From Pelagibius litoralis (GTDB lineage: Bacteria > Pseudomonadota > Alphaproteobacteria > Kiloniellales > DSM-21159): a DNA stretch of 64,000 bases. The DNA is taken from assembly GCA_029287455.1 (NCBI GenBank), contig JARFRB010000091.1, positions 1 to 64,000 on the forward strand. The letters run 5' to 3'. Shown here piece by piece: positions 1-64,000 of this stretch (positions are counted from its first letter, which is position 1; each line of letters opens with the position of its first letter). The position numbers and the translations under genes were made by a program. The notes under the pieces were generated by a model. It had not been told where the DNA came from, did not search any database, and worked only from the letters and a program-made list of their open reading frames with translations.

Positions 1-77
1 GTTCTAAGCCATTGAAGAAAAAGGGAAACAATTCGCGATCGAGAGACTTCAAAGACTTAGGAACCCCCGACGTTCAA

Positions 78-123
78 GACTGCAAATCCTTGTACGTCGG
101 TTCGATTCCGGCCCGGGCCTCCA
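78..123 (+). other. tRNA-Cys(GCA) 3' fragment, probable attachment-site scar
   Basis: From the 5' edge of the anticodon loop to the CCA end the sequence is a good tRNA-Cys. It has loop CTGCAAA with anticodon GCA at 82-84, a four-base variable loop, a perfect T stem (96-100 with 108-112), acceptor strand CCGGGCC at 113-119, U73 at 120 and CCA at 121-123. The 5' half is missing: no GGCCCGG acceptor partner and no D arm exist upstream, and only two outer positions of the anticodon stem fail to pair. A tRNA cut near the anticodon loop with an intact 3' end is what tyrosine-recombinase integration leaves at one border. The element would lie to the left of the window. It is not a functional tRNA gene as it stands. 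Confidence 0.7.
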
Positions 124-144
124 GCTTCCGAGATGAAAGTCCCT

Positions 145-813
145 CTAGGCCGTCCAGGCCAGCATGTCGAAGACCATTCCCTCGGCGTTCTCAAGGGTGA
201 GGAAGAAGCCGATACCCGCAACCATGGCGCCCGCCAGGCGGACCTGCGTGGCAGTGGCTTCCGTCGCGTGCCATTGGCGCCTTGCGACCCAACCGGCTGA
301 CGAAGCAATGGCGAACTGGGTGAGTCCCAGACCAAGGAGATAGCCCAGCAGGACCGGGAGCCCCATGGCGCTTTCCTGCGCGGCGATCGAGTCCCCGAAC
401 GCGGAGCCGTGAAACAGGCCGAAGCCAGCGAAGAGCGCCACCGCCCAGCCCAGACCCAGCGCCCGGCCGGAGAGGATTACCGAGCCGACCACGAGCAGAG
501 AAAGGCCGATGACGATCTCCTTCGCGGGCAGGGCGACCCCGAGGCTCATTAACAGGCAGCCGAGCAGCATCGCGGCGATATAGCTGCCCGTGGCCATGAG
601 CGCGCGCCCGGTGAACAGCGCGGCGATGCCTACCGCCAGGATGAAGAACAGATGATCAAAGCCCAAGATCGGGTGGCCGATTCCAGAAAGAACCCCATGG
701 GCAAAGGTTTCCATGGGCATCCCGGCCAGCGGATGGTGCGCCTGGGCCGGAGCCGCAACTAGCGCCAAGCTGGCGGCCAAGGCCCCAGCGTTCACGGTAA
801 GAAATTTTCTCAT
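145..813 (-). CDS. HupE/UreJ family metal permease
   Basis: This 222-residue inner-membrane protein of the HupE/UreJ family is a likely nickel or cobalt importer. Residues 1-25 form a cleavable signal peptide ending AQA, followed by His-His-Pro. The family hallmark HPxxGxDH lies at residues 47-54 and binds the metal. Several hydrophobic helices follow, with a second conserved His in GLFHGSAFGD. The start at 813 has a Shine-Dalgarno sequence (AGGGGA) six bases upstream; an upstream in-frame extension reads through the leader and is not coding. The leader resembles a cobalamin riboswitch, which favours cobalt as substrate. No urease or hydrogenase genes are nearby, which also argues against a nickel-enzyme role. 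Confidence 0.88.
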   Translation of the reverse strand: MRKFLTVNAGALAASLALVAAPAQAHHPLAGMPMETFAHGVLSGIGHPILGFDHLFFILAVGIAALFTGRALMATGSYIAAMLLGCLLMSLGVALPAKEIVIGLSLLVVGSVILSGRALGLGWAVALFAGFGLFHGSAFGDSIAAQESAMGLPVLLGYLLGLGLTQFAIASSAGWVARRQWHATEATATQVRLAGAMVAGIGFFLTLENAEGMVFDMLAWTA

Positions 814-929
814 CTGCAGTCCCCTTAGAGCAATCCGTTCGACCTCGGGGGAGAGCCGTGCACAGCCGAGACACCAAGATCTTGGCCCTTTCGCCACGGC
901 CCCCCCCGTCCGCGTGAGGCGTTTATCCT

Positions 930-1086
930 CGTCGCACGGCTGGTCCGCTGGCTCGCGGTGCGCCGGTGCGGGCGCGCTCCGCATACAGCCGCTGGCGCGG
1001 CCGCGGCTTAAGGCCCCGGCTCGGGTCATCCTCATCCGCATTACCATTTCATCCCCAATGCTTTGCATCTCCTGGGGAACCGTAAC
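930..1086 (-). promoter_or_regulatory. putative cobalamin (B12) riboswitch upstream of hupE-like gene
   Basis: Read on the minus strand, the 367-base leader of the HupE gene begins with GGTTCCCC...GGGGATGAAATGGTAATGCGG. It ends with GCGAGCCAGCGGACCAGCCGTGCGAC, which closely follows the 3' part of the B12 element (consensus GCGAGCCAGGAGACCTGCC). The middle is GC-rich and could form paired arms but does not show a clean GCCACTG box. HupE-type transporters are a known class of B12-element-controlled cobalt permeases. I see both ends of the element but not every conserved box, so a covariance-model search is needed. The rest of 814-929 holds a G-rich stretch and the ribosome-binding site. Confidence 0.6.
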
Positions 1087-1180
1087 CTTTTCTGAATGCA
1101 GCTATTCGCCATGGCGGTCAAGTGCGGAATCCGACGGGTTTTCGAGAATTGGCGACGAACCGACGCACGAGGGCCAGCCA

Positions 1181-1642
1181 TCACCCCCCGTCGCCAACGT
1201 CCTTGCCCATTTCCCGCTGCCGCATGGGCATGGCGTCGATGGTGTCAAAGAGGGCCGCGGCGTCGAGCGCTCGACCGCTTCGCAGCTTCACGCCGCCGTC
1301 CTTTCCCACCAGGAGCGCGGCAGCCTCCCCCGCGTCCAGGCGGTACCGCCCCCGGAGCTCCGCTGCGTTGAGGCCGGGGGCCGGCTGCCCATCGATGGAG
1401 ACGCTGCCGGCGAGAACCTCGATATAGACCATATCGCGCTCGCGAAAGTTACCGTCCCGCCCCGCCAACTCCGAGCGTTGGGCGGCGAAAATCGGATGAC
1501 CAGGCTCCGGCGCGAAAACCAGCAGCGGTCGGTTGGACCAAAGATAGTCGTTCATCGATTGGACCGCCGCCGGATCGGCGGCATTGGCGATCCCATGCCA
1601 CCCGGCCAGAATGAACAGCATCGATAGCATCTGGGCGCCCAT
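1181..1642 (-). CDS. DUF4174 domain secreted protein
   Basis: This is a 153-residue protein with a hydrophobic signal sequence over about residues 1-21 and a DUF4174 domain. The domain begins at the motif NDYLWSNRPLLVFAP and continues through an RDMVYIEVL strand. DUF4174 proteins are small exported proteins with a thioredoxin-like fold and no proven function. The start at 1642 is preceded by a strong GGAGGT site; longer reading through the tRNA-His gene is an artefact. Two neighbouring genes in the same orientation (tRNA-His and the HupE gene) suggest no functional link. The last residues are Gly/Asp rich. I assign the family but no activity. Confidence 0.8.
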   Translation of the reverse strand: MGAQMLSMLFILAGWHGIANAADPAAVQSMNDYLWSNRPLLVFAPEPGHPIFAAQRSELAGRDGNFRERDMVYIEVLAGSVSIDGQPAPGLNAAELRGRYRLDAGEAAALLVGKDGGVKLRSGRALDAAALFDTIDAMPMRQREMGKDVGDGG

Positions 1643-1712
1643 GCCACCTCCGCCGTAGCTCCGCTTGCTTTGCCACGGCCCACAAAGGAAACCTCGGGAT
1701 GCGGAAAATGGC

Positions 1713-1789
1713 TGGGGTGGCTGACCGGATTTGAACCGGCGACCTCCTGGACCACAACCAGGCGCTCTAACCAACTGAGCTACAGCCAC
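1713..1789 (-). tRNA. tRNA-His(GTG)
   Basis: A complete cloverleaf is read on the minus strand. It has acceptor GTGGCTG pairing with CAGCCAC, D arm GCTC/GAGC, an anticodon stem CCTGG/CCAGG around loop TTGTGGT (anticodon GTG), T arm GCCGG/CCGGT, and an encoded CCA. Discriminator C73 faces a G at position 1790 (the extra G-1), the identity signature of tRNA-His. All stems pair. Confidence 0.97.
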
Positions 1790-1943
1790 CATCGGGCACC
1801 GAACCGCAAGAGTTCGGCCCAGGGCAGTTAGTAGTCCGGCGGCGGCGGAGCGTCAAGACAAGGGCGAAGCCCTGGACGCGACCACCGGGCGGGCATAGGC
1901 TCTCAAGCCGAAGCCAACTCCAGCTCCGCCGAGGAACCCGCAC

Positions 1944-3125
1944 ATGCTTCAAACCGCGGCCGCCATGTCCCGGCTGGGGACCGAAACCGCGTTCGAGGTT
2001 CTGGCCCGCGCCAAGGCTCTTGAAGCGGAGGGCCGGTCCATCGTCAATCTGGGCATCGGCCAGCCGGACTTCGAGACTCCGCCACACATCGTGGAGGCGG
2101 CGGTGAAAGCCCTGCGCGACGGGCACCATGGCTACACCCCGGCAGCCGGAATACCGGAGTTGCGGGAAAGCGTCGCGGCGGAACTTGAAAAGCGTGCCGG
2201 GCGAAGCTTGGATCCGAACCGGGTCGTGATCGTGCCCGGCGGCAAGGTGACGATGTTCTTCGCGATCCTGATGTTCGGCGAGCCCGGCGCGGAGATCATC
2301 TATCCAAACCCGGGGTTCCCGATCTACGAGTCCGCGATCAACTTCACCGGGGCCAAACCCGTCGCGCTGCCGCTGCTCGAGGCTAACGGATTTGCGTTCT
2401 CGGCAGAGGACCTGTTGGAGCGTGTGACGCCGGCGACGCGGCTCATCATCCTCAATAGCCCGGCGAACCCGACAGGAGGCGTCACGCCGCGCGCGGAGGT
2501 GGACCGTCTCGTGGAGGGTCTGGCCGAGCATCCCCAGGCGGCCGTGCTTTCGGACGAAATCTACGGCCGGATGCTTTACGACGGCCGGGAGCATGCGAGC
2601 TTGATGGCCTACGAGGAACTTGACGACCGGCTGATCCTGCTCGACGGCTGGTCGAAGACGTACGCCATGACCGGCTGGCGCATGGGCTACGGGTATTGGC
2701 CGAAGCAACTGCTCGAGGGCGCGACGCGCCTCGCCGTCAACAGCAATTCCTGCGTGAACGCCGCGGCGCAGTGGGCGGGAATCGCTGCCCTGGAGGGTCC
2801 GCAAGATGCGGTCGAGACCATGATGACGGCCTTCGATGAGCGCCGGCGGACGGTTGTTTCCGGCCTGAACGCGATTCCAGGCTTGTCCTGCGTGGAGCCA
2901 GGCGGCGCCTTCTACGCCTTCCCAAACATCTCGGGCAGCGGCATGTCCGCTAAGCAGTTGGAAGTGGCGCTGCTCGAGGAGGCCGGCGTTGCCACAGTCG
3001 CCGGAACCTCCTTTGGCGCCCATGGAGAAGGATATCTTCGGCTGTCTTACGCCAACTCGCTTGAGAACATAGAAATCGCGCTTGGCCGGATTGCGGAGTT
3101 TCTCGACGGAAGAGCCGCCGCGTAG
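1944..3125 (+). CDS. PLP-dependent class I/II aminotransferase (AspC-like)
   Basis: This 393-residue fold-type I aminotransferase is of the aspartate or aromatic aminotransferase group. The N-terminal NLGIGQPDFETP motif binds substrate and NSPANPTGG is the PLP-contacting loop. The Schiff-base lysine is K238 in DGWSKTYAMTGWRMGY, and the C-terminal arginine motif is YLRLSYANS. It is expected to transfer amino groups between amino acids and 2-oxo acids in the cytoplasm. An alternative Met at residue 8 would give a more typical N-terminus, but GAGGAA precedes the first ATG. The gene stands alone between tRNA-His and the glnB operon. Exact substrate cannot be read from sequence. Confidence 0.9.
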   Translation: MLQTAAAMSRLGTETAFEVLARAKALEAEGRSIVNLGIGQPDFETPPHIVEAAVKALRDGHHGYTPAAGIPELRESVAAELEKRAGRSLDPNRVVIVPGGKVTMFFAILMFGEPGAEIIYPNPGFPIYESAINFTGAKPVALPLLEANGFAFSAEDLLERVTPATRLIILNSPANPTGGVTPRAEVDRLVEGLAEHPQAAVLSDEIYGRMLYDGREHASLMAYEELDDRLILLDGWSKTYAMTGWRMGYGYWPKQLLEGATRLAVNSNSCVNAAAQWAGIAALEGPQDAVETMMTAFDERRRTVVSGLNAIPGLSCVEPGGAFYAFPNISGSGMSAKQLEVALLEEAGVATVAGTSFGAHGEGYLRLSYANSLENIEIALGRIAEFLDGRAAA

Positions 3126-3168
3126 GGCGAGCGCTGCTCAATGTTTGGGCATTTTGGTTAACAAATGA

Positions 3169-3178
3169 GCAAATTTGC
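3169..3178. promoter_or_regulatory. perfect 10-bp palindrome upstream of sigma-54 promoter
   Basis: GCAAATTTGC is a perfect inverted repeat 57 bases upstream of the glnB sigma-54 element. That is roughly where enhancer-binding proteins act, but it does not match the usual NtrC consensus closely, so its role is a guess. Confidence 0.3.
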
Positions 3179-3196
3179 GCCCGGCGTTACCGGTAA

Positions 3197-3652
<456 letters not shown>

Positions 3653-3734
3653 ACGGGTTTTCCGCATGGCCCTGGCGCCAGCGGAACGCGAAAACAAGGA
3701 ATGCACTGGGAAAATAGAAAGGACGAAAGCGAGA

Positions 3735-5144
3735 ATGTCGGACACTAAGACCGTTCTCGAGATGATGAGCGACCACGACGTCAAGTACGTCGACTTCAGA
3801 TTCACCGATCCGCGCGGCAAGTGGCAACACGTCGCCCAGCACGTCAGCACCGTCGATGAGGACATGCTGAACGACGGGATCATGTTTGACGGCTCCTCCA
3901 TCGCCGGCTGGAAGGCGATCAACGAGTCCGACATGGCGTTGAAGCCGGACCTGTCGACCGCGGTGATGGATCCCTTCGCCGCGCAGCCGCAGCTGATTCT
4001 CTTCTGCGATGTGCTCGAGCCCTCGACTATGCAGCCCTACAACCGTGACCCGCGCACGACCGCCAAGAAGGCGATCAGCTACATGGAGTCGCTGGGTGTG
4101 GGCGACACAGCGGTCTTCGGGCCGGAAGCCGAGTTCTTCGTCTTCGACGACGTGCGCTTCGCGGTGGACATGAACCACTCCTTCTTCCGCTTCGAGTCCG
4201 AGGAAGGCCCCTACATGGCCGGCGAGCCCTTCGAGGAAGGTAACGTTGGTCACCGTCCCGGCATCAAGGGCGGCTACTTCCCCGTCCCGCCGGTGGATTC
4301 CGGCACGGACCTGCGCGCCGAGATGGTAACGGTCATCGGCGAAATGGGCGTAAAGGTCGAGAAGCATCACCATGAGGTGGCGCCTTCCCAGCACGAACTT
4401 GGCATCAAGTTCGACACGCTGGTGAGCTGCGCCGACAACATGCAGATCTACAAGTACGTGGTGCACAACGTCGCCCATTCCTACGGCAAGACGGCCACTT
4501 TCATGCCGAAGCCTGTCTATGGGGACAACGGCTCGGGCATGCACGTGCATCAGTCGATCTGGAAGGACGGCCAGCCAACCTTCGCAGGCGACGGCTACGC
4601 GGGCCTCTCCGAGACGGCGCTGTTCTACATCGGCGGCATCATCAAGCACGCCCGTGCGATCAACGCCTTCACCAACCCCTCGACCAATAGCTACAAGCGC
4701 TTGGTGCCTGGGTTCGAGGCGCCGGTACTCTTGGCGTATTCCTCGCGCAACCGCTCGGCGTCGTGCCGCATTCCCTTCGGCGCCTCGCCGAAAGCCAAGC
4801 GCGTCGAGGTGCGGTTCCCGGACCCGACCGCCAATCCCTATCTGGCCTACACCTCCATGCTGATGGCCGGCTTGGACGGCATCCAGAACAAGATCCACCC
4901 GGGCGAGGCCATGGATAAGAACCTCTACGATCTTCCGCCGGAGGAGTTGAGCGAGGTTCCGACCGTTTGTGGCTCCTTGCGCGAGGCGGTGATGGCCCTG
5001 GAAGCCGACCAGGAATTCCTGCTGGCCGGCGGCGTTTTCGACAAGGACCAGATCGAGGCCTACATCGAATTGAAGTGGGAAGAGATCTACGCCTTCGAAC
5101 AAGCGCCGCACCCGATCGAATTCCAGATGTACTACTCGTCCTGA
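3735..5144 (+). CDS. glnA: type I glutamine synthetase
   Basis: This 469-residue GSI makes glutamine from glutamate, ammonia and ATP as a cytoplasmic dodecamer. Features seen are the N-terminal beta-grasp ([14 protein letters not shown]), the metal and substrate loops ([40 protein letters not shown]) and Y398 in [10 protein letters not shown]398 is the residue adenylylated by GlnE. The start at 3735 gives the family length; the upstream in-frame ATG at 3666 would add 23 atypical residues. It is the second gene of the glnBA operon and ends at a strong terminator. Regulation is expected through PII, GlnE and NtrC. Confidence 0.98.
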
Positions 5145-5165
5145 TCGGGCGGTGAGTTAACGGAG

Positions 5166-5204
5166 GGGCCGCTTTCTCAGCCGGGAAAGCGGCCCTTCTT
5201 TATT
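5166..5204 (+). terminator. rho-independent terminator of glnA
   Basis: An 11-bp perfect stem, GGGCCGCTTTC (5166-5176) with GAAAGCGGCCC (5185-5195), is followed by TTCTTTATT 21 bases after the glnA stop. Confidence 0.93.
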
Positions 5205-5233
5205 GGCGGATCCAATCCAGAAGTGCCGGAGCT

Positions 5234-5617
5234 CTATTCGGGCAGCTCAAGCTCCACTTCGATGCCGCCGTAACCGTGCTCCGAATCCCGCGCGCGGATC
5301 AACACGGTCTTCTGCCCCTCCGGCAGTTCGACCCCGCCGAGCGAACGGGTAAATGGCTGCTCGTTCTCATGGGGGTGCGCAAGGGTCCGGGTGGCGAGCA
5401 CCTTGCCGGTAGCCGGATCCACGATGTCCCAGCGGTCCGCGTAGTGGTCCCACCCCTCATCGTCATGGCGCACGGTCACCTCGAAACGCCAAGCATCCCC
5501 CGACCGGCTAGCCTCCGCGTCCACTACATCGGCTTCGCCAGCCGCGCTAGGCGCGGCAAAGGATGCCCCGGTGAAGCAAAGCGTGATCGCGAGAAGAATT
5601 GGCCTGGGCACGAACAT
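5234..5617 (-). CDS. hypothetical exported protein
   Basis: This 127-residue protein starts with a clear signal peptide (MFVPRPILLAITLCFTGASFA, cleavage near residue 22). The mature part is acidic and beta-rich, with WRFEVTVRHDDEGWDHYADRWDIVDP followed by a conserved-looking HPHENEQPFTR stretch. Similar small periplasmic proteins occur in marine bacteria without an assigned function, and I do not recognise a named domain. It is convergent with glnA across the terminator and 58 bases downstream of motA on the same strand, so it may be co-transcribed with motA. An Ig-like or beta-sandwich fold is a guess from the strand pattern. Confidence 0.7.
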   Translation of the reverse strand: MFVPRPILLAITLCFTGASFAAPSAAGEADVVDAEASRSGDAWRFEVTVRHDDEGWDHYADRWDIVDPATGKVLATRTLAHPHENEQPFTRSLGGVELPEGQKTVLIRARDSEHGYGGIEVELELPE

Positions 5618-5675
5618 GAGCGAAAGCCTGCACTATTGGCCCCGTCTCTGTCGAGCCACAAGGGCGTGAACTCAA

Positions 5676-6551
5676 TCAGGCCGCCTGCTCCTGACCCAGG
5701 GAACCGACCGCTTCGTCGAGTTCGTGAAAGCTCGGCTGCATCTTCGAGGGCACGTTCCCGCGGCCGATCTCGATGGAAACCTGAGGGGCGTGCCCGTGCA
5801 GGTGGGCCGTCACCGTATCCCGGATGACGGACAGGAAACGGTGTTCCTCTTCCAAGATCTGCTTCAGGCGGCTCCCCAAGGGCCCCATCATGCCATAGGA
5901 CAAGAACACGCCCAGAAATGTTCCCACCAGAGCCCCACCGATCAGCTTGCCAAGAATTTCCACGGGCTGATCGATTGGCGCCATTGTTTTGATCACCCAC
6001 AGAACCGCCGCGACGATCCCGAGCGCCGGAAGGCCGTCGGCCATGTTGCCCATAGCCTTGGCGGGCTTCATCGCCTCGTCATGCAGTTTCTCCAGTTGGC
6101 GCTCCATGAAGTCTTCAACTTGATGCGGGTCGTCGAGGTTCATGGTGACCATGCTCAAGGTATCGCAGATCAGGGCGACGACGGCCGTATCGCCAACAAT
6201 GCGCGGAAATCTGGAAAAGATGTCGCTCTCCGCCGGTTGCTCGATATGCGGCTCAAGGCCAATCACTCCCTGGGTCTTCATCAGGCGCGTCAGCAAGAAC
6301 AGCAAGCAGAGGAGGTCGCGATAGTCGTCGCGCTTCCAGCGTGGCCCCTTCATGATCTTGCCGAACGATCCGGCGACCTTCTTAACCACATCAAGACTGT
6401 TGGCTAAGACCAGCGCGCCGACTGCCGCTCCGCCGATCATCATCATCTCGAAAGGCAGCGCCTTGATGATGATCTCGATCATGCCTCCCGCCAGCAGGTA
6501 GCCGCCGAAGACCATGCCGAGCACGATGAAAATTCCGACGAAAGACAGCAT
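5676..6551 (-). CDS. motA: flagellar motor stator protein MotA
   Basis: This 291-residue MotA forms, with MotB, the ion-conducting stator that turns the flagellum. It has four membrane segments (about residues 4-22, 33-52, 170-190 and 203-225). The large cytoplasmic loop contains RLMKTQGVIGLEPHIEQP and DDPHQVEDFMERQLEKLHDE, the charged region that contacts the rotor. The conserved proline motif is in MADGLPALGIVAAVLWVIKTM. Length matches alphaproteobacterial MotA (about 285-295). On the minus strand a TATAAT-like -10 lies at 6664-6669, 112 bases upstream, with a poor -35. No motB or other flagellar gene is in the window, which is unusual because motA and motB are commonly adjacent. Confidence 0.93.
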   Translation of the reverse strand: MLSFVGIFIVLGMVFGGYLLAGGMIEIIIKALPFEMMMIGGAAVGALVLANSLDVVKKVAGSFGKIMKGPRWKRDDYRDLLCLLFLLTRLMKTQGVIGLEPHIEQPAESDIFSRFPRIVGDTAVVALICDTLSMVTMNLDDPHQVEDFMERQLEKLHDEAMKPAKAMGNMADGLPALGIVAAVLWVIKTMAPIDQPVEILGKLIGGALVGTFLGVFLSYGMMGPLGSRLKQILEEEHRFLSVIRDTVTAHLHGHAPQVSIEIGRGNVPSKMQPSFHELDEAVGSLGQEQAA

Positions 6552-6714
6552 AAGCGCCCGGCCCCCCGTGCAAACCCGCTAAGCGAAGCATCGGAAGGTT
6601 TCCCAAGGCGCCTTCCGGTTCGAGGCACCTTGGCACCGGACGCTTAATTCCCGATTAAGACGAATTATATTGCTAAATTACGCGCATTAAGGGATCGCGG
6701 TCTTCTCGGCGCCG

Positions 6715-7110
6715 CTACGTGTCGGTTCCCTCAACCGCTCTGGGCCTACCCTCTTCGTCGATCGCGACATAAACAAATATGCCCTCGGTCACGCGAAGGG
6801 CTTCTCCTTGACGGGACCGCTTGGCCCAGGTCTGCACCTCAACCGTGATCGAGGTGGTGCCGACGCGCCTCACTTCGGCGTAGCAAGACACCAAATCGCC
6901 GATGAAGACAGGTCGATGAAAGCGCATGGCGTCCACCGCGACGGTGGCTACCCTCCCTTTCGCCCGCTCGACCGCGGGAACAGCGCCCGCCAAATCCATC
7001 TGCGATAGCACCCAGCCACCAAAGATATCGCCGTTTGGATTGGCGTCCGCCGGCATCGCCAAAGTCCTAAGGGCCGGCTCTCCGCCCGGCGGCGCCTGTA
7101 CCTCCGACAT
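6715..7110 (-). CDS. acyl-CoA thioesterase, YciA-like hotdog
   Basis: This 131-residue single hotdog-domain protein has the YciA/BACH signature NPNGDIFGGWVLSQMDLAG, with the catalytic Asp in the MD pair. It is followed by FHRPVFIGDLVSCYAEVRRVGTTSITVEVQTW. The family hydrolyses fatty acyl-CoAs to free acids and CoA in the cytoplasm. The start at 7110 follows a GGGGAGGGGG purine tract; an upstream in-frame ATG would overlap the parE promoter. It is divergent from parE with 113 bases between starts. Chain-length preference cannot be predicted. Confidence 0.88.
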   Translation of the reverse strand: MSEVQAPPGGEPALRTLAMPADANPNGDIFGGWVLSQMDLAGAVPAVERAKGRVATVAVDAMRFHRPVFIGDLVSCYAEVRRVGTTSITVEVQTWAKRSRQGEALRVTEGIFVYVAIDEEGRPRAVEGTDT

Positions 7111-7188
7111 GTCTTGCCCCCTCCCCTCGTTCAGCCCCATTTGACCACAATATATCGTAAATTTGCCCTTTGAAACCACAGCATATGC

Positions 7189-7216
7189 TTGAACGGACCT
7201 ATCTTGCCCCTATAAT
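7189..7216 (+). promoter_or_regulatory. sigma-70 promoter of parE, predicted leaderless transcript
   Basis: TTGAAC (7189-7194), a 16-base spacer and a perfect TATAAT (7211-7216) are present. Transcription would begin about seven bases on, at or next to the A of the ATG at 7224, so the parE mRNA would have little or no leader. No Shine-Dalgarno sequence precedes that ATG. Confidence 0.65.
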
Positions 7217-7223
7217 GCGCCGC

Positions 7224-9218
7224 ATGGCCGATCTCTTCCAGAATGCCGCCCGCCAGACCGAAGACTACTCCGCCAAGGACATCGAGGTTTTGGAGGGGCT
7301 GGAGCCTGTGCGCCGGCGTCCGGGCATGTATATCGGCGGCACCGACGAGCGGGCCTTGCATCACCTCGTGGCCGAGTTGCTCGACAACTCCATGGACGAG
7401 GCGGTGGCCGGGCACGCCAGCCGGATCGAGTTGGAACTGGGTCTGGGCAACCGCATTGTCGTGCGCGACAACGGCCGGGGCATTCCCGTCGATCCCCATC
7501 CCAAATTCCGGAATAAATCCGCCTTGGAGGTGATCCTCACCACGCTGCATTCCGGAGCCAAATTTAGCCAGAAGGCCTACGAGACCTCTGGCGGCTTGCA
7601 TGGCGTCGGCCTTTCCGTGGTGAATGCCTTGGCCGAGGAGCTCACCGTCGAGGTCGCACGCGACCGAAAGCTCTTCGTCCAAACCTATAAGCGCGGGGTG
7701 CCGCAAGGAAAGCTCAGCGAAGCCGGCGCAGTGCATAACCGCCGCGGCTCGACCATCACCTTCGTTCCCGATCCCGAGATTTTCGGCGCCTCGGCGCATT
7801 TCCTGCCCGCCCGCCTCTATCGCATGGCCCGCTCCAAGGCCTATCTCTACCGCGGTGTCGAGATCCGGTGGAACTGCGCGCCGGAGCTCATCAAAGACGA
7901 CGGTGTTCCCGCCAGTGGAACCTTGCATTTTCCCAACGGCCTCAAGGACTTCCTGGAAGCGACCCTGGGTACGCGGCGGACTCTGGTGGGCGAGGCTTTC
8001 GCCGGCGAAGCGTCGTTTCCCGACGGGGCTGGCAAGGTGGAATGGGCGATCACTTGGCCCGCCGACGAAGACGGTTTCGCCTCGTCCTACTGCAACACGG
8101 TCCCTACACCGGAAGGCGGCACGCACGAGCAAGGATTACGCACCGCGCTGCTGCGCGGCCTGAAGACCTATGGCGAGTTGATCGGCAACAAGAAGGCCGC
8201 ACAGCTCACGGCCGAGGACGGGCTGGGCGGTGCGTGCATGTTGCTCTCGGTCTTCATTCGCGACCCCCAGTTCCAAGGCCAGACCAAGGAAAAGCTGGCG
8301 ACACCGGAAGCCGCGAGGCTGGTCGAAAGCACGGTGAAGGATCACTTCGACCACTGGCTGTCCGGTTACCCCGAGCGCGCGCGCCTGTTGCTCGAGCGCG
8401 TGGTGGAGCGCCTGGAAGAGCGTCTGCGTAGGCGCCAGGACCGTGAACTCAACCGCAAGAGCGCGACGCGGAAGCTCAGGCTGCCCGGCAAACTCTGGGA
8501 CTGCAGCCTCAGCCGGGCCGAGGGCACGGAGATTTTCCTGGTGGAAGGCGATTCCGCGGGCGGCTCGGCCAAACAAGCCCGCAATCGCGAGACCCAGGCT
8601 ATTTTGCCCCTGCGCGGGAAGATTCTGAACGTGGCGAGCGCGTCGGCGGATAAACTCAATGCCAATCAAGAAATCAACGATCTGGTCTTGGCGCTTGGCT
8701 GCGGGCGCGGCGGCGCCTTCGACATCGAGAAGCTGCGCTACGAGCGGGTGATCGTGATGACCGACGCGGATGTGGACGGCGCCCATATCGCGTCGCTTCT
8801 GATGACCTTCTTTTACCGCGAGATGCCGGGCTTGATCGAATCCGGCCGCCTTTATCTCGCCCAGCCCCCTCTTTATCGGCTGACCCAAGGAGGCAAGACG
8901 CTCTACGCCCGCGACGATGCCCACAAAGACCAGCTCATGGCCGAGGCCTTCTCCGGAAAAGGCAAAATTGAAGTCAGTAGATTTAAGGGCTTAGGCGAAA
9001 TGCCTGCTGTACAACTTAAAGAAACCACAATGGATGTTGGCAAGCGTACGCTGCTTCGCGTCATGGTCACCGAGGCGACCGACCTGGAGACCGGCAGGGA
9101 AGAGCAGCGGCTAACGGGCGAGCGGGTGGAGCATCTGATGGGGCGCAAGCCAGAGCTCAGATTCGCTTTCATCCAGGAGCATGCGCGGTTCCTGTCCGAA
9201 GATGCCTTGGACGTCTAA
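7224..9218 (+). CDS. parE: DNA topoisomerase IV subunit B
   Basis: This 664-residue ATPase subunit of topoisomerase IV decatenates chromosomes together with ParC. It has a GHKL ATPase domain (LVAELLDNSMDEAV, DNGRGIPVDPHP, SGGLHGVGLSVVNAL), a transducer domain, and a TOPRIM domain with E441 in EGDSAGGSAKQARNR and the D514-x-D-x-D518 cluster. The C-terminal motif is SRFKGLGEMP. The length and lack of the large GyrB insertion favour ParE over GyrB. An in-frame ATG at 7170 lies upstream of the promoter, so 7224 is preferred. The gene ends with a short terminator. Confidence 0.95.
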   Translation: MADLFQNAARQTEDYSAKDIEVLEGLEPVRRRPGMYIGGTDERALHHLVAELLDNSMDEAVAGHASRIELELGLGNRIVVRDNGRGIPVDPHPKFRNKSALEVILTTLHSGAKFSQKAYETSGGLHGVGLSVVNALAEELTVEVARDRKLFVQTYKRGVPQGKLSEAGAVHNRRGSTITFVPDPEIFGASAHFLPARLYRMARSKAYLYRGVEIRWNCAPELIKDDGVPASGTLHFPNGLKDFLEATLGTRRTLVGEAFAGEASFPDGAGKVEWAITWPADEDGFASSYCNTVPTPEGGTHEQGLRTALLRGLKTYGELIGNKKAAQLTAEDGLGGACMLLSVFIRDPQFQGQTKEKLATPEAARLVESTVKDHFDHWLSGYPERARLLLERVVERLEERLRRRQDRELNRKSATRKLRLPGKLWDCSLSRAEGTEIFLVEGDSAGGSAKQARNRETQAILPLRGKILNVASASADKLNANQEINDLVLALGCGRGGAFDIEKLRYERVIVMTDADVDGAHIASLLMTFFYREMPGLIESGRLYLAQPPLYRLTQGGKTLYARDDAHKDQLMAEAFSGKGKIEVSRFKGLGEMPAVQLKETTMDVGKRTLLRVMVTEATDLETGREEQRLTGERVEHLMGRKPELRFAFIQEHARFLSEDALDV

Positions 9219-9226
9219 ACCTTGCC

Positions 9227-9247
9227 AGAGCGTGGTACCGCTCTTTT
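9227..9247 (+). terminator. short terminator after parE
   Basis: AGAGCG (9227-9232) pairs with CGCTCT (9239-9244) around a six-base loop and runs into TTTT, nine bases after the parE stop. The stem is short, so efficiency may be modest. Confidence 0.6.
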
Positions 9248-9317
9248 CCGCGATCTCAAGCCACTGAAACTTATCTAGTCTTCCCGGGCACCAGGAAAGG
9301 GCCTTGGAGACGCAAGG

Positions 9318-9623
9318 ATGCACATCCGCCAATATCCTGTCGTTCTGACTATCGCGGCGGCGATGGTTCTGCCGATCGGAACCGAGCTCTTGCTTGCCGA
9401 TTCACCGCATTCGAAATCCGCGCCGGAGCTACGCGAAAGCGATCCCGGCCATTCCCTCTATAATCACCGCTACGACAATGCGCGCGGCTACCGTGAGTGG
9501 GAGAGTGGCAGCCGGATTGTCATCCGCTTGCCCGAGCCGGAAGAAGACGAGCAGGTTGTCTGGAGCAGTCTGGATTCCCCGGTTTTTCTGGGTGCGCCGA
9601 TCACCGCGCGATCCTTGGACTGA
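9318..9623 (+). CDS. small hypothetical exported protein
   Basis: This 101-residue protein has a signal sequence of about 26 residues (MHIRQYPVVLTIAAAMVLPIG, then a possible cleavage after LLA). A charged, tyrosine-rich tail follows (YNHRYDNARGYREWESGSRIVIRLPEPEEDE). No known domain is visible. A weak AAGG site precedes the ATG. It lies between the parE terminator and the convergent TPR gene, so it would need its own promoter. It could be a genuine short periplasmic protein, but evidence is limited to the signal peptide and a regular third-position GC pattern. Confidence 0.5.
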   Translation: MHIRQYPVVLTIAAAMVLPIGTELLLADSPHSKSAPELRESDPGHSLYNHRYDNARGYREWESGSRIVIRLPEPEEDEQVVWSSLDSPVFLGAPITARSLD

Positions 9624-9656
9624 GCGGGCGCCAGCCCCCGGCAGATCCCATCGTGA

Positions 9657-11897
9657 TCAGATAGAAATTCGCTCGAGTTCGCCTTCCAGAGCGGCGATGC
9701 AGGCCAAGCGTTCCGGGCTCAAGGCCCGCACCTGCCCCTCGGGCTCCCTGGCAAGCTCGGATTTCAGGATCTTCAGGGTTCGGCGGCAAGCCGCCAGGCT
9801 TTCCCGGCCACCGTTTGCTTCGGTGAGTTCGAGCGCCTCGGCAAGAAGGGTTTTGAAAAGATCGCGAATCAAGTAGCGCCGCAAAGCCTCCAGTTGCGCG
9901 CTGGCAACGCTGGGCGCGACCGCAAGGGTTGCAATTCCCCGCTCCTCGAACGGCAGCAGCCGCTCAAGCGAGCGCCGTGCCAAGGCGATACGGTCCAGTT
10001 TGCGCTTGGTCGGGGTTTCATCGCGCAGAATGATCCGCAAGCTGTCGCGAACCGCGAGCCCTTCCTCCAACACCCGCGCTGACCAGTCGGGGCGGCAGTC
10101 CCCGCAGACATGCTGGGAGCTGATTTTCACGACCAGCTCGGTGGCGCCGCACATGCGGCAGCTATGCAAAGCGCGGAAGCTGGCCCGTCTCTCCGCCACG
10201 GCCTGGTGAAGCTCGCTGCCCTCCTCCGCCTCTCCGAACACGAAGCAGCCGATCCAGTGCGGGCTCGTTTCCGCACAGGGGCCGGTCGTTGCGAGCGTCT
10301 CTAACTCGCGCGCGGCAAGCGTTACTGGCGCTTCGTCCTCCGCCATCACTACAGCGGTGACGCGTGTGTTCTCCTGCACCACCTCGGTTTCAACCGCTTC
10401 GACAGCACTGAGGGGTGCCGCGGCATGCTGTACTTCAAGCAATGTTGGGGCATCTCCGCCGTGCGCCTCGGCGAACTGGGGGTCCGCCAAGTAATCCAGC
10501 AGCTTGTCAAGCGTATCGCCCGGGTCCAGACTCTTCACCGGGGTTACCGCCGGCGAGGCCGGCATCGTCTCCAACACGGGCGCGGTCTCTGGCAGCGCGG
10601 CGGGCGCAGCGACCGACTCCGCAGTCTCCAGGACAGCCTCCTGGCTCGCGCTTTGCACCTGCCCCTCATCTTCCCGCATGGACATCGGATCGGCGCCACG
10701 CAGCCATCGGGCGTTCTCAAGCGACCAGATACGGCCGACCGAAACCGGCGTCTCGGGTCTGCGCGCCGGAGGGGCGACGGGTGCGGTTTCCTCACGGGCA
10801 ACCGGGGTTGGCGATTGAGCGATCTGAACCTCGGTCAAGTCCAAGGGCCGCGCGGCTGCGGCGCGCACAGGGTCAGGTACCGGAGCGGGAGCCGGTGCAG
10901 GTGCCTCTGCGGGCACGGGCTCGTGCTGTGCCGGTTCGGGCCTTTCGAGCGGTGCGCGCTCGACCACTTGCAGCGGAGCGGCGACCACTTTTGGAGGCAA
11001 ATCCTCCAAAGCCGGAGCCGTTGCCACCTCGGCCGAGGCGAATTGCTCCGAGCCCGCGGCGGGAGCGCGGATACCGGCCAGAAACTCCAAGTTCCGGTTG
11101 AAGTCATGACGGGACAGGTCCATGCCCCCGACATTGCGCGCGCCCTCCTCGTCCCCTTTCAGGGCTAGCGCGAGCGCGAGGTTTTGCCGCACGCGGGCCG
11201 GCGCCAAGGGTGAATGCGCCAACTCGCCAAGCATCGGGATGCCGCGGTTGAAATCCCCAGCCAGGGCATAGGAAAGCGCTAGATTGCTCCGGATCGGGAT
11301 GCTGTCGGGCTGTAATTCCAGAGCCGCCTCAAAGGCTGCGCGGGCTTGTGTGTGCTGGCCAAGGATTTGATAGGCCACGCCACGGCCGTTGAGGGCGTCG
11401 AGATCCTGGGCATTGCGCGCCAGGGCCGCGTCGAAGTGTTCAAGCGCCTGATAAGGATCGCGCAGGCCTAGGGAAGCTCGCCCCGCCAGCGCATGTCCCC
11501 TGGAATCCGCATCCGCCAAGGCCACCGCATCCATGGCGAAATCCATGGCATCGTAGTAGCGCCCGATCTCGTGCAGGCTTTCGGCGATGCCACCCACCGG
11601 CTCGATGTCTCCAGGGGGCTTTTCGATGAGGCCGCTGTAGCGCGCTATCGCCGCTGGGTGACCGCCGCTCTCGCGCATGCTCTCCGCGAGGCGCAGACCC
11701 GAGGCCAGGCTGCCGTTCACCTCGACCCGCTTGCCGCCCAGCTTGGCCCCGCTCCCATGAGCGTCCAGCGCCTCGTCATGCAGGCTGCTGCAGGCCGTGA
11801 CGGCGCCCATGCCGGCATAAATGCAGACGCCGCGCAGAAGCAGCCGCTTGAAGTTGCGGCGCTTACCGATTGGCGGTGAATTGGCGACCCCTGCCAT
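9657..11897 (-). CDS. TPR-repeat lipoprotein with C-terminal zinc-ribbon-like motif
   Basis: This 746-residue protein has three parts. The N-terminus has a basic stretch, a hydrophobic segment and lipobox AVTAC (C36), pointing to lipid anchoring. Residues about 60-255 hold TadD-like tetratricopeptide repeats (HFDAALARNAQDLDALNGRG, AFEAALELQPDSIPIRSNLA). A long Pro/Ala/Glu-rich linker follows. The C-terminal third contains CRMC...CGDC around residues 578-600, a zinc-ribbon-like pair, then a helical region. A Cys-rich zinc site in an exported lipoprotein is unusual. ATG at 11897 is chosen over the TTG three codons upstream. TadD-type proteins assist pilus assembly, but no tad genes are near, so function is open. 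Confidence 0.72.
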   Translation of the reverse strand: MAGVANSPPIGKRRNFKRLLLRGVCIYAGMGAVTACSSLHDEALDAHGSGAKLGGKRVEVNGSLASGLRLAESMRESGGHPAAIARYSGLIEKPPGDIEPVGGIAESLHEIGRYYDAMDFAMDAVALADADSRGHALAGRASLGLRDPYQALEHFDAALARNAQDLDALNGRGVAYQILGQHTQARAAFEAALELQPDSIPIRSNLALSYALAGDFNRGIPMLGELAHSPLAPARVRQNLALALALKGDEEGARNVGGMDLSRHDFNRNLEFLAGIRAPAAGSEQFASAEVATAPALEDLPPKVVAAPLQVVERAPLERPEPAQHEPVPAEAPAPAPAPVPDPVRAAAARPLDLTEVQIAQSPTPVAREETAPVAPPARRPETPVSVGRIWSLENARWLRGADPMSMREDEGQVQSASQEAVLETAESVAAPAALPETAPVLETMPASPAVTPVKSLDPGDTLDKLLDYLADPQFAEAHGGDAPTLLEVQHAAAPLSAVEAVETEVVQENTRVTAVVMAEDEAPVTLAARELETLATTGPCAETSPHWIGCFVFGEAEEGSELHQAVAERRASFRALHSCRMCGATELVVKISSQHVCGDCRPDWSARVLEEGLAVRDSLRIILRDETPTKRKLDRIALARRSLERLLPFEERGIATLAVAPSVASAQLEALRRYLIRDLFKTLLAEALELTEANGGRESLAACRRTLKILKSELAREPEGQVRALSPERLACIAALEGELERISI

Positions 11898-12088
11898 GCT
11901 ATTCAACGGACCCTCACACGATACCGACAGCCCGTTAAAATAATGAAGGTAGGATTAATAAATGCTTTCGCGTCGAGCGCTTTCGCCGCGAATTTTAGTG
12001 ACAATTTTGTGGATGCCCGCCTTGGAAATGTGTCTGTAAGTAAATATTTGCAGGTTATTGTTAGCGAATTCCGAAGAGGAAGGCTCAG

Positions 12089-12658
12089 ATGCGGTGGAGC
12101 ACGACGTCTTTGGCGGTGGCTTGCCTTTTGACCCTAGGTGCTTGCGCGGAAGGTGCGCTTGACCCGCCGGACTACCGCGGTTCCAACCCAAGCGCGATCA
12201 GTGGCGCGGCGGCCGAGGGCGGCATGCATGTGCAAATCGCCGGCAATCCCTTCGAGACGAATCCGGAGGTGCTTGACGATGTCGTCTCAAGGGGGCTTGA
12301 AGCCTCGCATTTCGGCCCCAGGGTCGCGTTCTACACAACGCTCCCCGAAGACGTTAAGGGTACATACCGCGTACGCATGATCTTCGATGCGCCCATCAAT
12401 CTTGGAGGCCGCGAACTCTGCGGCGAATTCTACGACGAGATTTCGAAGGCCGAGATCGACCCTGGCTCGGGCCGCATGGTGGCCGCCTTCTGCATGGGGC
12501 GCCAGTACCAAGCGACCTTGCGCGGCACTCCGCCAAGAACGAACAGTCCGGAGGACCCAGCGTTTCGTAAGTTCATCAGCCAGACTGGCCTGACGCTCTT
12601 CCCGCCTCCAAGCCTGCTTCAGCAAGAGCGCGGCGGCCGGAACGCGATCATTTTCTGA
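12089..12658 (+). CDS. hypothetical lipoprotein
   Basis: This 189-residue protein has a short signal peptide and lipobox LGAC (Cys at residue 19), so it is probably anchored in the outer membrane. The mature part contains a FGPRVAFYTTLPEDVKGTYRVRMIFDAP stretch suggesting a beta-rich fold, and two later cysteines (LCGEFYDE, AAFCMGRQ) that could form a disulfide. I recognise no named family. GAAGAGGAAGG lies just upstream of the ATG. The upstream gap (11898-12088) is AT-richer than its surroundings and probably holds divergent promoters for this gene and the TPR lipoprotein. Confidence 0.72.
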   Translation: MRWSTTSLAVACLLTLGACAEGALDPPDYRGSNPSAISGAAAEGGMHVQIAGNPFETNPEVLDDVVSRGLEASHFGPRVAFYTTLPEDVKGTYRVRMIFDAPINLGGRELCGEFYDEISKAEIDPGSGRMVAAFCMGRQYQATLRGTPPRTNSPEDPAFRKFISQTGLTLFPPPSLLQQERGGRNAIIF

Positions 12659-12662
12659 CGCT

Positions 12663-13367
12663 TCAATCCCGCGAGAGCCAGCGCCGCAACTCCGAAGTCG
12701 TCGGCTCGGGAAGCTCCACGGGCGGCAAGTGTCCGCAGTGCTCCAAGATAACCAGGCGCGAACGCGCGATCCCGGCCGCTATTTCGGTATGCCGATCGAC
12801 CGGAGTGAGCTGATCTTCCCTCCCGCAGAGCACAAGGGTCTCGCAGTGAATGGTCGCAAGCGTTGGGCGGCTGTCCGGGCGGCCTAGGATTGCCTTTTGC
12901 TGGTTGAGGAAGCCCTGGCGGCCAATGCTCTCGGCCCCCGCCATGATTCCCGCCGTCAGCTCTTCATCTTCCAAGCGGTCGGGATGAACGAACAAGGGCA
13001 GCAATCGCGGGGTCACGCCCTTGAATTTTCCCTTCCGCGCGAGTTCCACCAAGGCCAGGCGGCGGGCGCGCGCGGCGTCTTCATCGGGGCGCGCTTGGGT
13101 ATCCAGCAAGGCCAGACGCTCCACCCGCTCCGGCGCCCGCCGCATGATTTCGAAAGCGACGTAGCCCCCCATGGACAGGCCCGCGAGGCAGAAGCGCGGA
13201 GGCATGGCGGCGAGCACGCTTTCGGCCATGGCCGCCATGCTGTCTTGCGTCCGGAAGTCCGCGACCCAGCAGTCGGCGATGTCGGTGAGCCCGGCGACCT
13301 GATGGCGCCAAAACGCCTCGTCCAGCAGCAAGCCGGGCAGCAAGGCCAAGGGTGTCCGCGCGCTCAT
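12663..13367 (-). CDS. alpha/beta-fold hydrolase
   Basis: This 234-residue cytoplasmic alpha/beta hydrolase has oxyanion motif LLPGLLLDEAFW, nucleophile elbow GLSMGGY (Ser in the canonical GxSxG), acidic residue in LCGREDQLTPVD and catalytic His in EHCGHLPPVE. The fold is shared by esterases, MenH-like and carboxylesterase BioH-like enzymes, and substrate cannot be told. It lies 19 bases downstream of the isochorismatase-family gene on the same strand, so the two are probably co-transcribed. It is convergent with the lipoprotein gene with a four-base gap. Confidence 0.85.
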   Translation of the reverse strand: MSARTPLALLPGLLLDEAFWRHQVAGLTDIADCWVADFRTQDSMAAMAESVLAAMPPRFCLAGLSMGGYVAFEIMRRAPERVERLALLDTQARPDEDAARARRLALVELARKGKFKGVTPRLLPLFVHPDRLEDEELTAGIMAGAESIGRQGFLNQQKAILGRPDSRPTLATIHCETLVLCGREDQLTPVDRHTEIAAGIARSRLVILEHCGHLPPVELPEPTTSELRRWLSRD

Positions 13368-13386
13368 CTCCTGCCCCTCCTGGCTC

Positions 13387-13929
13387 CTATTTGATCAGCC
13401 CGATCACGTCCCGAAAGGCCGCGTGATCGGAGGAGCCTAGCCACTCGAAGACCACCATTTCGCTGGTGGCGATCTCCACGCCCTTGGCTTTCATGCGGGC
13501 AAGGCCCGCTGCATGATCGGAGGCGCGCCGAGAGCCGCAGGCGTCGGCGACGGCAACCGGCGCGTATCCCAGGTCAATCAGTGCCAGCGCGCTTTGCAGC
13601 ACGCAAACATGGGTCTCCATTCCCATCAGGATGGGGCGGCGCCCGTTCAGCACCTGCCTACAAGACGCGAACCTCGGATCCCGGGGCCAGGAGAAAAGTG
13701 TCTTTGCGAAGCGCGCACCTGACGGCAGGAGGGCGGCTATGGCTTCGCGGGTCGGTCCCAAACGTTCGGGCGCCTGCTCGCTCGCCAGGATGGGCACCTC
13801 GAGCTGGGCCGCCACGCGCAAGAGCAAGGCGATGCGCGCGGTGACCGAGTCGCCGTCGTGAATGGCCGGCGCCAAGCGCTCTTGAACGTCAATGACCAGA
13901 AGGCAGCTTCGCGGCCCATCTAGCAACAT
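13387..13929 (-). CDS. isochorismatase-family cysteine hydrolase
   Basis: This 180-residue protein has the isochorismatase-like fold with the expected triad: Asp in LLVIDVQERL, Lys in RFAKTLFSW and Cys in GMETHVCVLQSALAL. The family (YcaC, nicotinamidase and similar enzymes) hydrolyses amides or ethers, and the short length resembles the YcaC-type members. The ATG at 13929 has AAAGGA ten bases upstream; reading further upstream gives an untypical N-terminus. It forms a two-gene unit with the alpha/beta hydrolase. No siderophore or NAD genes are adjacent, so the substrate is unknown. Confidence 0.86.
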   Translation of the reverse strand: MLLDGPRSCLLVIDVQERLAPAIHDGDSVTARIALLLRVAAQLEVPILASEQAPERLGPTREAIAALLPSGARFAKTLFSWPRDPRFASCRQVLNGRRPILMGMETHVCVLQSALALIDLGYAPVAVADACGSRRASDHAAGLARMKAKGVEIATSEMVVFEWLGSSDHAAFRDVIGLIK

Positions 13930-14070
13930 TCTTACGTATTCCTTTAGACTGCGAAACGTCTCGAACGTTTGCACCTTTCCCCACGCAACGGACACGCTAG
14001 ACGATCGCCCGCACCGGGCCAAGGCCGCTCGGAGCCGACCCCCTAAAAGGACTGGAAAGCACCGTCGTTC

Positions 14071-14098
14071 TTGACATTTGAGCTTGAATTTCTAATAC
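14071..14098 (+). promoter_or_regulatory. sigma-70 promoter of DEAD-box helicase gene
   Basis: TTGACA (14071-14076) is followed after 16 bases by TAATAC (14093-14098). The predicted transcript starts near 14105 and has a leader of about 65 bases before the ATG at 14172. Confidence 0.7.
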
Positions 14099-14171
14099 TC
14101 CACTCTATCTCGGGGGTGACCCGAAGAGCGCGGGGACAGTGCGCTTCCAAGCTTCCAAAGAAAAGATATAC

Positions 14172-15596
14172 ATGAACTTTCAAGAACTCGGACTCGGTCC
14201 TGAGATCGTCCAATCCGTAAGCGATGCTGGTTATACGGAAGCGACACCCATTCAAGAAAAAGCCATTCCCTACGTTTTGATGGGCCGCGATGTGCTCGGC
14301 GTGGCGCAAACGGGAACCGGTAAAACCGCCTCTTTCACCCTGCCAATGATCGATATCCTGTCGACCGGGCGGGCGAAGGCGCGGATGCCCCGCTCTTTGA
14401 TCCTCGAGCCGACCCGCGAGTTGGCGCACCAGGTGTCGGAAAGCTTCGACAAGTACGGCAAGTATTCAAAGCTTAGCATGGCGCTGTTAATCGGCGGGGA
14501 GTCCTTCAAGGACCAGCAGGCGGCGCTTGAGCGCGGCGTCGACGTTTTGATTGCCACGCCGGGGCGCTTGCTTGACCTCTTCGAGCGTGGCCACATTCTG
14601 CTCGCCGACACCAAGCTGTTGGTGATCGACGAGGCCGACCGCATGCTGGATATGGGCTTCATGCCGGATGTGGAGCGGATCGTGTCCCTTTTGCCGAAAA
14701 TTCGGCAGACCCTTTTCTTCTCGGCAACCATGGCGCCTGAAATCCGGCGCTTGGCCGACGCCTTCCTGATGAACCCGAAGGAAGTTTCCGTCGCGCCGCC
14801 GGCGTCGACCGCCGCGACTGTGAGTCAGAGCATCGTACGCAGTCAGCGTGAACCAAAGGCCAAGCGCGCGGTTCTGCGAGACTTGCTGCGCCGCGAGGAA
14901 GACGAGATGCAAAGCGCCTTGATCTTCTGCAATCGTAAGCGCGACGTGGGCGTGGTGCACAAGTCGCTCCTCCGCCACGGCTTCGATGTCGCCGCCTTGC
15001 ACGGCGACATGGCGCAGCCGGCGCGCATGGCGACCCTTGCAGGGTTCAAGCAGGGTGACGTCAAGGTGCTCGTGTGTTCCGACGTTGCGGCGCGCGGCTT
15101 GGATATTCCGCAAGTCAGCCACGTGTTCAATTTCGACGTGCCGGTCAACTCCGAGGACTACGTCCACCGTATTGGCCGAACCGGCCGCGCCGGGCGCTCG
15201 GGCAAGGCCTTCACCATCGCGACGAAAGAGGATTCCAAGCTTCTGGCCAGTCTGTACCGGCTGATCGGCCGGGAGGTTGAGGAGCTACGGATGGATGTTG
15301 CGGTCGACGGTGCAGTGGACGGCGGGGCAGTCGAGGAAGCAGCCCCGGCCCCGACCGAAAAGCGCCGAGCCCGCGGTTCGCGAAAGCCGAAGCAGGATCA
15401 AGTTTGCGACGACGCCAAACCGGCGGCGAACGATGCCGCCGCGGCGGAGGAAAAGACCGCAAGGCGTCGCGGCAAAGCGAAGGCGGCCGATCGCGCGGAT
15501 CCCACGCCCGCGAACGGCAACATGCCAGATTCACCTTTCGGCGACCATACGCCGGCCTTCATGCTGCGCCCTGTGCCCATGGCTGCGAACGCTTAA
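14172..15596 (+). CDS. DEAD-box ATP-dependent RNA helicase (RhlE-like)
   Basis: This 474-residue RNA helicase has all core motifs: Q motif with FQELGLGPEI...ATPIQEKAIP, Walker A AQTGTGKT, PTRELAHQ, TPGR, the DEAD box in VIDEADRMLDMGF, SAT, and HRIGRTGRAGR in the second RecA domain. The C-terminal 100 residues are low-complexity and basic (RRARGSRKPKQ), as in RhlE/CsdA-type proteins that unwind structured RNA in ribosome assembly or decay. The start at 14172 gives the standard N-terminus; an upstream GTG at 14139 is less likely. It has its own promoter. Confidence 0.94.
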   Translation: MNFQELGLGPEIVQSVSDAGYTEATPIQEKAIPYVLMGRDVLGVAQTGTGKTASFTLPMIDILSTGRAKARMPRSLILEPTRELAHQVSESFDKYGKYSKLSMALLIGGESFKDQQAALERGVDVLIATPGRLLDLFERGHILLADTKLLVIDEADRMLDMGFMPDVERIVSLLPKIRQTLFFSATMAPEIRRLADAFLMNPKEVSVAPPASTAATVSQSIVRSQREPKAKRAVLRDLLRREEDEMQSALIFCNRKRDVGVVHKSLLRHGFDVAALHGDMAQPARMATLAGFKQGDVKVLVCSDVAARGLDIPQVSHVFNFDVPVNSEDYVHRIGRTGRAGRSGKAFTIATKEDSKLLASLYRLIGREVEELRMDVAVDGAVDGGAVEEAAPAPTEKRRARGSRKPKQDQVCDDAKPAANDAAAAEEKTARRRGKAKAADRADPTPANGNMPDSPFGDHTPAFMLRPVPMAANA

Positions 15597-15657
15597 CCGG
15601 GAATCCCCGTCCAGGCGTCTTTCTCCACCGGGCAATTGCCGCTATGATCGCGCGGCG

Positions 15658-15900
15658 ATGCAGACGATCTTCATCCAAATCAAGTGCGAACTCGGCCGCG
15701 CCTATGAGGTCGCCGATGAACTCGTGCAGACGGTGGAACAGGTTTCCGAGGTGCACTCGACCTCCGGCCATTACGACTTGATCGTGAAGTGCTACTTGCC
15801 GGACGACATGGACATCGGCCACTTCGTCAATGAGCGCGTACAGCGCCTAGAGGGCATCAAGGACACCTTCACGACCATTGCCTTCAAAGCCTTCGGCTAG
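15658..15900 (+). CDS. stand-alone Lrp/AsnC ligand-binding (RAM) domain protein
   Basis: This 80-residue protein consists only of the RAM/AsnC ligand-binding domain, with no helix-turn-helix. The pattern FIQIKCELGRAYEVADEL...EVHSTSGHYDLIVKC and the C-terminal [11 protein letters not shown] are typical. Such stand-alone proteins oligomerise and bind amino acids, and their partners are often unknown. The next gene, an MFS transporter, starts inside its last codons, so they are probably translated together. No convincing Shine-Dalgarno sequence precedes the ATG. Confidence 0.88.
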   Translation: MQTIFIQIKCELGRAYEVADELVQTVEQVSEVHSTSGHYDLIVKCYLPDDMDIGHFVNERVQRLEGIKDTFTTIAFKAFG

Positions 15901-17095
15901 GCCCGCCGAGACGGCGCGGCCATCGCCTTTGCCCGCTGGGCTTCCCTATGCGCTTTTCTATGGCGCGGTCTTCTTGGCCTTGGGGGTCTACCTGCCGTTC
16001 TGGCCGGTTTGGATGAAGGATCGCGGGCTTGGGCCATCCGAAATCGGCCTCATTCTGGCCCTTGCCTCTTGGGTTCGGATCTTCTCCACACCGATGATCG
16101 GCCAGGCGGCGGACCGTTCGCAACGGGCGAAGACGGTTTTGTGCCTGCTCGCCCTGGGCAGCCTCGTCAGCTTTGTCTGCCTGCACTGGCTTAACGGATT
16201 CTGGGCCTTGCTGTGGTTCAATCTGTTGGCGGCGCTGCTGCTGCAGGCCATGATTCCCCTTGGCGAGAGCTTAGCCATGACCGCGACGAAGTCGGGTGGC
16301 GTGGATTATGGCCGGGTGCGGCTTTGGGGATCGCTTACCTTCATTCTTGGCACGGTCGGCACCGGTTGGCTGCTTGGCGGAGAAGCTGCGCCTGGCCCGC
16401 TCGGTCCATCGGGGGTGCTTTGGCTGGTGGTTGCCGGTTTGGCTTTGACCTTAGCGGCCTGCTTGACCATACCGCGAGGCACTGGCGCGAGCCGGGCCCC
16501 CGATTTCGCCTCATTGGGGAGCCTACTCGCGGATCGCGGCTTTCTGGTGTTTCTCGTCGCCAGCGGCCTGCTGCAAGCCAGCCACGGCTTCTACTACGGC
16601 TTTTCGGCACTGCACTGGCAAGCCGCGGGCTTAGGTGGCTCCTGGATCGGCGTGCTCTGGGCCGTCGGGGTGATCGCGGAGGTGGTCCTCTTCATCTATG
16701 CCCGAAGCGTCGTGGACTGGCTGGGCCCGGTGCGCCTGCTTATGATCGCGGGGACTGGAGGAATTCTGCGCTGGAGCGTCCTGGCAACGACAACCGATAT
16801 CCCGGCGCTACTGGCGGTTCAGACCTTGCACGCCGCCACCTTCGGCGCAGCCCACCTAGGCGCGATGTATTTCCTGGCCCAACGTGCCCCTCTTGGGCTT
16901 GCAGCCACGGCCCAGTCCCTATACACCGCTGTCTCGGGTGGGCTTGCCACCGGCGGAACAATCTTGCTTTCCGGACTTCTTTACGACCGGTTTGGTGGTG
17001 GCGGATATGTCCCGATGGCGCTCGCCAGCCTGCTTGGCCTGATACTGGCAAGCCGGCTTCCGAAAACGGCGGGCGTGGAGAGAAGCGATGTCTGA
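15878..17095 (+). CDS. MFS transporter, phenylpropionate-permease (HcaT) type
   Basis: This roughly 405-residue inner-membrane transporter has twelve predicted helices. Early motifs [31 protein letters not shown] and [20 protein letters not shown] match the MFS_1-like/HcaT group. The start is uncertain: the frame opens with TTG at 15878, overlapping the RAM gene by 23 bases, and no ATG occurs before the first conserved helix. Its last bases overlap upp by eight, suggesting one operon with uracil phosphoribosyltransferase. A nucleobase or nucleoside substrate is possible but is only inferred from that linkage. Confidence 0.85.
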
Positions 17096-17732
17096 AACCA
17101 ATGAATTCCCGAACCTTCGTATCCTCGACCACCCGCTGATCCAGCACAAGCTCAGCCTCATGCGCGATCAGCAGACCGCACCGATCCAATTCCGCCAGTT
17201 ACTCCGCGAGATCGGCCTGCTCATGGGCTACGAGATCACCCGTGACCTGCCGCTTTCCAGCATGGATATCCAAACGCCGATCGCCCCGATGCGCGCGCCC
17301 ACGCTTGCCGGGCCCGTGTCGATTATCTCAATCCTGCGTGCCGGGCTTGGCATGGCGGAAGGTTTGCGCGAATTGATCCCTTCGGCGCGCGAAGGCCATA
17401 TCGGCCTCTATCGTGATCCCGAAACCCGCCAGCCAAAGGAATACTTCGTGAAGCTGCCGGAAGAACCGGGCCGCGTCTTGATGGTGGATCCCATGCTGGC
17501 GACTGGGGGCTCGGCGGTTCACGCGGTTAACGTGGTGCTCGGACGCGGGGTGCCCGCCTCCGAGATCCGCTTCCTCAGTCTGGTGACCGTGCCGGAGGGC
17601 ATGCGCGTATTCACCCAAGCGCACCCGGAGGTGCCGGTGTTCACGGCGGCCTTGGACAGCCATCTCAATGAAAAAGCCTACATCGTGCCCGGCCTCGGTG
17701 ACGCGGGCGACCGGATGTTCGGCACCCAATAA
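17088..17732 (+). CDS. upp: uracil phosphoribosyltransferase
   Basis: This 214-residue enzyme salvages uracil to UMP using PRPP. The PRPP loop is [14 protein letters not shown], and the uracil-binding C-terminal motif [16 protein letters not shown] is intact. Other family signatures are [19 protein letters not shown] near the N-terminus and [14 protein letters not shown]. Length and start match the family. It overlaps the preceding transporter gene by eight bases, so translation is probably coupled. Confidence 0.97.
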
Positions 17733-17757
17733 CCTCTTGATTCCGGTCAAATAAACG

Positions 17758-17838
17758 AATCCGGAGTATATTCCTCCGGAAGGGCTTGATTTCGGGATCG
17801 GGATCGGCAAGTTATACCTTACCGAAAAACTCCGGATT
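17758..17838. promoter_or_regulatory. triplicated TCCGGA motif, candidate operator of the suf regulator
   Basis: Between upp and the Rrf2 gene, AATCCGGAGT (17758-17767) and its exact reverse complement ACTCCGGATT (17829-17838) flank a third TCCGGA (17775-17780). Three copies of a palindromic hexamer in 81 bases, directly before an Fe-S regulator, suggest an autoregulatory site. The last copy overlaps the ribosome-binding region. Confidence 0.5.
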
Positions 17839-17852
17839 GGAGGGTGCGGAGC

Positions 17853-18323
17853 ATGTTCCGCCTTAATCGTTTGACCGATTACGCGGTGGTGGTGATGGCC
17901 CAGATGAGCCACAGCCACGCGCCTGTGCGTACGGCGCCGCAGATTTCCGATGATACGGGTGTTCCCTTGCCCACGGTCGCGAAGCTGCTAAACAGCTTGG
18001 CGCGGGACGGATTGATCACCTCCCATCGCGGTGCCATGGGCGGCTACAGCCTGGCACGGGAGCCTGAGCGCATCACCGTCGCGGAGATCATCCAGGCCCT
18101 GGAGGGACCGATCGCGCTGACGGCCTGCGTCGATGGGGCGCCGGGGCACTGCGAATCCCAATCGCTTTGCCCGATGCGCGGCAACTGGGACAAGGTCAAC
18201 CGGGCTATCCGCGGCGCCTTGGAAGGGGTCACTCTGGCGGATATGGCCATGGGCTTCCCCCTGCCCCTGCCGCCGCGGCCCCAATCGCAGGCGCGCGGCG
18301 AGGCCGCAGGCCCAAACCAATAA
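17853..18323 (+). CDS. Rrf2-family SUF operon regulator
   Basis: This 156-residue Rrf2-type transcription factor has an N-terminal winged helix (MFRLNRLTDYAVVVMAQMS... PTVAKLLNSLARDGLITSHRG). Three cysteines in ACVDGAPGHCESQSLCPMRG fit a [2Fe-2S] or similar cluster site, as in IscR and RirA. The pattern GAMGGYSLAREPERITVAEIIQALEGPIALTAC is typical of the SUF regulator subfamily. ATG at 17853 follows GGAGGG at eight bases. It opens the suf operon 36 bases before sufB and probably senses cluster status to adjust suf transcription. Whether it acts as an iron or cluster sensor cannot be decided. Confidence 0.9.
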   Translation: MFRLNRLTDYAVVVMAQMSHSHAPVRTAPQISDDTGVPLPTVAKLLNSLARDGLITSHRGAMGGYSLAREPERITVAEIIQALEGPIALTACVDGAPGHCESQSLCPMRGNWDKVNRAIRGALEGVTLADMAMGFPLPLPPRPQSQARGEAAGPNQ

Positions 18324-18359
18324 CGGGCGTCGTTTGGAACGCGAGGAGAGCAGGCCGAT

Positions 18360-19811
18360 ATGACGGCGGATACCGAAACAGTCGAACAGGTCCGAGACCT
18401 TGGGGAGCGGTACAAGTACGGCTTCGTGACCGATATCGAGGCCGAGACAGCGCCCAAGGGCTTGAGCGAAGACATTGTCCGCTTCATCTCGGCCAAGAAG
18501 AACGAGCCCGAGTGGCTTCTGGATTGGCGGCTGAAGGCTTATCGCCAGTGGCTCGCCATGCCGGAGCCCGAGTGGGCGAAGGTGGACTTCCCGCCCATCG
18601 ATTACCAGGATGCTTACTACTTCTCGGCCCCGAAGCTCAAGGAAGCTCCTAAATCACTTGAGGAAGTGGATCCTAAGCTCCTGGAAACCTACGAGAAACT
18701 TGGCATCCCCCTGCGCGAGCAGGAGATGTTGGCGGGCGTCGCCGTGGATGCCGTTTTCGATAGCGTTTCCGTGGCGACGACCTTCAAGAAGAAGCTTGAG
18801 GACGTAGGCGTCATCTTTTGCTCGATCTCCGAGGCCTTGCAGAAGCACCCCGACTTGGTGCGCCAGTATCTCGGCTCGGTGGTGCCCCCCGCCGACAACA
18901 AGCATTCCTGCCTGAATTCGGCGGTCTTCACAGATGGCTCTTTCGTCTACGTGCCCAAGGGCGTCCGCTGCCCCATGGAGCTGTCTACCTATTTCCGGAT
19001 CAACGCGGAGAATACCGGGCAGTTCGAGCGCACCCTGATCATCGCGGACGAGGGCTCCTACGTCAGCTATCTGGAGGGTTGCACCGCGCCAATGCGCGAC
19101 GAGAACCAGCTTCACGCAGCGGTGGTCGAACTCATCGCCCTGGACGACGCGGAGATCAAGTACTCCACGGTCCAGAACTGGTATCCGGGCGACGAGAACG
19201 GAGTCGGCGGCATCTACAACTTCGTCACCAAGCGCGGCGATTGCCGGGGCCGGAACTCGAAGATTTCCTGGACGCAGGTGGAAACCGGCTCGGCGATCAC
19301 CTGGAAGTATCCAAGCTGCCTGCTGCGCGGCGACAACTCGGTTGGCGAGTTCTACTCGATCGCCATCACTAACAACCTGCAGCAGGCTGATACGGGCACC
19401 AAGATGATCCACATGGGCAAGAACACGCGCTCTCGGATCATCTCCAAGGGGATCTCTGCCGGCAAGTCGAGCCAGACCTACCGGGGCCTGGTCAAGATGG
19501 GACCCCGCGCGGATCGGGCCCGCAACTACACCCAGTGCGACTCTTTGTTGATCGGGCCGCGCGCGGCGGCGCATACCGTGCCCTACATTGAGAGCAAGAA
19601 CCGTTCGGCCCAGGTCGAGCACGAAGCCACTACCTCGCGCATTTCCGAGGATCAGCTTTTCTATTGCCGTCAGCGCAGCATCCCGGCGGAGGACGCTGTG
19701 GCGCTGGTGGTCAACGGCTTCTGCCGGGAGGTCTTGCAGCAGTTGCCCATGGAATTCGCCGTCGAAGCGCAAAAGCTGGTCGGCATCAGTCTTGAGGGCT
19801 CGGTCGGCTAA
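18360..19811 (+). CDS. sufB: Fe-S cluster assembly scaffold SufB
   Basis: This 483-residue subunit of the SufBC2D complex receives sulfur and builds nascent Fe-S clusters in the cytoplasm. The beta-helix core contains [42 protein letters not shown] and the C-terminal [25 protein letters not shown]. The conserved cysteines and the [16 protein letters not shown] histidine motif are present. Length matches alphaproteobacterial SufB. It is 36 bases after the regulator and 23 bases before sufC. Confidence 0.97.
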
Positions 19812-19834
19812 GCCGCCGGGATAAGGAAACGAGA

Positions 19835-20580
<746 letters not shown>

Positions 20581-20584
<4 letters not shown>

Positions 20585-21906
20585 CGATGACGGAGCAAAA
20601 CCAAGCGCTGGAGAGCTACGAGGCCCAAGCGAAGGCCCTAGTGGCCAAGCTTGCCCCGGCGCTCGCCGCACCCCGCCAAGCTGCGTTCGAGCGGTTTAGC
20701 CGGGGCGGCATTCCGGCGACGCGGCTAGAATCCTGGAAGTACACGAATCTTGCCCGCGCCCTTCGCTCCACGGAGTTCCGGACCTTGGAGGAGGTAGGCG
20801 TCCTGGCTGGCCCGGACTTGCTTCCGGCGCCCCTTGCGGAAGGCGCCCAACGGATCGTCTTCGTGAACGGCCGGTTTCGGCGCGATCTTTCGGCGGCGGA
20901 CTTGCCGGACGGCGTGCGGATCGACTCCCTGCAGGACCTCGCGACTAGTCGGCCAAGCGAAATCGAAGAGATCTTCGGTGAAGGTCTCGAAGAGCCTTTG
21001 TTCGACTTGAACACGGTTTTGGCCGAAGACGGTGCTGTCCTGAGCTTCGAGCCGGGCACGATCCACGACCGGCCGATTGAGATTCTCTGGCTCAGCGGTT
21101 TGACGCAAACGCCGGCAAGCTTCCATCCGCGGCTTGCGATCCGTCTTGGGGCTGGAGCGGCCGGGACCGTGGTCGAACGCTGCCACGGTCTGGGCGATCA
21201 GTCCTACTTTGCGAACGCCGCCGGCACCATCAGCCTAGCGCCTGCGGCGCGGCTCAATCATCTTCGGCTAAACGCGGACTCGGCGGGCGCCATTCAGACC
21301 AATACCATCCTGGTCCGGTTGTCGCGCGAGGCGACTTACAATGGTTTCCTGCTGAACCTTGGCGCCGCCCTTTCGCGCCAGGAAATCCATGCCTGGCTAG
21401 AGGGCGAGCAGGCGGAATGCCGGCTTAACGGCGCCTATCTCCTCAGCGGCGCGCAACACGGCGACGTGACCACCCGGATCGAGCATCGCGCGCCCTCGAC
21501 GATCAGCCGCGAAACCTTTAAGGGCGCGCTCGATGACCGGGCCCGTGCGGTCTTCCAGGGGAAGATCGTGGTCGATCCCGACGCCCAGAAGGCGGACGGG
21601 CGGATGCTCAACAAGACCCTGCTGCTCTCCGACAAGGCGGAAATCGACAGCAAGCCGGAATTGGAAATCTACGCCGACGACGTGCAGTGCGCCCATGGCG
21701 CGACCGCCGGCGAGATCGATAACGAGGCGCTTTTTTACCTGCGTTCGCGCGGCATCGCTGAACCTAAGGCGCGCGCGATCCTCGTGGAATCCTTCTTGGC
21801 GGATGCGCTCGACGGTTTCGCGGTCGAAGCCTTGCGGCCCGCCCTCGACGCCTGTCTCGCCGAGTGGCTCGCGGCGCGGGGCACGGACGAAGGGACAACG
21901 AAATGA
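20581..21906 (+). CDS. sufD: Fe-S cluster assembly protein SufD
   Basis: This protein of about 440 residues is the SufD partner of SufB in the SufBC2D scaffold. The N-terminal helical part ends with RLESWKYTNLARAL, and the beta-helix carries FQGKIVVDPDAQKADGRMLNKTLLLSDKAEIDSKPELEIYADDVQCAHGAT, a SufD hallmark with the key Cys-His pair. The start may be GTG at 20581 (four-base overlap with sufC) or ATG at 20587; an AGGAAAGG site serves either. The stop overlaps sufS by four bases. Confidence 0.95.
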
Positions 21907-23177
21907 GCACATTGGAACTCGGCAACCCAACCGCCCTGGCCGGAGACAACTCCACCGCGGCCTTCGACGTGGAAGCGGCCCGGCGCGACTTTCCAATCTT
22001 GGAGCGGAAGATTCATGGGCGGCCCTTGGCCTTCCTGGATTCCGCTGCCAGCGCGCAGAAGCCTCGCCAGGTGATCGAGGCCATGGACGAGGTTTACCGG
22101 GAGCACTACGCGAACGTGCATCGCGGGGTCTACCTCTTGAGCCAGGAATCCACCGACCTCTTCGAAGGCGCGCGCGCTCGGGTTGCCAAGTTCCTGAACG
22201 CCGCGAAGACCGAAGAGATTGTCTTCACCCGCAATGCCACGGAAGCCATCAATCTTGTCGCGAACTGCTTTGGCCAGGCCAAACTCCGGGCCGGTGACGA
22301 GGTGATCATCTCCCACGTCGAGCATCACGCCAATATCGTGCCATGGCAGCTTCTGCGCGACCGCCTCAGCATCCAAGTCAAGGTCGTGCCGGTTGACGAC
22401 GACGGCAATTTGATAATGGACGCCTATGCCGACCTCTTGAGCGAGCGCACGCGGCTGGTGGCCATCACCCACATCGCGAATTCCATCGGCACGGTGATGC
22501 CGCTGCGCCAGATCATCGACATGGCCCACGCGCGCGAGATTCCGGTGCTGGTTGACGGCTGTCAGGCCGCACCGCACCTGGCGGTCAATGTGCAAGAGTT
22601 GGGGTGCGATTTCTATGTCTTCGCGGGCCACAAAGTGTACGGGCCGACGGGGATCGGCGTGCTCTACGGGCGCTACGACCTCTTGAACAGTCTGCCGCCT
22701 TTCCTTGGCGGCGGCGACATGATCTCCTCGGTGAGCTTTGAGAAGACCACTTTCAAGAAAGCCCCCTTCCGCTTCGAGGCCGGAACCCCGGCCATCGTCG
22801 AGTCCGTGGGTCTGGCCAAGGCGATTGACTACGTCTCGGACATCGGCTTGCCGGCCATTCATGCCCACGAGGATGGGCTCCTGGCCTATGCCACTGAGCG
22901 CCTGACCGCCATCGACGGCCTGACGATTTACGGGCAAGCCAAGGATAAGGCGGCGGTGATCTCCTTCACCCTGGAGAGCGCCCATCCGCATGACATCGGG
23001 ACCATCCTGGACCGGGCCGGCGTTGCTGTGCGTGCGGGACATCACTGCGCGCAACCGACCATGGAGCGCTTTGGCGTGCCGGCAACGGTGCGCGCTTCCT
23101 TCGGTCTCTACAACACTCGCGCCGAGGTGGACGCCTTGGTGGATGCCATTAATCAGGTCAAGGAGTTGTTCGAGTGA
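21903..23177 (+). CDS. sufS: cysteine desulfurase SufS
   Basis: This 424-residue PLP enzyme releases sulfur from cysteine to form a persulfide. K244 in FAGHKVYGPTG binds PLP. The persulfide cysteine lies in RAGHHCAQPTMERFG. The opening DFPILERKIHGRPLAFLDSAASAQKP is standard for group II desulfurases. It pairs with the SufU-type protein next door rather than with SufE, which is absent here. It starts in the ATGA overlap with sufD. Confidence 0.97.
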   Translation: MSTLELGNPTALAGDNSTAAFDVEAARRDFPILERKIHGRPLAFLDSAASAQKPRQVIEAMDEVYREHYANVHRGVYLLSQESTDLFEGARARVAKFLNAAKTEEIVFTRNATEAINLVANCFGQAKLRAGDEVIISHVEHHANIVPWQLLRDRLSIQVKVVPVDDDGNLIMDAYADLLSERTRLVAITHIANSIGTVMPLRQIIDMAHAREIPVLVDGCQAAPHLAVNVQELGCDFYVFAGHKVYGPTGIGVLYGRYDLLNSLPPFLGGGDMISSVSFEKTTFKKAPFRFEAGTPAIVESVGLAKAIDYVSDIGLPAIHAHEDGLLAYATERLTAIDGLTIYGQAKDKAAVISFTLESAHPHDIGTILDRAGVAVRAGHHCAQPTMERFGVPATVRASFGLYNTRAEVDALVDAINQVKELFE

Positions 23178-23644
23178 TGCTCGACGAATTGCGCGAGCTC
23201 TACCAGGAAGTCATCCTGGACCACGGCAAGCACCCCAGGAACTTTCATGGCCTGGAGGACGCGAACCATAGCGCGCACGGCTACAATCCCATGTGCGGGG
23301 ATACTCTCTTCGTTTACCTGAAGGTGGACGAAGAAGGCATCGTCCGGGATTGCGCCTTCAAGGGGAAAGGCTGCGCCATCTCCATGGCCTCCGCCTCCAT
23401 GATGACCGAGATCCTGAAGGGCAAAAGCGTGGATGAAGCAAAGGCGCTGTTCGAGCGTTTTCACGCCATGTGCACTAGCGACGACACCCCACCCCACACG
23501 GGCAACCTGGACCCCGACGACCTGGAACGCCTGGAAGTGCTATCCGGTGTGAGGGAGTTTCCGGTGCGGGTTAAATGCGCCACCTTGGCATGGCACACCA
23601 TGACGGCGGCGATGGAAGGACAAGAGGAGGTATCCACCGAATGA
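23177..23644 (+). CDS. sufU: SUF system sulfur-transfer protein SufU
   Basis: This 155-residue NifU/IscU-like protein has zinc-binding residues in NPMCGDT, GKGCAISMASASMM and VRVKCATLAWHTM, and an insertion around residues 85-105, the mark of SufU rather than IscU. SufU accepts the persulfide from SufS by zinc-ligand swapping and passes sulfur to SufB. The ATG at 23177 shares a base with the sufS stop; GTG one codon earlier is possible. It overlaps the next gene by four bases. Confidence 0.92.
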   Translation: MLDELRELYQEVILDHGKHPRNFHGLEDANHSAHGYNPMCGDTLFVYLKVDEEGIVRDCAFKGKGCAISMASASMMTEILKGKSVDEAKALFERFHAMCTSDDTPPHTGNLDPDDLERLEVLSGVREFPVRVKCATLAWHTMTAAMEGQEEVSTE

Positions 23645-24126
23645 GCGCGGAAAACGCCAGAGACACCATCGATCTCGCCGAAGGAACCTCGCCCGAGGAC
23701 CAGGCCGAGGCACATCCGCCACGGGCCTATTACAATCCCTACCTTTGGCCTGGCGCCATGGATGCGGGCGCGGAGGAAGGAACCACTGCCCACGCCGGTG
23801 CGCCGAAGGAGGACGGGGTTCCGAACGCTTCGCCGGAGGAGATTGTCGAGGCTTTGCGGCAAGTACACGACCCGGAAATCCCGGTGAACATCTACGACCT
23901 GGGCTTGATCTACGAGAAGGCCATCGACGAAAAAGGCGACGTCAAGGTCCTGATGACCCTAACCGCCCCCGCCTGCCCGGTCGCTGGCGAAATGCCGGGC
24001 CAGGTGGCCGAGGCGGTCGCCGGTCTGACCGGCGTGGGAGAGGTGGAGGTCACCCTGACCTGGGACCCGCCCTGGGATAAGGAGATGATGAGCGAAGACG
24101 CAAGACTGGCGCTCGGCATCTTCTAA
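23641..24126 (+). CDS. sufT: SUF system MIP18/DUF59 protein SufT
   Basis: This 161-residue protein has a MIP18-family (DUF59) domain in its C-terminal 100 residues (IYDLGLIYE, LMTLTAPACPVAGEMPGQV, VTLTWDPPWDKEMMSEDARLALGI). The conserved Cys in PACPVAGEMP is the active or cluster-contacting residue. SufT helps mature Fe-S proteins, including lipoate and aconitase-type targets. The first 65 residues are acidic and low-complexity, longer than in minimal SufT proteins. It starts in an ATGA overlap with sufU. Confidence 0.92.
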   Translation: MSAENARDTIDLAEGTSPEDQAEAHPPRAYYNPYLWPGAMDAGAEEGTTAHAGAPKEDGVPNASPEEIVEALRQVHDPEIPVNIYDLGLIYEKAIDEKGDVKVLMTLTAPACPVAGEMPGQVAEAVAGLTGVGEVEVTLTWDPPWDKEMMSEDARLALGIF

Positions 24127-24171
24127 CATTATGTGCAAAACTAAGATGTTGCGCGAAAGGACGATAAAGGC

Positions 24172-24510
24172 ATGGTAGCTCCCCTTCTCACCCTCACCGA
24201 GGCGGCGGCCGAGCGGGTGCGCCGCTTGATGGACGCGAGCCCCGAGGACGGGGTGCTCGGGCTCAGGGTCGGCGTGAAGACCCAAGGCTGCTCGGGCCTT
24301 AGCTACTTCGTGGAGTACGCCAAGGAGCGCAAGAAGTTCGAGGACGTGATCGAGGACAAGGGCGTCAAGATTTTCGTCGACCCCACCGCCGTCATGTTCC
24401 TGCTTGGCAGCGAGATGGACTACCAGGAAGACAAGCTGCAGTCCGGCTTCGTGTTCAAGAATCCGAACGAAACCGGCCGCTGCGGCTGCGGAGAGAGCTT
24501 CACCGTCTGA
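24172..24510 (+). CDS. sufA: A-type Fe-S carrier SufA
   Basis: This 112-residue HesB/IscA-type carrier has three conserved cysteines in KTQGCSGLSY and the C-terminal CGCGESF, which bind Fe or an Fe-S cluster for transfer to apo-targets. The remaining sequence (PTAVMFLLGSEMDYQEDKLQSGFVFKNPNE) is typical. It follows sufT after 45 bases with AAAGGACGATAAAGG upstream, so it is probably in the suf operon but with independent translation. Confidence 0.95.
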   Translation: MVAPLLTLTEAAAERVRRLMDASPEDGVLGLRVGVKTQGCSGLSYFVEYAKERKKFEDVIEDKGVKIFVDPTAVMFLLGSEMDYQEDKLQSGFVFKNPNETGRCGCGESFTV

Positions 24511-24540
24511 TCCCGGCGTTCCGGTTCTGGGGGGAACCCG

Positions 24541-25596
24541 ATGTTCAGCAAAGAACGGCCCTACAGGTTTCATCTGGAACTCACCGACAAGTGCAATGCG
24601 GGCTGCCCCATGTGCTCGCGCACGGATCCGGCGAACTTCTGCAAGGCGAACGATAAGGTCCAAAAGCTCGATCTGACCCTCGCTGATTTCGAGCGCCACT
24701 TCACGCCGGAGTTCTGTGCCCGGACGGAGCACATCGAGCTCGGCGGCGGCCTCGGCGATCCCTTGGCGGCGCGCGATTGCTTGGAGATCTGCGACCACCT
24801 CACGCGATATGGGGTGAACCTTGTTGTCTCCACCAATGGCGGCTTGCGCAACACCCAGTGGTGGGAAAAGCTCGGCCACATCCTGCAGCGCACGGACTCC
24901 GTCGTTCAGCTTCACGTGGATGGGCTGAAGGACACCAATCCGCTCTACCGGGTGAACACCGACTTCGACAAGATCATGGCCAACGCCCAGGCCTATCTGG
25001 CCACCGGGGCGCCCGCCGAGTGGTACTACATCCTCTTCCGCCACAACGAGCATCAGGTCGAGGAAGCGCGCGATCTTTCCCGCCGCATGGGCTTTCGCAA
25101 CTTCGTGCTGATCGACACCATCCGCTTCGGAAAGCGCGACAGCTTCCCCTACCGCCTACCGAACGGGGAATGGCACGCGCTGGAGCCCGCGACACTCACA
25201 AGCGCCGATTTCGAAAAGAAGTTCCAGCAGGAAGCCAGCTCGTCGAAATCTCAAGGGGCCTCCCTCCCCTCCCCGCTCGACCCGATCGCGGTCAAAGCGG
25301 CTGCCGGCGTCAACGGCATCCGCTGCAAATCCCAGATTCACAACCGCCCCTACATCAATTGCGAAGGCTTCGTTTCGCCCTGCTGCTGGATGGCCACCTC
25401 GCCGGAGGAGGTTTTCGTCTACGAGCAAGCTGGCCTCGACATGGCGAATTACAACATTCGTAACCGCCTGCTATCGGACATCCTCCACGACGAACCCTTC
25501 GCCTCCCTCTACGAGCGGGATTGGGAGACCGGCAACAACCCCATCTGCAACCGAAAATGCCGCGACATGGTCCGCAACACCCGGGCGGCGGTTTAG
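24541..25596 (+). CDS. radical SAM protein with C-terminal SPASM/twitch-like cysteines
   Basis: This 351-residue radical SAM protein binds [4Fe-4S] and AdoMet through C18-x3-C22-x2-C25 in LTDKCNAGCPMCSR. It has LELGGGLGDPLA- and STNGG-like motifs of the AdoMet barrel (IELGGGLGDP, VVSTNGG). The C-terminal quarter has Cys in GIRCKS, YINCEGFVSPCCWM and NPICNRKCRDM, a SPASM/twitch-type auxiliary cluster region. The product is not predictable: relatives modify peptides or enzymes. It starts 30 bases after sufA and is co-directional, so it may be transcribed with the suf genes. It is convergent with the next gene with one base between stops. Confidence 0.88.
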   Translation: MFSKERPYRFHLELTDKCNAGCPMCSRTDPANFCKANDKVQKLDLTLADFERHFTPEFCARTEHIELGGGLGDPLAARDCLEICDHLTRYGVNLVVSTNGGLRNTQWWEKLGHILQRTDSVVQLHVDGLKDTNPLYRVNTDFDKIMANAQAYLATGAPAEWYYILFRHNEHQVEEARDLSRRMGFRNFVLIDTIRFGKRDSFPYRLPNGEWHALEPATLTSADFEKKFQQEASSSKSQGASLPSPLDPIAVKAAAGVNGIRCKSQIHNRPYINCEGFVSPCCWMATSPEEVFVYEQAGLDMANYNIRNRLLSDILHDEPFASLYERDWETGNNPICNRKCRDMVRNTRAAV

Positions 25597-25597
25597 C

Positions 25598-26131
25598 TCA
25601 AGCCCTGACGAGCGAATCCAAAAGCCCTCGGTAGTGGGCGAAGTCAGGGACCTCGGCACCAGTCACCTTGCCTTCATCGTCCCAGCGGCGCAGCGCCACC
25701 GCCTCGGCGTGGGCGGGTTCGGCGCGGAAGGCCTCTACTTCCTCCGGCGACATTGGGCCACCTTGCTTTTCTAGACTGTAGACCGAGGCGGGCGATAGGA
25801 GGTCGAAGTATTCCGGCTCCACCGCGCAGAGATAGCGTTTGGCGGCGACGTGCAGGCGCACGGGCTCGCTCACCTCAGGCCCGAAGCGCTCGGCGAGCCA
25901 AGCCCCACCGGAACGATCATGGCGATGATTGCCGTAGTCGTCCTGAGCCTGCTCGATCAGGTGCCCGATGTCATGCAGCAAGGCGGCAGCGACCAGCGGA
26001 CCTGCCGCGCCGGACTTCTCAGCCAAGGCGGCGCATTGCCGGGCATGCTCGCTTTGCGTGACGCCTTCGCCGTAGTGCTCCCTGCCTAAACGGTCGAACA
26101 GGCTCTCGATTTCCTGGACGCTGCTGCTCAT
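25598..26131 (-). CDS. HD-domain protein, PhnZ-like diiron oxygenase family
   Basis: This 177-residue HD protein has metal ligands H29, H53 and D54 (LLHDIGH), later His residues in NHRHDRSGG and LHVAAKRYL, and E22 in HYGEGVTQSEHARQ. The family includes PhnZ, a mixed-valent diiron oxygenase that cleaves 2-amino-1-hydroxyethylphosphonate. In PhnZ a Tyr precedes the conserved Glu by three residues; here that position is His and the Tyr is one place later (Y20), so the substrate gate may differ. No phosphonate genes are nearby. The following gene (esterase) overlaps closely on the same strand. Function is not assigned. Confidence 0.75.
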   Translation of the reverse strand: MSSSVQEIESLFDRLGREHYGEGVTQSEHARQCAALAEKSGAAGPLVAAALLHDIGHLIEQAQDDYGNHRHDRSGGAWLAERFGPEVSEPVRLHVAAKRYLCAVEPEYFDLLSPASVYSLEKQGGPMSPEEVEAFRAEPAHAEAVALRRWDDEGKVTGAEVPDFAHYRGLLDSLVRA

Positions 26132-26144
26132 GCTCTTGGCCTCC

Positions 26145-27092
26145 CTAGACGTTGGGTTCGCGATCCATCAAGGCGCGGGTCCCGGCAACGATATGCGCGA
26201 AGGCAGCCCCCGCCGCGGGGCAGGAATGGCGCGCGCGTAAGCTGCCGTGAATCAGGCCGGGCCAAACCGTGAAGTCGCAAGCCACGCCGTCCTTGCCAAG
26301 GCGTTCGGCATAGACTTCCGCGTCGTCGCGCAGCGGGTCGAACTCCATGGCGATGACATAGGCGGGCGGCAACCCCTCGAAGCCTTTTGCCAAAAGCGGC
26401 ACCGAGACCGGGTCCGCGTCTTCCCAAGCCTCCCCAAGCTGTAGCTTGCGATAGGCGATCATGCCCGCGCGGGTGATCCCCGGCGCGTCGCCGGTCTGGA
26501 ACCGTTCGGGTGCCGCGACCTCCAACCCCAGGCAGGGATAAATCAGCGCTTGTCCCGCCAAGCGCGGGCTGCCCTCCACCCGCGCGCGCAAGCAGAGCCC
26601 CGCCGCGAGATTGCCGCCCGCCGAATCTCCTCCCACAACGATACGTTCGGGATCGATGCCCAGTTCGCTCGACCGGCCCACTGCGTGCAGCAAGGCCATC
26701 CAGCAATCGTCCTCCGGAGCGGGAGAGCGGTGCTCCGGCACCAAACGATAATCCACCGCCAGAACCGCCGCCTTCAACCCGTGGGCCAGATCGGCGCAGA
26801 TGCCGTCATGGCTATCGAGGCCTCCAACCACGAAGCCGCCACCGTGCATGAACAGCAGCATCGGGACCGGCAGCGGCGCGTGAGGTCGGTAGAGGCGAAG
26901 CGGCACCTCACCGGCCGGCCCTGGTGCCGCCAGGTTCGAAACCTCGATCTCCACGGGCCTTGGGCCGTCGAAGGCCTGGCAAAGCGCTGTGTAGCCAGCA
27001 CGCTTTTCCGCCAAGCTCGCCGTTTCCAGCTTCGCAGGAAACAGCGCCTCGGCGCGCGCGATGTACTCAGGGATTCCGGGCGCGAAGTTCAT
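26145..27092 (-). CDS. alpha/beta hydrolase of the hormone-sensitive lipase family
   Basis: This 315-residue esterase has the HSL oxyanion motif H83-G-G-G in FMHGGGFVVGG and nucleophile S157 in GDSAGGN. The acidic residue lies in EFDPLRDDAEVYAERL and the final catalytic His in GLIHGSLRARH. The upstream context DYRLVPEHRSPAPEDDC is also typical. Such enzymes act on short-chain esters in the cytoplasm. The HD gene follows after 13 bases on the same strand, so the two may form an operon. Physiological substrate is unknown. Confidence 0.9.
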   Translation of the reverse strand: MNFAPGIPEYIARAEALFPAKLETASLAEKRAGYTALCQAFDGPRPVEIEVSNLAAPGPAGEVPLRLYRPHAPLPVPMLLFMHGGGFVVGGLDSHDGICADLAHGLKAAVLAVDYRLVPEHRSPAPEDDCWMALLHAVGRSSELGIDPERIVVGGDSAGGNLAAGLCLRARVEGSPRLAGQALIYPCLGLEVAAPERFQTGDAPGITRAGMIAYRKLQLGEAWEDADPVSVPLLAKGFEGLPPAYVIAMEFDPLRDDAEVYAERLGKDGVACDFTVWPGLIHGSLRARHSCPAAGAAFAHIVAGTRALMDREPNV

Positions 27093-27164
27093 GGCGCGAA
27101 TTTAAGCGAAAGCCCCGCAACGCGCTAGCAGTCTCAGTGCCCGAAATTGATGCTCGAACCGGGC

Positions 27165-27764
27165 TTACGACTTGCTCTTCAGCCGCTCTACCAGCTTCCA
27201 GGCGAACGGCAAGGTCGCCGCCGCCAGGGCGAACTTGAAGACGGACCCCCAAATGAAGGGCAGCAGACCGCCTGCCACCGCCTTGCCAAAGTCCCCAAGG
27301 AAGACTGCGAGCCAGGAGACGCCGAGGAGGAAGGGAATCACAGTCCCTAGCGCTAAGGCAGCGAAAACCTTGGCCAGGCTACGCGACCATCCCCGATCGG
27401 CCAGTGCGCCCATGGCCGCGGCCGCCACCAGGAACCCGACGAGATAGCCGCCGGTCGGCCCGGCGAAATAGGCGATGCCGCCGCCGGTCGCGAAGACCGG
27501 CAATCCGACGGCCCCTTGCGCGAGATAGAGCGCCACGGTGGCCACGCCCAAGCGCAGTCCATAGGCCATCCCGATCATCAGCACGACGTAGGTCTGCATG
27601 GTCATGGGGACCGGGTAGAAGGGGACGGAAATTTTTGCCGATACGGTTAAGGCCGCGGCACCCAGAACGGCGAGCAGCACGCCGCGCAGCAGGCCCGACG
27701 AGCCAGCATGCGAGGGCCAGATGTTCTCGATCAAGGTCGGTTGCAGGGTCTTCGCGTCCGACAT
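27165..27764 (-). CDS. bioY: biotin transporter BioY
   Basis: This 199-residue inner-membrane protein is the substrate-capture (S) component of an ECF-type biotin transporter. It has six helices and the signatures VPFYPVPMTMQTYVVLM, GAVGLPVFATGGGIAYFAGPTGGYLVGF and LGDFGKAVAGGLLPFIWGSVFK. No bioM or bioN is adjacent, as in many alphaproteobacteria where BioY works alone or with a shared ECF module. I saw no BioR-type TTATCTATAA operator in the 100 bases upstream. It lies between an esterase gene and a CoA transferase and is probably a single-gene unit. Confidence 0.94.
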   Translation of the reverse strand: MSDAKTLQPTLIENIWPSHAGSSGLLRGVLLAVLGAAALTVSAKISVPFYPVPMTMQTYVVLMIGMAYGLRLGVATVALYLAQGAVGLPVFATGGGIAYFAGPTGGYLVGFLVAAAAMGALADRGWSRSLAKVFAALALGTVIPFLLGVSWLAVFLGDFGKAVAGGLLPFIWGSVFKFALAAATLPFAWKLVERLKSKS

Positions 27765-27864
27765 GCTTCAAATCTCCCAAGAATTAAAACACCCGCGTGC
27801 CAGCGGCCACGGCCGGAAGATTAGCGAAGGGATTTCACGAAAGCGACGGAATTTCGCGCCAAGC

Positions 27865-29082
27865 CTATTCCGGGGCGGCGATCAGGGCCCCGCTCTCCAG
27901 CAACCCTGCGATTTCCGCCTCGGCAAAGCCTGCCTCGCGCAAAACCTCCCGGCTGTGCTGGCCTAGCAGGGGAGCCGGCCCCTCCACGCCGCCGGGGGTG
28001 CGCGAGAACTTGACCGGCAGGCCTAACGTCTTCACCTCGCCAGCTTTTGGATGCGCGGTTTCGCAAATCATTCCCCGCGCCAGCGCCTGAGGATCGCGAT
28101 GCATTTCCGAGATGCTGAGAACCGGCCCGGCCGGGAAACCTGCGCGCTCTAGGATCTCAAGCCACTCCGCGGCACCCTTGCGCTTGAAGTAGGGTGTGAG
28201 CGCCTCAACCAAGGCCTCGCGGTGATCCATGCGCCCGGAATTCTCGGCGAATCTAGGATCGGCCGCTAGCTCCGGGGCATCTAGAACTTCAAGCAGCCTC
28301 AACCAGTTCGCCTGGTTCGCCGCGCCGACATTGATCCAGCCGTCGGCGGTTTCGAATGCCTGATAAGGCGCGTTCAGCGGATGGGCCGAGCCCATGGGCT
28401 CCGGCGAGTGGCCGGTCGCGAAAGCAATCGCGGACTGCCAATAGGTATGGGTGATCGCCGCCTCGAACAGCGAGGTATCCACCCGCTGCCCCTGCCCGCT
28501 TCCCTGGCGCTCCACCAAGGCGGCCAGCACCCCCATGGCCGCGAGAATGCCGGCCGTGATGTCGCTCACTGGCGCACCCACCTTCACCGGTGGGCGGCCC
28601 GGCCCCTCCCCGGTTATGGACATTAGGCCGCTCATGCCCTGGGCGATGAGATCGAAGCCCGGCCGGTCCGCGTAGGGTCCGTCGCGCCCAAATCCGGAGA
28701 GCTCGGCTAGAATAATCCCCGGATTCTCGGCCTTGAGCGCATCGTAGGAGAAGCCCAAACGCTCCATGGTGCCCCGCCGGTAGTTCTCCACGACCACGTC
28801 CGCGTCGCGCAGCAAGCGCTTAAGGGCCGCCTTGCCGTCGGCATGCTTGAGGTCGAGGGCGATACCGCGCTTGTTACGGTTCATCATCATGAAGGCGGCA
28901 GACTCGCCCTGGATATCAGGCGGCAGCGTGCGGCGGGTATCGTCGCCTCCCGGCACCTTTTCCACCTTGATCACGTCCGCGCCCATGTCGGCGAGCATCA
29001 AGCCGCAAACCGGGCCGGCCATGATGTGAGCCAGTTCGATCACGCGGATCCCAGTCAAAGGTCCTTTCTGCCGCGCCGGCAT
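27865..29082 (-). CDS. CaiB/BaiF (class III) CoA transferase
   Basis: This 405-residue family III CoA transferase moves CoA from one carboxylic acid to another. Signatures are the N-terminal GIRVIELAHIMAGPVCGLMLADMGADVIKVE and SGFGRDGPYADRPGFDLIAQGMSGLMSITG, which contains the catalytic Asp. It ends the minus-strand operon aminotransferase-dctP-dctQ-dctM-enoyl-CoA hydratase-CoA transferase, with three bases between it and the hydratase. It probably activates the imported acid as its CoA ester; the donor, for example succinyl-CoA, is not known. Confidence 0.92.
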   Translation of the reverse strand: MPARQKGPLTGIRVIELAHIMAGPVCGLMLADMGADVIKVEKVPGGDDTRRTLPPDIQGESAAFMMMNRNKRGIALDLKHADGKAALKRLLRDADVVVENYRRGTMERLGFSYDALKAENPGIILAELSGFGRDGPYADRPGFDLIAQGMSGLMSITGEGPGRPPVKVGAPVSDITAGILAAMGVLAALVERQGSGQGQRVDTSLFEAAITHTYWQSAIAFATGHSPEPMGSAHPLNAPYQAFETADGWINVGAANQANWLRLLEVLDAPELAADPRFAENSGRMDHREALVEALTPYFKRKGAAEWLEILERAGFPAGPVLSISEMHRDPQALARGMICETAHPKAGEVKTLGLPVKFSRTPGGVEGPAPLLGQHSREVLREAGFAEAEIAGLLESGALIAAPE

Positions 29083-29085
29083 GGC

Positions 29086-29868
29086 CTACTTTCCCCGGAA
29101 CTTTGGCTTGCGCTTGTCCAGAAAGGCGCGGTAGCCGATCTGGAAATCCTCTGTGCCAAAACAGGCGTAGCCCTCTTCCCGTTCCGCTTCGGTCAAGGGC
29201 TTGGGATCCGACAGCCGGCGCAGGAACTTCTTGTGCCACCGCGCCACCAGGGGTGCGCCCTCGGCAATCAGCCGCGCGGATTCGTAAGCGGCGGTCTCGA
29301 CTTCGCTATCGGGCACGACACGGGTGACGATCCCCTTCTCCTTGGCTTCGGCGGCACCGAAGATTCGCCCCTCCAATAAAATTTCCGCCGCCACGGCCCG
29401 CCCAACCAGGCCTTCGAGTGCCGCCAGTTCTTCGTAGGCCATGACGAGGCCCAGGTTCTTGATTGGTGCGCCAAAGCGGCTGGACTCTCCGCAAATCCGG
29501 ATGTCGCAAGTCGAGGCGATCTCCATGCCGCCGCCCACGCAAATCCCCTCGATCAGGGCAATCGTCGGGTGGCGAGCCCCGAGCAGTGCTGCGAGCGCGC
29601 GATGCATCAAGGCGCCATAGGCCTTGGCTTGCTCCGGATTGCTCCGCTCGGTCTCGAACTCCCCTATATCGTTGCCGGGCGAAAAGGCCTTGCCGCCGGC
29701 ACCCCGCAGCACGATGCAGCGCAGGCTCTCGTCGGCATCCAGCTCGGCCATGGCTTCACCCAAGCGCAGCCACATGGGCTTGGTCATGGCGTTGAGCTTC
29801 GCGGGGCGATTGAGCACAAGCGTGGCGACCGCGCCCTCGCGGCGGATCAGAATCGGCGCGTCGGACAT
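29086..29868 (-). CDS. enoyl-CoA hydratase/isomerase family protein
   Basis: This 260-residue crotonase-fold enzyme acts on CoA thioesters. The oxyanion-hole motifs are in AFSPGNDIGEF and IEGICVGGGMEIASTCDIRI, and the canonical second catalytic Glu position is not obviously filled, so it may be a hydratase, isomerase or lyase. The residues GAPIKNLGLVM follow. It lies ten bases after dctM and three bases before the CoA transferase. The pairing suggests the imported substrate is converted to a CoA ester and then hydrated or cleaved. Confidence 0.9.
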   Translation of the reverse strand: MSDAPILIRREGAVATLVLNRPAKLNAMTKPMWLRLGEAMAELDADESLRCIVLRGAGGKAFSPGNDIGEFETERSNPEQAKAYGALMHRALAALLGARHPTIALIEGICVGGGMEIASTCDIRICGESSRFGAPIKNLGLVMAYEELAALEGLVGRAVAAEILLEGRIFGAAEAKEKGIVTRVVPDSEVETAAYESARLIAEGAPLVARWHKKFLRRLSDPKPLTEAEREEGYACFGTEDFQIGYRAFLDKRKPKFRGK

Positions 29869-29878
29869 GGGTGGGCTC

Positions 29879-31162
29879 CTATCGATAGAAGACCTCGACC
29901 AGGGACATGGGAATCGCCGGAATGTAGGTCACCACCATCAGAATGGCGAAAAGCACGGCGATAAACCAGATGTTGACCTTGCTCACCTCCCAGACGTCGG
30001 CCTTGGCGATCGAGCAGGCGGTGATCAGCACACTCGCGACCGGTGGAGTCTGCTGACCGATGGCGAGGTTAAGGCAGACCACAAGGCCGAAATGCACCGG
30101 ATCGATACCCACCTGGGTAATCAGCGGGATCACGATGGGAACGACCAGGATGATGGCTGCCGCCGAGTGGATGAAGAGCCCGATCAGCAGAAAGAAGACG
30201 TTCAACATCATCAGGATGGCGTAGCGGTTCTCGGTGACGCCCAGGATCCACTGCGCCAGTTGCTGGGGCAGTTGCTGCTCGGTGAGATAGACACCCACCA
30301 AAGCCGACGAAGCCACCAGCAGCATGACCACCGCGGTCTGAATACCGCCGTCAACAATGGCCTGCTTCAGGAAGGGCCAATCGAGTTCACGATAGATCCC
30401 GCCGCCGATCAGCAAGGCGGCAATCACGGCGATCCCCGCCCCCTCGGTCGCGGTGACAACCCCGCCGAAGATGCTGCCCAGAATGATGACAGGCAGGACC
30501 AAGGCCCAAGCAGCCTCCTTGAAGGTGCGCCAGACATTTGAAAGCTGGAAGATCTCCTCCACGGGCCAGCCAAAGCGCCGCGCGAACCAGTAGCTCAGCA
30601 GCATCATCGAGAATCCGCCGAGAATCCCCGGAATCACCCCTGCCACGAATAGCTGCACGATGGAGCTGTCCGACATCACCCCGTAAAGGATCATCGGGAT
30701 CGATGGGGGAATGATGATCGCAAGGCTGGCAGATGACGAGGTGACAGCGGCGGCGAAGGCGCGCGGATACCCGCGCTTGCGCATGGCCGGAATCAGGATC
30801 GAGCCGGTCGCGGCCACGTCCGCAACAGCCGAACCCGAAATCTCCGCGAAGAACATGGAAACGGCGATATTGATCATGGCCAGGCCGCCGCGAATGAAGC
30901 CCAACAGAGCGGAGGCAAAAGCGATCAAGCGGCGCGACAGGCCCGAAGCGTTCATGATAGCCCCGGCCAGCACGAACATCGGAATGGCCAGCAACGGGAA
31001 TTTCGTCGCCCCGTCATACATCACCAAAGCGACGTTCGGCAGAATGTCGGTCCCTTGGGTGGCAACCATGGCCGCCACCGCGACGCAGCCAAGAGCAACG
31101 GCGATGGGGACATTCACAAGGATCAGGGCGAAGAGCCCGATAAGCATCAGCGGCAGAGTCAT
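29879..31162 (-). CDS. dctM: TRAP transporter large permease DctM
   Basis: This 427-residue protein has about twelve helices of the DctM/IT superfamily, the channel-forming subunit of a tripartite ATP-independent periplasmic transporter. Signatures are FPLLAIPMFVLAGAIMNASGLSRRLI, ISGSAVADVAATGSILIPAMRKRGYP and IIIPPSIPMILYGVMSD. Its start overlaps the dctQ stop by four bases. With DctP and DctQ it forms a complete importer for a carboxylate, sodium-coupled in known members. The specificity is set by DctP. Confidence 0.94.
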   Translation of the reverse strand: MTLPLMLIGLFALILVNVPIAVALGCVAVAAMVATQGTDILPNVALVMYDGATKFPLLAIPMFVLAGAIMNASGLSRRLIAFASALLGFIRGGLAMINIAVSMFFAEISGSAVADVAATGSILIPAMRKRGYPRAFAAAVTSSSASLAIIIPPSIPMILYGVMSDSSIVQLFVAGVIPGILGGFSMMLLSYWFARRFGWPVEEIFQLSNVWRTFKEAAWALVLPVIILGSIFGGVVTATEGAGIAVIAALLIGGGIYRELDWPFLKQAIVDGGIQTAVVMLLVASSALVGVYLTEQQLPQQLAQWILGVTENRYAILMMLNVFFLLIGLFIHSAAAIILVVPIVIPLITQVGIDPVHFGLVVCLNLAIGQQTPPVASVLITACSIAKADVWEVSKVNIWFIAVLFAILMVVTYIPAIPMSLVEVFYR

Positions 31163-31710
31163 TTCCTGCCCCCCCCGTTCATGGCTTCGTCATTCTCGAC
31201 AAAGTCCGAGAGGTCCACATGCTCCTCGCTGATCCCGGCGCGCAGACGTTCCCAATAGGCCGGTAGGCTGAGCGCTTCGGCGATCATGAAAAGCACCGCC
31301 CCAATGGGGATGACGGACTGCGTCACCTGGACCGGAACCCAGGTAAGCGAAATCAGGCTGACGCCCGAAAGAACTTGCAGCACCCGCCATCCCATCCAAG
31401 CCAGAACGGCGAAGAAGGCGAAGACGGCGACCTCCGCGAGCGCCGCCACCAGCATGCGCGTGCGTCCCGGGAGGCTAAATAGCAAGCCGTCGAAGCCGAT
31501 GTGGGCCCTACGCAACGCGGCCAAGGCCGCCCCGTAATAGGTCAGCCAAGCGAGCATGATCGAGGCCACCTCGTCGTACCAGCTTAATGAAGCGCCGAGC
31601 TTCCGGTAGATCACCGCCGTCACTACCAGCGCCGTCAGGCTGATCATTAGGACGATCACAACGCCTTCGAGCAGCCGGCCAAGCTGACGTGCGAAGGAGG
31701 CTAGCTGCAT
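31159..31710 (-). CDS. dctQ: TRAP transporter small permease DctQ
   Basis: This 183-residue protein has four helices and is the small membrane subunit of the TRAP transporter. The segment VIYRKLGASLSWYDEVASIMLAWLTYYGAALAALRRAHIGFDGLLFSLP is characteristic (RxxGxSxxWxxExA and the HIGxD motif). ATG at 31710 starts the membrane protein; the upstream in-frame extension covers the hairpin and is not coding. It overlaps dctM by four bases. A stem-loop separates it from dctP. Confidence 0.9.
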   Translation of the reverse strand: MQLASFARQLGRLLEGVVIVLMISLTALVVTAVIYRKLGASLSWYDEVASIMLAWLTYYGAALAALRRAHIGFDGLLFSLPGRTRMLVAALAEVAVFAFFAVLAWMGWRVLQVLSGVSLISLTWVPVQVTQSVIPIGAVLFMIAEALSLPAYWERLRAGISEEHVDLSDFVENDEAMNGGGRK

Positions 31711-31758
31711 CACACTTAACCGCTCATCGATGTCTGGGGGGAGGTAACGAAGAGAAGA

Positions 31759-31792
31759 CGGGGACCGCCACGGGACACAGCGGCGATCCCCG
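31759..31792 (-). terminator. stem-loop between dctP and dctQ (attenuator)
   Basis: On the minus strand the dctP stop is followed by an 11-pair stem (31759-31771 with 31780-31792, two mismatches), then TCTTCTCTTC. It is a leaky terminator or mRNA-stabilising hairpin, of the kind that would keep DctP more abundant than the membrane subunits. Confidence 0.6.
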
Positions 31793-31801
31793 CCAAAAAC
31801 A

Positions 31802-32782
31802 TTAGGAGCCGTCGGCCAGGGCCAGGGCCTGGGCAACCATGTCCTTGCCCTCCTTGACCTCGAGCGCGAACTCCTCATAGATCGGACCGCTCGCGTCGAT
31901 GAAGGCGGCTTTGTCGGGCTCGTTGACTTCCATGCCGGCCACTTTCAGCAGCTTCAACAGTTCCACGTCGAGCTCGGCGGCGGTCGCGTAGACGTAGTCG
32001 CGGGTTTCCTTGGCCGCCTCTTCAAGCGCGGTCTGAACTTCCGGGTCCAGTTTGTTCCAGCGGTCCAGCCCCACGGTGATGTACGCGGGCGTGTAGACAT
32101 GCCCGGTCATGGAAAGATACTTCTGCACCTCTTGGAACTTCGCGCTGGCGATCTGAGCCAGGGGGTTCTCCTGCCCGTCGATCACTCCTGTCTGCAGGGC
32201 GACGAAGACTTCCGAGAAAGCCATTGGCGTCGGGTTGGCACCATAGGCCTTGAACATCCTCACCCGCCATTCGCCCTTGGGCGTGCGCAGCTTGATGCCG
32301 TCCAGATCGTTGGGCACGTTGATCGGGCGGACGTTGTTCGTGATGTTCCGGAAGCCGTTTTCCCAAAGCGCGAGGATCTTATAGCCCTGCGCCTCTGCGG
32401 CGGGAGCGATCTTCGGCCAGAAGATCTCCGAGCCGATCCGCTTCATGTGCTCGCGGTCCTTGACGAGATAAGGCATCTCGAACAGCCCGAACTCCGGCGC
32501 CACCGAGGACATCACCGACGAGGGAAGCGCGAAATCAACCGTGCCCAGCTTCAGCTTCTGCAAGAGCTCACGGTCCTTACCCAACTGGCTCGACCCGAAG
32601 ACCACAACGGTTGCCTTACCGCCGAGCTTTTCGTTGGCCACTTCGGCGAAGCGGTTGGCGGATTTGTCGAAGAGAGAGCCGGGCGCGCCCACATGACCGA
32701 ATTTCAACTCGGTTTGCGCCAGGGCCGGCGCTGCAAGGCTGGCCGCCAGAACGGTGACGGCACTTAGTTTCAACAATCTCAT
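31802..32782 (-). CDS. dctP: TRAP transporter substrate-binding protein DctP
   Basis: This 326-residue periplasmic binding protein has a signal peptide over residues 1-22 (cleavage ALA|QTE). The DctP motifs LKFGHVGAPGSLFDKSANRFAE, LKLGTVDFALPSSVM, NDLDGIKLRTPKGEWRVRMFKAYGANPTPMAFSEVFVALQTGVIDGQENP and GHVYTPAYITVGLDRW are present. The conserved Arg in KLRTP contacts the carboxylate of the ligand. It is the second gene of the operon, 43 bases after the aminotransferase. Specificity is unknown; the neighbours suggest a hydroxy- or oxo-acid related to glyoxylate metabolism. Confidence 0.94.
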   Translation of the reverse strand: MRLLKLSAVTVLAASLAAPALAQTELKFGHVGAPGSLFDKSANRFAEVANEKLGGKATVVVFGSSQLGKDRELLQKLKLGTVDFALPSSVMSSVAPEFGLFEMPYLVKDREHMKRIGSEIFWPKIAPAAEAQGYKILALWENGFRNITNNVRPINVPNDLDGIKLRTPKGEWRVRMFKAYGANPTPMAFSEVFVALQTGVIDGQENPLAQIASAKFQEVQKYLSMTGHVYTPAYITVGLDRWNKLDPEVQTALEEAAKETRDYVYATAAELDVELLKLLKVAGMEVNEPDKAAFIDASGPIYEEFALEVKEGKDMVAQALALADGS

Positions 32783-32825
32783 GCTTTCCTCCTGTTTGTG
32801 GATTTTTCTTGTTCGCGTGGTTGTG

Positions 32826-34037
32826 TTACGACGCCTGACGCCGCTCGTGACCTGATACTGCCTGACCTGGCTCGGCGGCGAGATAAGTCATCGCCGCTTG
32901 CACGCCACCGGACTTGTGTGGGATGCCGCAGGCGATCAGCCCCATCTCGACACCTACCAGGGTACCCCCCAGCATGAGATCGTTGAAAGCGCCCAAATGG
33001 CCGATCCTGAAGATTTTTCCCGCGAGCTTGCCGAGGCCGGCGCCCAAGGACATATCGAAGCGCTCCAGCACGACCTTTCGATAGGCATCGGCGTCCTGGC
33101 CGTCGGGCATCACAACGGCAGTGAGCGAAGAAGAATATTCGCTGGGGTTCCGACATAACACCTCCAGGCCCCAAGCCTCCACAGCCTGGCGGGTCGCTTT
33201 GGCGTGGCGGTCATGACGGGCGAGGACATTCTCCAAGCCTTCCTCCTCGACCAGCATGATCAGCGCCTCGCGCAGTCCATAAAGCAGGTTCGTCGCCGGC
33301 GTGTATGGAAAGAAGCCCTTCGCATTCGGCCCAAGCATCTCGTCCCAGTGCCAATAGGATCGCGGTAGTTTCGCGGACTGGCTTGCCGCCAGCGCCTTTT
33401 CGCTCACCGCGTTGAAGCTGAGCCCTGGCGGCAGCATCAAGCCCTTCTGCGAACCGGCAACGGTAACATCTACCCCCCACTCGTCATGGCGATAATCGAT
33501 CGATGCGAGCGACGAAATCGTATCCACCATGAGAAGAGCGGGATGATTTGCCCGGTTCATGGCCGCGCGCACCTCTCCAATGCGGGAGGTAACGCCGGTC
33601 GAGGTTTCGTTATGGACGCAGCAGACGGCCTTGATCGCTTTCTCGCGGTCTTCGGCCAGTCGCGCTTCCACGGCTTGCGGGTCCACGCCCGAGCGCCAGT
33701 CCCCTGGCACGAACTCGACCGTAAGGCCCAAGCGCTCCGCAAGGGACTGCCAGAGGCTCGCGAAGTGGCCGGTCTCGAACATCAGCACCCTGTCGCCCGG
33801 CGAAAGCGTGTTGACCAGAGCCGCCTCCCACGCCCCGGTTCCAGAGGCGGGATATATGATCACCGGCGCTTCGGTCTTGAACACCGCTTTCAGGCCCTCC
33901 AGCACCTCCTGCCCGAGGACCTGGAACTCCGGCCCACGGTGATCCATTGTGGGATAGTCCATGGCCCGAAGAACCCGATCGGGCACGTTGGTCGGACCAG
34001 GGATCTGCAAGAAATGACGGCCTGTATGCTGAATCAT
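32826..34037 (-). CDS. class V aminotransferase, serine-glyoxylate type
   Basis: This 403-residue PLP enzyme resembles serine-glyoxylate and alanine-glyoxylate aminotransferases. It opens FLQIPGPTNVPDRVLRAMDYPTMDHRGPEF, carries DTISSLASIDYRHDEWGVDVTVAGSQK with K198 as the PLP lysine, then GLMLPPGLSF, and ends with FRIGHLGAFNDLMLGGTLVGVEMGL. It would move the amino group of serine or alanine to glyoxylate. It is the first gene of the TRAP operon and divergent from the FAD/Fe-S oxidoreductase, supporting a shared role in two-carbon or hydroxy-acid use. Upstream in-frame extension lies in the divergent promoter. Confidence 0.9.
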   Translation of the reverse strand: MIQHTGRHFLQIPGPTNVPDRVLRAMDYPTMDHRGPEFQVLGQEVLEGLKAVFKTEAPVIIYPASGTGAWEAALVNTLSPGDRVLMFETGHFASLWQSLAERLGLTVEFVPGDWRSGVDPQAVEARLAEDREKAIKAVCCVHNETSTGVTSRIGEVRAAMNRANHPALLMVDTISSLASIDYRHDEWGVDVTVAGSQKGLMLPPGLSFNAVSEKALAASQSAKLPRSYWHWDEMLGPNAKGFFPYTPATNLLYGLREALIMLVEEEGLENVLARHDRHAKATRQAVEAWGLEVLCRNPSEYSSSLTAVVMPDGQDADAYRKVVLERFDMSLGAGLGKLAGKIFRIGHLGAFNDLMLGGTLVGVEMGLIACGIPHKSGGVQAAMTYLAAEPGQAVSGHERRQAS

Positions 34038-34102
34038 GATCGCGGATGAGTCCCTCTCGGCAGGCAGCCTGGGCGGCGCCCGGTTTAGCGTCTTCTGGAT
34101 TA

Positions 34103-34183
34103 TGCATTCATTATGCGGATGGAGCAACTGCGCAAACTACCGGAACTCTATGATGCCTAATGGATTCTTGCGATTTGCATTCA
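34103..34183. promoter_or_regulatory. divergent promoter with repeated TGCATTCA, candidate GntR operator
   Basis: The 191-base gap between the divergent aminotransferase and oxidoreductase genes carries TGCATTCA twice as a direct repeat (34103-34110 and 34176-34183), the first within ATTATGCATTCATTATGC. A GntR/FadR-type regulator is encoded in the divergent operon, so this is the likely binding region; the exact site is a guess. Confidence 0.4.
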
Positions 34184-34228
34184 GATTGATAGTCTTGAAG
34201 CCACTCCACTCAACCCAGGGCTCATGCC

Positions 34229-37200
34229 ATGCCCGACAGCGGCCCAACCCTCTCGCACGCAAGCCGAAAGCCAGGCGATTCCAGCTTAGGTGCACGCTTG
34301 GCCCGGGAAATGGAGGGCGATGTTCTCTTTGATCCCTTCAGCCGGGGCCGTTACAGCACCGATGCCTCGATCTATCAGATCGAACCAATTGGCGCGATCG
34401 TTCCCAAGAGCGAAAGCGACGTCCGGCGCGCGCTCGAAATCGCAGGCGAAGCCCAGGTGCCGGTCTTGCCGCGCGGCGGTGGCACCTCGCAATGCGGCCA
34501 AACGGTTGGGGCCGCGCTTGTCATGGATGTGTCGAAGCACCTTAACGGGCTGATCGACCTTGATGCCGAGGGGCGCCGGGCCGTGGTGCAGCCGGGCATG
34601 GTGCTCGACCGCTTGAACGCCCTTCTCAAGCCTCATGGTCTTTGGTTTCCAGTCGATGTTTCGACGGGCAGCCGCGCCACCATCGGCGGCATGACTGGGA
34701 ACAACTCTTGCGGCGCCCGCTCGATCCGTTACGGCCCCATGCGGGATAATGTTCTCGCCATCGACGCTCTGCTGGCCGACGGAACGGAGATGACATTCGG
34801 CGAGATCGACCCGAAGGTCGCCACGAGCAATGCCCCATCGCGAGAGCAGGACCTGATCGCCCGCCTTTTGCAGGTCGGACAACGCGAAGCGGCAGAGATC
34901 GATGCCCGCTTTCCAAAGCTCATGCGCCGGGTCGGCGGCTACAATATCGATGCCTTGCTGCCAGCCGGCTCCCGCGGCAGCGGCGACGGCCGAGCGGCCG
35001 GGGCGCCACCAAACCTTGCGCACCTGCTGGTGGGCTCCGAGGGGACCCTCGCCTATTCCCAGCGAATCCATCTCAAGCTCTCGCCCCTGCCCCGCCACAA
35101 GGTCCTGGGTGTCTGCCACTTCCCGACCTTCTATCAAGCGATGGATTCCGCCCAGCACATCGTCGAGCTGGGCCCTAGCGCGGTGGAACTGGTTGACCGG
35201 ACGATGATCGAGCTCTCGCGGGAAATCCCATTGTTCCGGGAGACGGTCGACCGTTTCGTGACCGGCGAGCCGGATGCCCTGCTGCTCGTGGAATTCGCGG
35301 GGGAGGACGCCGAGGAGAATCACCGCCGCCTTCGCCAGCTCGGCGAACTCATGGGTTCCCTAGGGCTGCCCGCCGGGGTCGTCGAAGCAACCGACCCATC
35401 TTTCCAATCGGCCATCTGGGAAGTGCGCAAGCAGGGGCTCAACATCATGATGTCGATGAAGAGCGAGGGCAAGCCGGTCTCCTTCGTCGAGGACTGCGCG
35501 GTTCAGCTAGAGGACCTAGCCGAGTACACCGACCGCCTCACGACGATTTTCCATCGCCACGGCACAACCGGAACCTGGTACGCGCACGCTTCCGTTGGCT
35601 GCCTGCACGTCCGGCCCGTGCTTAACCTCAAGCTCGATACCGACGTGCGCAAGCTCAGGGACATTGCCGAGGAAGCCTTCGCCATGGTGCGGGAATACAA
35701 GGGCTCCCACTCCGGCGAGCATGGCGATGGCCTGGTCCGCAGCGAGTTTCATCGCCCGATGTTCGGGGATCGCATGGTCGATACCTTTGCGGAGATAAAG
35801 GGGATCCTCGATCCCTCCGGCACCATGAACCCGGGCAAGATCGTCGATCCGCCCAAGATGGACAACCGCCAACTCTTCCGCTTCAAGCCCGGATATGAGA
35901 CGCAAGATCTTGATACCGCGTTGGATTGGCACGCCTGGGGCGGTTTTGCCGGGGCGGTGGAGATGTGCAACAACAACGGTGCTTGCCGCAAGCTGGACGC
36001 CGGCGTCATGTGTCCCTCCTACCGGGTCACGAAGGATGAAAAACATCTGGTTCGTGGCCGGGCAAACAGCCTGCGCTTGGCGATTTCCGGCCAACTTGGA
36101 GAGGATGCCCTCACCAGCCCTGAAATGCTGGATACCCTGAAGCTTTGCGTGTCCTGCAAGGGCTGCCGCCGGGAGTGCCCAACAGGCGTCGACATGGCGC
36201 GTATGAAAATCGAGGTGCTGCATCAGCGGCAGCGTTCCTCCGGCGTTCCGCTCCGCGAGCGCCTGATCGCCGAGTTGCCGCGCTACGCGCCTCTACTCTC
36301 CAAAGTTCCCTGGCTGGCGAACGCCCGCGACAGCCTGCCCGGCTTGGCTTGGGCGAGCGAGAAGCTGCTCGGTTTCTCGGCGCGTCGCAAGCTGCCGCGC
36401 TGGCACCCGCAGCCATTCCTCCCGGCCGAAGCCGCCACCGGGGCCGCCGCTGGGCCGGCCGACGGGAAAGAGGTCGTGCTGCTGGCGGACACCTTCAACA
36501 CTTACTTCGAGCCCGAAAACCTCCGCGCAGCTCTGAAGGTTCTCGCCGCGGCCGGATATCGGGTGCAAGTGCCCGGCGTGGCGGATACAACCGGACGGCC
36601 GCTTTGTTGCGGGCGTACCTATCTGGCGGCCGGCATGGTCGACAAGGCAAAGGCGGAGGCTGAGCGGATGCTCGAAGCGCTCTGGGATCCGGTGCATCGC
36701 GGGGTTCCGGTCATCGGGCTGGAGCCTTCTTGCCTTCTCACCCTGCGCGACGAATTTCTGGCGCTGCTGCCGGGGCCGGCAACCGACGCTCTGTCCCGCA
36801 AGGCCCTCTTGCTGGAGGAGTTCCTCGCCTACGAAGCTGACGCTGGCGCCCTGAAGCTGCCGCTGCGTGCCGGTCCGCCCAAGAAGGCGCTTTTGCACGG
36901 CCACTGCCACCAGAAGGCCTTTGCCGCTATGAAGCCAGTCGAGAAAGTTCTGGGCTTAGTGCCGGGTCTCGAGGTGGAAACGATCGAATCCTCCTGCTGC
37001 GGCATGGCCGGAGCGTTCGGCTATGGCGCCGAAACCTATGAGGTGTCCAAGGCCATGGGTGAACTCTCCCTGCTTCCGGCGGTCCGCGCGGCGGAAGCTG
37101 ATACAATGATCGTGGCCGATGGCACCTCTTGCCGCCACCAGATTGAAGGCTTTGCCGATCGCCGGGCCCGCCATGCGGCCACGGTGCTGGCGGAAGCGCT

Positions 37201-37231
37201 GGCCGACTCCGTCGTCGAGGACAGGACATGA
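34229..37231 (+). CDS. FAD-binding and Fe-S cluster oxidoreductase (GlcD/GlpC fusion, D-2-hydroxyacid dehydrogenase type)
   Basis: This 1000-residue protein fuses a PCMH-type FAD oxidase with a GlpC-like Fe-S module. The FAD part has PVLPRGGGTSQCGQTVG and IGGMTGNNSCGARSIRYG, then FAD-oxidase C-terminal sequence ending in HSGEHGDGLVRSEF and LDPSGTMNPGKIV. The electron-transfer part has ferredoxin cysteines C580 and C586 and the [4Fe-4S] motif C640-x2-C643-x2-C646-x3-C650. Two CCG domains follow (PLCCGRTY and SSCCGMAGAFGYG). Such proteins oxidise D-lactate, glycolate or other 2-hydroxy acids at the membrane and feed electrons to quinone. The GntR gene overlaps by four bases. Confidence 0.93.
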   Translation: MPDSGPTLSHASRKPGDSSLGARLAREMEGDVLFDPFSRGRYSTDASIYQIEPIGAIVPKSESDVRRALEIAGEAQVPVLPRGGGTSQCGQTVGAALVMDVSKHLNGLIDLDAEGRRAVVQPGMVLDRLNALLKPHGLWFPVDVSTGSRATIGGMTGNNSCGARSIRYGPMRDNVLAIDALLADGTEMTFGEIDPKVATSNAPSREQDLIARLLQVGQREAAEIDARFPKLMRRVGGYNIDALLPAGSRGSGDGRAAGAPPNLAHLLVGSEGTLAYSQRIHLKLSPLPRHKVLGVCHFPTFYQAMDSAQHIVELGPSAVELVDRTMIELSREIPLFRETVDRFVTGEPDALLLVEFAGEDAEENHRRLRQLGELMGSLGLPAGVVEATDPSFQSAIWEVRKQGLNIMMSMKSEGKPVSFVEDCAVQLEDLAEYTDRLTTIFHRHGTTGTWYAHASVGCLHVRPVLNLKLDTDVRKLRDIAEEAFAMVREYKGSHSGEHGDGLVRSEFHRPMFGDRMVDTFAEIKGILDPSGTMNPGKIVDPPKMDNRQLFRFKPGYETQDLDTALDWHAWGGFAGAVEMCNNNGACRKLDAGVMCPSYRVTKDEKHLVRGRANSLRLAISGQLGEDALTSPEMLDTLKLCVSCKGCRRECPTGVDMARMKIEVLHQRQRSSGVPLRERLIAELPRYAPLLSKVPWLANARDSLPGLAWASEKLLGFSARRKLPRWHPQPFLPAEAATGAAAGPADGKEVVLLADTFNTYFEPENLRAALKVLAAAGYRVQVPGVADTTGRPLCCGRTYLAAGMVDKAKAEAERMLEALWDPVHRGVPVIGLEPSCLLTLRDEFLALLPGPATDALSRKALLLEEFLAYEADAGALKLPLRAGPPKKALLHGHCHQKAFAAMKPVEKVLGLVPGLEVETIESSCCGMAGAFGYGAETYEVSKAMGELSLLPAVRAAEADTMIVADGTSCRHQIEGFADRRARHAATVLAEALADSVVEDRT

Positions 37232-37917
37232 CCGATTCCGAGCGAACTATCACCCGTGTAAGCCTGCACGACGAGCTCGTGGGCCGATTGCGCGATCTAA
37301 TCGTCGAGGGCGAACTGCCGCCGGGCGGGAAGGTTCCGGAAAAGCAGCTCTGCACGGATTTTGGCGTATCCCGCACGCCTTTGCGCGAAGCCTTGAAGGT
37401 GCTTGCCAGCGAGGGTTTGCTGGAATTGCACCCGAATCGCGGGGCGACCGTCGCGAAACTCACTCTCGAGGATGTAGACGAGATGTTTCCGGTGATGGGC
37501 AGCTTGGAGGCCTTAGCCGGCGAGCTCGCCTGCCGCAACCTGACCGATGAGAGCCTCGCCGAACTGCGCGCGCTCCACTACCAGATGGTCCTTCACTATC
37601 ACCGGTCCGAGCTCGCGCCCTACTTCAGGATCAATCAGGAAATCCACGAGAAGATTCTGGACATCGCGGGAAACGCGACCTTGAGCAGCCTGCACCGAGG
37701 ATTGTCCGGACGCATCCGCCGGGCGCGCTATGTGGCGAACATGTCCAAGGCGCGCTGGGCCCAGGCAGTCGAGGAGCATGAGCGCATCCTTGAGGCCTTG
37801 AGCTCCCGCGATGGCCCGCGTCTCGGCGACATCCTGCGCTCCCATCTCGCCAACAAGGCCGAGGTGATTAAGGAAGGCTTGGCGGCGGATACCGGTGAGA
37901 AGCGCCGCTCCGCCTAG
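37228..37917 (+). CDS. GntR-family transcriptional regulator (FCD domain)
   Basis: This 229-residue protein has an N-terminal winged helix (GRLRDLIVEGELPPGGKVPEKQLCTDFGVSRTPLREALKVLASEGLLELHPNRGATV) and a C-terminal FCD ligand domain with metal-site residues in RINQEIHEKIL and VEEHERILEAL. The FadR subfamily responds to carboxylates. It starts in an ATGA overlap with the oxidoreductase gene and is probably the local controller of both divergent operons, acting as a repressor relieved by the substrate. It overlaps the convergent transporter gene by four bases. Confidence 0.93.
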   Translation: MTDSERTITRVSLHDELVGRLRDLIVEGELPPGGKVPEKQLCTDFGVSRTPLREALKVLASEGLLELHPNRGATVAKLTLEDVDEMFPVMGSLEALAGELACRNLTDESLAELRALHYQMVLHYHRSELAPYFRINQEIHEKILDIAGNATLSSLHRGLSGRIRRARYVANMSKARWAQAVEEHERILEALSSRDGPRLGDILRSHLANKAEVIKEGLAADTGEKRRSA

Positions 37918-38819
37918 CTTCCAGCGCGCGGCTTGCGAGTGGCCAGCAGCAGGCCAAGCAGCACAAGACACGCACCCAGATAATGATAGCCCTTGAGGCT
38001 TTCGCCGAGCAGCAGAACCGCCAGCAAGGCGCTATAAACCGGCAAGAGGTAGATCAGCAGACCGGTGCGCGACGGCCCCAAGGATTTCTGGATCAGCCCA
38101 TAGGCTTGATAAGCCCCGAACCCCGGCACCAGTGCCAATAGCGCCATCGCGCCAACCGTGGTCGCATCCAAACGCGGCACGGCGACCATGACCGATTCCC
38201 AGATCAGGAAGGGCAGCAGGATGAGAATGCCGAAAAGGCAGATTGCACCGAAACGCAGCTGCACCGGCATGGCGCTTGGCCGGTGGCTCAGCATCACCGA
38301 GTAGACAGCCCAGCCAACCATCGCCGAGAAAGCCCAGAGATCGCCTGCAGTGAAATCCACGTCCAGGAGGACCTGGGGGTCCGCCTTGCAGATGATGATC
38401 AGTACCCCCAGCAAGGCCAGAGCCACACCAAAAAGCTGGCGCCCGCTCATCACCTCGCCCCAAATGAAGCGGGAGAGCAAGATGATCAGCACAGGCGAGG
38501 CAGCGTAGATCAGACCGATATTGGTCGCCGTGGTGGTTTGCGCCGCGACATAAACGAAAACCCCGCAGACACCCATGCCAAGGGCGCCTAGCACGGCCAG
38601 GTCCTTCCACTCCGCCACCAGCAGGTGGCGCCCGCGCCATAGGCCCGCCCCAACCATCGGCAACAAGAGAAGCAAGGTGCCCGCCCAGCGCCAAAAGGCC
38701 AAGGCCACGGGCGGTATGAAGTCGAAGGTCGCCCGCGCGATCAGGATATTGCAGGCGAACATTGCCGGCGCCAGGTAGAGCAAGACCGTCGCGATCCGCT
38801 CACCGCGCGGTCCCTCCAT
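37914..38819 (-). CDS. EamA/DMT-superfamily transporter
   Basis: This 301-residue inner-membrane protein has ten predicted helices arranged as two EamA repeats, for example FIPPVALAFWRWAGTLLLLLPMV and LMSHRP... in the first half and GFGAYQAYGLIQKSLGPSRTGLLIYLLPVYSALLAVLLLGE in the second. DMT proteins of this group export amino acids or metabolites. ATG at 38819 follows GGAGA at five bases; a TTG eleven codons upstream is less likely. It is convergent with the GntR gene and co-directional with tamB upstream at 140 bases, probably independent of it. Confidence 0.88.
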   Translation of the reverse strand: MEGPRGERIATVLLYLAPAMFACNILIARATFDFIPPVALAFWRWAGTLLLLLPMVGAGLWRGRHLLVAEWKDLAVLGALGMGVCGVFVYVAAQTTTATNIGLIYAASPVLIILLSRFIWGEVMSGRQLFGVALALLGVLIIICKADPQVLLDVDFTAGDLWAFSAMVGWAVYSVMLSHRPSAMPVQLRFGAICLFGILILLPFLIWESVMVAVPRLDATTVGAMALLALVPGFGAYQAYGLIQKSLGPSRTGLLIYLLPVYSALLAVLLLGESLKGYHYLGACLVLLGLLLATRKPRAGS

Positions 38820-38958
38820 CAATTCTCCGCTAAGGAATTTTCGCACCGGCAAGGCTCAAAGAGGCGAGGTCCACGATCGCGAAGCTACAAGTCTGTCCCG
38901 TGGGCGGCAACCGGCGCTCACGCAAAACTTCCCCGCGCGCCGTTCATGGCTTCGAGCC

Positions 38959-41900
38959 TCAATAGTCCCACTTCCACCTTACGCCAACGCTGGTCTCTTG
39001 ATTGGCTCCTACCCCGCTCTCGACGGTCACGGAGGGACTAAGCTCCACCTCCATAGTGGCCTTGGAGCTTTCTTGCGTAGTCCCCTGCTCTACCCCCACG
39101 AAGACGTCGTCGGAGACGTACTTACCCGCCTTCACGGCCCCCAAATCCCCTTCCTCCTGACCGGGAGCAAGGGTCAGAACGTCCACGCCGAGCTTCTCAC
39201 GGGCGATATCGAGCACGCCGGAGCCTCCGCCTGCCAAGGTGGCTGCCGCCTCAGCCACTTGAAAAGCCTCGGCAGCGCTTAACTGCGTCGAATCCTTCCC
39301 GAAGAGAACCTGCGAGATGATCTCGTCGCGGGGCATCTCGGGAACCGAGGTGAGCTCAATCACCGGGTCGCTCGCCTTGCCGCCGAAGTGGACGCGGGCG
39401 GTGAAATCGTCCCCGGTATAGACCGCCGCTATGTCAAGCTCCGGGTCCAAATCGTCACTCGCCCGAAAGGTGATCGCGCCCTCCCGCTCCAGATCGAACG
39501 ACCTGCCAGCGAAGGTGAAGCCGCCGCGAACGGGGCGAAGCGCGCCCTGTAGAGCCGGCGTCTCGGCCGTCCCCGTCAGCGTGAACTCGCCCTGCCATTC
39601 CGAGTCCAGGCCACGCCCCCGCACGAAAACCCGTGCGGGGAATAGTGCCTTCACATCCAAGTGCAGGAAAGCCGGTCCGGCTGATGCAGCAGCCGTTTCC
39701 TCGACCTCTTCCTCCCCCGCCGCGTTGATCGTTGTCACCTCCAACGGCGTGAGCGATGGCGGAAGGGAGTCCACAATCCCGATTTCCACCCGGTCGCTAC
39801 GGATGGTTCCCCTTAGCAGTGCCTTGTCCAGGTCTCCGGCAAGCGCAAGATCGGCATCCATGATCGCCGTCACATCGTCGCGCTTGACCACCAAGGATTT
39901 CTCTGCTGTCGCCTTGAGGTCCATGGCCAGTCCGCTTGGGTCCGCGAGGCTCACATACCCAGAAAGGCTAAGCCGCCCGCCCCCGGGATCCCGGCCCGCA
40001 AACCGTTCGACGACGATGCGGTCGTCCTCGGCGCCGAGCGCGATTTCCAGTGGCTGTAGCAGCGTGCCGGTCACGAAGTTCTCGTAGAGCCCTTCCGTCA
40101 AGACCGCCTTGCCCGAAACCCGTGGCCGGTCGAGAGATCCCGCCAAGGCAAAATCCACCTCGACCGCGCCTTCCATCCGCATCACGTCCGAGGCCAGCAG
40201 CGCCACAAGCGGCTCGACCTTACCATCCCACACCAAGCGCCCCTTTACCGGCGCGGTCGTGGAAAGCTCGGCCGCCGGCGGATAGGCCACTAGATTCAAC
40301 GGCAAGCTTCCAGAAAAGCTGGCGGGCTTCTGTCCTATGCCAACGACCTCCCCCTCCAAGACGAGGCCTTCGGCGCCGTAGCGCCCTTTTGCGGTCACGG
40401 TCAAAGGCGGCACCTCGGCGTCCTCGGACCCATGATCGATCTCGAGGCCCTCGACCTTCGCATCCAGAGTTCCGCGCGGCGCGGCGGAGGGGCCACTTAG
40501 GCTCGCGGTGCCATCGAGCCGACCTTTCAGATTGAGCCCAGGCAGAAACCGCTCCGTCAACGAAAGCGGCAGGTTATTTGCCGCGAGCTCGAGATCGACG
40601 GTCACCGGTGCCGCTTCGGCCTTCAGCGTGAGACGCCCATCCTCGACCGCCAAAACCACCTCATTCGTGCGAAGCCGCTCCGGCTCAACAGTCAGGCGCG
40701 CGGGCGATAGCAGAGAAATCTCGTCCTCGCCCAAGGTGGCCTGGAGTTCGGCGATCACGACCTCCGTCCTCTCCCCGAGGCGCAGAGTGCCCTCGCTGGA
40801 GAGCGATGCAGGCTCTGGCTCGCTCCCCTTTGCCTGGAGCGTGTAGGAGATCTCGTCCAATGCACCGGAAATCTTCGCGTCGATGCGATCGAAGATGAGG
40901 TCTTGGGCTTGGGCGCCGCTCAGAGCCGCTTCAGCCTGAAGGCGGCGCATGGCGAACAGGTCCTCGACGCTGGCCTTGAGTGAGAAATCCTGAGCGGAGA
41001 GCGCGTCATCGACTTCGAGGGAGCGGCCTTCCAGGTTGAGACGCGCCGACTGGCGGCCCTGTCGGTCTGCGCTGAGTGCTACGTTTCCACTGGCCTGGCC
41101 GGCCAAGGGGACTCCGGCAAGGCTGCTCCATTGGCCAAGATCCGACGACGAGACAGCGAGATCCCCTTCCAGCGGTCTACCGTCAAAGGGAACGGTTAGG
41201 CCACCGGCAACCCGGTTCGCCTGCCCTCGTGTCACCGTCAGGTCCGTGAGCTCAAGCCTCTCGAACTCCGGTAGCCGGAAGTTGGCATCGCCCTTGATAT
41301 CACCAACCATGGTGCCAGTTGCGATGGAGACCTTTCCTTCAGGGGCGTCGGGTAGGTTTCGGGCATCGACCCGGAGAGCCAGATTCTCGAAATCCTGCCC
41401 GTCGTATCGCAAACTGCGGGAAGAAACCATTGTTTCGGCGGTGAATGCCGTCAGCGGCCCAGAAACTGTTCCTTCGATCGAGGCCGCGCCGCCAAGCGGC
41501 AAGCCTGTCTGCTGGAAGAGGCTTAAATCAGGGAAATTCGCGCTGAACTCCGCCTCCAAGGACTCCAAGTCCGGGCCGAGCGATACCGCGCCGTTTAGGT
41601 TGGCACCCTGCCCTTCCGCGGAGATGCCGCTCACGGTGACCGCGCCCTCGGGTCCTACGTCGAGGTCACCGGTCAGATCGAGGGTTCCACCGAGCAGAAG
41701 ATCCAGTTCAGCCACGCCGCTCTTTGCGTCATCGAAACGCAGCGTCACCGGGCCACGCAGCGACTGATCGCTCCCGAGACTGAGATCGCCATTCGCGCTC
41801 ATGCGCCCCTGTAATTCCAGTCCGGCGAGCTTGGAGAAGCGCGAGAGATCGCGCTCGGTCGCGGTAATCGAGGCATTGCCCTGGCTTTGCGGAACTACGT

Positions 41901-43371
41901 AATCCCCCTTGCCTTCTAGGGTCAAAGAACCGTTGACCAGCTTCGCCTTTGCGATTTCCAGGGTCTCGGTATCGAGCGCGTAGGTGCCGGCCATCGATAG
42001 GCTGAGGGCAGGATCTAGAAGCTCGCCCAGTTCGGGGACCGTGCTTCGTGCCCCTTCCCCGGTGAGTTCCGCTTGAATGCTCAACACCGCGCCCTTGGCG
42101 TCCAGCGGGCTGGCCGACAACACTGACCCCTTAAGGCGCAGAGAGGAAAATGTGAGATCGGGCAGACGGGCCGATTGAGCCTCCGCCATCATCGTGACAG
42201 TGGGGTGCTGCAAGGGGCCGTCCGCCGAAAAATCGATCGTCAAAGCCCCAACCTCCGCCGGAGCGATGAAGGGCTTGAGGGCTGAGGCCTCGCGCAATTG
42301 CAGCTTAGCGGTCGCTTCCAGGTTCGCGGCCTCGATATCGATCCGCCCTTCCAGACCGAGGGCAACAGTCTCGCTCTCAAGCGACGCGCTCTCGATTTCC
42401 AAGACCTCTCCCGTCTCGGCCAAACGCCCAGCCACATCGAACGCTATCGTCGGGGTAGCAAAGGCCGCCAGGTCAGGAGGGACTATCTTCGCAATTTCGG
42501 CCTTGCCTTGCGTCGAAAACGCCAACGGCTCCGTCGAGGCAATGGCAATGTCCGCCTCAATACGCGCAAGGTCTTGGGCGTTCGCTTGAAGATGCCCTTG
42601 CCATCCCTCCAGAGGTCCGCGCCCGGCAAGCGTTAAATCCACGGCCGGCGCGCCAGGCAGAGCCAGCAGCGTGGCGATCACGCCGCCGGCAGGCTCCTGC
42701 GCGCTCACATCCACGCTCAGCACACCGCTGTCAAGCGCGTAGCCGAAGGAACCGCCAAGCGTTCCCGGAACCCCGTCCGTGCGTTGGAAATCCAGGCGGG
42801 CCTCGGCGATTCCCCCGGTTCCGAGCTCCAAGCTCCCCGAGGCGGCAAGGCGCGCCGCCAGCCCCAAGGCTTCCGGCTCCAAAGTCAGATCCCGGATATC
42901 GAGGTTCCGCAAAGATACCGCCACCGGCAATCTAGGCGGCGAGAAAGGCTCGGTATCGGCAGATTCCGCCTCCCCCCCGTATGGCAAGCGTTTAAGGCGC
43001 AGCCCATCGGCCGCGATCTCCTGGATATCCAACCGGCGGGCGAAGAGCTCAAGGGGACTCCAAGTCACTTCCGCACTGGCAGCCTCTAGCCACACACCCT
43101 CCGCATCCCTTAGCTTCAGGTCCTTGACCGCAAGCTGGCTCGGGAAACGCCCCTCCAACGACCCGATCTCGACGCCGGAGCCGTCGGGGCTGCTGGAAGC
43201 GGAAACGATCACGGCACGAAGCCTCTCGAGGCCCCAATCGGTTCGGGCAACACCCCAAACAGCCCCTAGAGCAAGCACCGGCACCAGGAGCGCGCAGAGC
43301 AGCGACACGGCGATGCGCCTCAAGCATCGCCGTTTGCCTGTCCTCGCTTCTGTCTCGTTCTCTCGCGTCAT
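38959..43371 (-). CDS. tamB: translocation and assembly module TamB
   Basis: This 1470-residue inner-membrane-anchored protein spans the periplasm and, with TamA, helps insert outer-membrane proteins and move phospholipid. Residues about 18-40 are the single N-terminal transmembrane helix. The middle is a long repetitive beta-taco made of Ala/Leu/Glu-rich strand repeats. The DUF490 (TamB) C-terminal domain includes LFPARVFVRGRGLDSEWQGEFTLTGTAETPALQGALRPVRGGFTFAGRSFDLEREGAITF, LTSVPEMPRDEIISQVLFGKD and the final EVELSPSVTVESGVGANQETSVGVRWKWDY. The tamA stop and the tamB start are separated by one base, so they are co-transcribed. Confidence 0.96.
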   Translation of the reverse strand: MTRENETEARTGKRRCLRRIAVSLLCALLVPVLALGAVWGVARTDWGLERLRAVIVSASSSPDGSGVEIGSLEGRFPSQLAVKDLKLRDAEGVWLEAASAEVTWSPLELFARRLDIQEIAADGLRLKRLPYGGEAESADTEPFSPPRLPVAVSLRNLDIRDLTLEPEALGLAARLAASGSLELGTGGIAEARLDFQRTDGVPGTLGGSFGYALDSGVLSVDVSAQEPAGGVIATLLALPGAPAVDLTLAGRGPLEGWQGHLQANAQDLARIEADIAIASTEPLAFSTQGKAEIAKIVPPDLAAFATPTIAFDVAGRLAETGEVLEIESASLESETVALGLEGRIDIEAANLEATAKLQLREASALKPFIAPAEVGALTIDFSADGPLQHPTVTMMAEAQSARLPDLTFSSLRLKGSVLSASPLDAKGAVLSIQAELTGEGARSTVPELGELLDPALSLSMAGTYALDTETLEIAKAKLVNGSLTLEGKGDYVVPQSQGNASITATERDLSRFSKLAGLELQGRMSANGDLSLGSDQSLRGPVTLRFDDAKSGVAELDLLLGGTLDLTGDLDVGPEGAVTVSGISAEGQGANLNGAVSLGPDLESLEAEFSANFPDLSLFQQTGLPLGGAASIEGTVSGPLTAFTAETMVSSRSLRYDGQDFENLALRVDARNLPDAPEGKVSIATGTMVGDIKGDANFRLPEFERLELTDLTVTRGQANRVAGGLTVPFDGRPLEGDLAVSSSDLGQWSSLAGVPLAGQASGNVALSADRQGRQSARLNLEGRSLEVDDALSAQDFSLKASVEDLFAMRRLQAEAALSGAQAQDLIFDRIDAKISGALDEISYTLQAKGSEPEPASLSSEGTLRLGERTEVVIAELQATLGEDEISLLSPARLTVEPERLRTNEVVLAVEDGRLTLKAEAAPVTVDLELAANNLPLSLTERFLPGLNLKGRLDGTASLSGPSAAPRGTLDAKVEGLEIDHGSEDAEVPPLTVTAKGRYGAEGLVLEGEVVGIGQKPASFSGSLPLNLVAYPPAAELSTTAPVKGRLVWDGKVEPLVALLASDVMRMEGAVEVDFALAGSLDRPRVSGKAVLTEGLYENFVTGTLLQPLEIALGAEDDRIVVERFAGRDPGGGRLSLSGYVSLADPSGLAMDLKATAEKSLVVKRDDVTAIMDADLALAGDLDKALLRGTIRSDRVEIGIVDSLPPSLTPLEVTTINAAGEEEVEETAAASAGPAFLHLDVKALFPARVFVRGRGLDSEWQGEFTLTGTAETPALQGALRPVRGGFTFAGRSFDLEREGAITFRASDDLDPELDIAAVYTGDDFTARVHFGGKASDPVIELTSVPEMPRDEIISQVLFGKDSTQLSAAEAFQVAEAAATLAGGGSGVLDIAREKLGVDVLTLAPGQEEGDLGAVKAGKYVSDDVFVGVEQGTTQESSKATMEVELSPSVTVESGVGANQETSVGVRWKWDY

Positions 43372-43372
43372 C

Positions 43373-45238
43373 TCAAAATGCCTGCCCGATTGAGATATAG
43401 AACTGATAGTCGTCGTCTACATCGTCATCGCGCGGGTTTAAGGGTACTGCAAAATCGAAGCGCACGGGCCCGATGGCCGTGAAGTACCGCAATCCAAGGC
43501 CGGCACCCCACTGAAAATCCTCGCCGAGACTGGGATAAGCGTCATCGTAAACTTGGCCGCCGTCGAGGAAAGGCACGATTCCGAAGGACTCCAGAAAGCG
43601 CAAGCGGAGCTCCATGGAGATCTCCGCCACCGACCGCCCGCCAATAGGATCGTCGTCGGAATCCAGCGGACCGACCGAGCGGAACTCATACCCCCGAATC
43701 GACCCGCCACCGCCGGCATAGAAGCGCTTGTTGGCCGGAACGTCGTTTGTGGTGACCCCAACTAAAAATCCGTAGCGCCCGCGCACGGCGAACACCGCAG
43801 TGTCGTCCTTGAGGGGCGCGAAGTAGGTCGAGGCGGTGAATTCATTCTTCCAGAAGGTTGTGTTCTTGCCGACGGTGCTCCTCCAAGGCCGGCTGTCGGC
43901 CCCCATGAAAAGGCCCTTTGTGGGATTTAACTTATCGTCCCTGTTGTCGAACCTGGCTGCGCCCAGCACGCCAATCAGCCTGAAGTTATCATCGCCCTTA
44001 CCGTCATCGATTTCGGAAATCTCGAAAGCCGGACCCGCCGAAACCGTCAAATGTTCGGTGAGTTGGCGTTCCAGCCCAACGAAGTTCGTCCAGCTCTTTT
44101 CCTTGAAGGCATCACTATCCTCGTGGGCGAGCGCAGTGTTGCCCAAGAGGCTCTGATCGATCCGCAGGAAATTTGGTTTGCGCGCCCGGGCTGCGGCTTC
44201 CTGGCGTAGCTCGTTCGCCGTGCCTTGGATGCGCAGCCGCTCTCCTTCCCCCAACAGATTTCGATGCTCCCAGAAGACTTCGCCACCGAAGCCGACATCC
44301 CCGGACGTGAACGAGGCGCCGGCCCCGATCGAGCGGTGCTTCGATTCTTCCAGGCGCAGCGTCACCGGCAGCATACCGGTGGGACCTATGTCCTCCGCCG
44401 GTTCGATCAGAATGGAGCGAAACAAGTTTGCCCGCGCCAAACGGTTGCGGATCGCATCCAACTTACGCTGATCGAAGATTTCACCCCTTGGCCACTCGAC
44501 GATGCGCCGAATGTAGGGTTCCTCGACGCTTTCCAAACCTTCGATCGTCAAAGCGCCGAAGGTGGCGCGCGCGCCGGTATCGATTTCCAGGCGGCCCGAG
44601 AGTGTGTTGTCGCGGCGATCGGCGACATACTTCTTCTCGGCGATCTTGGCCTTGGGATATCCGGTTTCCGCCAATCGCCGCAAAACTTGGGTTTCAGCGC
44701 GCAGCAGGGGCTCCGTCGCAGCGGTCATCCCGATCCGAAGACCCAAGTCCTCGGCGGATTCAGGCACTTGGCCGGCAGGCGACGGCGGCTCATAAACCAA
44801 GGTGTAATCGGAGAGCGTGAATGCCGGCCCAGTCTCGATGCGCAGTTCCACCGTCGAGACAGGATCTCCTTTGATGATCTCGGACTCGATCTTCGCGCTG
44901 TAGTAGCCAAGGGCAATTAGGGCATCGGTCAAGCGTTTCTCGTCTTCGCGCACCCGCCGCCTCAGCGCCGCCTCCGTCAAGGGTGGGCGGTCGGTTTCGG
45001 ACTGCAACCGCGAAATCGCGTCGAGTTGAGCTCGCACCTCATCGCTAAGATTCCCGACAAACTCGATCTGGTAGCTCACGCCTGGAATCTCTCTCGGGTC
45101 GTCGGCCTGGGTGCCGAGCGCTGGAGCCTGTGGCGTGCCCTCCTCCGGCTCCCTCTGAGCCGCCGCCTGCCCCGCTCCAAGCATGCAAAGCAAACCGGCC
45201 AGCAGCAGGGTGGAAAGTTTTCGCGTTCGCTTGACCAT
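43373..45238 (-). CDS. tamA: autotransporter/outer-membrane assembly factor TamA
   Basis: This 621-residue Omp85-family barrel protein has a signal peptide (MVKRTRKLSTLLLAGLLCMLG...AAA) and three POTRA domains over about residues 60-290. A 16-stranded barrel follows, ending IGQAF with the C-terminal aromatic signal for BAM recognition. The Omp85 motif RGYEF (from GGGGSIRGYEFRSVGP) is intact. The ATG at 45238 starts the signal peptide, and an upstream ATG ten codons earlier would place residues before it. It heads the tamAB operon; the divergent pteridine cluster starts 182 bases away. Confidence 0.95.
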   Translation of the reverse strand: MVKRTRKLSTLLLAGLLCMLGAGQAAAQREPEEGTPQAPALGTQADDPREIPGVSYQIEFVGNLSDEVRAQLDAISRLQSETDRPPLTEAALRRRVREDEKRLTDALIALGYYSAKIESEIIKGDPVSTVELRIETGPAFTLSDYTLVYEPPSPAGQVPESAEDLGLRIGMTAATEPLLRAETQVLRRLAETGYPKAKIAEKKYVADRRDNTLSGRLEIDTGARATFGALTIEGLESVEEPYIRRIVEWPRGEIFDQRKLDAIRNRLARANLFRSILIEPAEDIGPTGMLPVTLRLEESKHRSIGAGASFTSGDVGFGGEVFWEHRNLLGEGERLRIQGTANELRQEAAARARKPNFLRIDQSLLGNTALAHEDSDAFKEKSWTNFVGLERQLTEHLTVSAGPAFEISEIDDGKGDDNFRLIGVLGAARFDNRDDKLNPTKGLFMGADSRPWRSTVGKNTTFWKNEFTASTYFAPLKDDTAVFAVRGRYGFLVGVTTNDVPANKRFYAGGGGSIRGYEFRSVGPLDSDDDPIGGRSVAEISMELRLRFLESFGIVPFLDGGQVYDDAYPSLGEDFQWGAGLGLRYFTAIGPVRFDFAVPLNPRDDDVDDDYQFYISIGQAF

Positions 45239-45420
45239 TAATGGATGATTGACCCCTGGGCCGAGCATAGTCAGCCCGAGCTTACCGCGAAATCCTACGC
45301 GGCGCGGATCGGATTCGTCACAGGAGACTGCTTGGTCCTGCGGTTGCCCGTCCGCCGCGGCGCAGCTTCACCTTTTGGCGCGGGTAAGCTAGCGTCTCCA
45401 CCCCTGCGCAAGAGTTGAAT

Positions 45421-46422
45421 ATGATGATATCGCCCTCCAAACCGGTCCGAGCTTTATGGGTAGAGGCGCCGCGGCGCGCGGCGCTCCGGCCGATGCGTCT
45501 GGAGGCGCCCAGCGAAGACGAGGTGCTGGTCGAAACCCTCTACAGCGGCATCAGCCGAGGCACGGAAAGCCTGGTTTTCAGCGCCGCCGTGCCGAAGAGC
45601 CAATACGAGGCCATGCGGGCGCCCTTTCAGGAAGGTGCGTTCCCCTATCCGGTGAAATATGGCTACGCCTCCGTTGGCAGAGTCCAGGAGGGCCCGGTGG
45701 AGCTGAAGGGGCGCTGCGTCTTCTGCCTCTATCCCCATCAATCCGCTTATGTTGTGCAAAGAGGGGCCGTCGTGCCCTTGCCGGAGGGCCTGCCGCCGGA
45801 GCGCGCCGTGCTCGCCGCCAATATGGAAACGGCCATCAACGGGCTTTGGGACGCAGGATCGCGGATAGGCGACCGCGTGGCCGTTGTTGGGGCCGGCACG
45901 GTCGGCTGCCTGATCGGCGCCCTTGCCCAGGCCCTGCCGGGCAGCGAGGTCACCTTGGTCGATATTGATCCGACGAAGGGCGAGGTCGCGGAGCGCCTCG
46001 GTCTCGGCTTTTGCAGCCCCGAGGCCGCGCCCAAGGACTGCGACCTGGTCTTCCACGCTAGCGGAAGCGGTGCCGGGCTGACCACGGCACTTGCCCTTGC
46101 CGGCTTCGAAGGAACGATTGTCGAGATGAGCTGGTTCGGCGATGCTCAGGTATCCTTACCGCTCGGCGAAGCGTTTCATACAAGGCGCCTGCGCTTGATT
46201 TCCTCCCAGGTCGGCGCGGTGGCAACGTCCAGGCGCGCGCGCTGGACCCACCGGCAGCGCTTGGAATTGGGGTTGCGCCTGCTGCGGGACGCGCGGTTCG
46301 ATGCGCTCGTGACCGGCGAAAGTGCATTCGAGGATCTGCCCCGCGTGTTCGAAACGATCGCCGAGGATGGCCGGGGCGTTCTGTGCCACAGGGTCCGCTA
46401 CGGGACCGATGAGGGAGGTTAA
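45421..46422 (+). CDS. MDR-family dehydrogenase without catalytic-zinc cysteine
   Basis: This protein of about 333 residues is a medium-chain dehydrogenase/reductase. The N-terminal GroES-like part reads [16 protein letters not shown], where classical enzymes have the zinc Cys and GxxHxD; no zinc Cys is seen here. The Rossmann motif is [14 protein letters not shown]. BchC-like and similar zinc-free reductases share this pattern. It is the first gene of a tight operon with the PTPS-like, glycosyltransferase and methyltransferase genes, so it probably oxidises or reduces an intermediate of that pathway with NAD(P)H. A TTG and two ATG starts lie together; 45421 is taken. Confidence 0.85.
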
Positions 46423-46425
46423 GTC

Positions 46426-46851
46426 ATGTACAGCCTTTGTGTGCGCGACCACATCATGGTCGCCCACAGTTTTCGCGGAGCCATCTTTGGCCCTGCCCAG
46501 GCGCTTCACGGCGCGACCTTCGTGGTGGACGCCGAAGTCCGCCGACCCCGCCTCGATAGCGACGGTCTGGTGGTCGATATCGGGCTGCTTTCCGCCAAGC
46601 TAAAGGCGATTCTATCCGACCTTAACTACCGGAATCTCGACGATGAGCCGGCTTTCAGCGGCCAGAACACAACGACGGAGTTCCTGGCCAAGGCGATTTT
46701 CGACCGCTTGGGCGAAGCGATTGCGCAAGGGGAGCTTGGGGTCAACGCCACGGGCCTGACCTCCCTGAAGGTGACGCTGCGCGAATCCCACCTCGCCTCG
46801 GCAAGCTATGAAGGGGAGTTGCGCTCCGCTGTAGAAGGGACCGCTCCTTGA
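46426..46851 (+). CDS. divergent 6-pyruvoyl-tetrahydropterin synthase-like protein
   Basis: This 141-residue protein keeps the PTPS/QueD fold: [55 protein letters not shown] and [13 protein letters not shown]. The zinc site keeps H14 and H28, but the third ligand (HGH) is Ala30, the catalytic Cys position is Ala24, and the Asp-His pair of the LDHR motif is N67-Y68. Canonical QueD or PTPS chemistry is therefore unlikely without different residues. It lies three bases after the dehydrogenase and its stop overlaps the glycosyltransferase start. It is more likely a related lyase or binding protein in a new pterin-type pathway. Confidence 0.82.
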
Positions 46852-47927
46852 GGGCAAGCCTTACGCCGGACAAGGTCGTCTTCGTTATACCGGGGGATCC
46901 GGAGAGCCGGACGGGCGGTTATATTTACGATCGTCGCATCATGAGCGGCCTCGAAGAGTTAGGCTGGCGCGTCGAGCTCTGTAATCTGGGCGAGGGCTTT
47001 CCCTTCCCTAGCACCAGCGTGCGGGCGACGTCGGCCAAGCAGCTTTCGGCGCTCCCGGACTCATCCCTGGTGGTTGTCGACGGCCTCGCAGGGGGTGTCC
47101 TGCCAGATGAGATGGGGGCGCTCACCAAGCGCTGCCGGCTGGTGGCGCTGGTGCATCATCCGCTTGCCCTGGAGACCGGTTTGCGCCCGGAGGACCAGGC
47201 CCGGCTCCTGCGTAGCGAAGCCGAGGGCCTTGCCCACGCGCACAGGGTCATCGTTCCAGGCCCGGCGACGGCACGCAGCCTGACACAAGACTATGGCCTC
47301 GAGCCCGGCCGAATCGGTGTGGTGAGGCCAGGTACCGATCCGATCCCAAGGCCTCAGGTGCGTCCGGCGAGGCAAACAGCGGGCGTCGCCCTCTTGATCG
47401 TGGCTACCGTGACGCCACGCAAAGGCCATGATCTACTCATCGAAGCCTTGCGACGGCTTGCCGGTCTGCCATGGACTTTGACCTGTGTTGGAAGCATGCA
47501 CCGCGATCCCGCTTATGCGCGGAAAGTGCTCGGCGCCATTGAGGATGGCGGCTTCACCGAGCGTGTTCACATGGTTGGCGAGGTGGCACCCGACCAATTG
47601 GCCCGCTACTACCAGGCCGCCGATGCCTTCGTCCTGCCGTCGTACTTGGAAGGCTACGGCATGGTTCTCGCGGATGCCCTGGCGCAAGGCTTGCCTATCA
47701 TCTCCACCAGTGGCGGCGCGATACCGGATACGGTGCCCGACGGCGCGGGCATCCTGGTGCCGCCAGGGGATTTGGAGGCTTTAGCGCAAGCCTTGGAGAA
47801 GATCATCCGCGATCCGACGCTGCGAAAACGGCTTGGCGTAGCCGCGGCGCGGGCGGCAAGCGCACTCCCGACCTGGCCCGAGTCTTCTGCCAGTTTCGCA
47901 AGGGAGCTAAGGAAAGCCGGCTCATGA
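46848..47927 (+). CDS. GT4-family glycosyltransferase
   Basis: This protein of about 359 residues is a GT-B glycosyltransferase. The N-terminal part has [17 protein letters not shown], and the C-terminal nucleotide-sugar domain has [58 protein letters not shown] with the EX7E motif, and [16 protein letters not shown]. It starts in a TTGA overlap with the PTPS-like gene and ends in an ATGA overlap with the methyltransferase gene. The operon suggests that it glycosylates a pathway product, not polysaccharide; the sugar donor is unknown. Confidence 0.9.
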
Positions 47928-48784
47928 GCGGGTTTACTGAAACTTGGCTCTCTCAACGTGAACCTTACGACCACGCTGCGCGCTCGCAAGACTTGCTCGT
48001 AGCGCTTCAGCACTGGCGGCAAGGAAGAGATGCGCTATCCGTCGTCGACCTGGGGTCTGGGACGGGCTCGAACCTGCGGGCTCTGGCGCCCGTGCTTGGC
48101 GGCCGGCAAAGCTGGACCTTGATCGATTACGACCCTTCACTTGCGGCGGCGGCCTTGGTGAAACTGCGCGGATGGGCAACCGATCAAGGCTTCAAACATA
48201 ACGAGAGCGCTTCCGGATTAAGCATCGAGGGACCCGGATTCTTCGCGGCAGTGACGTGCCGGCGGGCAGATTTGCGTCAGCTGGACGCCTTGCCCCTGGC
48301 GCCGGCGGATTTGGTCACCGGTTCGGCGCTCCTCGACCTTGTCTCGCGGGAGTGGCTTGAGCGCCTGGCCTCGGCCTGTCGCGGCAAGGCTCTTTGCTTC
48401 GCCTTGACCTTCGATGGAGACCTGGACTTCGATCCGGAAGATCCGGGTGACTCGCACTTGCGCAATGCATTCTTGAGGCACCAGGCCGGCGATAAGGGCT
48501 TTGGCCCGGCGATGGGGGCCCAAGCGCCTGGGATCGCAAGCGCAGTTCTGCGGGAACAAGGCCACCAGGTGAGCGGAGCGGCAAGCCCCTGGCGCTTGGG
48601 GCCGCGGGATCAGGCACTGCAATCGGCCCTCTTCGAAGGATACATCCAGGCCGCCAAGGAGATCGCCCCCGAGCAAGGGTCCGAGATCGATGCCTGGTTT
48701 GCGAGGAGGTCCGATCTGCTCAAGCAGGGTGCTCTCCACGTTGTGGGTCACCGGGACCTTCTGGCTCTACCCGTCGCCCCTTAA
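47924..48784 (+). CDS. class I SAM-dependent methyltransferase
   Basis: This 286-residue methyltransferase has motif I VVDLGSGTGSN (residues 40-50), an acidic ribose-binding strand TLIDYDPSL, and LVTGSALLDLVSREWLERL as motif IV/V. It starts in an ATGA overlap with the glycosyltransferase and is convergent with the RibD-type gene, overlapping it by 18 bases. It presumably methylates the glycosylated product or an intermediate. The target atom cannot be predicted. Confidence 0.88.
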   Translation: MSGFTETWLSQREPYDHAARSQDLLVALQHWRQGRDALSVVDLGSGTGSNLRALAPVLGGRQSWTLIDYDPSLAAAALVKLRGWATDQGFKHNESASGLSIEGPGFFAAVTCRRADLRQLDALPLAPADLVTGSALLDLVSREWLERLASACRGKALCFALTFDGDLDFDPEDPGDSHLRNAFLRHQAGDKGFGPAMGAQAPGIASAVLREQGHQVSGAASPWRLGPRDQALQSALFEGYIQAAKEIAPEQGSEIDAWFARRSDLLKQGALHVVGHRDLLALPVAP

Positions 48785-49456
48785 ATCCAAATCGAACAGC
48801 ACATCGTTCCCCATCGAGAACACGCGGCTCCTCGGGCGCAGCGCTTCCTTGAGCGTCTCGATTTCAGGCAAGGTGATTCCCGGGCGCCCGGATCCGATGA
48901 TCAGCGGCGCCACGCAAATCTGAAGGCGGTCCAAAGCCCGGGCCCTCAGAAACCCGGAAACCGTCGCGCCGCCCCCCTCGATGAGGACGCGGTGCAGGCT
49001 GCGGCGATTCAACTCTGCAAGTACGCTGTCCAGACAAAGCCCGCTGCCCTCCGCGGGGGCCGCGACCACTTCCGCCAAGCCGTGCCCGCCGGATGCCTCT
49101 CGCGAGAAGAGCAGGGTCGGCGCGTCCGCCTCAGTAAAGACGTGACGCTCCACAGGCAAGCGCCGGCCGGGATCGAGAACGACACGAACCGGGTTGGCGC
49201 CCTCAACTCTCCGCACCGTGAGGCGGGGATCGTCTAGCGCCACGGTGGCCGCCCCCACGACCACCGCATCCGCCAGGGCGCGTAAACGGTGCAGATGTGT
49301 CAGGTTGTCGGGACCGTTGATGTAATGTGAGGCGCCTGAGCGGGTTGCGATCCGGCCATCGAGGCTCTGCCCGAGATGCGCAAGCACCCAGGCATCCTTC
49401 ACGCAGGGCGCGTAAAGCTCTTCCTGGCCGCTAAACTCAGCGGGGCTATCTATCAT
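48767..49456 (-). CDS. RibD C-terminal reductase-like protein (deaminase domain absent)
   Basis: This 229-residue protein is a stand-alone RibD_C/DHFR-fold reductase. It opens AHLGQSLDGRIATRSGASHYINGPDNLTHLHRLRALADAVVVGAATVALDDPRLTVR, the canonical NADPH and substrate motif, and has IEGGGATVSGFL. The zinc deaminase domain of bifunctional RibD is absent. Yeast Rib7-like enzymes with this layout reduce the ribosylamino-pyrimidinone made by GTP cyclohydrolase II. It is convergent with the methyltransferase, so it is not in the same transcript, but it belongs to the same locus. Start 49456 is an ATG; a TTG six codons upstream is possible. Confidence 0.87.
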   Translation of the reverse strand: MIDSPAEFSGQEELYAPCVKDAWVLAHLGQSLDGRIATRSGASHYINGPDNLTHLHRLRALADAVVVGAATVALDDPRLTVRRVEGANPVRVVLDPGRRLPVERHVFTEADAPTLLFSREASGGHGLAEVVAAPAEGSGLCLDSVLAELNRRSLHRVLIEGGGATVSGFLRARALDRLQICVAPLIIGSGRPGITLPEIETLKEALRPRSRVFSMGNDVLFDLDLRGDG

Positions 49457-49480
49457 ACGTCCATCCCGCCGCAACCGCGT

Positions 49481-50440
49481 TCACTTGGCGGTGAGAGAGG
49501 CAGGCGGAGCAACCTCGATCAATTCGTCGAGCACCGATCCAGCCTCGTACCCTAGAAGATCGACTTCCATCCGCCCGGGGTTTCCGAACGCCCAAGCGCC
49601 CACGTGCCGCTGCATTTTGATGTAACCGACGTATTTGATGATTTCTTCTTTCCCAGAGGTGTTCTCCGCAAAGAGCACTTGTCCAGCCGCGAATTTTTCC
49701 GGCATTACACGCTGCAGGTAATTGAGAACGACATTGATCTTTCTCACATCAGTTCGTCCATGAGCAACCACGTACATGTCCGCCCAATCTTTCTCCTCCA
49801 TTGCGGCGCGAGCGTCGGAAACCGCGGCATGGAGCGTTGTTAGCTCGGCGTGTGCAGCCCTACGCATATTCTTAGCCCACATCGGCCGCATGTCGTTGAT
49901 TGCTTGGGCAACCGCCTCTGGCGAAAGCCTACCTTGGTTCAATGCATCCTCAACAAAGGCGCGCGCTTTCTCCAGCATTGTGCGCTGGTCCGCCAAGGAC
50001 TCCTTCTCGAGGCCGAGACCGTCGATCGAGGCGAGAAAGGTGTCGATTTCCGATTTGATCTTCGCGAAATCAGCCATCCAGCGTTTTTGCCCAGCATCGC
50101 CTTCCGGCCAGGGTGTGACCGCGCCAATGATGCCAAGAAGGACGTGCGACACCGATTTGAGCGCATTGTAGTGCGGTGCGTTCCTTGGATAGGAGACCTC
50201 GCCATCCTTGGAAACCACGGTGACGTCGCGCGCGATAATCATAATGGGCCGCGTGTTAGCCGTAAGCTCTTTCTGGCTGCGGTGGAAGATCGAGAGCATT
50301 GCATGATCGAAGGTCTGGGCTGCGTTTTCCGCACTGGCCTCTTCGTTTGCGGCTTGCGGCGAGGTGCTTAGTATCAGCACACCCAAAATGGCGATGGCAT
50401 TGGCGCAGCTTTTCATCAGTGTTTTCGTCATGTCGCCCAT
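49481..50440 (-). CDS. hypothetical exported protein
   Basis: This 319-residue protein has an N-terminal signal sequence (about residues 9-30, cleavage near PQA|ANE). The mature part is helical, with KSVSHVLLGIIGAVTPWPEG and several charged segments including VLFAENTSGKEEIIKYVGYIKMQRHVGAWAFGNPGRMEVDLLGYEA. No family is recognised. GGAG lies six bases before the first ATG, and an ATG three codons on is possible. The next gene on the same strand (CIA30) ends 166 bases upstream, so it is probably a separate unit. It lies 24 bases from the RibD-like gene start. Confidence 0.72.
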   Translation of the reverse strand: MGDMTKTLMKSCANAIAILGVLILSTSPQAANEEASAENAAQTFDHAMLSIFHRSQKELTANTRPIMIIARDVTVVSKDGEVSYPRNAPHYNALKSVSHVLLGIIGAVTPWPEGDAGQKRWMADFAKIKSEIDTFLASIDGLGLEKESLADQRTMLEKARAFVEDALNQGRLSPEAVAQAINDMRPMWAKNMRRAAHAELTTLHAAVSDARAAMEEKDWADMYVVAHGRTDVRKINVVLNYLQRVMPEKFAAGQVLFAENTSGKEEIIKYVGYIKMQRHVGAWAFGNPGRMEVDLLGYEAGSVLDELIEVAPPASLTAK

Positions 50441-50606
50441 CCCCTACTCCACGTTCACAGAATGAGATTTTGCCGTTGTTCAGTCTGACCAGAAATTCAG
50501 CCTTTGACCACGCCGCGCAATCGCTCAACGCTTCCCGGCTACACAAGCCCGCTCAGCGTCCATTAGAGCGAGTTGCCTGACTTCGCCTGTCGACCTTCAT
50601 TCAAAC

Positions 50607-51164
50607 TCAAAAATAGGCGATCTCACGCAGGTCTACCTCGGCTTCATGGTCCCGGCCAAAGGCAACAATCCCAATTGATTTCAAACTTTCGGGCTTTGGC
50701 ACGCTTCGGAGTAACCAGCCGGAAGGGACAAAGTCCGTGAACGGCAAGAACACTTCGGACCATGCTTCCGTCACCTCGAAGCCGGCTTGGTAGTATTGCC
50801 ATGGCAACACAGTCCCCTCAGTACGCAAATGCACGAAGTAGCGCTGATTGTTGCCCCGGACGATGAGACGCAATCCGGCAGCGTTCTCGGGCGGCGGTGA
50901 TGACAATTCGATACGGATTTGGACGAAGCCGCCATTGTTCTCGGTGCTCACGCGACCCGTCATATGTGCGTGAGTCTCTCCGTCTTCTTGAATGAATTCG
51001 ACTTGGCCAGTGGAAACGCCACCCATCACGGTGTCGGTGATCACCCTCCACCGCGCCTCCGGCTGATTCTTGAAATCCTCGATCAACATGTTCTCCGCTA
51101 TCGCATTCGAAGGGAGCCAGAGCGTCAGAACTGCCAGTAGGTAAAGGGTAGTCGTCAAGCGCAT
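50607..51164 (-). CDS. CIA30-domain exported protein
   Basis: This 185-residue protein has a signal peptide (residues 1-23) and a CIA30/NDUFAF1-like carbohydrate-binding-fold domain. Family motifs are RWRVITDTVMGGVSTGQVEF, GGFVQIRIEL, GLRLIVRGNNQRYFVHLRTEG and WSEVFLPFTDFVPS. Mitochondrial CIA30 assists complex I assembly, while the bacterial exported versions have no settled role. It stands between a hypothetical gene and a divergent AEC transporter 230 bases away. Confidence 0.87.
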   Translation of the reverse strand: MRLTTTLYLLAVLTLWLPSNAIAENMLIEDFKNQPEARWRVITDTVMGGVSTGQVEFIQEDGETHAHMTGRVSTENNGGFVQIRIELSSPPPENAAGLRLIVRGNNQRYFVHLRTEGTVLPWQYYQAGFEVTEAWSEVFLPFTDFVPSGWLLRSVPKPESLKSIGIVAFGRDHEAEVDLREIAYF

Positions 51165-51394
51165 ATCGTGTTCCTGCTGGGATGAAAAAGCACCGGGTCA
51201 GACCATCGAGAACGGCGAAAACCGGCAGAGCCCTGAAAGATTTCCTGGCCTGAACGCCTGAAGTCCAGCCAACTCCGAACAGCCGGTGAGAGGCCCGCAT
51301 TGGACGGACAGGCCAGGCTTCATGTTATCGTACAGTGGTTCCATCGCTTGCCGCACCTCGCCGCGGCAACAAAGCTGAAGGGGACCTTGGCACG

Positions 51395-52342
51395 GTGCAA
51401 TTCGAGAGCTTGCTAGAATCCTTTCTTATTCTGGTGGCCCTCGGCGGCAGCGCCGTATGGCTTCGGGAACGCTCCGCGATCGTAGCCGGCGAAGAGGGCG
51501 TTTTCGCCCGCCTCGTCACGGATTTCACCCTCCCTGCCCTCATATTCGCAAGCCTGAGCCGCGAGCCGTTCGACCCGCGCAAGCTTGAGCTTGCCTTAAC
51601 GCTCTTCATTGCTATCGCCGTGGTCATGATCGTGGCTTGGGTCGTTGGTCGCTGGATGCGCCTGGAAAGGCCGGTCCTCGGCTCGCTTATCTTGGTTTCC
51701 GGGGTCGGCAGCACCTCGACGCTTGGCTATTCCCTGATCCATAGCATCTATGGCGACAATCCCGAGGTCATGAGCCAGGTCGTCATCATGGGTGAATTCG
51801 GGGTCATTCTGCCCCTATTCACGATTGGTGTCGCTATTGCCATGTACTTTGGCGAGGATGCCGCGGACAGACCCGGATTCCGCGCCTCGGTAACTGCCTT
51901 CTTCCGCTCTCCCATCTTTCTGGCTCTCGTGGCCGGCCTCTTGGCCTCTTATATTGGATTGCCTCAGGACAATTGGGCGGTTGGGCTGCTTAACGCCTTC
52001 CTTCAAGTGGCGAGCGATTCCCTAACTCTCCTTGTCGCTTTCACAATTGGGCTGATGCTGCGGCCCATAGCCTCCAAACAGCTCATGAGCCTGATCGTTC
52101 TGGTAGCGCTTCTGAAGCTTGTGCTGGAACCCCTTGTGGCCGGCAGCCTAGCGCTCGCGCTCTCGGTTCCGGAATCGCAGAGAGATATCCTGCTGATCGA
52201 GGCGGCCATGCCCTCCGGCGCTTTGGCCGCCGTTATCGCCGCGAGATACGGCTGCGACGGCGCCGTTGCTTCGGCCCTGCTGATCGCGACCGTCGGCCTC
52301 AGCCTGCTGATGATTCCGTTACTCGGATACTTCATTCTCTAG
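51395..52342 (+). CDS. AEC-family transporter (auxin-efflux-carrier type)
   Basis: This protein of about 315 residues has ten helices and the AEC/PIN-like inverted repeat (VTDFTLPALIFASLS near the N-terminus and DILLIEAAMPSGALAAVIAARYG near the C-terminus). It exports or imports organic acids in known relatives. The start is uncertain: GTG at 51395 has AAGGGGA about ten bases upstream and opens directly before the first helix, while GTG at 51335 would add 20 residues. It stands alone, divergent from the CIA30 gene. Confidence 0.85.
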   Translation: MQFESLLESFLILVALGGSAVWLRERSAIVAGEEGVFARLVTDFTLPALIFASLSREPFDPRKLELALTLFIAIAVVMIVAWVVGRWMRLERPVLGSLILVSGVGSTSTLGYSLIHSIYGDNPEVMSQVVIMGEFGVILPLFTIGVAIAMYFGEDAADRPGFRASVTAFFRSPIFLALVAGLLASYIGLPQDNWAVGLLNAFLQVASDSLTLLVAFTIGLMLRPIASKQLMSLIVLVALLKLVLEPLVAGSLALALSVPESQRDILLIEAAMPSGALAAVIAARYGCDGAVASALLIATVGLSLLMIPLLGYFIL

Positions 52343-52535
52343 GGTGTCCATGGCCAAGCCCGGCCTGGATGAAGAGTAAAGCCGCGGAGCCAACCAAGAG
52401 CGGAACCGAACCCACGATATCGCGGCCATGACTTCCGCCATGACGCTCGCAACGGCATTCCAGGATGGGGGCAGCGTTCCTTTAAGCTGAATCTGAATGC
52501 TGGTGTGTTGGAATTATCTTCGAAGCTTATATCTC

Positions 52536-52748
52536 TTATCCCACAGGAGACGCTACACGATCCCCCGGTTTCAAGCCGGAAGCCAAATAGTGCGCGGCCA
52601 GCGTGCTCGTGGCGCGATCCAGTTCCTCCCACGTCCACTGCTTGTCCATCGAGAGTAACGCGGGTGAACTTGCTTGTTGCTTAAGCCCTGCTTTCAATAT
52701 GTCGAACAAACGAACGGGCTCATTCAGGGCTGCACCGATATATGGCAT
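52536..52748 (-). pseudogene. truncated AMP-dependent acyl-CoA synthetase
   Basis: A 70-codon reading frame matches only the N-terminus of class I adenylate-forming enzymes: LFDILKAGLKQQASSPALL and WTWEELDRATSTLAAHYLASGLKPGDRVA. A normal enzyme continues for 450 more residues with YTSGTTG-type motifs; here the frame stops three codons later and no reading frame of the next 190 bases restores it. It is a 5' remnant after deletion. The upstream 104 bases to the amidohydrolase gene and the downstream 193 bases to 52343 hold nothing else I can identify. Confidence 0.7.
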
Positions 52749-52852
52749 TACGTTTCCACCCTCTGCGAAAGGTGCCGTCTAGCGACTTCGGCACACTTCA
52801 TTTGATAGGCGCGATTCGGCCCCGGGCATCCGCTTCCTGACCAAAGCTATGG

Positions 52853-54787
52853 TCAATTGAGCACCGTTGGCTCGCCCTGCGCCATCTCCGATAAAATTCC
52901 CAGAAACGCGGCCGGCACGCAGGTATCCGCCACACCCAGGTTGCCACCGCTCGCGTAAGTGAGGAACCGCGCGAAGGGATGCGCGGATATCGATGCATTC
53001 CGGGAGTGAGCAATCCCTTGGAGTGTTTGGGCGAACGACCTTTGCATTTTCTCACTCCAGGGCTGCGCCCCTCCGGCTCGGCGCCGCTCGCTCTCGGGAA
53101 GCGTAAAGATCGTCACTCCCTCCTTGATAGTCTCCACCACGTCCAGCGTGTCCAACTCTTCCGGATCAATGGCCGTGGGGTCGGCGGAGAGAATCACCAG
53201 GTCCGCGAGTTTCCCAACCGTCAGTGAACCTTTCTGTTCTTCCTCGCGATGCTGGTAGGCCGGCCAGATAGTCATGGCCTTAAGAGCCGTGATCGCGTCT
53301 ACCCGCTGATGGGGCCCGAGTATATCCCCCGATCGTGTCCGGCGGGTCACCGTCGCGGAAAGCACGCGGATCGAATCTGGGAACGCGACGGGTGCGTCGT
53401 GGTGGGTTCCAAAACGCATCCCGCGTTTCACAAGCCAGCCTGTCGGTGAAATGTTCTCGGCGTTGATCGGACCGACCGTGTGGTCGCGGTGCCAGTCACC
53501 CCAATAGAAGGTGTGCATGGGAAACAGTGAGGGGAATACGTCGAGACGCTTGTAGGCGTCCACCTGGTCCTCGCGGAGGAACTGACCGTGAATGAGCACC
53601 GACCGGCGGTCTTTGCCGCCATGCGCTTCGGTTGCCGCTTCAATGCTGGAGATAAGGAGATCGGAGGCCGCCTCCCCATTGGCGTGAGTGATGATCTGGA
53701 CCTCGTTCTCGTAGGCCCAGTTGACCGCATCGATGGTCTCTTCGGGCGTAGCCGCCGCATATCCCTTGTAGCCAGGTTCGTAGTCGCCGACCGGGTCGTA
53801 GTAGGGCCGGTCTCGCCAGGCGGTAAAGCCCTGGGGCGAACCGTCAATCGTCAACTTCGCACCGCCGACGCGCAGCCGGTTTGTGTAGGTGTTGCTCACG
53901 TTCTGCTTGATAAAATCCCGGTCAACCAGCACGTCCGGATAGGTCACGACGTCGATCTTGAACCCGCCTTTGGCCGCCAGCTTTTGCATTACCTTAACGG
54001 TTCCAGGCATCGACCGGCCTTCCTGCGCGGTCGTGTATCCGAAGCGCGTCCAAAGCTCAGCTCCGGCGGCCGCGAACGCCTCGAAACCCGACGGGCCTAG
54101 ATTGGAGAGAAGCTTCACAAGGGCTGCAATATGCGCCGTCTCTTCCAACACGCCGTTGGGTTCCCCACTATCCAAGCGACGGATGATGCCACCGGAAGGA
54201 TCCTTGGTCTCCGAGGTGTAGCCAATCATCTCCAGCGCCTTGGAGTTCGCGGAGCCGAAATGACCCGACTGATGAACGATGTAGACGGGAATTTCCAAAG
54301 AGACCACGTCCAACTCATCGCGGTTTGGATGACGCAGTTCGGCCAGTTGGGCAGGATCGTATCCAAAGCCGATGATGAGATTGACCTTCTCGATGATGTC
54401 GGCGTTCGCTTGAATCCAGGCGCGCAGCTTGTCCTGCAAACTGGCGATGTCACGAACATCTCCATCAGGCGGGGCGAGCAAATTCGCCGAAAGCGCCTGA
54501 AGCCCACCCATGACCACATGACCGTGACTGTCGACGAAGCCTGGGAGGAGCGCGCGGTCACCCAAGTCGATAACTTCGGTGCTCTCGCCGCTGAGCGCCA
54601 TCACATCTTCTTCGCGGCCCACCGCGAGGATTAGGCCGTCCTTAACCGCCACGGCTTCGGCGCGCATAGCGCCGTCTTCCATGGTGAGAATCGATCCCCC
54701 GCGCCAGATCTTGTCCGCCACGTCTTGCGCCATAGCCAGGGATGCGGAAAGCCAAAGGGCAGCGGCCAACAGGATGGTTTTAGTCAT
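52853..54787 (-). CDS. exported amidohydrolase family 3 protein (YtcJ-like)
   Basis: This 644-residue metal-dependent hydrolase has a signal peptide over residues 1-20 (cleavage AMA|QDV). Metal motif H88-x-H90 is in VDSHGHVVMGG, and the domain ends with GSLTVGKLADLVILSADPTAIDPEEL as in amidohydrolase_3 enzymes. The expected HxGxxxD-like region is SVLIHGQFLREDQVDAYKRL. Substrate classes of this family include amides and N-acyl compounds. It is divergent from the ribA-type gene with a 330-base gap. Confidence 0.9.
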   Translation of the reverse strand: MTKTILLAAALWLSASLAMAQDVADKIWRGGSILTMEDGAMRAEAVAVKDGLILAVGREEDVMALSGESTEVIDLGDRALLPGFVDSHGHVVMGGLQALSANLLAPPDGDVRDIASLQDKLRAWIQANADIIEKVNLIIGFGYDPAQLAELRHPNRDELDVVSLEIPVYIVHQSGHFGSANSKALEMIGYTSETKDPSGGIIRRLDSGEPNGVLEETAHIAALVKLLSNLGPSGFEAFAAAGAELWTRFGYTTAQEGRSMPGTVKVMQKLAAKGGFKIDVVTYPDVLVDRDFIKQNVSNTYTNRLRVGGAKLTIDGSPQGFTAWRDRPYYDPVGDYEPGYKGYAAATPEETIDAVNWAYENEVQIITHANGEAASDLLISSIEAATEAHGGKDRRSVLIHGQFLREDQVDAYKRLDVFPSLFPMHTFYWGDWHRDHTVGPINAENISPTGWLVKRGMRFGTHHDAPVAFPDSIRVLSATVTRRTRSGDILGPHQRVDAITALKAMTIWPAYQHREEEQKGSLTVGKLADLVILSADPTAIDPEELDTLDVVETIKEGVTIFTLPESERRRAGGAQPWSEKMQRSFAQTLQGIAHSRNASISAHPFARFLTYASGGNLGVADTCVPAAFLGILSEMAQGEPTVLN

Positions 54788-55117
54788 TCCACCGAAGTCC
54801 CTCGTTAAATGAATGCGGGCGCACCGAGTTTAGCGTCCTACAATGGAATTTTCGCGACAACCGGCAGCGCCCGGACGCAGGCTTCCCAACAGACGGATTG
54901 CACACGATCGGTTAGGGCACTGACAAGAGCGGTCCTTCGTGAAGACATGCAGGACACCTATTCGAATTTTTTCTTCCGGAATCACTGCAATAACAAGGAG
55001 TTGATCAGCAGCTCTCAAAAGGATGATTTGTACTTCTATGATCCTATACTAAATTTTGCGTCGCGAGGGGCTGGCCATCTCAGCCCCTTGTTTTTGCGAA
55101 CGGCAACGGGCAAGGGC
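54788..55117 (+). other. non-coding gap before GTP cyclohydrolase II
   Basis: This gap between the divergent amidohydrolase and the GTP cyclohydrolase II gene has an AT-richer stretch around 54950-55075, where promoters for both are expected. An open frame across it gives no recognisable protein. I looked for the FMN riboswitch core motif and did not see it. No clear -35/-10 pair is given. Confidence 0.5.
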
Positions 55118-56263
55118 ATGGACATCCGAGCGAGCGGCCTCAACGGCGAACCTGGCTATCTGAGGTGCGAACGGGGCCTTGGAGATTTCCGCCGGGGGCG
55201 ATGGGTTCTGTTCACGGCACGGACCACTGGCGATTCCGTGCTGGTGACAGCGGTCGAGTCCGCCTCCCCACCGGATTTCGCGGCTTTGGGGGGGCTGGAG
55301 CTGGGTGCGCCCTGGATCGCCGTTAGTCCGGAGCGGGCTAGCGCCTTGGGCTTCGAGACCCCGGAGAGCGCGTTGGCCCTCTCTCCAAAAACAAACGGGC
55401 GCACTTCGCCGAGCTTTGACAGCCTGCTGAGCGTTCTGAAGGACCCGTCTTTAGATGCGGCCAGGCCCTTGGGCATTGTTGCTAACCCCGCGCACCCAGC
55501 GGCCGAAGCCGCGCTGTCGCTCCTACGCCTGGAGCGGATTCAGCCGGCTATCGTTGGTTTCGACCTTCCCAAATCGGCGCAAAATCAAATCGATACTGCC
55601 TGCGCCGAAGGCAGCCTTGTGCGCGTATTTGACTCGGATGTAGCGACCTACCCCCGAACGCAGGCCCTCGGGTTGCGCCGCGTGAGCGAAGCCAAGGTGC
55701 CTTTGAGCGATTCCTTGGACAGCAGCTTCATCGTGTTCCGCGAGCCGGGAGGCCGCGAGCATGTGGCGATCGAAGTTGGCTCCCCAAATCGACAGGAACC
55801 GGTCTTGCTGCGCTTGCACTCAGCCTGCCTAACAGGCGATTTGTTCGGCAGCCTGCGGTGCGACTGCGGCGAGCAACTGCGTAGTGCGATCGGCCTCATG
55901 CAAGACGCGGGCGGCGGTGTGTTGCTATATCTCGCTCAAGAAGGCCGGGGTATCGGCCTTGGCAACAAAATCCGCGCCTACGCAATTCAAGACCAGGGGC
56001 TCGACACCCTGGACGCCGACCGGGTGCTTGGCTTCGGAGAGGACGAGAGGCGCTGGGAAGCGGCTGCGGCCATTCTCCGAGATTTGGGCATCTGGCGCGT
56101 GGAGTTGATGACCAACAACCCGGAAAAGATCGCCGCCCTGCGCAACGAGGGAGTACTTGTCGAGCATCGGCGAGCCCTGCAGGCCCCGATTCATCGCTAC
56201 AACGTGCGTTACATGACCGCCAAGGCGGAGCGCGCCGGCCATCTCCTTGACGATTCGGAGTAA
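55118..56263 (+). CDS. ribA: GTP cyclohydrolase II with remnant N-terminal domain
   Basis: This 381-residue protein opens the riboflavin pathway by converting GTP to 2,5-diamino-6-ribosylamino-4-pyrimidinone phosphate. The C-terminal 200 residues carry the zinc motif C237-x10-C248-x-C250 (CLTGDLFGSLRCDC) and YLAQEGRGIGLGNKIRAY. The first 170 residues occupy the place of the RibB domain of RibBA but lack its active-site motifs, so this is GTP cyclohydrolase II only. The ATG at 55118 follows AAGGGC; upstream frame extension is low in quality. It lies 6 kb from the pteridine-type cluster and may feed it as well as riboflavin. Confidence 0.9.
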   Translation: MDIRASGLNGEPGYLRCERGLGDFRRGRWVLFTARTTGDSVLVTAVESASPPDFAALGGLELGAPWIAVSPERASALGFETPESALALSPKTNGRTSPSFDSLLSVLKDPSLDAARPLGIVANPAHPAAEAALSLLRLERIQPAIVGFDLPKSAQNQIDTACAEGSLVRVFDSDVATYPRTQALGLRRVSEAKVPLSDSLDSSFIVFREPGGREHVAIEVGSPNRQEPVLLRLHSACLTGDLFGSLRCDCGEQLRSAIGLMQDAGGGVLLYLAQEGRGIGLGNKIRAYAIQDQGLDTLDADRVLGFGEDERRWEAAAAILRDLGIWRVELMTNNPEKIAALRNEGVLVEHRRALQAPIHRYNVRYMTAKAERAGHLLDDSE

Positions 56264-56639
56264 TCGGGGACGGGAAGCTTCACCCTACCCTTGGGATAGC
56301 GTTATCCCGCAATCTCGCCCAAACCCACTCGGAAGTCTAACGCGATGCCTCTAAGCACTTGTTCAGCCTTCTTGAATTCACCAGAGATCGGGCAAGCCGC
56401 ACGGCGGAGGCATTTCTAACGTTATCTGCCGTCCTGACGAGTTTTTGGAGGGCGAGCCCTGCGACCGCGGGCTAGTGTGCGGGCCAGCAGGCCTAACGCA
56501 CAGCCGGCTAAAACTAGATTTGCGATTGGGTCCGGCACTTGCCAACTCTATACTGGCGAACCGGCTTCAAGTACCTGGAGCCGACGCGATCCGATCGCGC
56601 TTCCCCAAGGATCTAACCGAAAGCTGAAGGAGGATTTCA
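56264..56639 (+). other. gap between GTP cyclohydrolase II and NIPSNAP genes
   Basis: This 376-base gap has a small GGGATA/TATCCC hairpin at 56293-56308 without a following T-run, and no supported gene. A perfect GGAGG ribosome-binding site at its end serves the GTG start at 56640. I see no clear promoter. Confidence 0.5.
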
Positions 56640-56969
56640 GTGCTACTCGATGTCCGTACATATCGGTGCAAACCCGGGACCATAAACGCTCATCTGAGCC
56701 TCTACGAGGAGCACGGCAAATCGCCACAGTTTCGCTGCTTGGGCAAGCCGTTGTGCTATCTGAAGACCGAAACCGGGAACCCGAACGAGTACGTCCACAT
56801 CTGGGTCTACGAGAATGCCGGCGATCGTGAAGCCAAGCGGGCTAAGTTGTGGTCCGACCCCGAATGGCTCGCCTACACCAAGAAAAGCGCCGAACTTGGA
56901 GCCTTGGAGGAGCAAACCAACAAACTCATGACCCCGGTTGATTTCTGCCCGCTCAAATCATCGGAATAA
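56640..56969 (+). CDS. NIPSNAP family protein
   Basis: This 109-residue protein has the NIPSNAP ferredoxin-like fold: LDVRTYRCKPGTINAHLSLYEEHG, followed by NEYVHIWVYENAGDREAKRAKLWSDPEWLAYTKKS. The family comprises small dimeric proteins with mostly unproven roles, some associated with monooxygenase-type reactions. The start is GTG with a perfect GGAGG six bases upstream. It is convergent with the DUF3124 lipoprotein gene. Confidence 0.88.
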   Translation: MLLDVRTYRCKPGTINAHLSLYEEHGKSPQFRCLGKPLCYLKTETGNPNEYVHIWVYENAGDREAKRAKLWSDPEWLAYTKKSAELGALEEQTNKLMTPVDFCPLKSSE

Positions 56970-56986
56970 GGACCGCTGGGATCGCG

Positions 56987-57550
56987 CTAGTCAGGCTCGT
57001 CGATCACGCGCGCCGGGCTGATGAATGAGAAGGCCTGACTACCGGAACTGCCGACGGTCAGGGTTTCCACGATCGGATCGCTAACCGGCACTTCCGATCC
57101 CCACTTTACGATGAACTTGGCCCCCAAGCCGCCACGCGTGTCTGAGCCCTTGATGAAGAACGACGCCGTGGCCAAGGGCGCCAAACCGAAGGTGCCGTCG
57201 AGAAAGGTTTCAAGCAGCGTCCCCTTCGAATCATAGTAGGTAACGGAAGTGACGTAGATCGGCGTGTCGAGATCGGTGTTACGTATCGCCAAGGTGGAGG
57301 CCATCTCGAAGGGCACCTCACCGTCTCTAACTAAAATGTTCGAATAAACAGAAGCATAGAGGGTTTCGCTACGGCTAAGGCTTACCTCCTCTTCGCCCTG
57401 GAAGAAGGGTTGCGTGGGGTCGGCGAGCACACCTTGCACGCTGTCTTCGTCTTGCCCGTCCGGTTCCGGTTCGCAGGCTCCCAGGGCTACAAGGCAAACA
57501 CCGAGGGCTAGCACCGCGAATGGGCTGAGGGACCTCTTACTTATTCCCAT
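56987..57550 (-). CDS. DUF3124 lipoprotein
   Basis: This 187-residue protein has a signal peptide with lipobox VALGAC (Cys at about residue 26) and then the DUF3124 domain. Family motifs are SLSRSETLYASVYSNIL, STLAIRNTDLDTPIYVTSVTYYDSKGTLLETF and GGLGAKFIVKWGSE. The function is unknown; the domain looks like a beta-sandwich exposed in the periplasm. It is convergent with NIPSNAP by 17 bases. Confidence 0.88.
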   Translation of the reverse strand: MGISKRSLSPFAVLALGVCLVALGACEPEPDGQDEDSVQGVLADPTQPFFQGEEEVSLSRSETLYASVYSNILVRDGEVPFEMASTLAIRNTDLDTPIYVTSVTYYDSKGTLLETFLDGTFGLAPLATASFFIKGSDTRGGLGAKFIVKWGSEVPVSDPIVETLTVGSSGSQAFSFISPARVIDEPD

Positions 57551-57632
57551 GACCGGGTCTCCGGAACGATCTGACCACCTGGGCCCAGGCTAGCATCCGT
57601 AGCATTTCGGGCGATACCCTGGCGTAGGCGGC

Positions 57633-58010
57633 TTAGGCGGAACGGTGCCGGGGCCGCGCGGGCGCGGGTAAGGCTCTTAGACGAAGTTCCTCTTGCGCGC
57701 GGCTCGACAGCTTCACGCCGTCTTCCAAGCAATCGTTCAGCACCGCGATGGCCCACTCCCTAAGACCTTCGGTTTCCGCGGTTGGCGGCTCCCGCAGAAT
57801 ACCGATCGCGAGATCGAGGCTTCGCCGCCGGCTCCCCGGCCCTTGACGGCTAGAGGCAGCAGTCGCGGCGGGCGCCAAAGCAGCCAGAGTACGAATGCCC
57901 CAGATCGCCACATAGATAGCGAAGACCACGGCAAGAAGCAGCCCGACGCCAACGAACATTGGCGTCCAGGTTTCCAAGTAGAGGCCCAAAACTCTCAACA
58001 GGCGATCCAT
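57633..58010 (-). CDS. hypothetical single-pass membrane protein
   Basis: This 125-residue protein has one hydrophobic helix at about residues 18-40 and a basic, Arg/Pro-rich tail with a helical middle section (LDLAIGILREPPTAETEGLREWAIAVLNDCLEDGVKL). No family is recognised. It is 82 bases upstream of the DUF3124 gene on the same strand, so the two may be co-transcribed. Confidence 0.6.
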   Translation of the reverse strand: MDRLLRVLGLYLETWTPMFVGVGLLLAVVFAIYVAIWGIRTLAALAPAATAASSRQGPGSRRRSLDLAIGILREPPTAETEGLREWAIAVLNDCLEDGVKLSSRAQEELRLRALPAPARPRHRSA

Positions 58011-58233
58011 GAGCGGTTCTCCCGAGTAAGCGTGAATGGCGGAATGCTACGCGCCAATCGGGAGGGTCACCAGTGCGCTGGCCTCCAACGCCACCTTCTA
58101 TCGCATTCGATTTCTTCGTCGGGGCGGGAACGCTGCACCCTTGCGCCCCGTAATAAGGACATGGGTCTCGCGACGCCGACAGCGACGACTTTCGAGAACA
58201 TAAGTCGGCGCGTTAGAGTTTGGTTGGTGGTTG

Positions 58234-58278
58234 CCCCCGGCTGGATCCGTTTCCGATCCGCCGGGGGTATTTTCTTTC
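58234..58278 (+). terminator. orphan rho-independent terminator
   Basis: CCCCCGGC (58234-58241) and GGATC (58243-58247) pair with GATCC (58255-58259) and GCCGGGGG (58260-58267), with one bulge and a seven-base loop. TATTTTCTTTC follows on the plus strand. No plus-strand protein gene precedes it after 56969, so it may end a small RNA. Confidence 0.75.
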
Positions 58279-58288
58279 GGAAACCGGG

Positions 58289-58894
58289 CTACTGGCGGAT
58301 CGCCTCGACCTCGATGATCATCTCCACCTCATCGCCCACCCAACCGTTCTCCACGGCATAACTCATGCCGAAGTCGCTGCGCTTCACCGTTCCGCGTGCC
58401 GAGACGCCGGCGACGTAGTTGGGGGCGCCGCCGGTCGCGGAGAAGGGATACTCCCCTGTCTTGTTGAGGGTCACGTCCAAGGTAACTGGGTTGGTGATCC
58501 CTCGAATCGTCAGATCTCCCGTAACCTTGCCAGTGGATGCTCCGGTGGCTTCCGCATCGGTCATCACAAAAGTGATCTCCGGGTACTGCTCGACGTCCAA
58601 GAAATCCTTGCTTCGCACATGCTGGTCCCGCTGCTTGTGCTTGGTGTCCACGCTCGCTGCCTGAATGGTGACCTGAAGATCGGAGAGTTTGGCGGCCTCT
58701 TCGTCGAACACGAACCCGCCGCTCACCTCATCGAACTGGCCGAGCACGTTCGCGTAACCGATATGATGAAGCATGAAGGCAACCAGGGTATGCTCCGGAT
58801 CGAGCTCGTAGCGCGCGGGTTCGGCATGTGCCGGGGCTAACAACACACCAGATATACCAATAACAAATACAGCTTCTTTAAGGTGCTTTATCAT
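58289..58894 (-). CDS. YceI-family exported protein
   Basis: This 201-residue protein has a signal peptide (cleavage near AHA|EPA) and the YceI lipocalin-like fold. Signatures are LDPEHTLVAFMLHHIGYANVLGQF, SVDTKHKQRDQHVRSKDFLDVEQYPEITFV and LTIRGITNPVTLDV. YceI proteins bind polyisoprenoids in the periplasm, and their role is unclear. The ATG at 58894 follows GGGGGGAT, and the longer frame reads through the upstream region. It is divergent from the creatininase gene with a 261-base gap. Confidence 0.92.
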   Translation of the reverse strand: MIKHLKEAVFVIGISGVLLAPAHAEPARYELDPEHTLVAFMLHHIGYANVLGQFDEVSGGFVFDEEAAKLSDLQVTIQAASVDTKHKQRDQHVRSKDFLDVEQYPEITFVMTDAEATGASTGKVTGDLTIRGITNPVTLDVTLNKTGEYPFSATGGAPNYVAGVSARGTVKRSDFGMSYAVENGWVGDEVEMIIEVEAIRQ

Positions 58895-59155
58895 CGGGAA
58901 ATCCCCCCGCGCCTGTCCGTATCGCATGAAATGCCGGAACCTTCGCGAGGTCCCGGCGTTCCCGCCACCCGAGGCGGTCCCCTAGATTATCCCTAGCCGG
59001 CAAGCGCAGAAAGACACAAAACCGGGAGCGGCGGACAGGATAAATGCGCGGTCTCCGGGAGCATCGACCCCGCACCCACTGGAAAGTTCTATCGGGCAGG
59101 AGTATCTGAAGGAACAGGCAAACCGCCGAAAGCCGTAGAGGAGGCACGCCGGCCG

Positions 59156-59965
59156 GTGACTGAAAGACCGCGGAAACACTTCGCGGACATGACGTCCAGC
59201 GAGATCGCCGGGCTCGATTTCGAGAGAACGGTCGCGGTCCTGCCGGTGGCGGCTATTGAGCAGCACGGCCCGCACCTGCCCTTGAGCGTTGATGCCACGA
59301 TTAACCGCGGCATTGTAGAGCGCGCCATGGAAACCCTTCCCGATGACCTTCCCGCGACATTTCTTCCCGCTTTCGAGATTGGCCGCTCGGAGGAACACCA
59401 GGCCTTTCCCGGGACTCTCTCGATCAAGCCCCACTCCCTGGCGCAAGCTTGGACCGACATCGGCGAGTCACTGCATAGGTCGGGTTTCCGAAAGCTTCTG
59501 TTTTTCAACAGTCACGGCGGTCAGCCGCAAGTGATGGATCTCGTCGCCCGGGATTTGCGGGTCCGCCTAGGCATGTTCGTTGTCATGGCGAATTGGTATG
59601 ACCTGGGCATGCCGCCCCTGCCCTTCGACGCAATGGAATTGGCGCATGGGATTCATGGTGGGGCGATCGAGACCTCGATGATGCTGCATCTCAGGCCAGA
59701 CCTCGTGCGCACTGATGAAATTGATAATTTTGTTCCGGCGTATCTCGACGATCCGGATGCCGAGCGTCGTTTACTGGGGCCGCACGGGCCCGCCGCCTAT
59801 GCTTGGGCAACCCAAGACCTAAATCTTTCCGGTGCAGTAGGCGACGCCCGCCAAGCCAATGCCGAGGTCGGAGAACTGTTGGTTACCCACGCCGCGGAGA
59901 ACTTGGTCAAGCTGCTGCGCGAGATCCGGGATTTTCCGTTGGAACAGGTGCGCTCAACACCCTAA
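59156..59965 (+). CDS. creatininase-family metal amidohydrolase
   Basis: This 269-residue protein has the creatininase-fold metal site: E35-x-H37 in EQHGPHLPLSVD with D46, H120 in FNSHGGQP, and the acidic residue in HGGAIETS. The family includes creatininase, MftE and the FAPy deformylase ArfB, which removes formate from GTP-derived pyrimidines in archaea. Its presence within 4 kb of GTP cyclohydrolase II and within 10 kb of the RibD-type reductase fits a pyrimidine-product pathway but does not prove it. GTG start is preceded by GAGGAGG. It overlaps opgH, on the other strand, by 59 bases. Confidence 0.88.
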   Translation: MTERPRKHFADMTSSEIAGLDFERTVAVLPVAAIEQHGPHLPLSVDATINRGIVERAMETLPDDLPATFLPAFEIGRSEEHQAFPGTLSIKPHSLAQAWTDIGESLHRSGFRKLLFFNSHGGQPQVMDLVARDLRVRLGMFVVMANWYDLGMPPLPFDAMELAHGIHGGAIETSMMLHLRPDLVRTDEIDNFVPAYLDDPDAERRLLGPHGPAAYAWATQDLNLSGAVGDARQANAEVGELLVTHAAENLVKLLREIRDFPLEQVRSTP

Positions 59966-61955
59966 CCGCGCGGTCCAAGGCGCCAAGGTCCGTCATCACG
60001 GCAGCTTCTTCCTTGCCGTCGAGCTGGCGGCCTGCCTCAAGCCGGGAAACCGCCGTGCTGACCAACGCCTGGGGTGCTGGCATTTCTCCGCTGCCCGCGA
60101 TCAGAGCCCGGTGCAGGGCAAGCCGCTTCGGGTCTGCCGCGAGCGCCTGCAACGCGCTGCCTTCCACCTCGCTAACGCGCGAGGCGGCCAAGATCTCACG
60201 AGCGCGCCGCAAGACAGGCAAAGGCTCGGTTTCTTCGGGGATTCGGAAAATGCCAAGCCGCCCCATCCAATCGCCAAGCTTCAAGCTCGCTGTTGCGAAG
60301 GACAGGAGTGGGGCCAGGATCAATCCTGCTGCCAAGGGCGAAAACCACCATCCAAGGCTCTGCGGCAGAACAATAAATACGCTGGCTAACAGGATGCCGG
60401 CAAGAACCTGGGCGCGGTGCCGGTCAAAGGCTTCACGCAGGCTCACCTTACCTTCCTCGCGCCGCTGGCTGCCCCATCCGCTGTCGCGCCCTATCAGGAC
60501 CTCCAGCACGAAGCTGGTGTGGAACAACATCATCGCAGGCGCGATCAAGGTGGAGAAGATCAGCTCCAGGATCAGGCTTCCCGTAGCCCGAAGGCGGCCG
60601 CCGAATAGCCTCGCTCGGCGTCCATCCAGCAAAATCGCCAGCAAGCTGAAAAGCTTAGGCGCGAAAAGCATCGCCATGGCGAGGGCGAAGAGCTGGATCG
60701 CCGCCCAGGGATCCGACTGGGGCCAAACAGGAAAGGGGCTGTGATCCATGAAATATCGGGTCTTTGCTAGATGGGTTTCCACGGCGGCTGCGAGACCGAC
60801 CAGCAAGAACACGAGCCAGAGCGGAGAGGCCGCGTAGGACATGACCCCCATTGCCAGGTGCAAGCGGCTGATCGGGTGGAGCCCCTTGGCCACCAAGATC
60901 TTCATGTGCTGCAAGTTGCCCTGGCACCATCGCCGGTCGCGCACGGCGAAGTCGAGGACGGTGGGTGGCGACTCCTCATAGCTGCCGCCAAGCTCCGGCA
61001 CCATCCAGACCTTCCAGCCCCCGCGCCTCAGCAAGGCTGCTTCAACGAAATCGTGGCTGAGAATGAGCCCGCCGAAGGGTGCCTGCCCCGGCAAATTCGG
61101 CAGCCCGCAGCATTCCGTGAAGGCACGCACGCGGATAATCGCGTTGTGCCCCCAAAAGTTTCCCTCCCCGAGTTGCCAGAAGGCCAAGCCTCGGGCCAGC
61201 ACGGGTGTTGCGAGCGCGCTCGCAAACTGCTGCATGCGCGCGAAAAGGCTGCGGCGGTTGATCAAGGTCGGCGGAACTTGCAGCAATCCGGCCGAGGGAT
61301 TGGCCTCCATGATTCTGGCCAACTCCACCAGGGTGTCCGCCGTCATCAGGCTGTCCGCGTCGAGAACCACCATGAAATCGTAGCGAGCACCCCAGCGACG
61401 GCAGAAATCGGCTATATTGCCGCTCTTGCGCGCACGGTTTTCGCTGCGCCTGCGGTAGTAGATGGCACCGCCCTGCCCCGCCCTTGCGCGGGTAAGATCG
61501 AACCAAGCTTGCTGCTCGGCCAGCCAAACCTTTGGATCGGTGGTGTCGCTCAGGATGAAGACATCGAATACCTCGCCTTCGCCGGTATCGGCCAGAGCCT
61601 CATGCATGGCTTGCACACGCGCGAAGACCTCTCGCGGGTCCTCGTTGTAGACCGGCATTAAGATGGCTGTCCGGCTCTCCAACGTTCGCCCTGGCTTTGG
61701 CCTTGCCAGGCCCTGCGGCCGCCAGCGGGTCAGCAAGGCGAAGAAGCCGACAAGGGAGGTCCAGAAGGACAAGGAAATCCACAGGAAGCTGACGGCAAAG
61801 AGCACCAGCAAAAGCGCCTCGAAGATACCGAGACCGTTGAGGCTCAAAACGGCGCGCAGCTCCAAGGTCGCGAGGCCCGTGGTCAGCACTGCCGTCCCGA
61901 AGACGGCAGCCCTGCGCAACATCGGGTCCACGCCGGAAATCGCCAGACGGCGCAT
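59907..61955 (-). CDS. opgH: glucan biosynthesis glucosyltransferase OpgH
   Basis: This 682-residue inner-membrane GT2 enzyme polymerises glucose for osmoregulated periplasmic glucans. It has several helices at both ends and a cytoplasmic catalytic domain: TAILMPVYNEDP, the DxD in VLDADSLM, LILSHDFVEAALLRRGGWKVW, and RRWCQGNLQHMK in place of QxxRW. Length is shorter than the gammaproteobacterial enzyme (about 850) because the N-terminal extension is missing, as in other alphaproteobacteria. It follows the small gene and opgG on the same strand. Confidence 0.94.
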   Translation of the reverse strand: MRRLAISGVDPMLRRAAVFGTAVLTTGLATLELRAVLSLNGLGIFEALLLVLFAVSFLWISLSFWTSLVGFFALLTRWRPQGLARPKPGRTLESRTAILMPVYNEDPREVFARVQAMHEALADTGEGEVFDVFILSDTTDPKVWLAEQQAWFDLTRARAGQGGAIYYRRRSENRARKSGNIADFCRRWGARYDFMVVLDADSLMTADTLVELARIMEANPSAGLLQVPPTLINRRSLFARMQQFASALATPVLARGLAFWQLGEGNFWGHNAIIRVRAFTECCGLPNLPGQAPFGGLILSHDFVEAALLRRGGWKVWMVPELGGSYEESPPTVLDFAVRDRRWCQGNLQHMKILVAKGLHPISRLHLAMGVMSYAASPLWLVFLLVGLAAAVETHLAKTRYFMDHSPFPVWPQSDPWAAIQLFALAMAMLFAPKLFSLLAILLDGRRARLFGGRLRATGSLILELIFSTLIAPAMMLFHTSFVLEVLIGRDSGWGSQRREEGKVSLREAFDRHRAQVLAGILLASVFIVLPQSLGWWFSPLAAGLILAPLLSFATASLKLGDWMGRLGIFRIPEETEPLPVLRRAREILAASRVSEVEGSALQALAADPKRLALHRALIAGSGEMPAPQALVSTAVSRLEAGRQLDGKEEAAVMTDLGALDRAVRVLSAPVPTENPGSRAAA

Positions 61956-62086
61956 CTCGGGTTCCTTTGGTCTTCCGCGAAACCTTGGGTGGGACGCCGC
62001 CGCACTCTCAGCTTCGATACAATTCTGCCCCGGGATCTACCTTGCCCCCGCCAGGCAAAGCGGGAACTGATTTAGGGAAAGCGATC

Positions 62087-62557
62087 CTACCGTCCGGAGA
62101 TGGATCGCGTTTGTGCCAAAGATTCGACGCCGCGCCGGCGTGCCCGTGCCATTCCCTGGCCGAGCCACTCCGCGCCAACCGGCACCAACGATTGGTCCGG
62201 CATGGCGACCGGCAAGGGTGCAGGTGCCGCCACCGGCAGAGCCAAGATGATCGCCTCGCGGCAGGCCGCCGTCACCTCCCGAGCATCCGCGAGGAAGCTC
62301 GTGGGCCATTTGCCCGCGGCCCCGGCGAGCAAAACTCCCGCCTTAGCGCTCTCAACAGCCGCGGTGCCGTGCAAGCTGTCCACGCCACAAATATCCGCTA
62401 CCCAAGCAACCAGCTTGTTCTCAGCGGCTGCCAGGGGCTGCGACAACTCCTCCGCCGTCATCTCGGAGAGCAGCCTCATCACGAGCCGCGCCCGCTCCAG
62501 CCCCTCTTCCAGACCCAATTCCAGCAGGAAGGAATCTAGAATTTCCGAAGCCCTCAT
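62087..62557 (-). CDS. hypothetical protein between opgG and opgH
   Basis: This 156-residue protein is mostly helical, beginning MRASEILDSFLLELGLEEGLERARLVMRLL, with no signal peptide. The C-terminal half contains hydrophobic stretches (PVAAPAPLPVAMPDQ). No known family. It starts 18 bases after the opgG stop and is followed by opgH after 131 bases on the same strand. Position suggests a role in glucan synthesis or regulation. Confidence 0.68.
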   Translation of the reverse strand: MRASEILDSFLLELGLEEGLERARLVMRLLSEMTAEELSQPLAAAENKLVAWVADICGVDSLHGTAAVESAKAGVLLAGAAGKWPTSFLADAREVTAACREAIILALPVAAPAPLPVAMPDQSLVPVGAEWLGQGMARARRRGVESLAQTRSISGR

Positions 62558-62574
62558 CAGGTTCCGAGAGGGAG

Positions 62575-64000
62575 TCAGGCTGTCCACTGATAGCTCCACG
62601 TTTCGCTCAAAGTTTCGTCTCCCAGACGCAGGAAGCACCGCAGCTCAACAGGGTCCGAACCATCCGGTTCAATGTCAAAGAACACGCGCCAGCCGCCGGT
62701 TGCGTAATTGCGCTGAACGATAGACGTCGGCGGCACTTCCAAATTGGTCGAGAGCATTGCTTCCACGGGTGAATCTGCCCCCAAATCCGGCAAAATTCCA
62801 CCTTCGAAGTCTATGACAAATTTGCGCCCTGACGCGCCTTCGGGACTGCCGGGTATGCCTGCGCGACCTATACGTGTCTCCACCGCCTCCGCTCCTGCCG
62901 GCTCGACGGGAGGCCGCACGCACCAATGCAGCCGGTAATCGACCAGCCACTCCTCCCCTGCGCGTACGGCACGCTCGGGGCGCCAGAAGGCGACGATGTT
63001 GTCATGAATCTCGTAATCGGTGGGGATCTCCACCAACTGCACGACACCGCGGCCGAAAGGCGACAGGGGCTCCACCCATAGGCTCGGCCGCAGGTCGTAG
63101 CGCGCTTCGAGGTCCTGAAAATCCTCAAAGCCGCGCGCCCGCTGCAGCAATCCGAAGCCCCGTGGATTTTCGTCGGCGTAGAAGCTCAGGCGAAGGGTCT
63201 CCGGATTGACCAGGGGGCGCCAAATCCGCTCCCCCGTACCGGTAACCATTGATAAGCCATCGGAATCGTGGACACGCGGACGAAAGTCGTCGACGCCCAC
63301 GCGATCGTTCGGGCTGAAAAGGAACATCGAGGTCAGGGGTGCAATGCCCATGGTGTCGATGTCGTTGCGCGGATAAAGCGCGGCCGACACATCCATGGCC
63401 GTGGTTTGCCCCGGACGAAGCTTGAAGGTAAAGGCCCCGGCCACGCTCGGTCCATCCAAGAGCGCGTGGACGGTCAAATCTTCGCTCGCTTGCGTGGGCC
63501 GCTCCAGCCAGAACGCCGTGAAGTCAGGGAACTCTTCGCCCTGCGGACGCGCAGTGTCAATGGCGAGGCCGCGCGCCGATAAACCGTAGAGCATGCCCTG
63601 CCCCACGGCGCGAAAATAGCTGGCCCCCTTGAACACGGAAAACTCGTCAAGGTAGTCAGAACTATTTAAGGAAGCATGCAAACGAAATCCCGCAAACCCA
63701 AGGAATTCAGGTAACTTTTCCTCAAAAGTGTTAGCCCCATAATCAAAAAGATCGGCCCGGTAGAGCACCTCACGCGCTTCGCCGCCAGCGACTTCGAAGA
63801 TATGCACAGGCCGGTCGAACAGGGCCCCCAGATGGAAGAACTGCGCGCGGAAAGGAAATGCCTCCGCCGACCAAAGCGCCTGGTCCGTCCTAAAACGAAT
63901 ATCGCGCAACTGGTCATAGCTTAATTCCGCCAGGACCTTCGGAAGCTCCTCGGTCCTGCCCCGATAAGGTTCGGCGGCCAAAACGCGGGCACGCTGGCGC
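62575..64000 (-). CDS. glucan biosynthesis protein OpgG/OpgD, 5' end beyond window
   Basis: At least 475 codons of an OpgG/OpgD (MdoG) protein, open at the right edge of the window, so the start and signal peptide lie beyond 64000. Periplasmic OpgG/OpgD shapes glucan chains made by OpgH. Family motifs are LSYDQLRDIRFRTDQALW, FHLGALFDRPVHIFEV, RAVGQGMLYGLSARGLAI, PNDRVGVDDFRPRVHDSDGLSM and FGLLQRARGFEDFQDLEARYDLRPSLWVEP. It is the first gene here of the opgG-small gene-opgH order. OpgG and OpgD cannot be separated without the N-terminus. Confidence 0.93.
   Translation of the reverse strand, partial: RQRARVLAAEPYRGRTEELPKVLAELSYDQLRDIRFRTDQALWSAEAFPFRAQFFHLGALFDRPVHIFEVAGGEAREVLYRADLFDYGANTFEEKLPEFLGFAGFRLHASLNSSDYLDEFSVFKGASYFRAVGQGMLYGLSARGLAIDTARPQGEEFPDFTAFWLERPTQASEDLTVHALLDGPSVAGAFTFKLRPGQTTAMDVSAALYPRNDIDTMGIAPLTSMFLFSPNDRVGVDDFRPRVHDSDGLSMVTGTGERIWRPLVNPETLRLSFYADENPRGFGLLQRARGFEDFQDLEARYDLRPSLWVEPLSPFGRGVVQLVEIPTDYEIHDNIVAFWRPERAVRAGEEWLVDYRLHWCVRPPVEPAGAEAVETRIGRAGIPGSPEGASGRKFVIDFEGGILPDLGADSPVEAMLSTNLEVPPTSIVQRNYATGGWRVFFDIEPDGSDPVELRCFLRLGDETLSETWSYQWTA

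Follow-up and report, generated by a model that had tools for sequence, protein, structure and literature searches.

A conserved gene cluster around a divergent PTPS-fold protein as a candidate pathway to a glycosylated, methylated GTP-derived pyrimidine or pterin

Which product is made by a zinc-less MDR dehydrogenase, a PTPS-like protein, a GT4 glycosyltransferase and a methyltransferase that are encoded back to back in Pelagibius litoralis, with a RibD-type reductase gene converging on them? A sequence-only reading of this locus had proposed an undescribed pathway, in which a GTP-derived pyrimidine is reduced, modified in its ring, glycosylated and methylated. The ORF coordinates in the window (the whole stretch of 64,000 nucleotides analyzed) agree with its description of a tightly packed four-gene core and a converging reductase gene, with GTP cyclohydrolase II and creatininase genes nearby. 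A 3-base gap separates the MDR and PTPS-like genes, the PTPS-like/GT4 and GT4/methyltransferase pairs each overlap by 4 bases, and the reductase gene overlaps the end of the methyltransferase gene by 18 bases. The features are as follows.

45421-46422, plus strand: zinc-less MDR dehydrogenase (start codon read in the sequence; ortholog alignment)
46426-46851, plus strand: PTPS-like (T-fold) protein of the SCO6650/3D7J type (Pfam PTPS, structure-profile match, alignment)
46848-47927, plus strand: GT4 (GT-B) glycosyltransferase (Pfam, 109 bits; solved-structure matches)
47924-48784, plus strand: class I SAM-dependent methyltransferase (ortholog alignment, structure model)
48767-49474, minus strand: reductase-only RibD_C protein (Pfam RibD_C, 134 bits)
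54809-56263, plus strand: GTP cyclohydrolase II, its N-terminal domain RibB-like but degenerate (Pfam GTP_cyclohydro2, 172 bits)
58289-58927, minus strand: YceI-family protein (recurrent cluster neighbor)
59156-59965, plus strand: creatininase-family amidohydrolase, candidate formamidase (family alignment; role suggested by the family)
59910-61955, minus strand: OpgH/MdoH-type membrane glucosyltransferase (OpgH-like genes recur near the cluster; role unproven)
62578-63981, minus strand: OpgG/MdoG (adjoins OpgH in the window)

Judged from its sequence, the PTPS-like protein is a member of the PTPS fold family. It has no catalytic Cys and lacks one His of the zinc site, so it can be classed neither as QueD nor as a classical PTPS. 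It scores 78 bits with Pfam PTPS (cut-off 22.4), and its best solved relative is SCO6650 of Streptomyces coelicolor (PDB 3D7J; 205 bits, E = 3e-60, 131 residues), a member of the same family that shares its HGAT, AHS, and LNYRNLD motifs. PTPS and QueD enzymes are recognized by three zinc-binding His, a catalytic Cys and an Asp-His pair; the window protein lacks this set, with HGAT in place of HGH and LNY in place of LDH, and LDH is absent across the alignment. Its score with the QueD model (NCBIfam TIGR03367) is 39.8 bits, below the cut-off of 89.25. HGAT occurs in 35/35 sampled and 80/80 named orthologs, and the loop Cys in none; the sampled orthologs provide the fair motif count, the named ones having been fetched with patterns that included HGA. 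Despite the loss of catalytic residues, Glu120, the residue by which PTPS holds its pterin, is invariant in all 36 PTPS-like sequences. The alignment and altered motifs thus bear out the description of a divergent PTPS-fold protein, and the match to a PTPS homolog speaks against the unrelated fold that the sequence-only reading had named as a possible objection.

The MDR and methyltransferase Pfam scores fall just below their cut-offs (27.5 versus 31.8 bits and 25.2 versus 27 bits, respectively), and both proteins align well with their orthologs. The MDR shows a distant likeness to BchC (60 bits; cut-off 291) and is named "zinc-binding alcohol dehydrogenase" by NCBI in relatives. Zinc-dependent MDRs usually carry the motifs Cys-x-x-Gly-Thr-Asp and Gly-His-Glu; all 25 aligned proteins have Ser-x-Gly-Thr-Glu and Gly-Tyr-x at these positions, so the term "zinc-less" was apt. 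Among solved chains, Tll1590 and a D-inositol 3-phosphate glycosyltransferase come closest to the GT4 protein, and the methyltransferase is modeled (pLDDT 95.9) with a generic small-molecule methyltransferase fold.

The grouping of these genes is conserved far beyond chance. In 30/35 other alphaproteobacterial loci and 75/80 named loci drawn from four phyla, the core genes share a strand and the order MDR, PTPS-like, GT4, methyltransferase, all within 5 kb. Beside the PTPS-like gene, the alphaproteobacterial loci encode MDR (34), GT4 (33), methyltransferase (31), the RibD_C reductase (27), GTP cyclohydrolase II (12, including a weak match at 51 bits), and creatininase (6); the corresponding counts for the 80 named loci are 80, 80, 78, 47, 54, and 45. 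A YceI-family gene accompanies the cluster in 8/35 and 13/80 loci, respectively. The PTPS-like gene was present in 36 of 289 sampled alphaproteobacterial genomes (about 1 in 8), and the cluster also occurs in named Streptomyces, Micromonospora, Halomonas, and Variovorax genomes, so that its hosts range from small-genome relatives of P. litoralis to Streptomyces. Some copies are on plasmids: three such copies all carry the core and RibD_C, two of them with a CDP-alcohol phosphotransferase, and neither GTP cyclohydrolase II nor creatininase was found in the stretches fetched for them. A lone PTPS ortholog without the cluster also exists. Nearly all loci therefore show a linked core, not the scattered occurrence that would have weakened the proposal, and the attachment of the cyclohydrolase and creatininase genes, which it had named as a source of support, is seen in two small genomes (L066 and L067) with all seven genes in ~6 kb. 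The annotated records examined label the genes one by one, as 6-carboxytetrahydropterin synthase, alcohol dehydrogenase or RibD family.

The reductase provides the strongest tie to a substrate. The window protein has a RibD_C domain with SLDGR, DDPxLTxR, and EGG motifs and no deaminase domain. A dedicated reductase of this type (>240 bits; the next best RibD_C match scores 164 bits) was found in 30/36 PTPS-like-positive and 0/36 negative alphaproteobacterial genomes (Fisher p = 2e-14). It was absent from six positive genomes, one of them only 68% complete, and no reductase was seen near the cluster in 16 of 17 Streptomyces loci. The best matches of the RibD_C profile are the 2,5-diamino-6-ribosylaminopyrimidinone phosphate reductases 6P8C and 2AZN; it also reaches dihydrofolate reductases, weakly. 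Because the window protein misses every NCBIfam cut-off for RibD-type enzymes (TIGR00227, 134/150 bits; TIGR01508, the archaeal reductase, 107/186; TIGR00326, RibD, 104/156), its sequence places it in a diverged subfamily of RibD-type reductases. The window reductase and cyclohydrolase look like extra copies, since another contig of the host genome (C33) carries a RibD-length gene adjoining a GTP cyclohydrolase II gene.

The window GTP cyclohydrolase II is one of three PF00925 genes in the host genome. Its true start is probably downstream of the called one, because homologs align mostly from about residue 110 onward. An active RibB carries DDEDREN; this motif is missing from the N-terminal domain of 11 aligned copies, which sets them apart from bifunctional RibBA. 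The window copy has CLTGD..SLRCDCG and KIRAYA, with the Cys ligands of the metal and a Tyr at E. coli position 105. Since this Tyr is kept, in the window and in all readable proteobacterial copies, the ordinary deformylated product would be expected. The 17 Streptomyces loci differ in having Met at this position, and all 17 have a creatininase gene. Overall, a non-Tyr cyclohydrolase is linked to creatininase in 27/27 loci versus 0/11 for the Tyr type, a contrast that in actinobacteria goes back to a single tree change. In addition, a similar creatininase-family gene lies elsewhere in some genomes of the Tyr type. The window creatininase-family protein has the BrbF/ArfB-type fold with invariant acidic and His residues, making it a candidate formamidase. 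BrbF of S. meliloti is a proven formamidase yielding 2,5-diamino-6-ribosylamino-4(3H)-pyrimidinone 5'-phosphate, and two distant homologs did not complement in the published test (PMC9478397).

Membrane proteins recur near the cluster, an observation that the sequence-only reading did not include. A CDP-alcohol phosphotransferase (Pfam, 51 bits; cut-off 22) was present in 19/36 positive versus 0/36 negative alphaproteobacterial genomes (p = 1.5e-7), sometimes distant from the cluster. The family signature is D-x2-D-G-x2-A-R-x8-G-x3-D-x3-D, and its positions are invariant or nearly so in an alignment of 15 sequences. None of the cluster type was seen among the candidates scored (35/69) in the window's own genome. 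The other recurring partners are a flippase-like protein, an LtaS-like enzyme, and an OpgH-like transferase (8/35 alphaproteobacterial and 10/80 named loci).

From what was observed (gene content and order, their conservation and co-occurrence, the fold family and the lost residues), we infer, with a probability of about 0.6, a conserved dedicated pathway in which a 2-aminopyrimidine or pterin would be made from GTP, glycosylated and methylated. GTP cyclohydrolase II would convert GTP to 2,5-diamino-6-ribosylamino-4(3H)-pyrimidinone 5'-phosphate, with help from the creatininase formamidase in some lineages. The deaminase-less reductase would then reduce it to the 2-amino ribityl compound. Such an intermediate belongs to riboflavin synthesis of the archaeal/fungal type and is not known as a product of ordinary bacterial RibD. 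The MDR and the altered PTPS-fold protein may change the side chain, close a pterin ring, or both, before GT4 adds a sugar and the methyltransferase a methyl group. The substrate is assigned mostly through the reductase, because the cyclohydrolase and creatininase are linked in only 12/35 and 6/35 alphaproteobacterial loci and were not found in the plasmid stretches. In lineages with the CDP-alcohol phosphotransferase and flippase-like protein, the product would probably be attached to a phospholipid and transferred to the other side of the membrane; it may thus be lipid-anchored or exported in many hosts, a step that may not apply in P. litoralis because the phosphotransferase was not seen among the candidates scored there. 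A bolder and doubtful version is a membrane-anchored pterin glycophospholipid, glycosylated and methylated, with novel ring-building: RibD_C would reduce C1', the MDR would oxidize C2', and the PTPS-fold protein would close the 2'-ketone on the 5-amino group, this two-enzyme redox replacing the Amadori step of GTP cyclohydrolase I before the phosphotransferase links the pterin to lipid and the flippase-like protein exports it.

Four other explanations were weighed. A soluble pterin glycoside, comparable to the pteridine glycosides of cyanobacteria or Chlorobium and made from FolE-route dihydroneopterin, with RibD_C as a DHFR-fold dihydropterin reductase and GTP cyclohydrolase II incidental, is possible but not favored. 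FolE is present in the host, the profile's weak reach to dihydrofolate reductases would fit, and the Chlorobium pteridine glycosyltransferase is described as GT-1/AviGT4-like (PMC5683033). However, the recurring cyclohydrolase is type II (12/35 and 54/80 loci), type I was not seen among the identified recurrent families, and RibD-type motifs are kept while the residues for the PTPS reaction are lost. These recurrent neighbors comprise 36 families found in at least 6 of 116 stretches, and the 20 otherwise unnamed ones were scanned with one representative each. Somewhat less likely, GTP plays no part and the core produces an envelope glycoconjugate, the PTPS fold having been recruited for another ligand beside regulatory or historical riboflavin-type neighbors. 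The recurrence of the CDP-alcohol phosphotransferase, LPG_synthase_TM, LtaS-like and OpgH-like proteins and the frequently unlinked cyclohydrolase and creatininase point that way; against it, the dedicated RibD_C accompanies the core in 30/36 genomes and 3/3 plasmid copies, and the family retains Glu120, the presumed pterin anchor.

A second riboflavin or flavin branch, for secretion or special regulation, with the core acting on a flavin or its precursor, is improbable. In its favor are the riboflavin-type character of GTP cyclohydrolase II, RibD_C and creatininase and the use of a creatininase-family formamidase for riboflavin synthesis in S. meliloti (PMC9478397). Against it, lumazine or riboflavin synthase was not seen among the identified recurrent families, the RibB-like domain is degenerate, the linked reductase has no deaminase domain, the host has the pair on C33, and T-fold, GT4 and MDR proteins are not known to have a place in flavin synthesis. 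Least credible by far is a queuosine-like 7-deazapurine nucleoside pathway through a QueD-like enzyme: the database name 6-carboxytetrahydropterin synthase suggests it, but the QueD score is well under its cut-off, QueE and QueC were not seen among the identified recurrent families, and the host genome has another PTPS-family gene, which does carry HGH and LDH.

We found no description of this gene set in the open-access literature, so the claim of an undescribed pathway holds there for the whole; two of its parts are reportedly in print for Streptomyces coelicolor. The SCO6650 structure reportedly has no zinc, no triad and no PTPS activity but keeps a pterin-like pocket, and that study is said to characterize the single protein, with no pathway or product assigned. 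The GTP cyclohydrolase II variant SCO6655 reportedly makes the formylated FAPy product; the 17 Streptomyces loci resemble it in having Met where E. coli has Tyr105, and the window and readable proteobacterial copies differ in keeping Tyr. The archaeal route proceeds through the ArfA, ArfB and ArfC steps, and cyanobacterial and Chlorobium pteridine glycosides start from a catalytically normal PTPS product. The Arf steps and bacterial BrbF (PMC9478397) resemble our proposal in combining a GTP ring opener, a formamidase, which in BrbF is of the creatininase family, and a RibD_C-type reductase toward a 2-amino ribityl pyrimidine; the window ring opener is GTP cyclohydrolase II, not III, and the set is linked to MDR, T-fold, GT4 and methyltransferase genes, not to riboflavin genes. 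Cyanopterin and the product of the Chlorobium PGT (PMC5683033) are alike in idea, with a PTPS-type protein, a glycosyltransferase and methylation, whereas the window PTPS has lost catalytic residues and the proposed route involves GTP cyclohydrolase II and RibD_C.

We could match the predicted product to no compound known to us. Because the cluster is conserved so broadly, a cofactor, signal or envelope component seems likelier than a species-specific compound. For SCO6650/3D7J, so far an orphan PTPS homolog, the gene set supplies a pathway context in which its function can be tested. Given the membrane proteins that recur with the cluster, the product may also represent a new type of lipid head group.

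The four core genes, encoding a zinc-less MDR dehydrogenase (MDR), a divergent PTPS-like protein, a GT4 glycosyltransferase and a methyltransferase, are as tightly packed as the sequence-only reading had described: the ORF coordinates give one 3-base gap and two 4-base overlaps, with the reductase gene converging on them. The GTP cyclohydrolase II and creatininase-family genes, which that reading had placed near the core, lie 5 and 10 kb, respectively, beyond core and reductase.

45421-48784, forward strand: MDR, PTPS-like, GT4 and methyltransferase genes
48767-49474, reverse strand: RibD_C gene, reductase only
50607-51164: CIA30-domain protein (91.8 bits), flanked by the cluster and an AEC-type transporter
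54809-56263, forward strand: GTP cyclohydrolase II
59156-59965, forward strand: creatininase-family gene, surrounded by YceI, OpgH and OpgG genes

A class-wide search with the PTPS-like protein (289 genomes, E 1e-8) gave a match in 36 genomes, the window's own included. Around this gene in the 35 other alphaproteobacterial loci, tblastn (E 1e-6) detected MDR in 34, GT4 in 33, the methyltransferase in 31 and the reductase in 27. The other partners were less frequent: GTP cyclohydrolase II turned up in 12 loci (once as a weak match), YceI in 8, the creatininase in 6. Six other neighbors from the window (TamA, TamB, the AEC transporter, the CIA30 protein, an amidohydrolase and a 319-aa protein) were found by tblastn in 0 of the 35 loci and provide a built-in negative control for the partner counts. 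A scan of named genomes confirmed at least 589 relatives, of which the best 80 were retained; grouped from record titles, these are actinobacterial (43), gamma- (18), beta- (8) and alphaproteobacterial (4), acidobacterial (4), gemmatimonadal (2) and unclassified proteobacterial (1). Because gene calls in the fetched loci were mechanical, partner counts are lower bounds: among these best 80, MDR and GT4 were present in all stretches, the methyltransferase in 78, GTP cyclohydrolase II in 54, the reductase in 47, the creatininase in 45 and YceI in 13. In a phylum-wide sample, at least 19 of 299 genomes (window's genome counted) had a PTPS-like match at E 1e-25, a lower bound, since in many genomes no more than 14 candidates received a score.

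The synteny search proposed in the sequence-only reading recovered a conserved core: the four genes keep the window's order on a single strand within 5 kb in 30 of the 35 alphaproteobacterial loci, a gene or two being absent from the other five, in some cases where the locus sits at the end of a contig, and strict order holds in 75 of the best 80 named loci, the exceptions being rearranged (L100, L128, L144) or without a methyltransferase match (L088, L112). Linkage with a ribA-type gene and the creatininase in other genomes, which that reading had named as support, is complete in two small genomes of the class, G161 (1.6 Mb) and G259 (1.4 Mb), where all seven genes are directly adjacent in about 6 kb: creatininase (-), MDR, PTPS-like, GT4 and methyltransferase (+), reductase (-), GTP cyclohydrolase II (+). 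G030, of the same genus as G259, is not among the 36 positive genomes.

For genome-wide co-occurrence we compared all 36 positives with 36 of the 253 negatives, of unmatched size (17 of the negatives reach at least 3 Mb), using Fisher tests that treat genomes regardless of relatedness. A dedicated reductase tracks the PTPS-like gene: matches above 240 bits occur in 30/36 positives vs 0/36 negatives, the next best match scores 164 bits, and most of the lower-scoring matches are in frames that, judged by length, could hold a complete RibD. A creatininase of at least 250 bits was found in 19/36 positives vs 4/36 negatives. A CDP-alcohol phosphotransferase family followed the same direction (19/36 vs 0/36; 35 candidates were scored in larger genomes, with misses possible among positives and negatives alike), being on another contig or distant from the cluster in G015, G184, G205 and G233.

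The assignment of the PTPS fold stands, the closest solved structure being SCO6650 (3D7J). His14, His28, Gly29, Ala30, Thr31 and Glu120 are invariant across 36 aligned orthologs, Ala replaces the usual third zinc His, Leu-Asn-Tyr or similar is found where Leu-Asp-His is usual, and the catalytic-loop Cys was present in 0 of 35 orthologs sampled. The SCO6650 structure paper is said to describe a protein lacking the zinc and the triad, without PTPS catalysis, that retains a pterin-like pocket. The window's genome encodes another PTPS-family protein (locus L001, G000:C35:1233-1577) with HGH and LDH motifs and apparently no Cys ahead of HGH, the residue in which standard QueD (6-carboxytetrahydropterin synthase) differs from it; no cluster partners were found around this gene in a 3-kb stretch.

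The RibD_C profile of the reductase matched best the 2,5-diamino-6-ribosylaminopyrimidinone 5'-phosphate reductases 6P8C (155 bits) and 2AZN (139 bits), ahead of a chain labeled 3-dehydroquinate dehydratase (127 bits) and bacterial RibD chains (at most 121 bits). The window reductase alone scored higher with the general RibD model (134 bits) than with the archaeal model (107 bits), both below cut-off. The GTP cyclohydrolase II keeps its own motifs and has a degenerate N-terminal RibB-like domain. Three such genes are present in the window's genome (contigs C33, C47 and C56), that on C33 with a RibD-length gene, and FolE is also encoded. An ordinary riboflavin operon was rejected on the basis of these extra copies, the degenerate RibB domain and the lack of riboflavin synthase genes among the recurrent families identified (20 of 22 otherwise unnamed neighbor families were scanned). 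A queuosine or 7-deazapurine pathway was rejected as well, given that the QueD model scored far below cut-off and neither QueE nor QueC was among the recurrent families identified.

The creatininase-family BrbF of S. meliloti converts a formylated pyrimidine to a diamino pyrimidine, and complementation failed with two distant BrbF homologs (PMC9478397). In actinobacteria, the cyclohydrolase could be read in 38 loci (within the best 80 of at least 589). The residue equivalent to E. coli Tyr105 is Met, His or Gln in 27 and Tyr in 11; a creatininase is linked in 27/27 of the former vs 0/11 of the latter. This association represents a single change on the tree, and 5 of the 11 Tyr-type genomes carry a creatininase-family gene elsewhere (no match in 6), three of which score 126-134 bits, as high as linked copies of the Met/His/Gln group; the association is therefore suggestive and weakly supportive. 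Tyr-type cyclohydrolases beyond actinobacteria occur both with and without a creatininase. With a single tree change and such Tyr-type combinations outside actinobacteria, a strict partnership between the creatininase and a cyclohydrolase making the formylated product (FAPy) was rejected. In 11 Met/His-type genomes tried, RibD_C matches away from the cluster reached 73-111 bits; in three they scored 98-111 bits, like the linked Micromonospora and Actinoplanes reductases (94-115 bits), so an unlinked reductase may be present there.

The GT4 comparison returned Tll1590 and MshA-like matches, with no pteridine transferase among the 60 listed of 86 matches. The methyltransferase model is very confident; Foldseek gave generic class I matches (TM at most 0.65 among the 50 listed), with AtmM and RebM within ranks 4-10.

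Several membrane partners add to the gene set of the sequence-only reading. The CDP-alcohol phosphotransferase, which carries its family signature, lies beside many clusters (8/35 alphaproteobacterial and 48/80 named loci, the latter within the best 80 of at least 589), and LPG_synthase_TM is linked in 58 of these 80 and in 0/35 alphaproteobacterial loci. An FkbM methyltransferase, an OpgH-like transferase, cytochrome b561 and an LtaS-like membrane enzyme of the alkaline phosphatase superfamily also recur. OpgH, like the phosphotransferase, is linked in 8/35 alphaproteobacterial loci, never together with it; Halomonas loci have both, and MdoG had no match in seven OpgH-linked alphaproteobacterial genomes (L045, L049, L052, L053, L055, L056, L065), so this pattern gives no firm reading. 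Given the lack of an MdoG match, the OpgH-like transferases near MDR in these seven may not be ordinary periplasmic glucan makers. A family of membrane proteins, F9 (L083 5899-7599 and 19 related ORFs), adjoins the cluster in 6 of the 8 betaproteobacterial loci within the best 80 of at least 589; the members scanned had no Pfam or NCBIfam match, and in a fold search the model resembled LtaS/LtaP and phosphoglycerol transferases.

Plasmid records with a PTPS-like match numbered 21, and three of the four examined carry a portable unit: CAPT-MDR-PTPS-GT4-MT-LPG_TM-RibD (CAPT, CDP-alcohol phosphotransferase; MT, methyltransferase) on the mobilizable 59-kb plasmid of Microbacterium sp. SGAir0570 (L151 6194-11969), MDR-PTPS-GT4-MT-cytochrome b-RibD-CAPT with transposases close by in Thiodictyon, and MdoH-MDR-PTPS-GT4-MT-RibD in Methylosinus. 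In Methylosinus trichosporium OB3b the plasmid carrying the cluster is pOB3b1. The fourth record, from Streptomyces anthocyanicus (L148, NZ_CP109229.1), has a solitary PTPS-like ortholog (9001-9426) beside MEKHLA and cupin genes, with no MDR, GT4 or methyltransferase in an 18-kb stretch, possibly a second use of the family. No cyclohydrolase or creatininase was detected by tblastn in the three cluster-bearing stretches, which fits a cassette using the first product of the riboflavin pathway and weakens the case for those two genes as core. The seven-gene cassette on a small mobilizable plasmid indicates that the pathway is probably horizontally mobile.

The sequence-only reading knew of no characterized pathway with this gene set, and none of the titles listed from an open-access library describes this set. 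In the passages searched, a 2026 review of bacterial pterins mentions cyanobacterial pterin glycosides and neither PTPS nor GTP cyclohydrolase II (PMC13259868), and SCO6655 and SCO6652 appear once each in expression tables without pathway comment (PMC2853524, PMC3610822). SCO6652, a hypothetical protein numbered near SCO6650, has values of 0.8, 4.3 and 4.1 in an S. coelicolor differentiation table (PMC3610822).

From the genes, their conservation and co-occurrence, and the residue changes, we infer a route from GTP to a glycosylated and methylated product. GTP would be converted to diamino-ribosylaminopyrimidinone phosphate, which would be reduced without deamination; MDR and the PTPS-fold protein would act on the reduced intermediate, one unproven option being that MDR oxidizes C2' and that the ring then closes on the 5-amino group to yield a pterin of the dihydroneopterin type. 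The GT4 step and then methylation would follow and, in many lineages, the product would be transferred to lipid and flipped. Such a route would belong to the GTP-derived pteridine/pyrimidine pathways.
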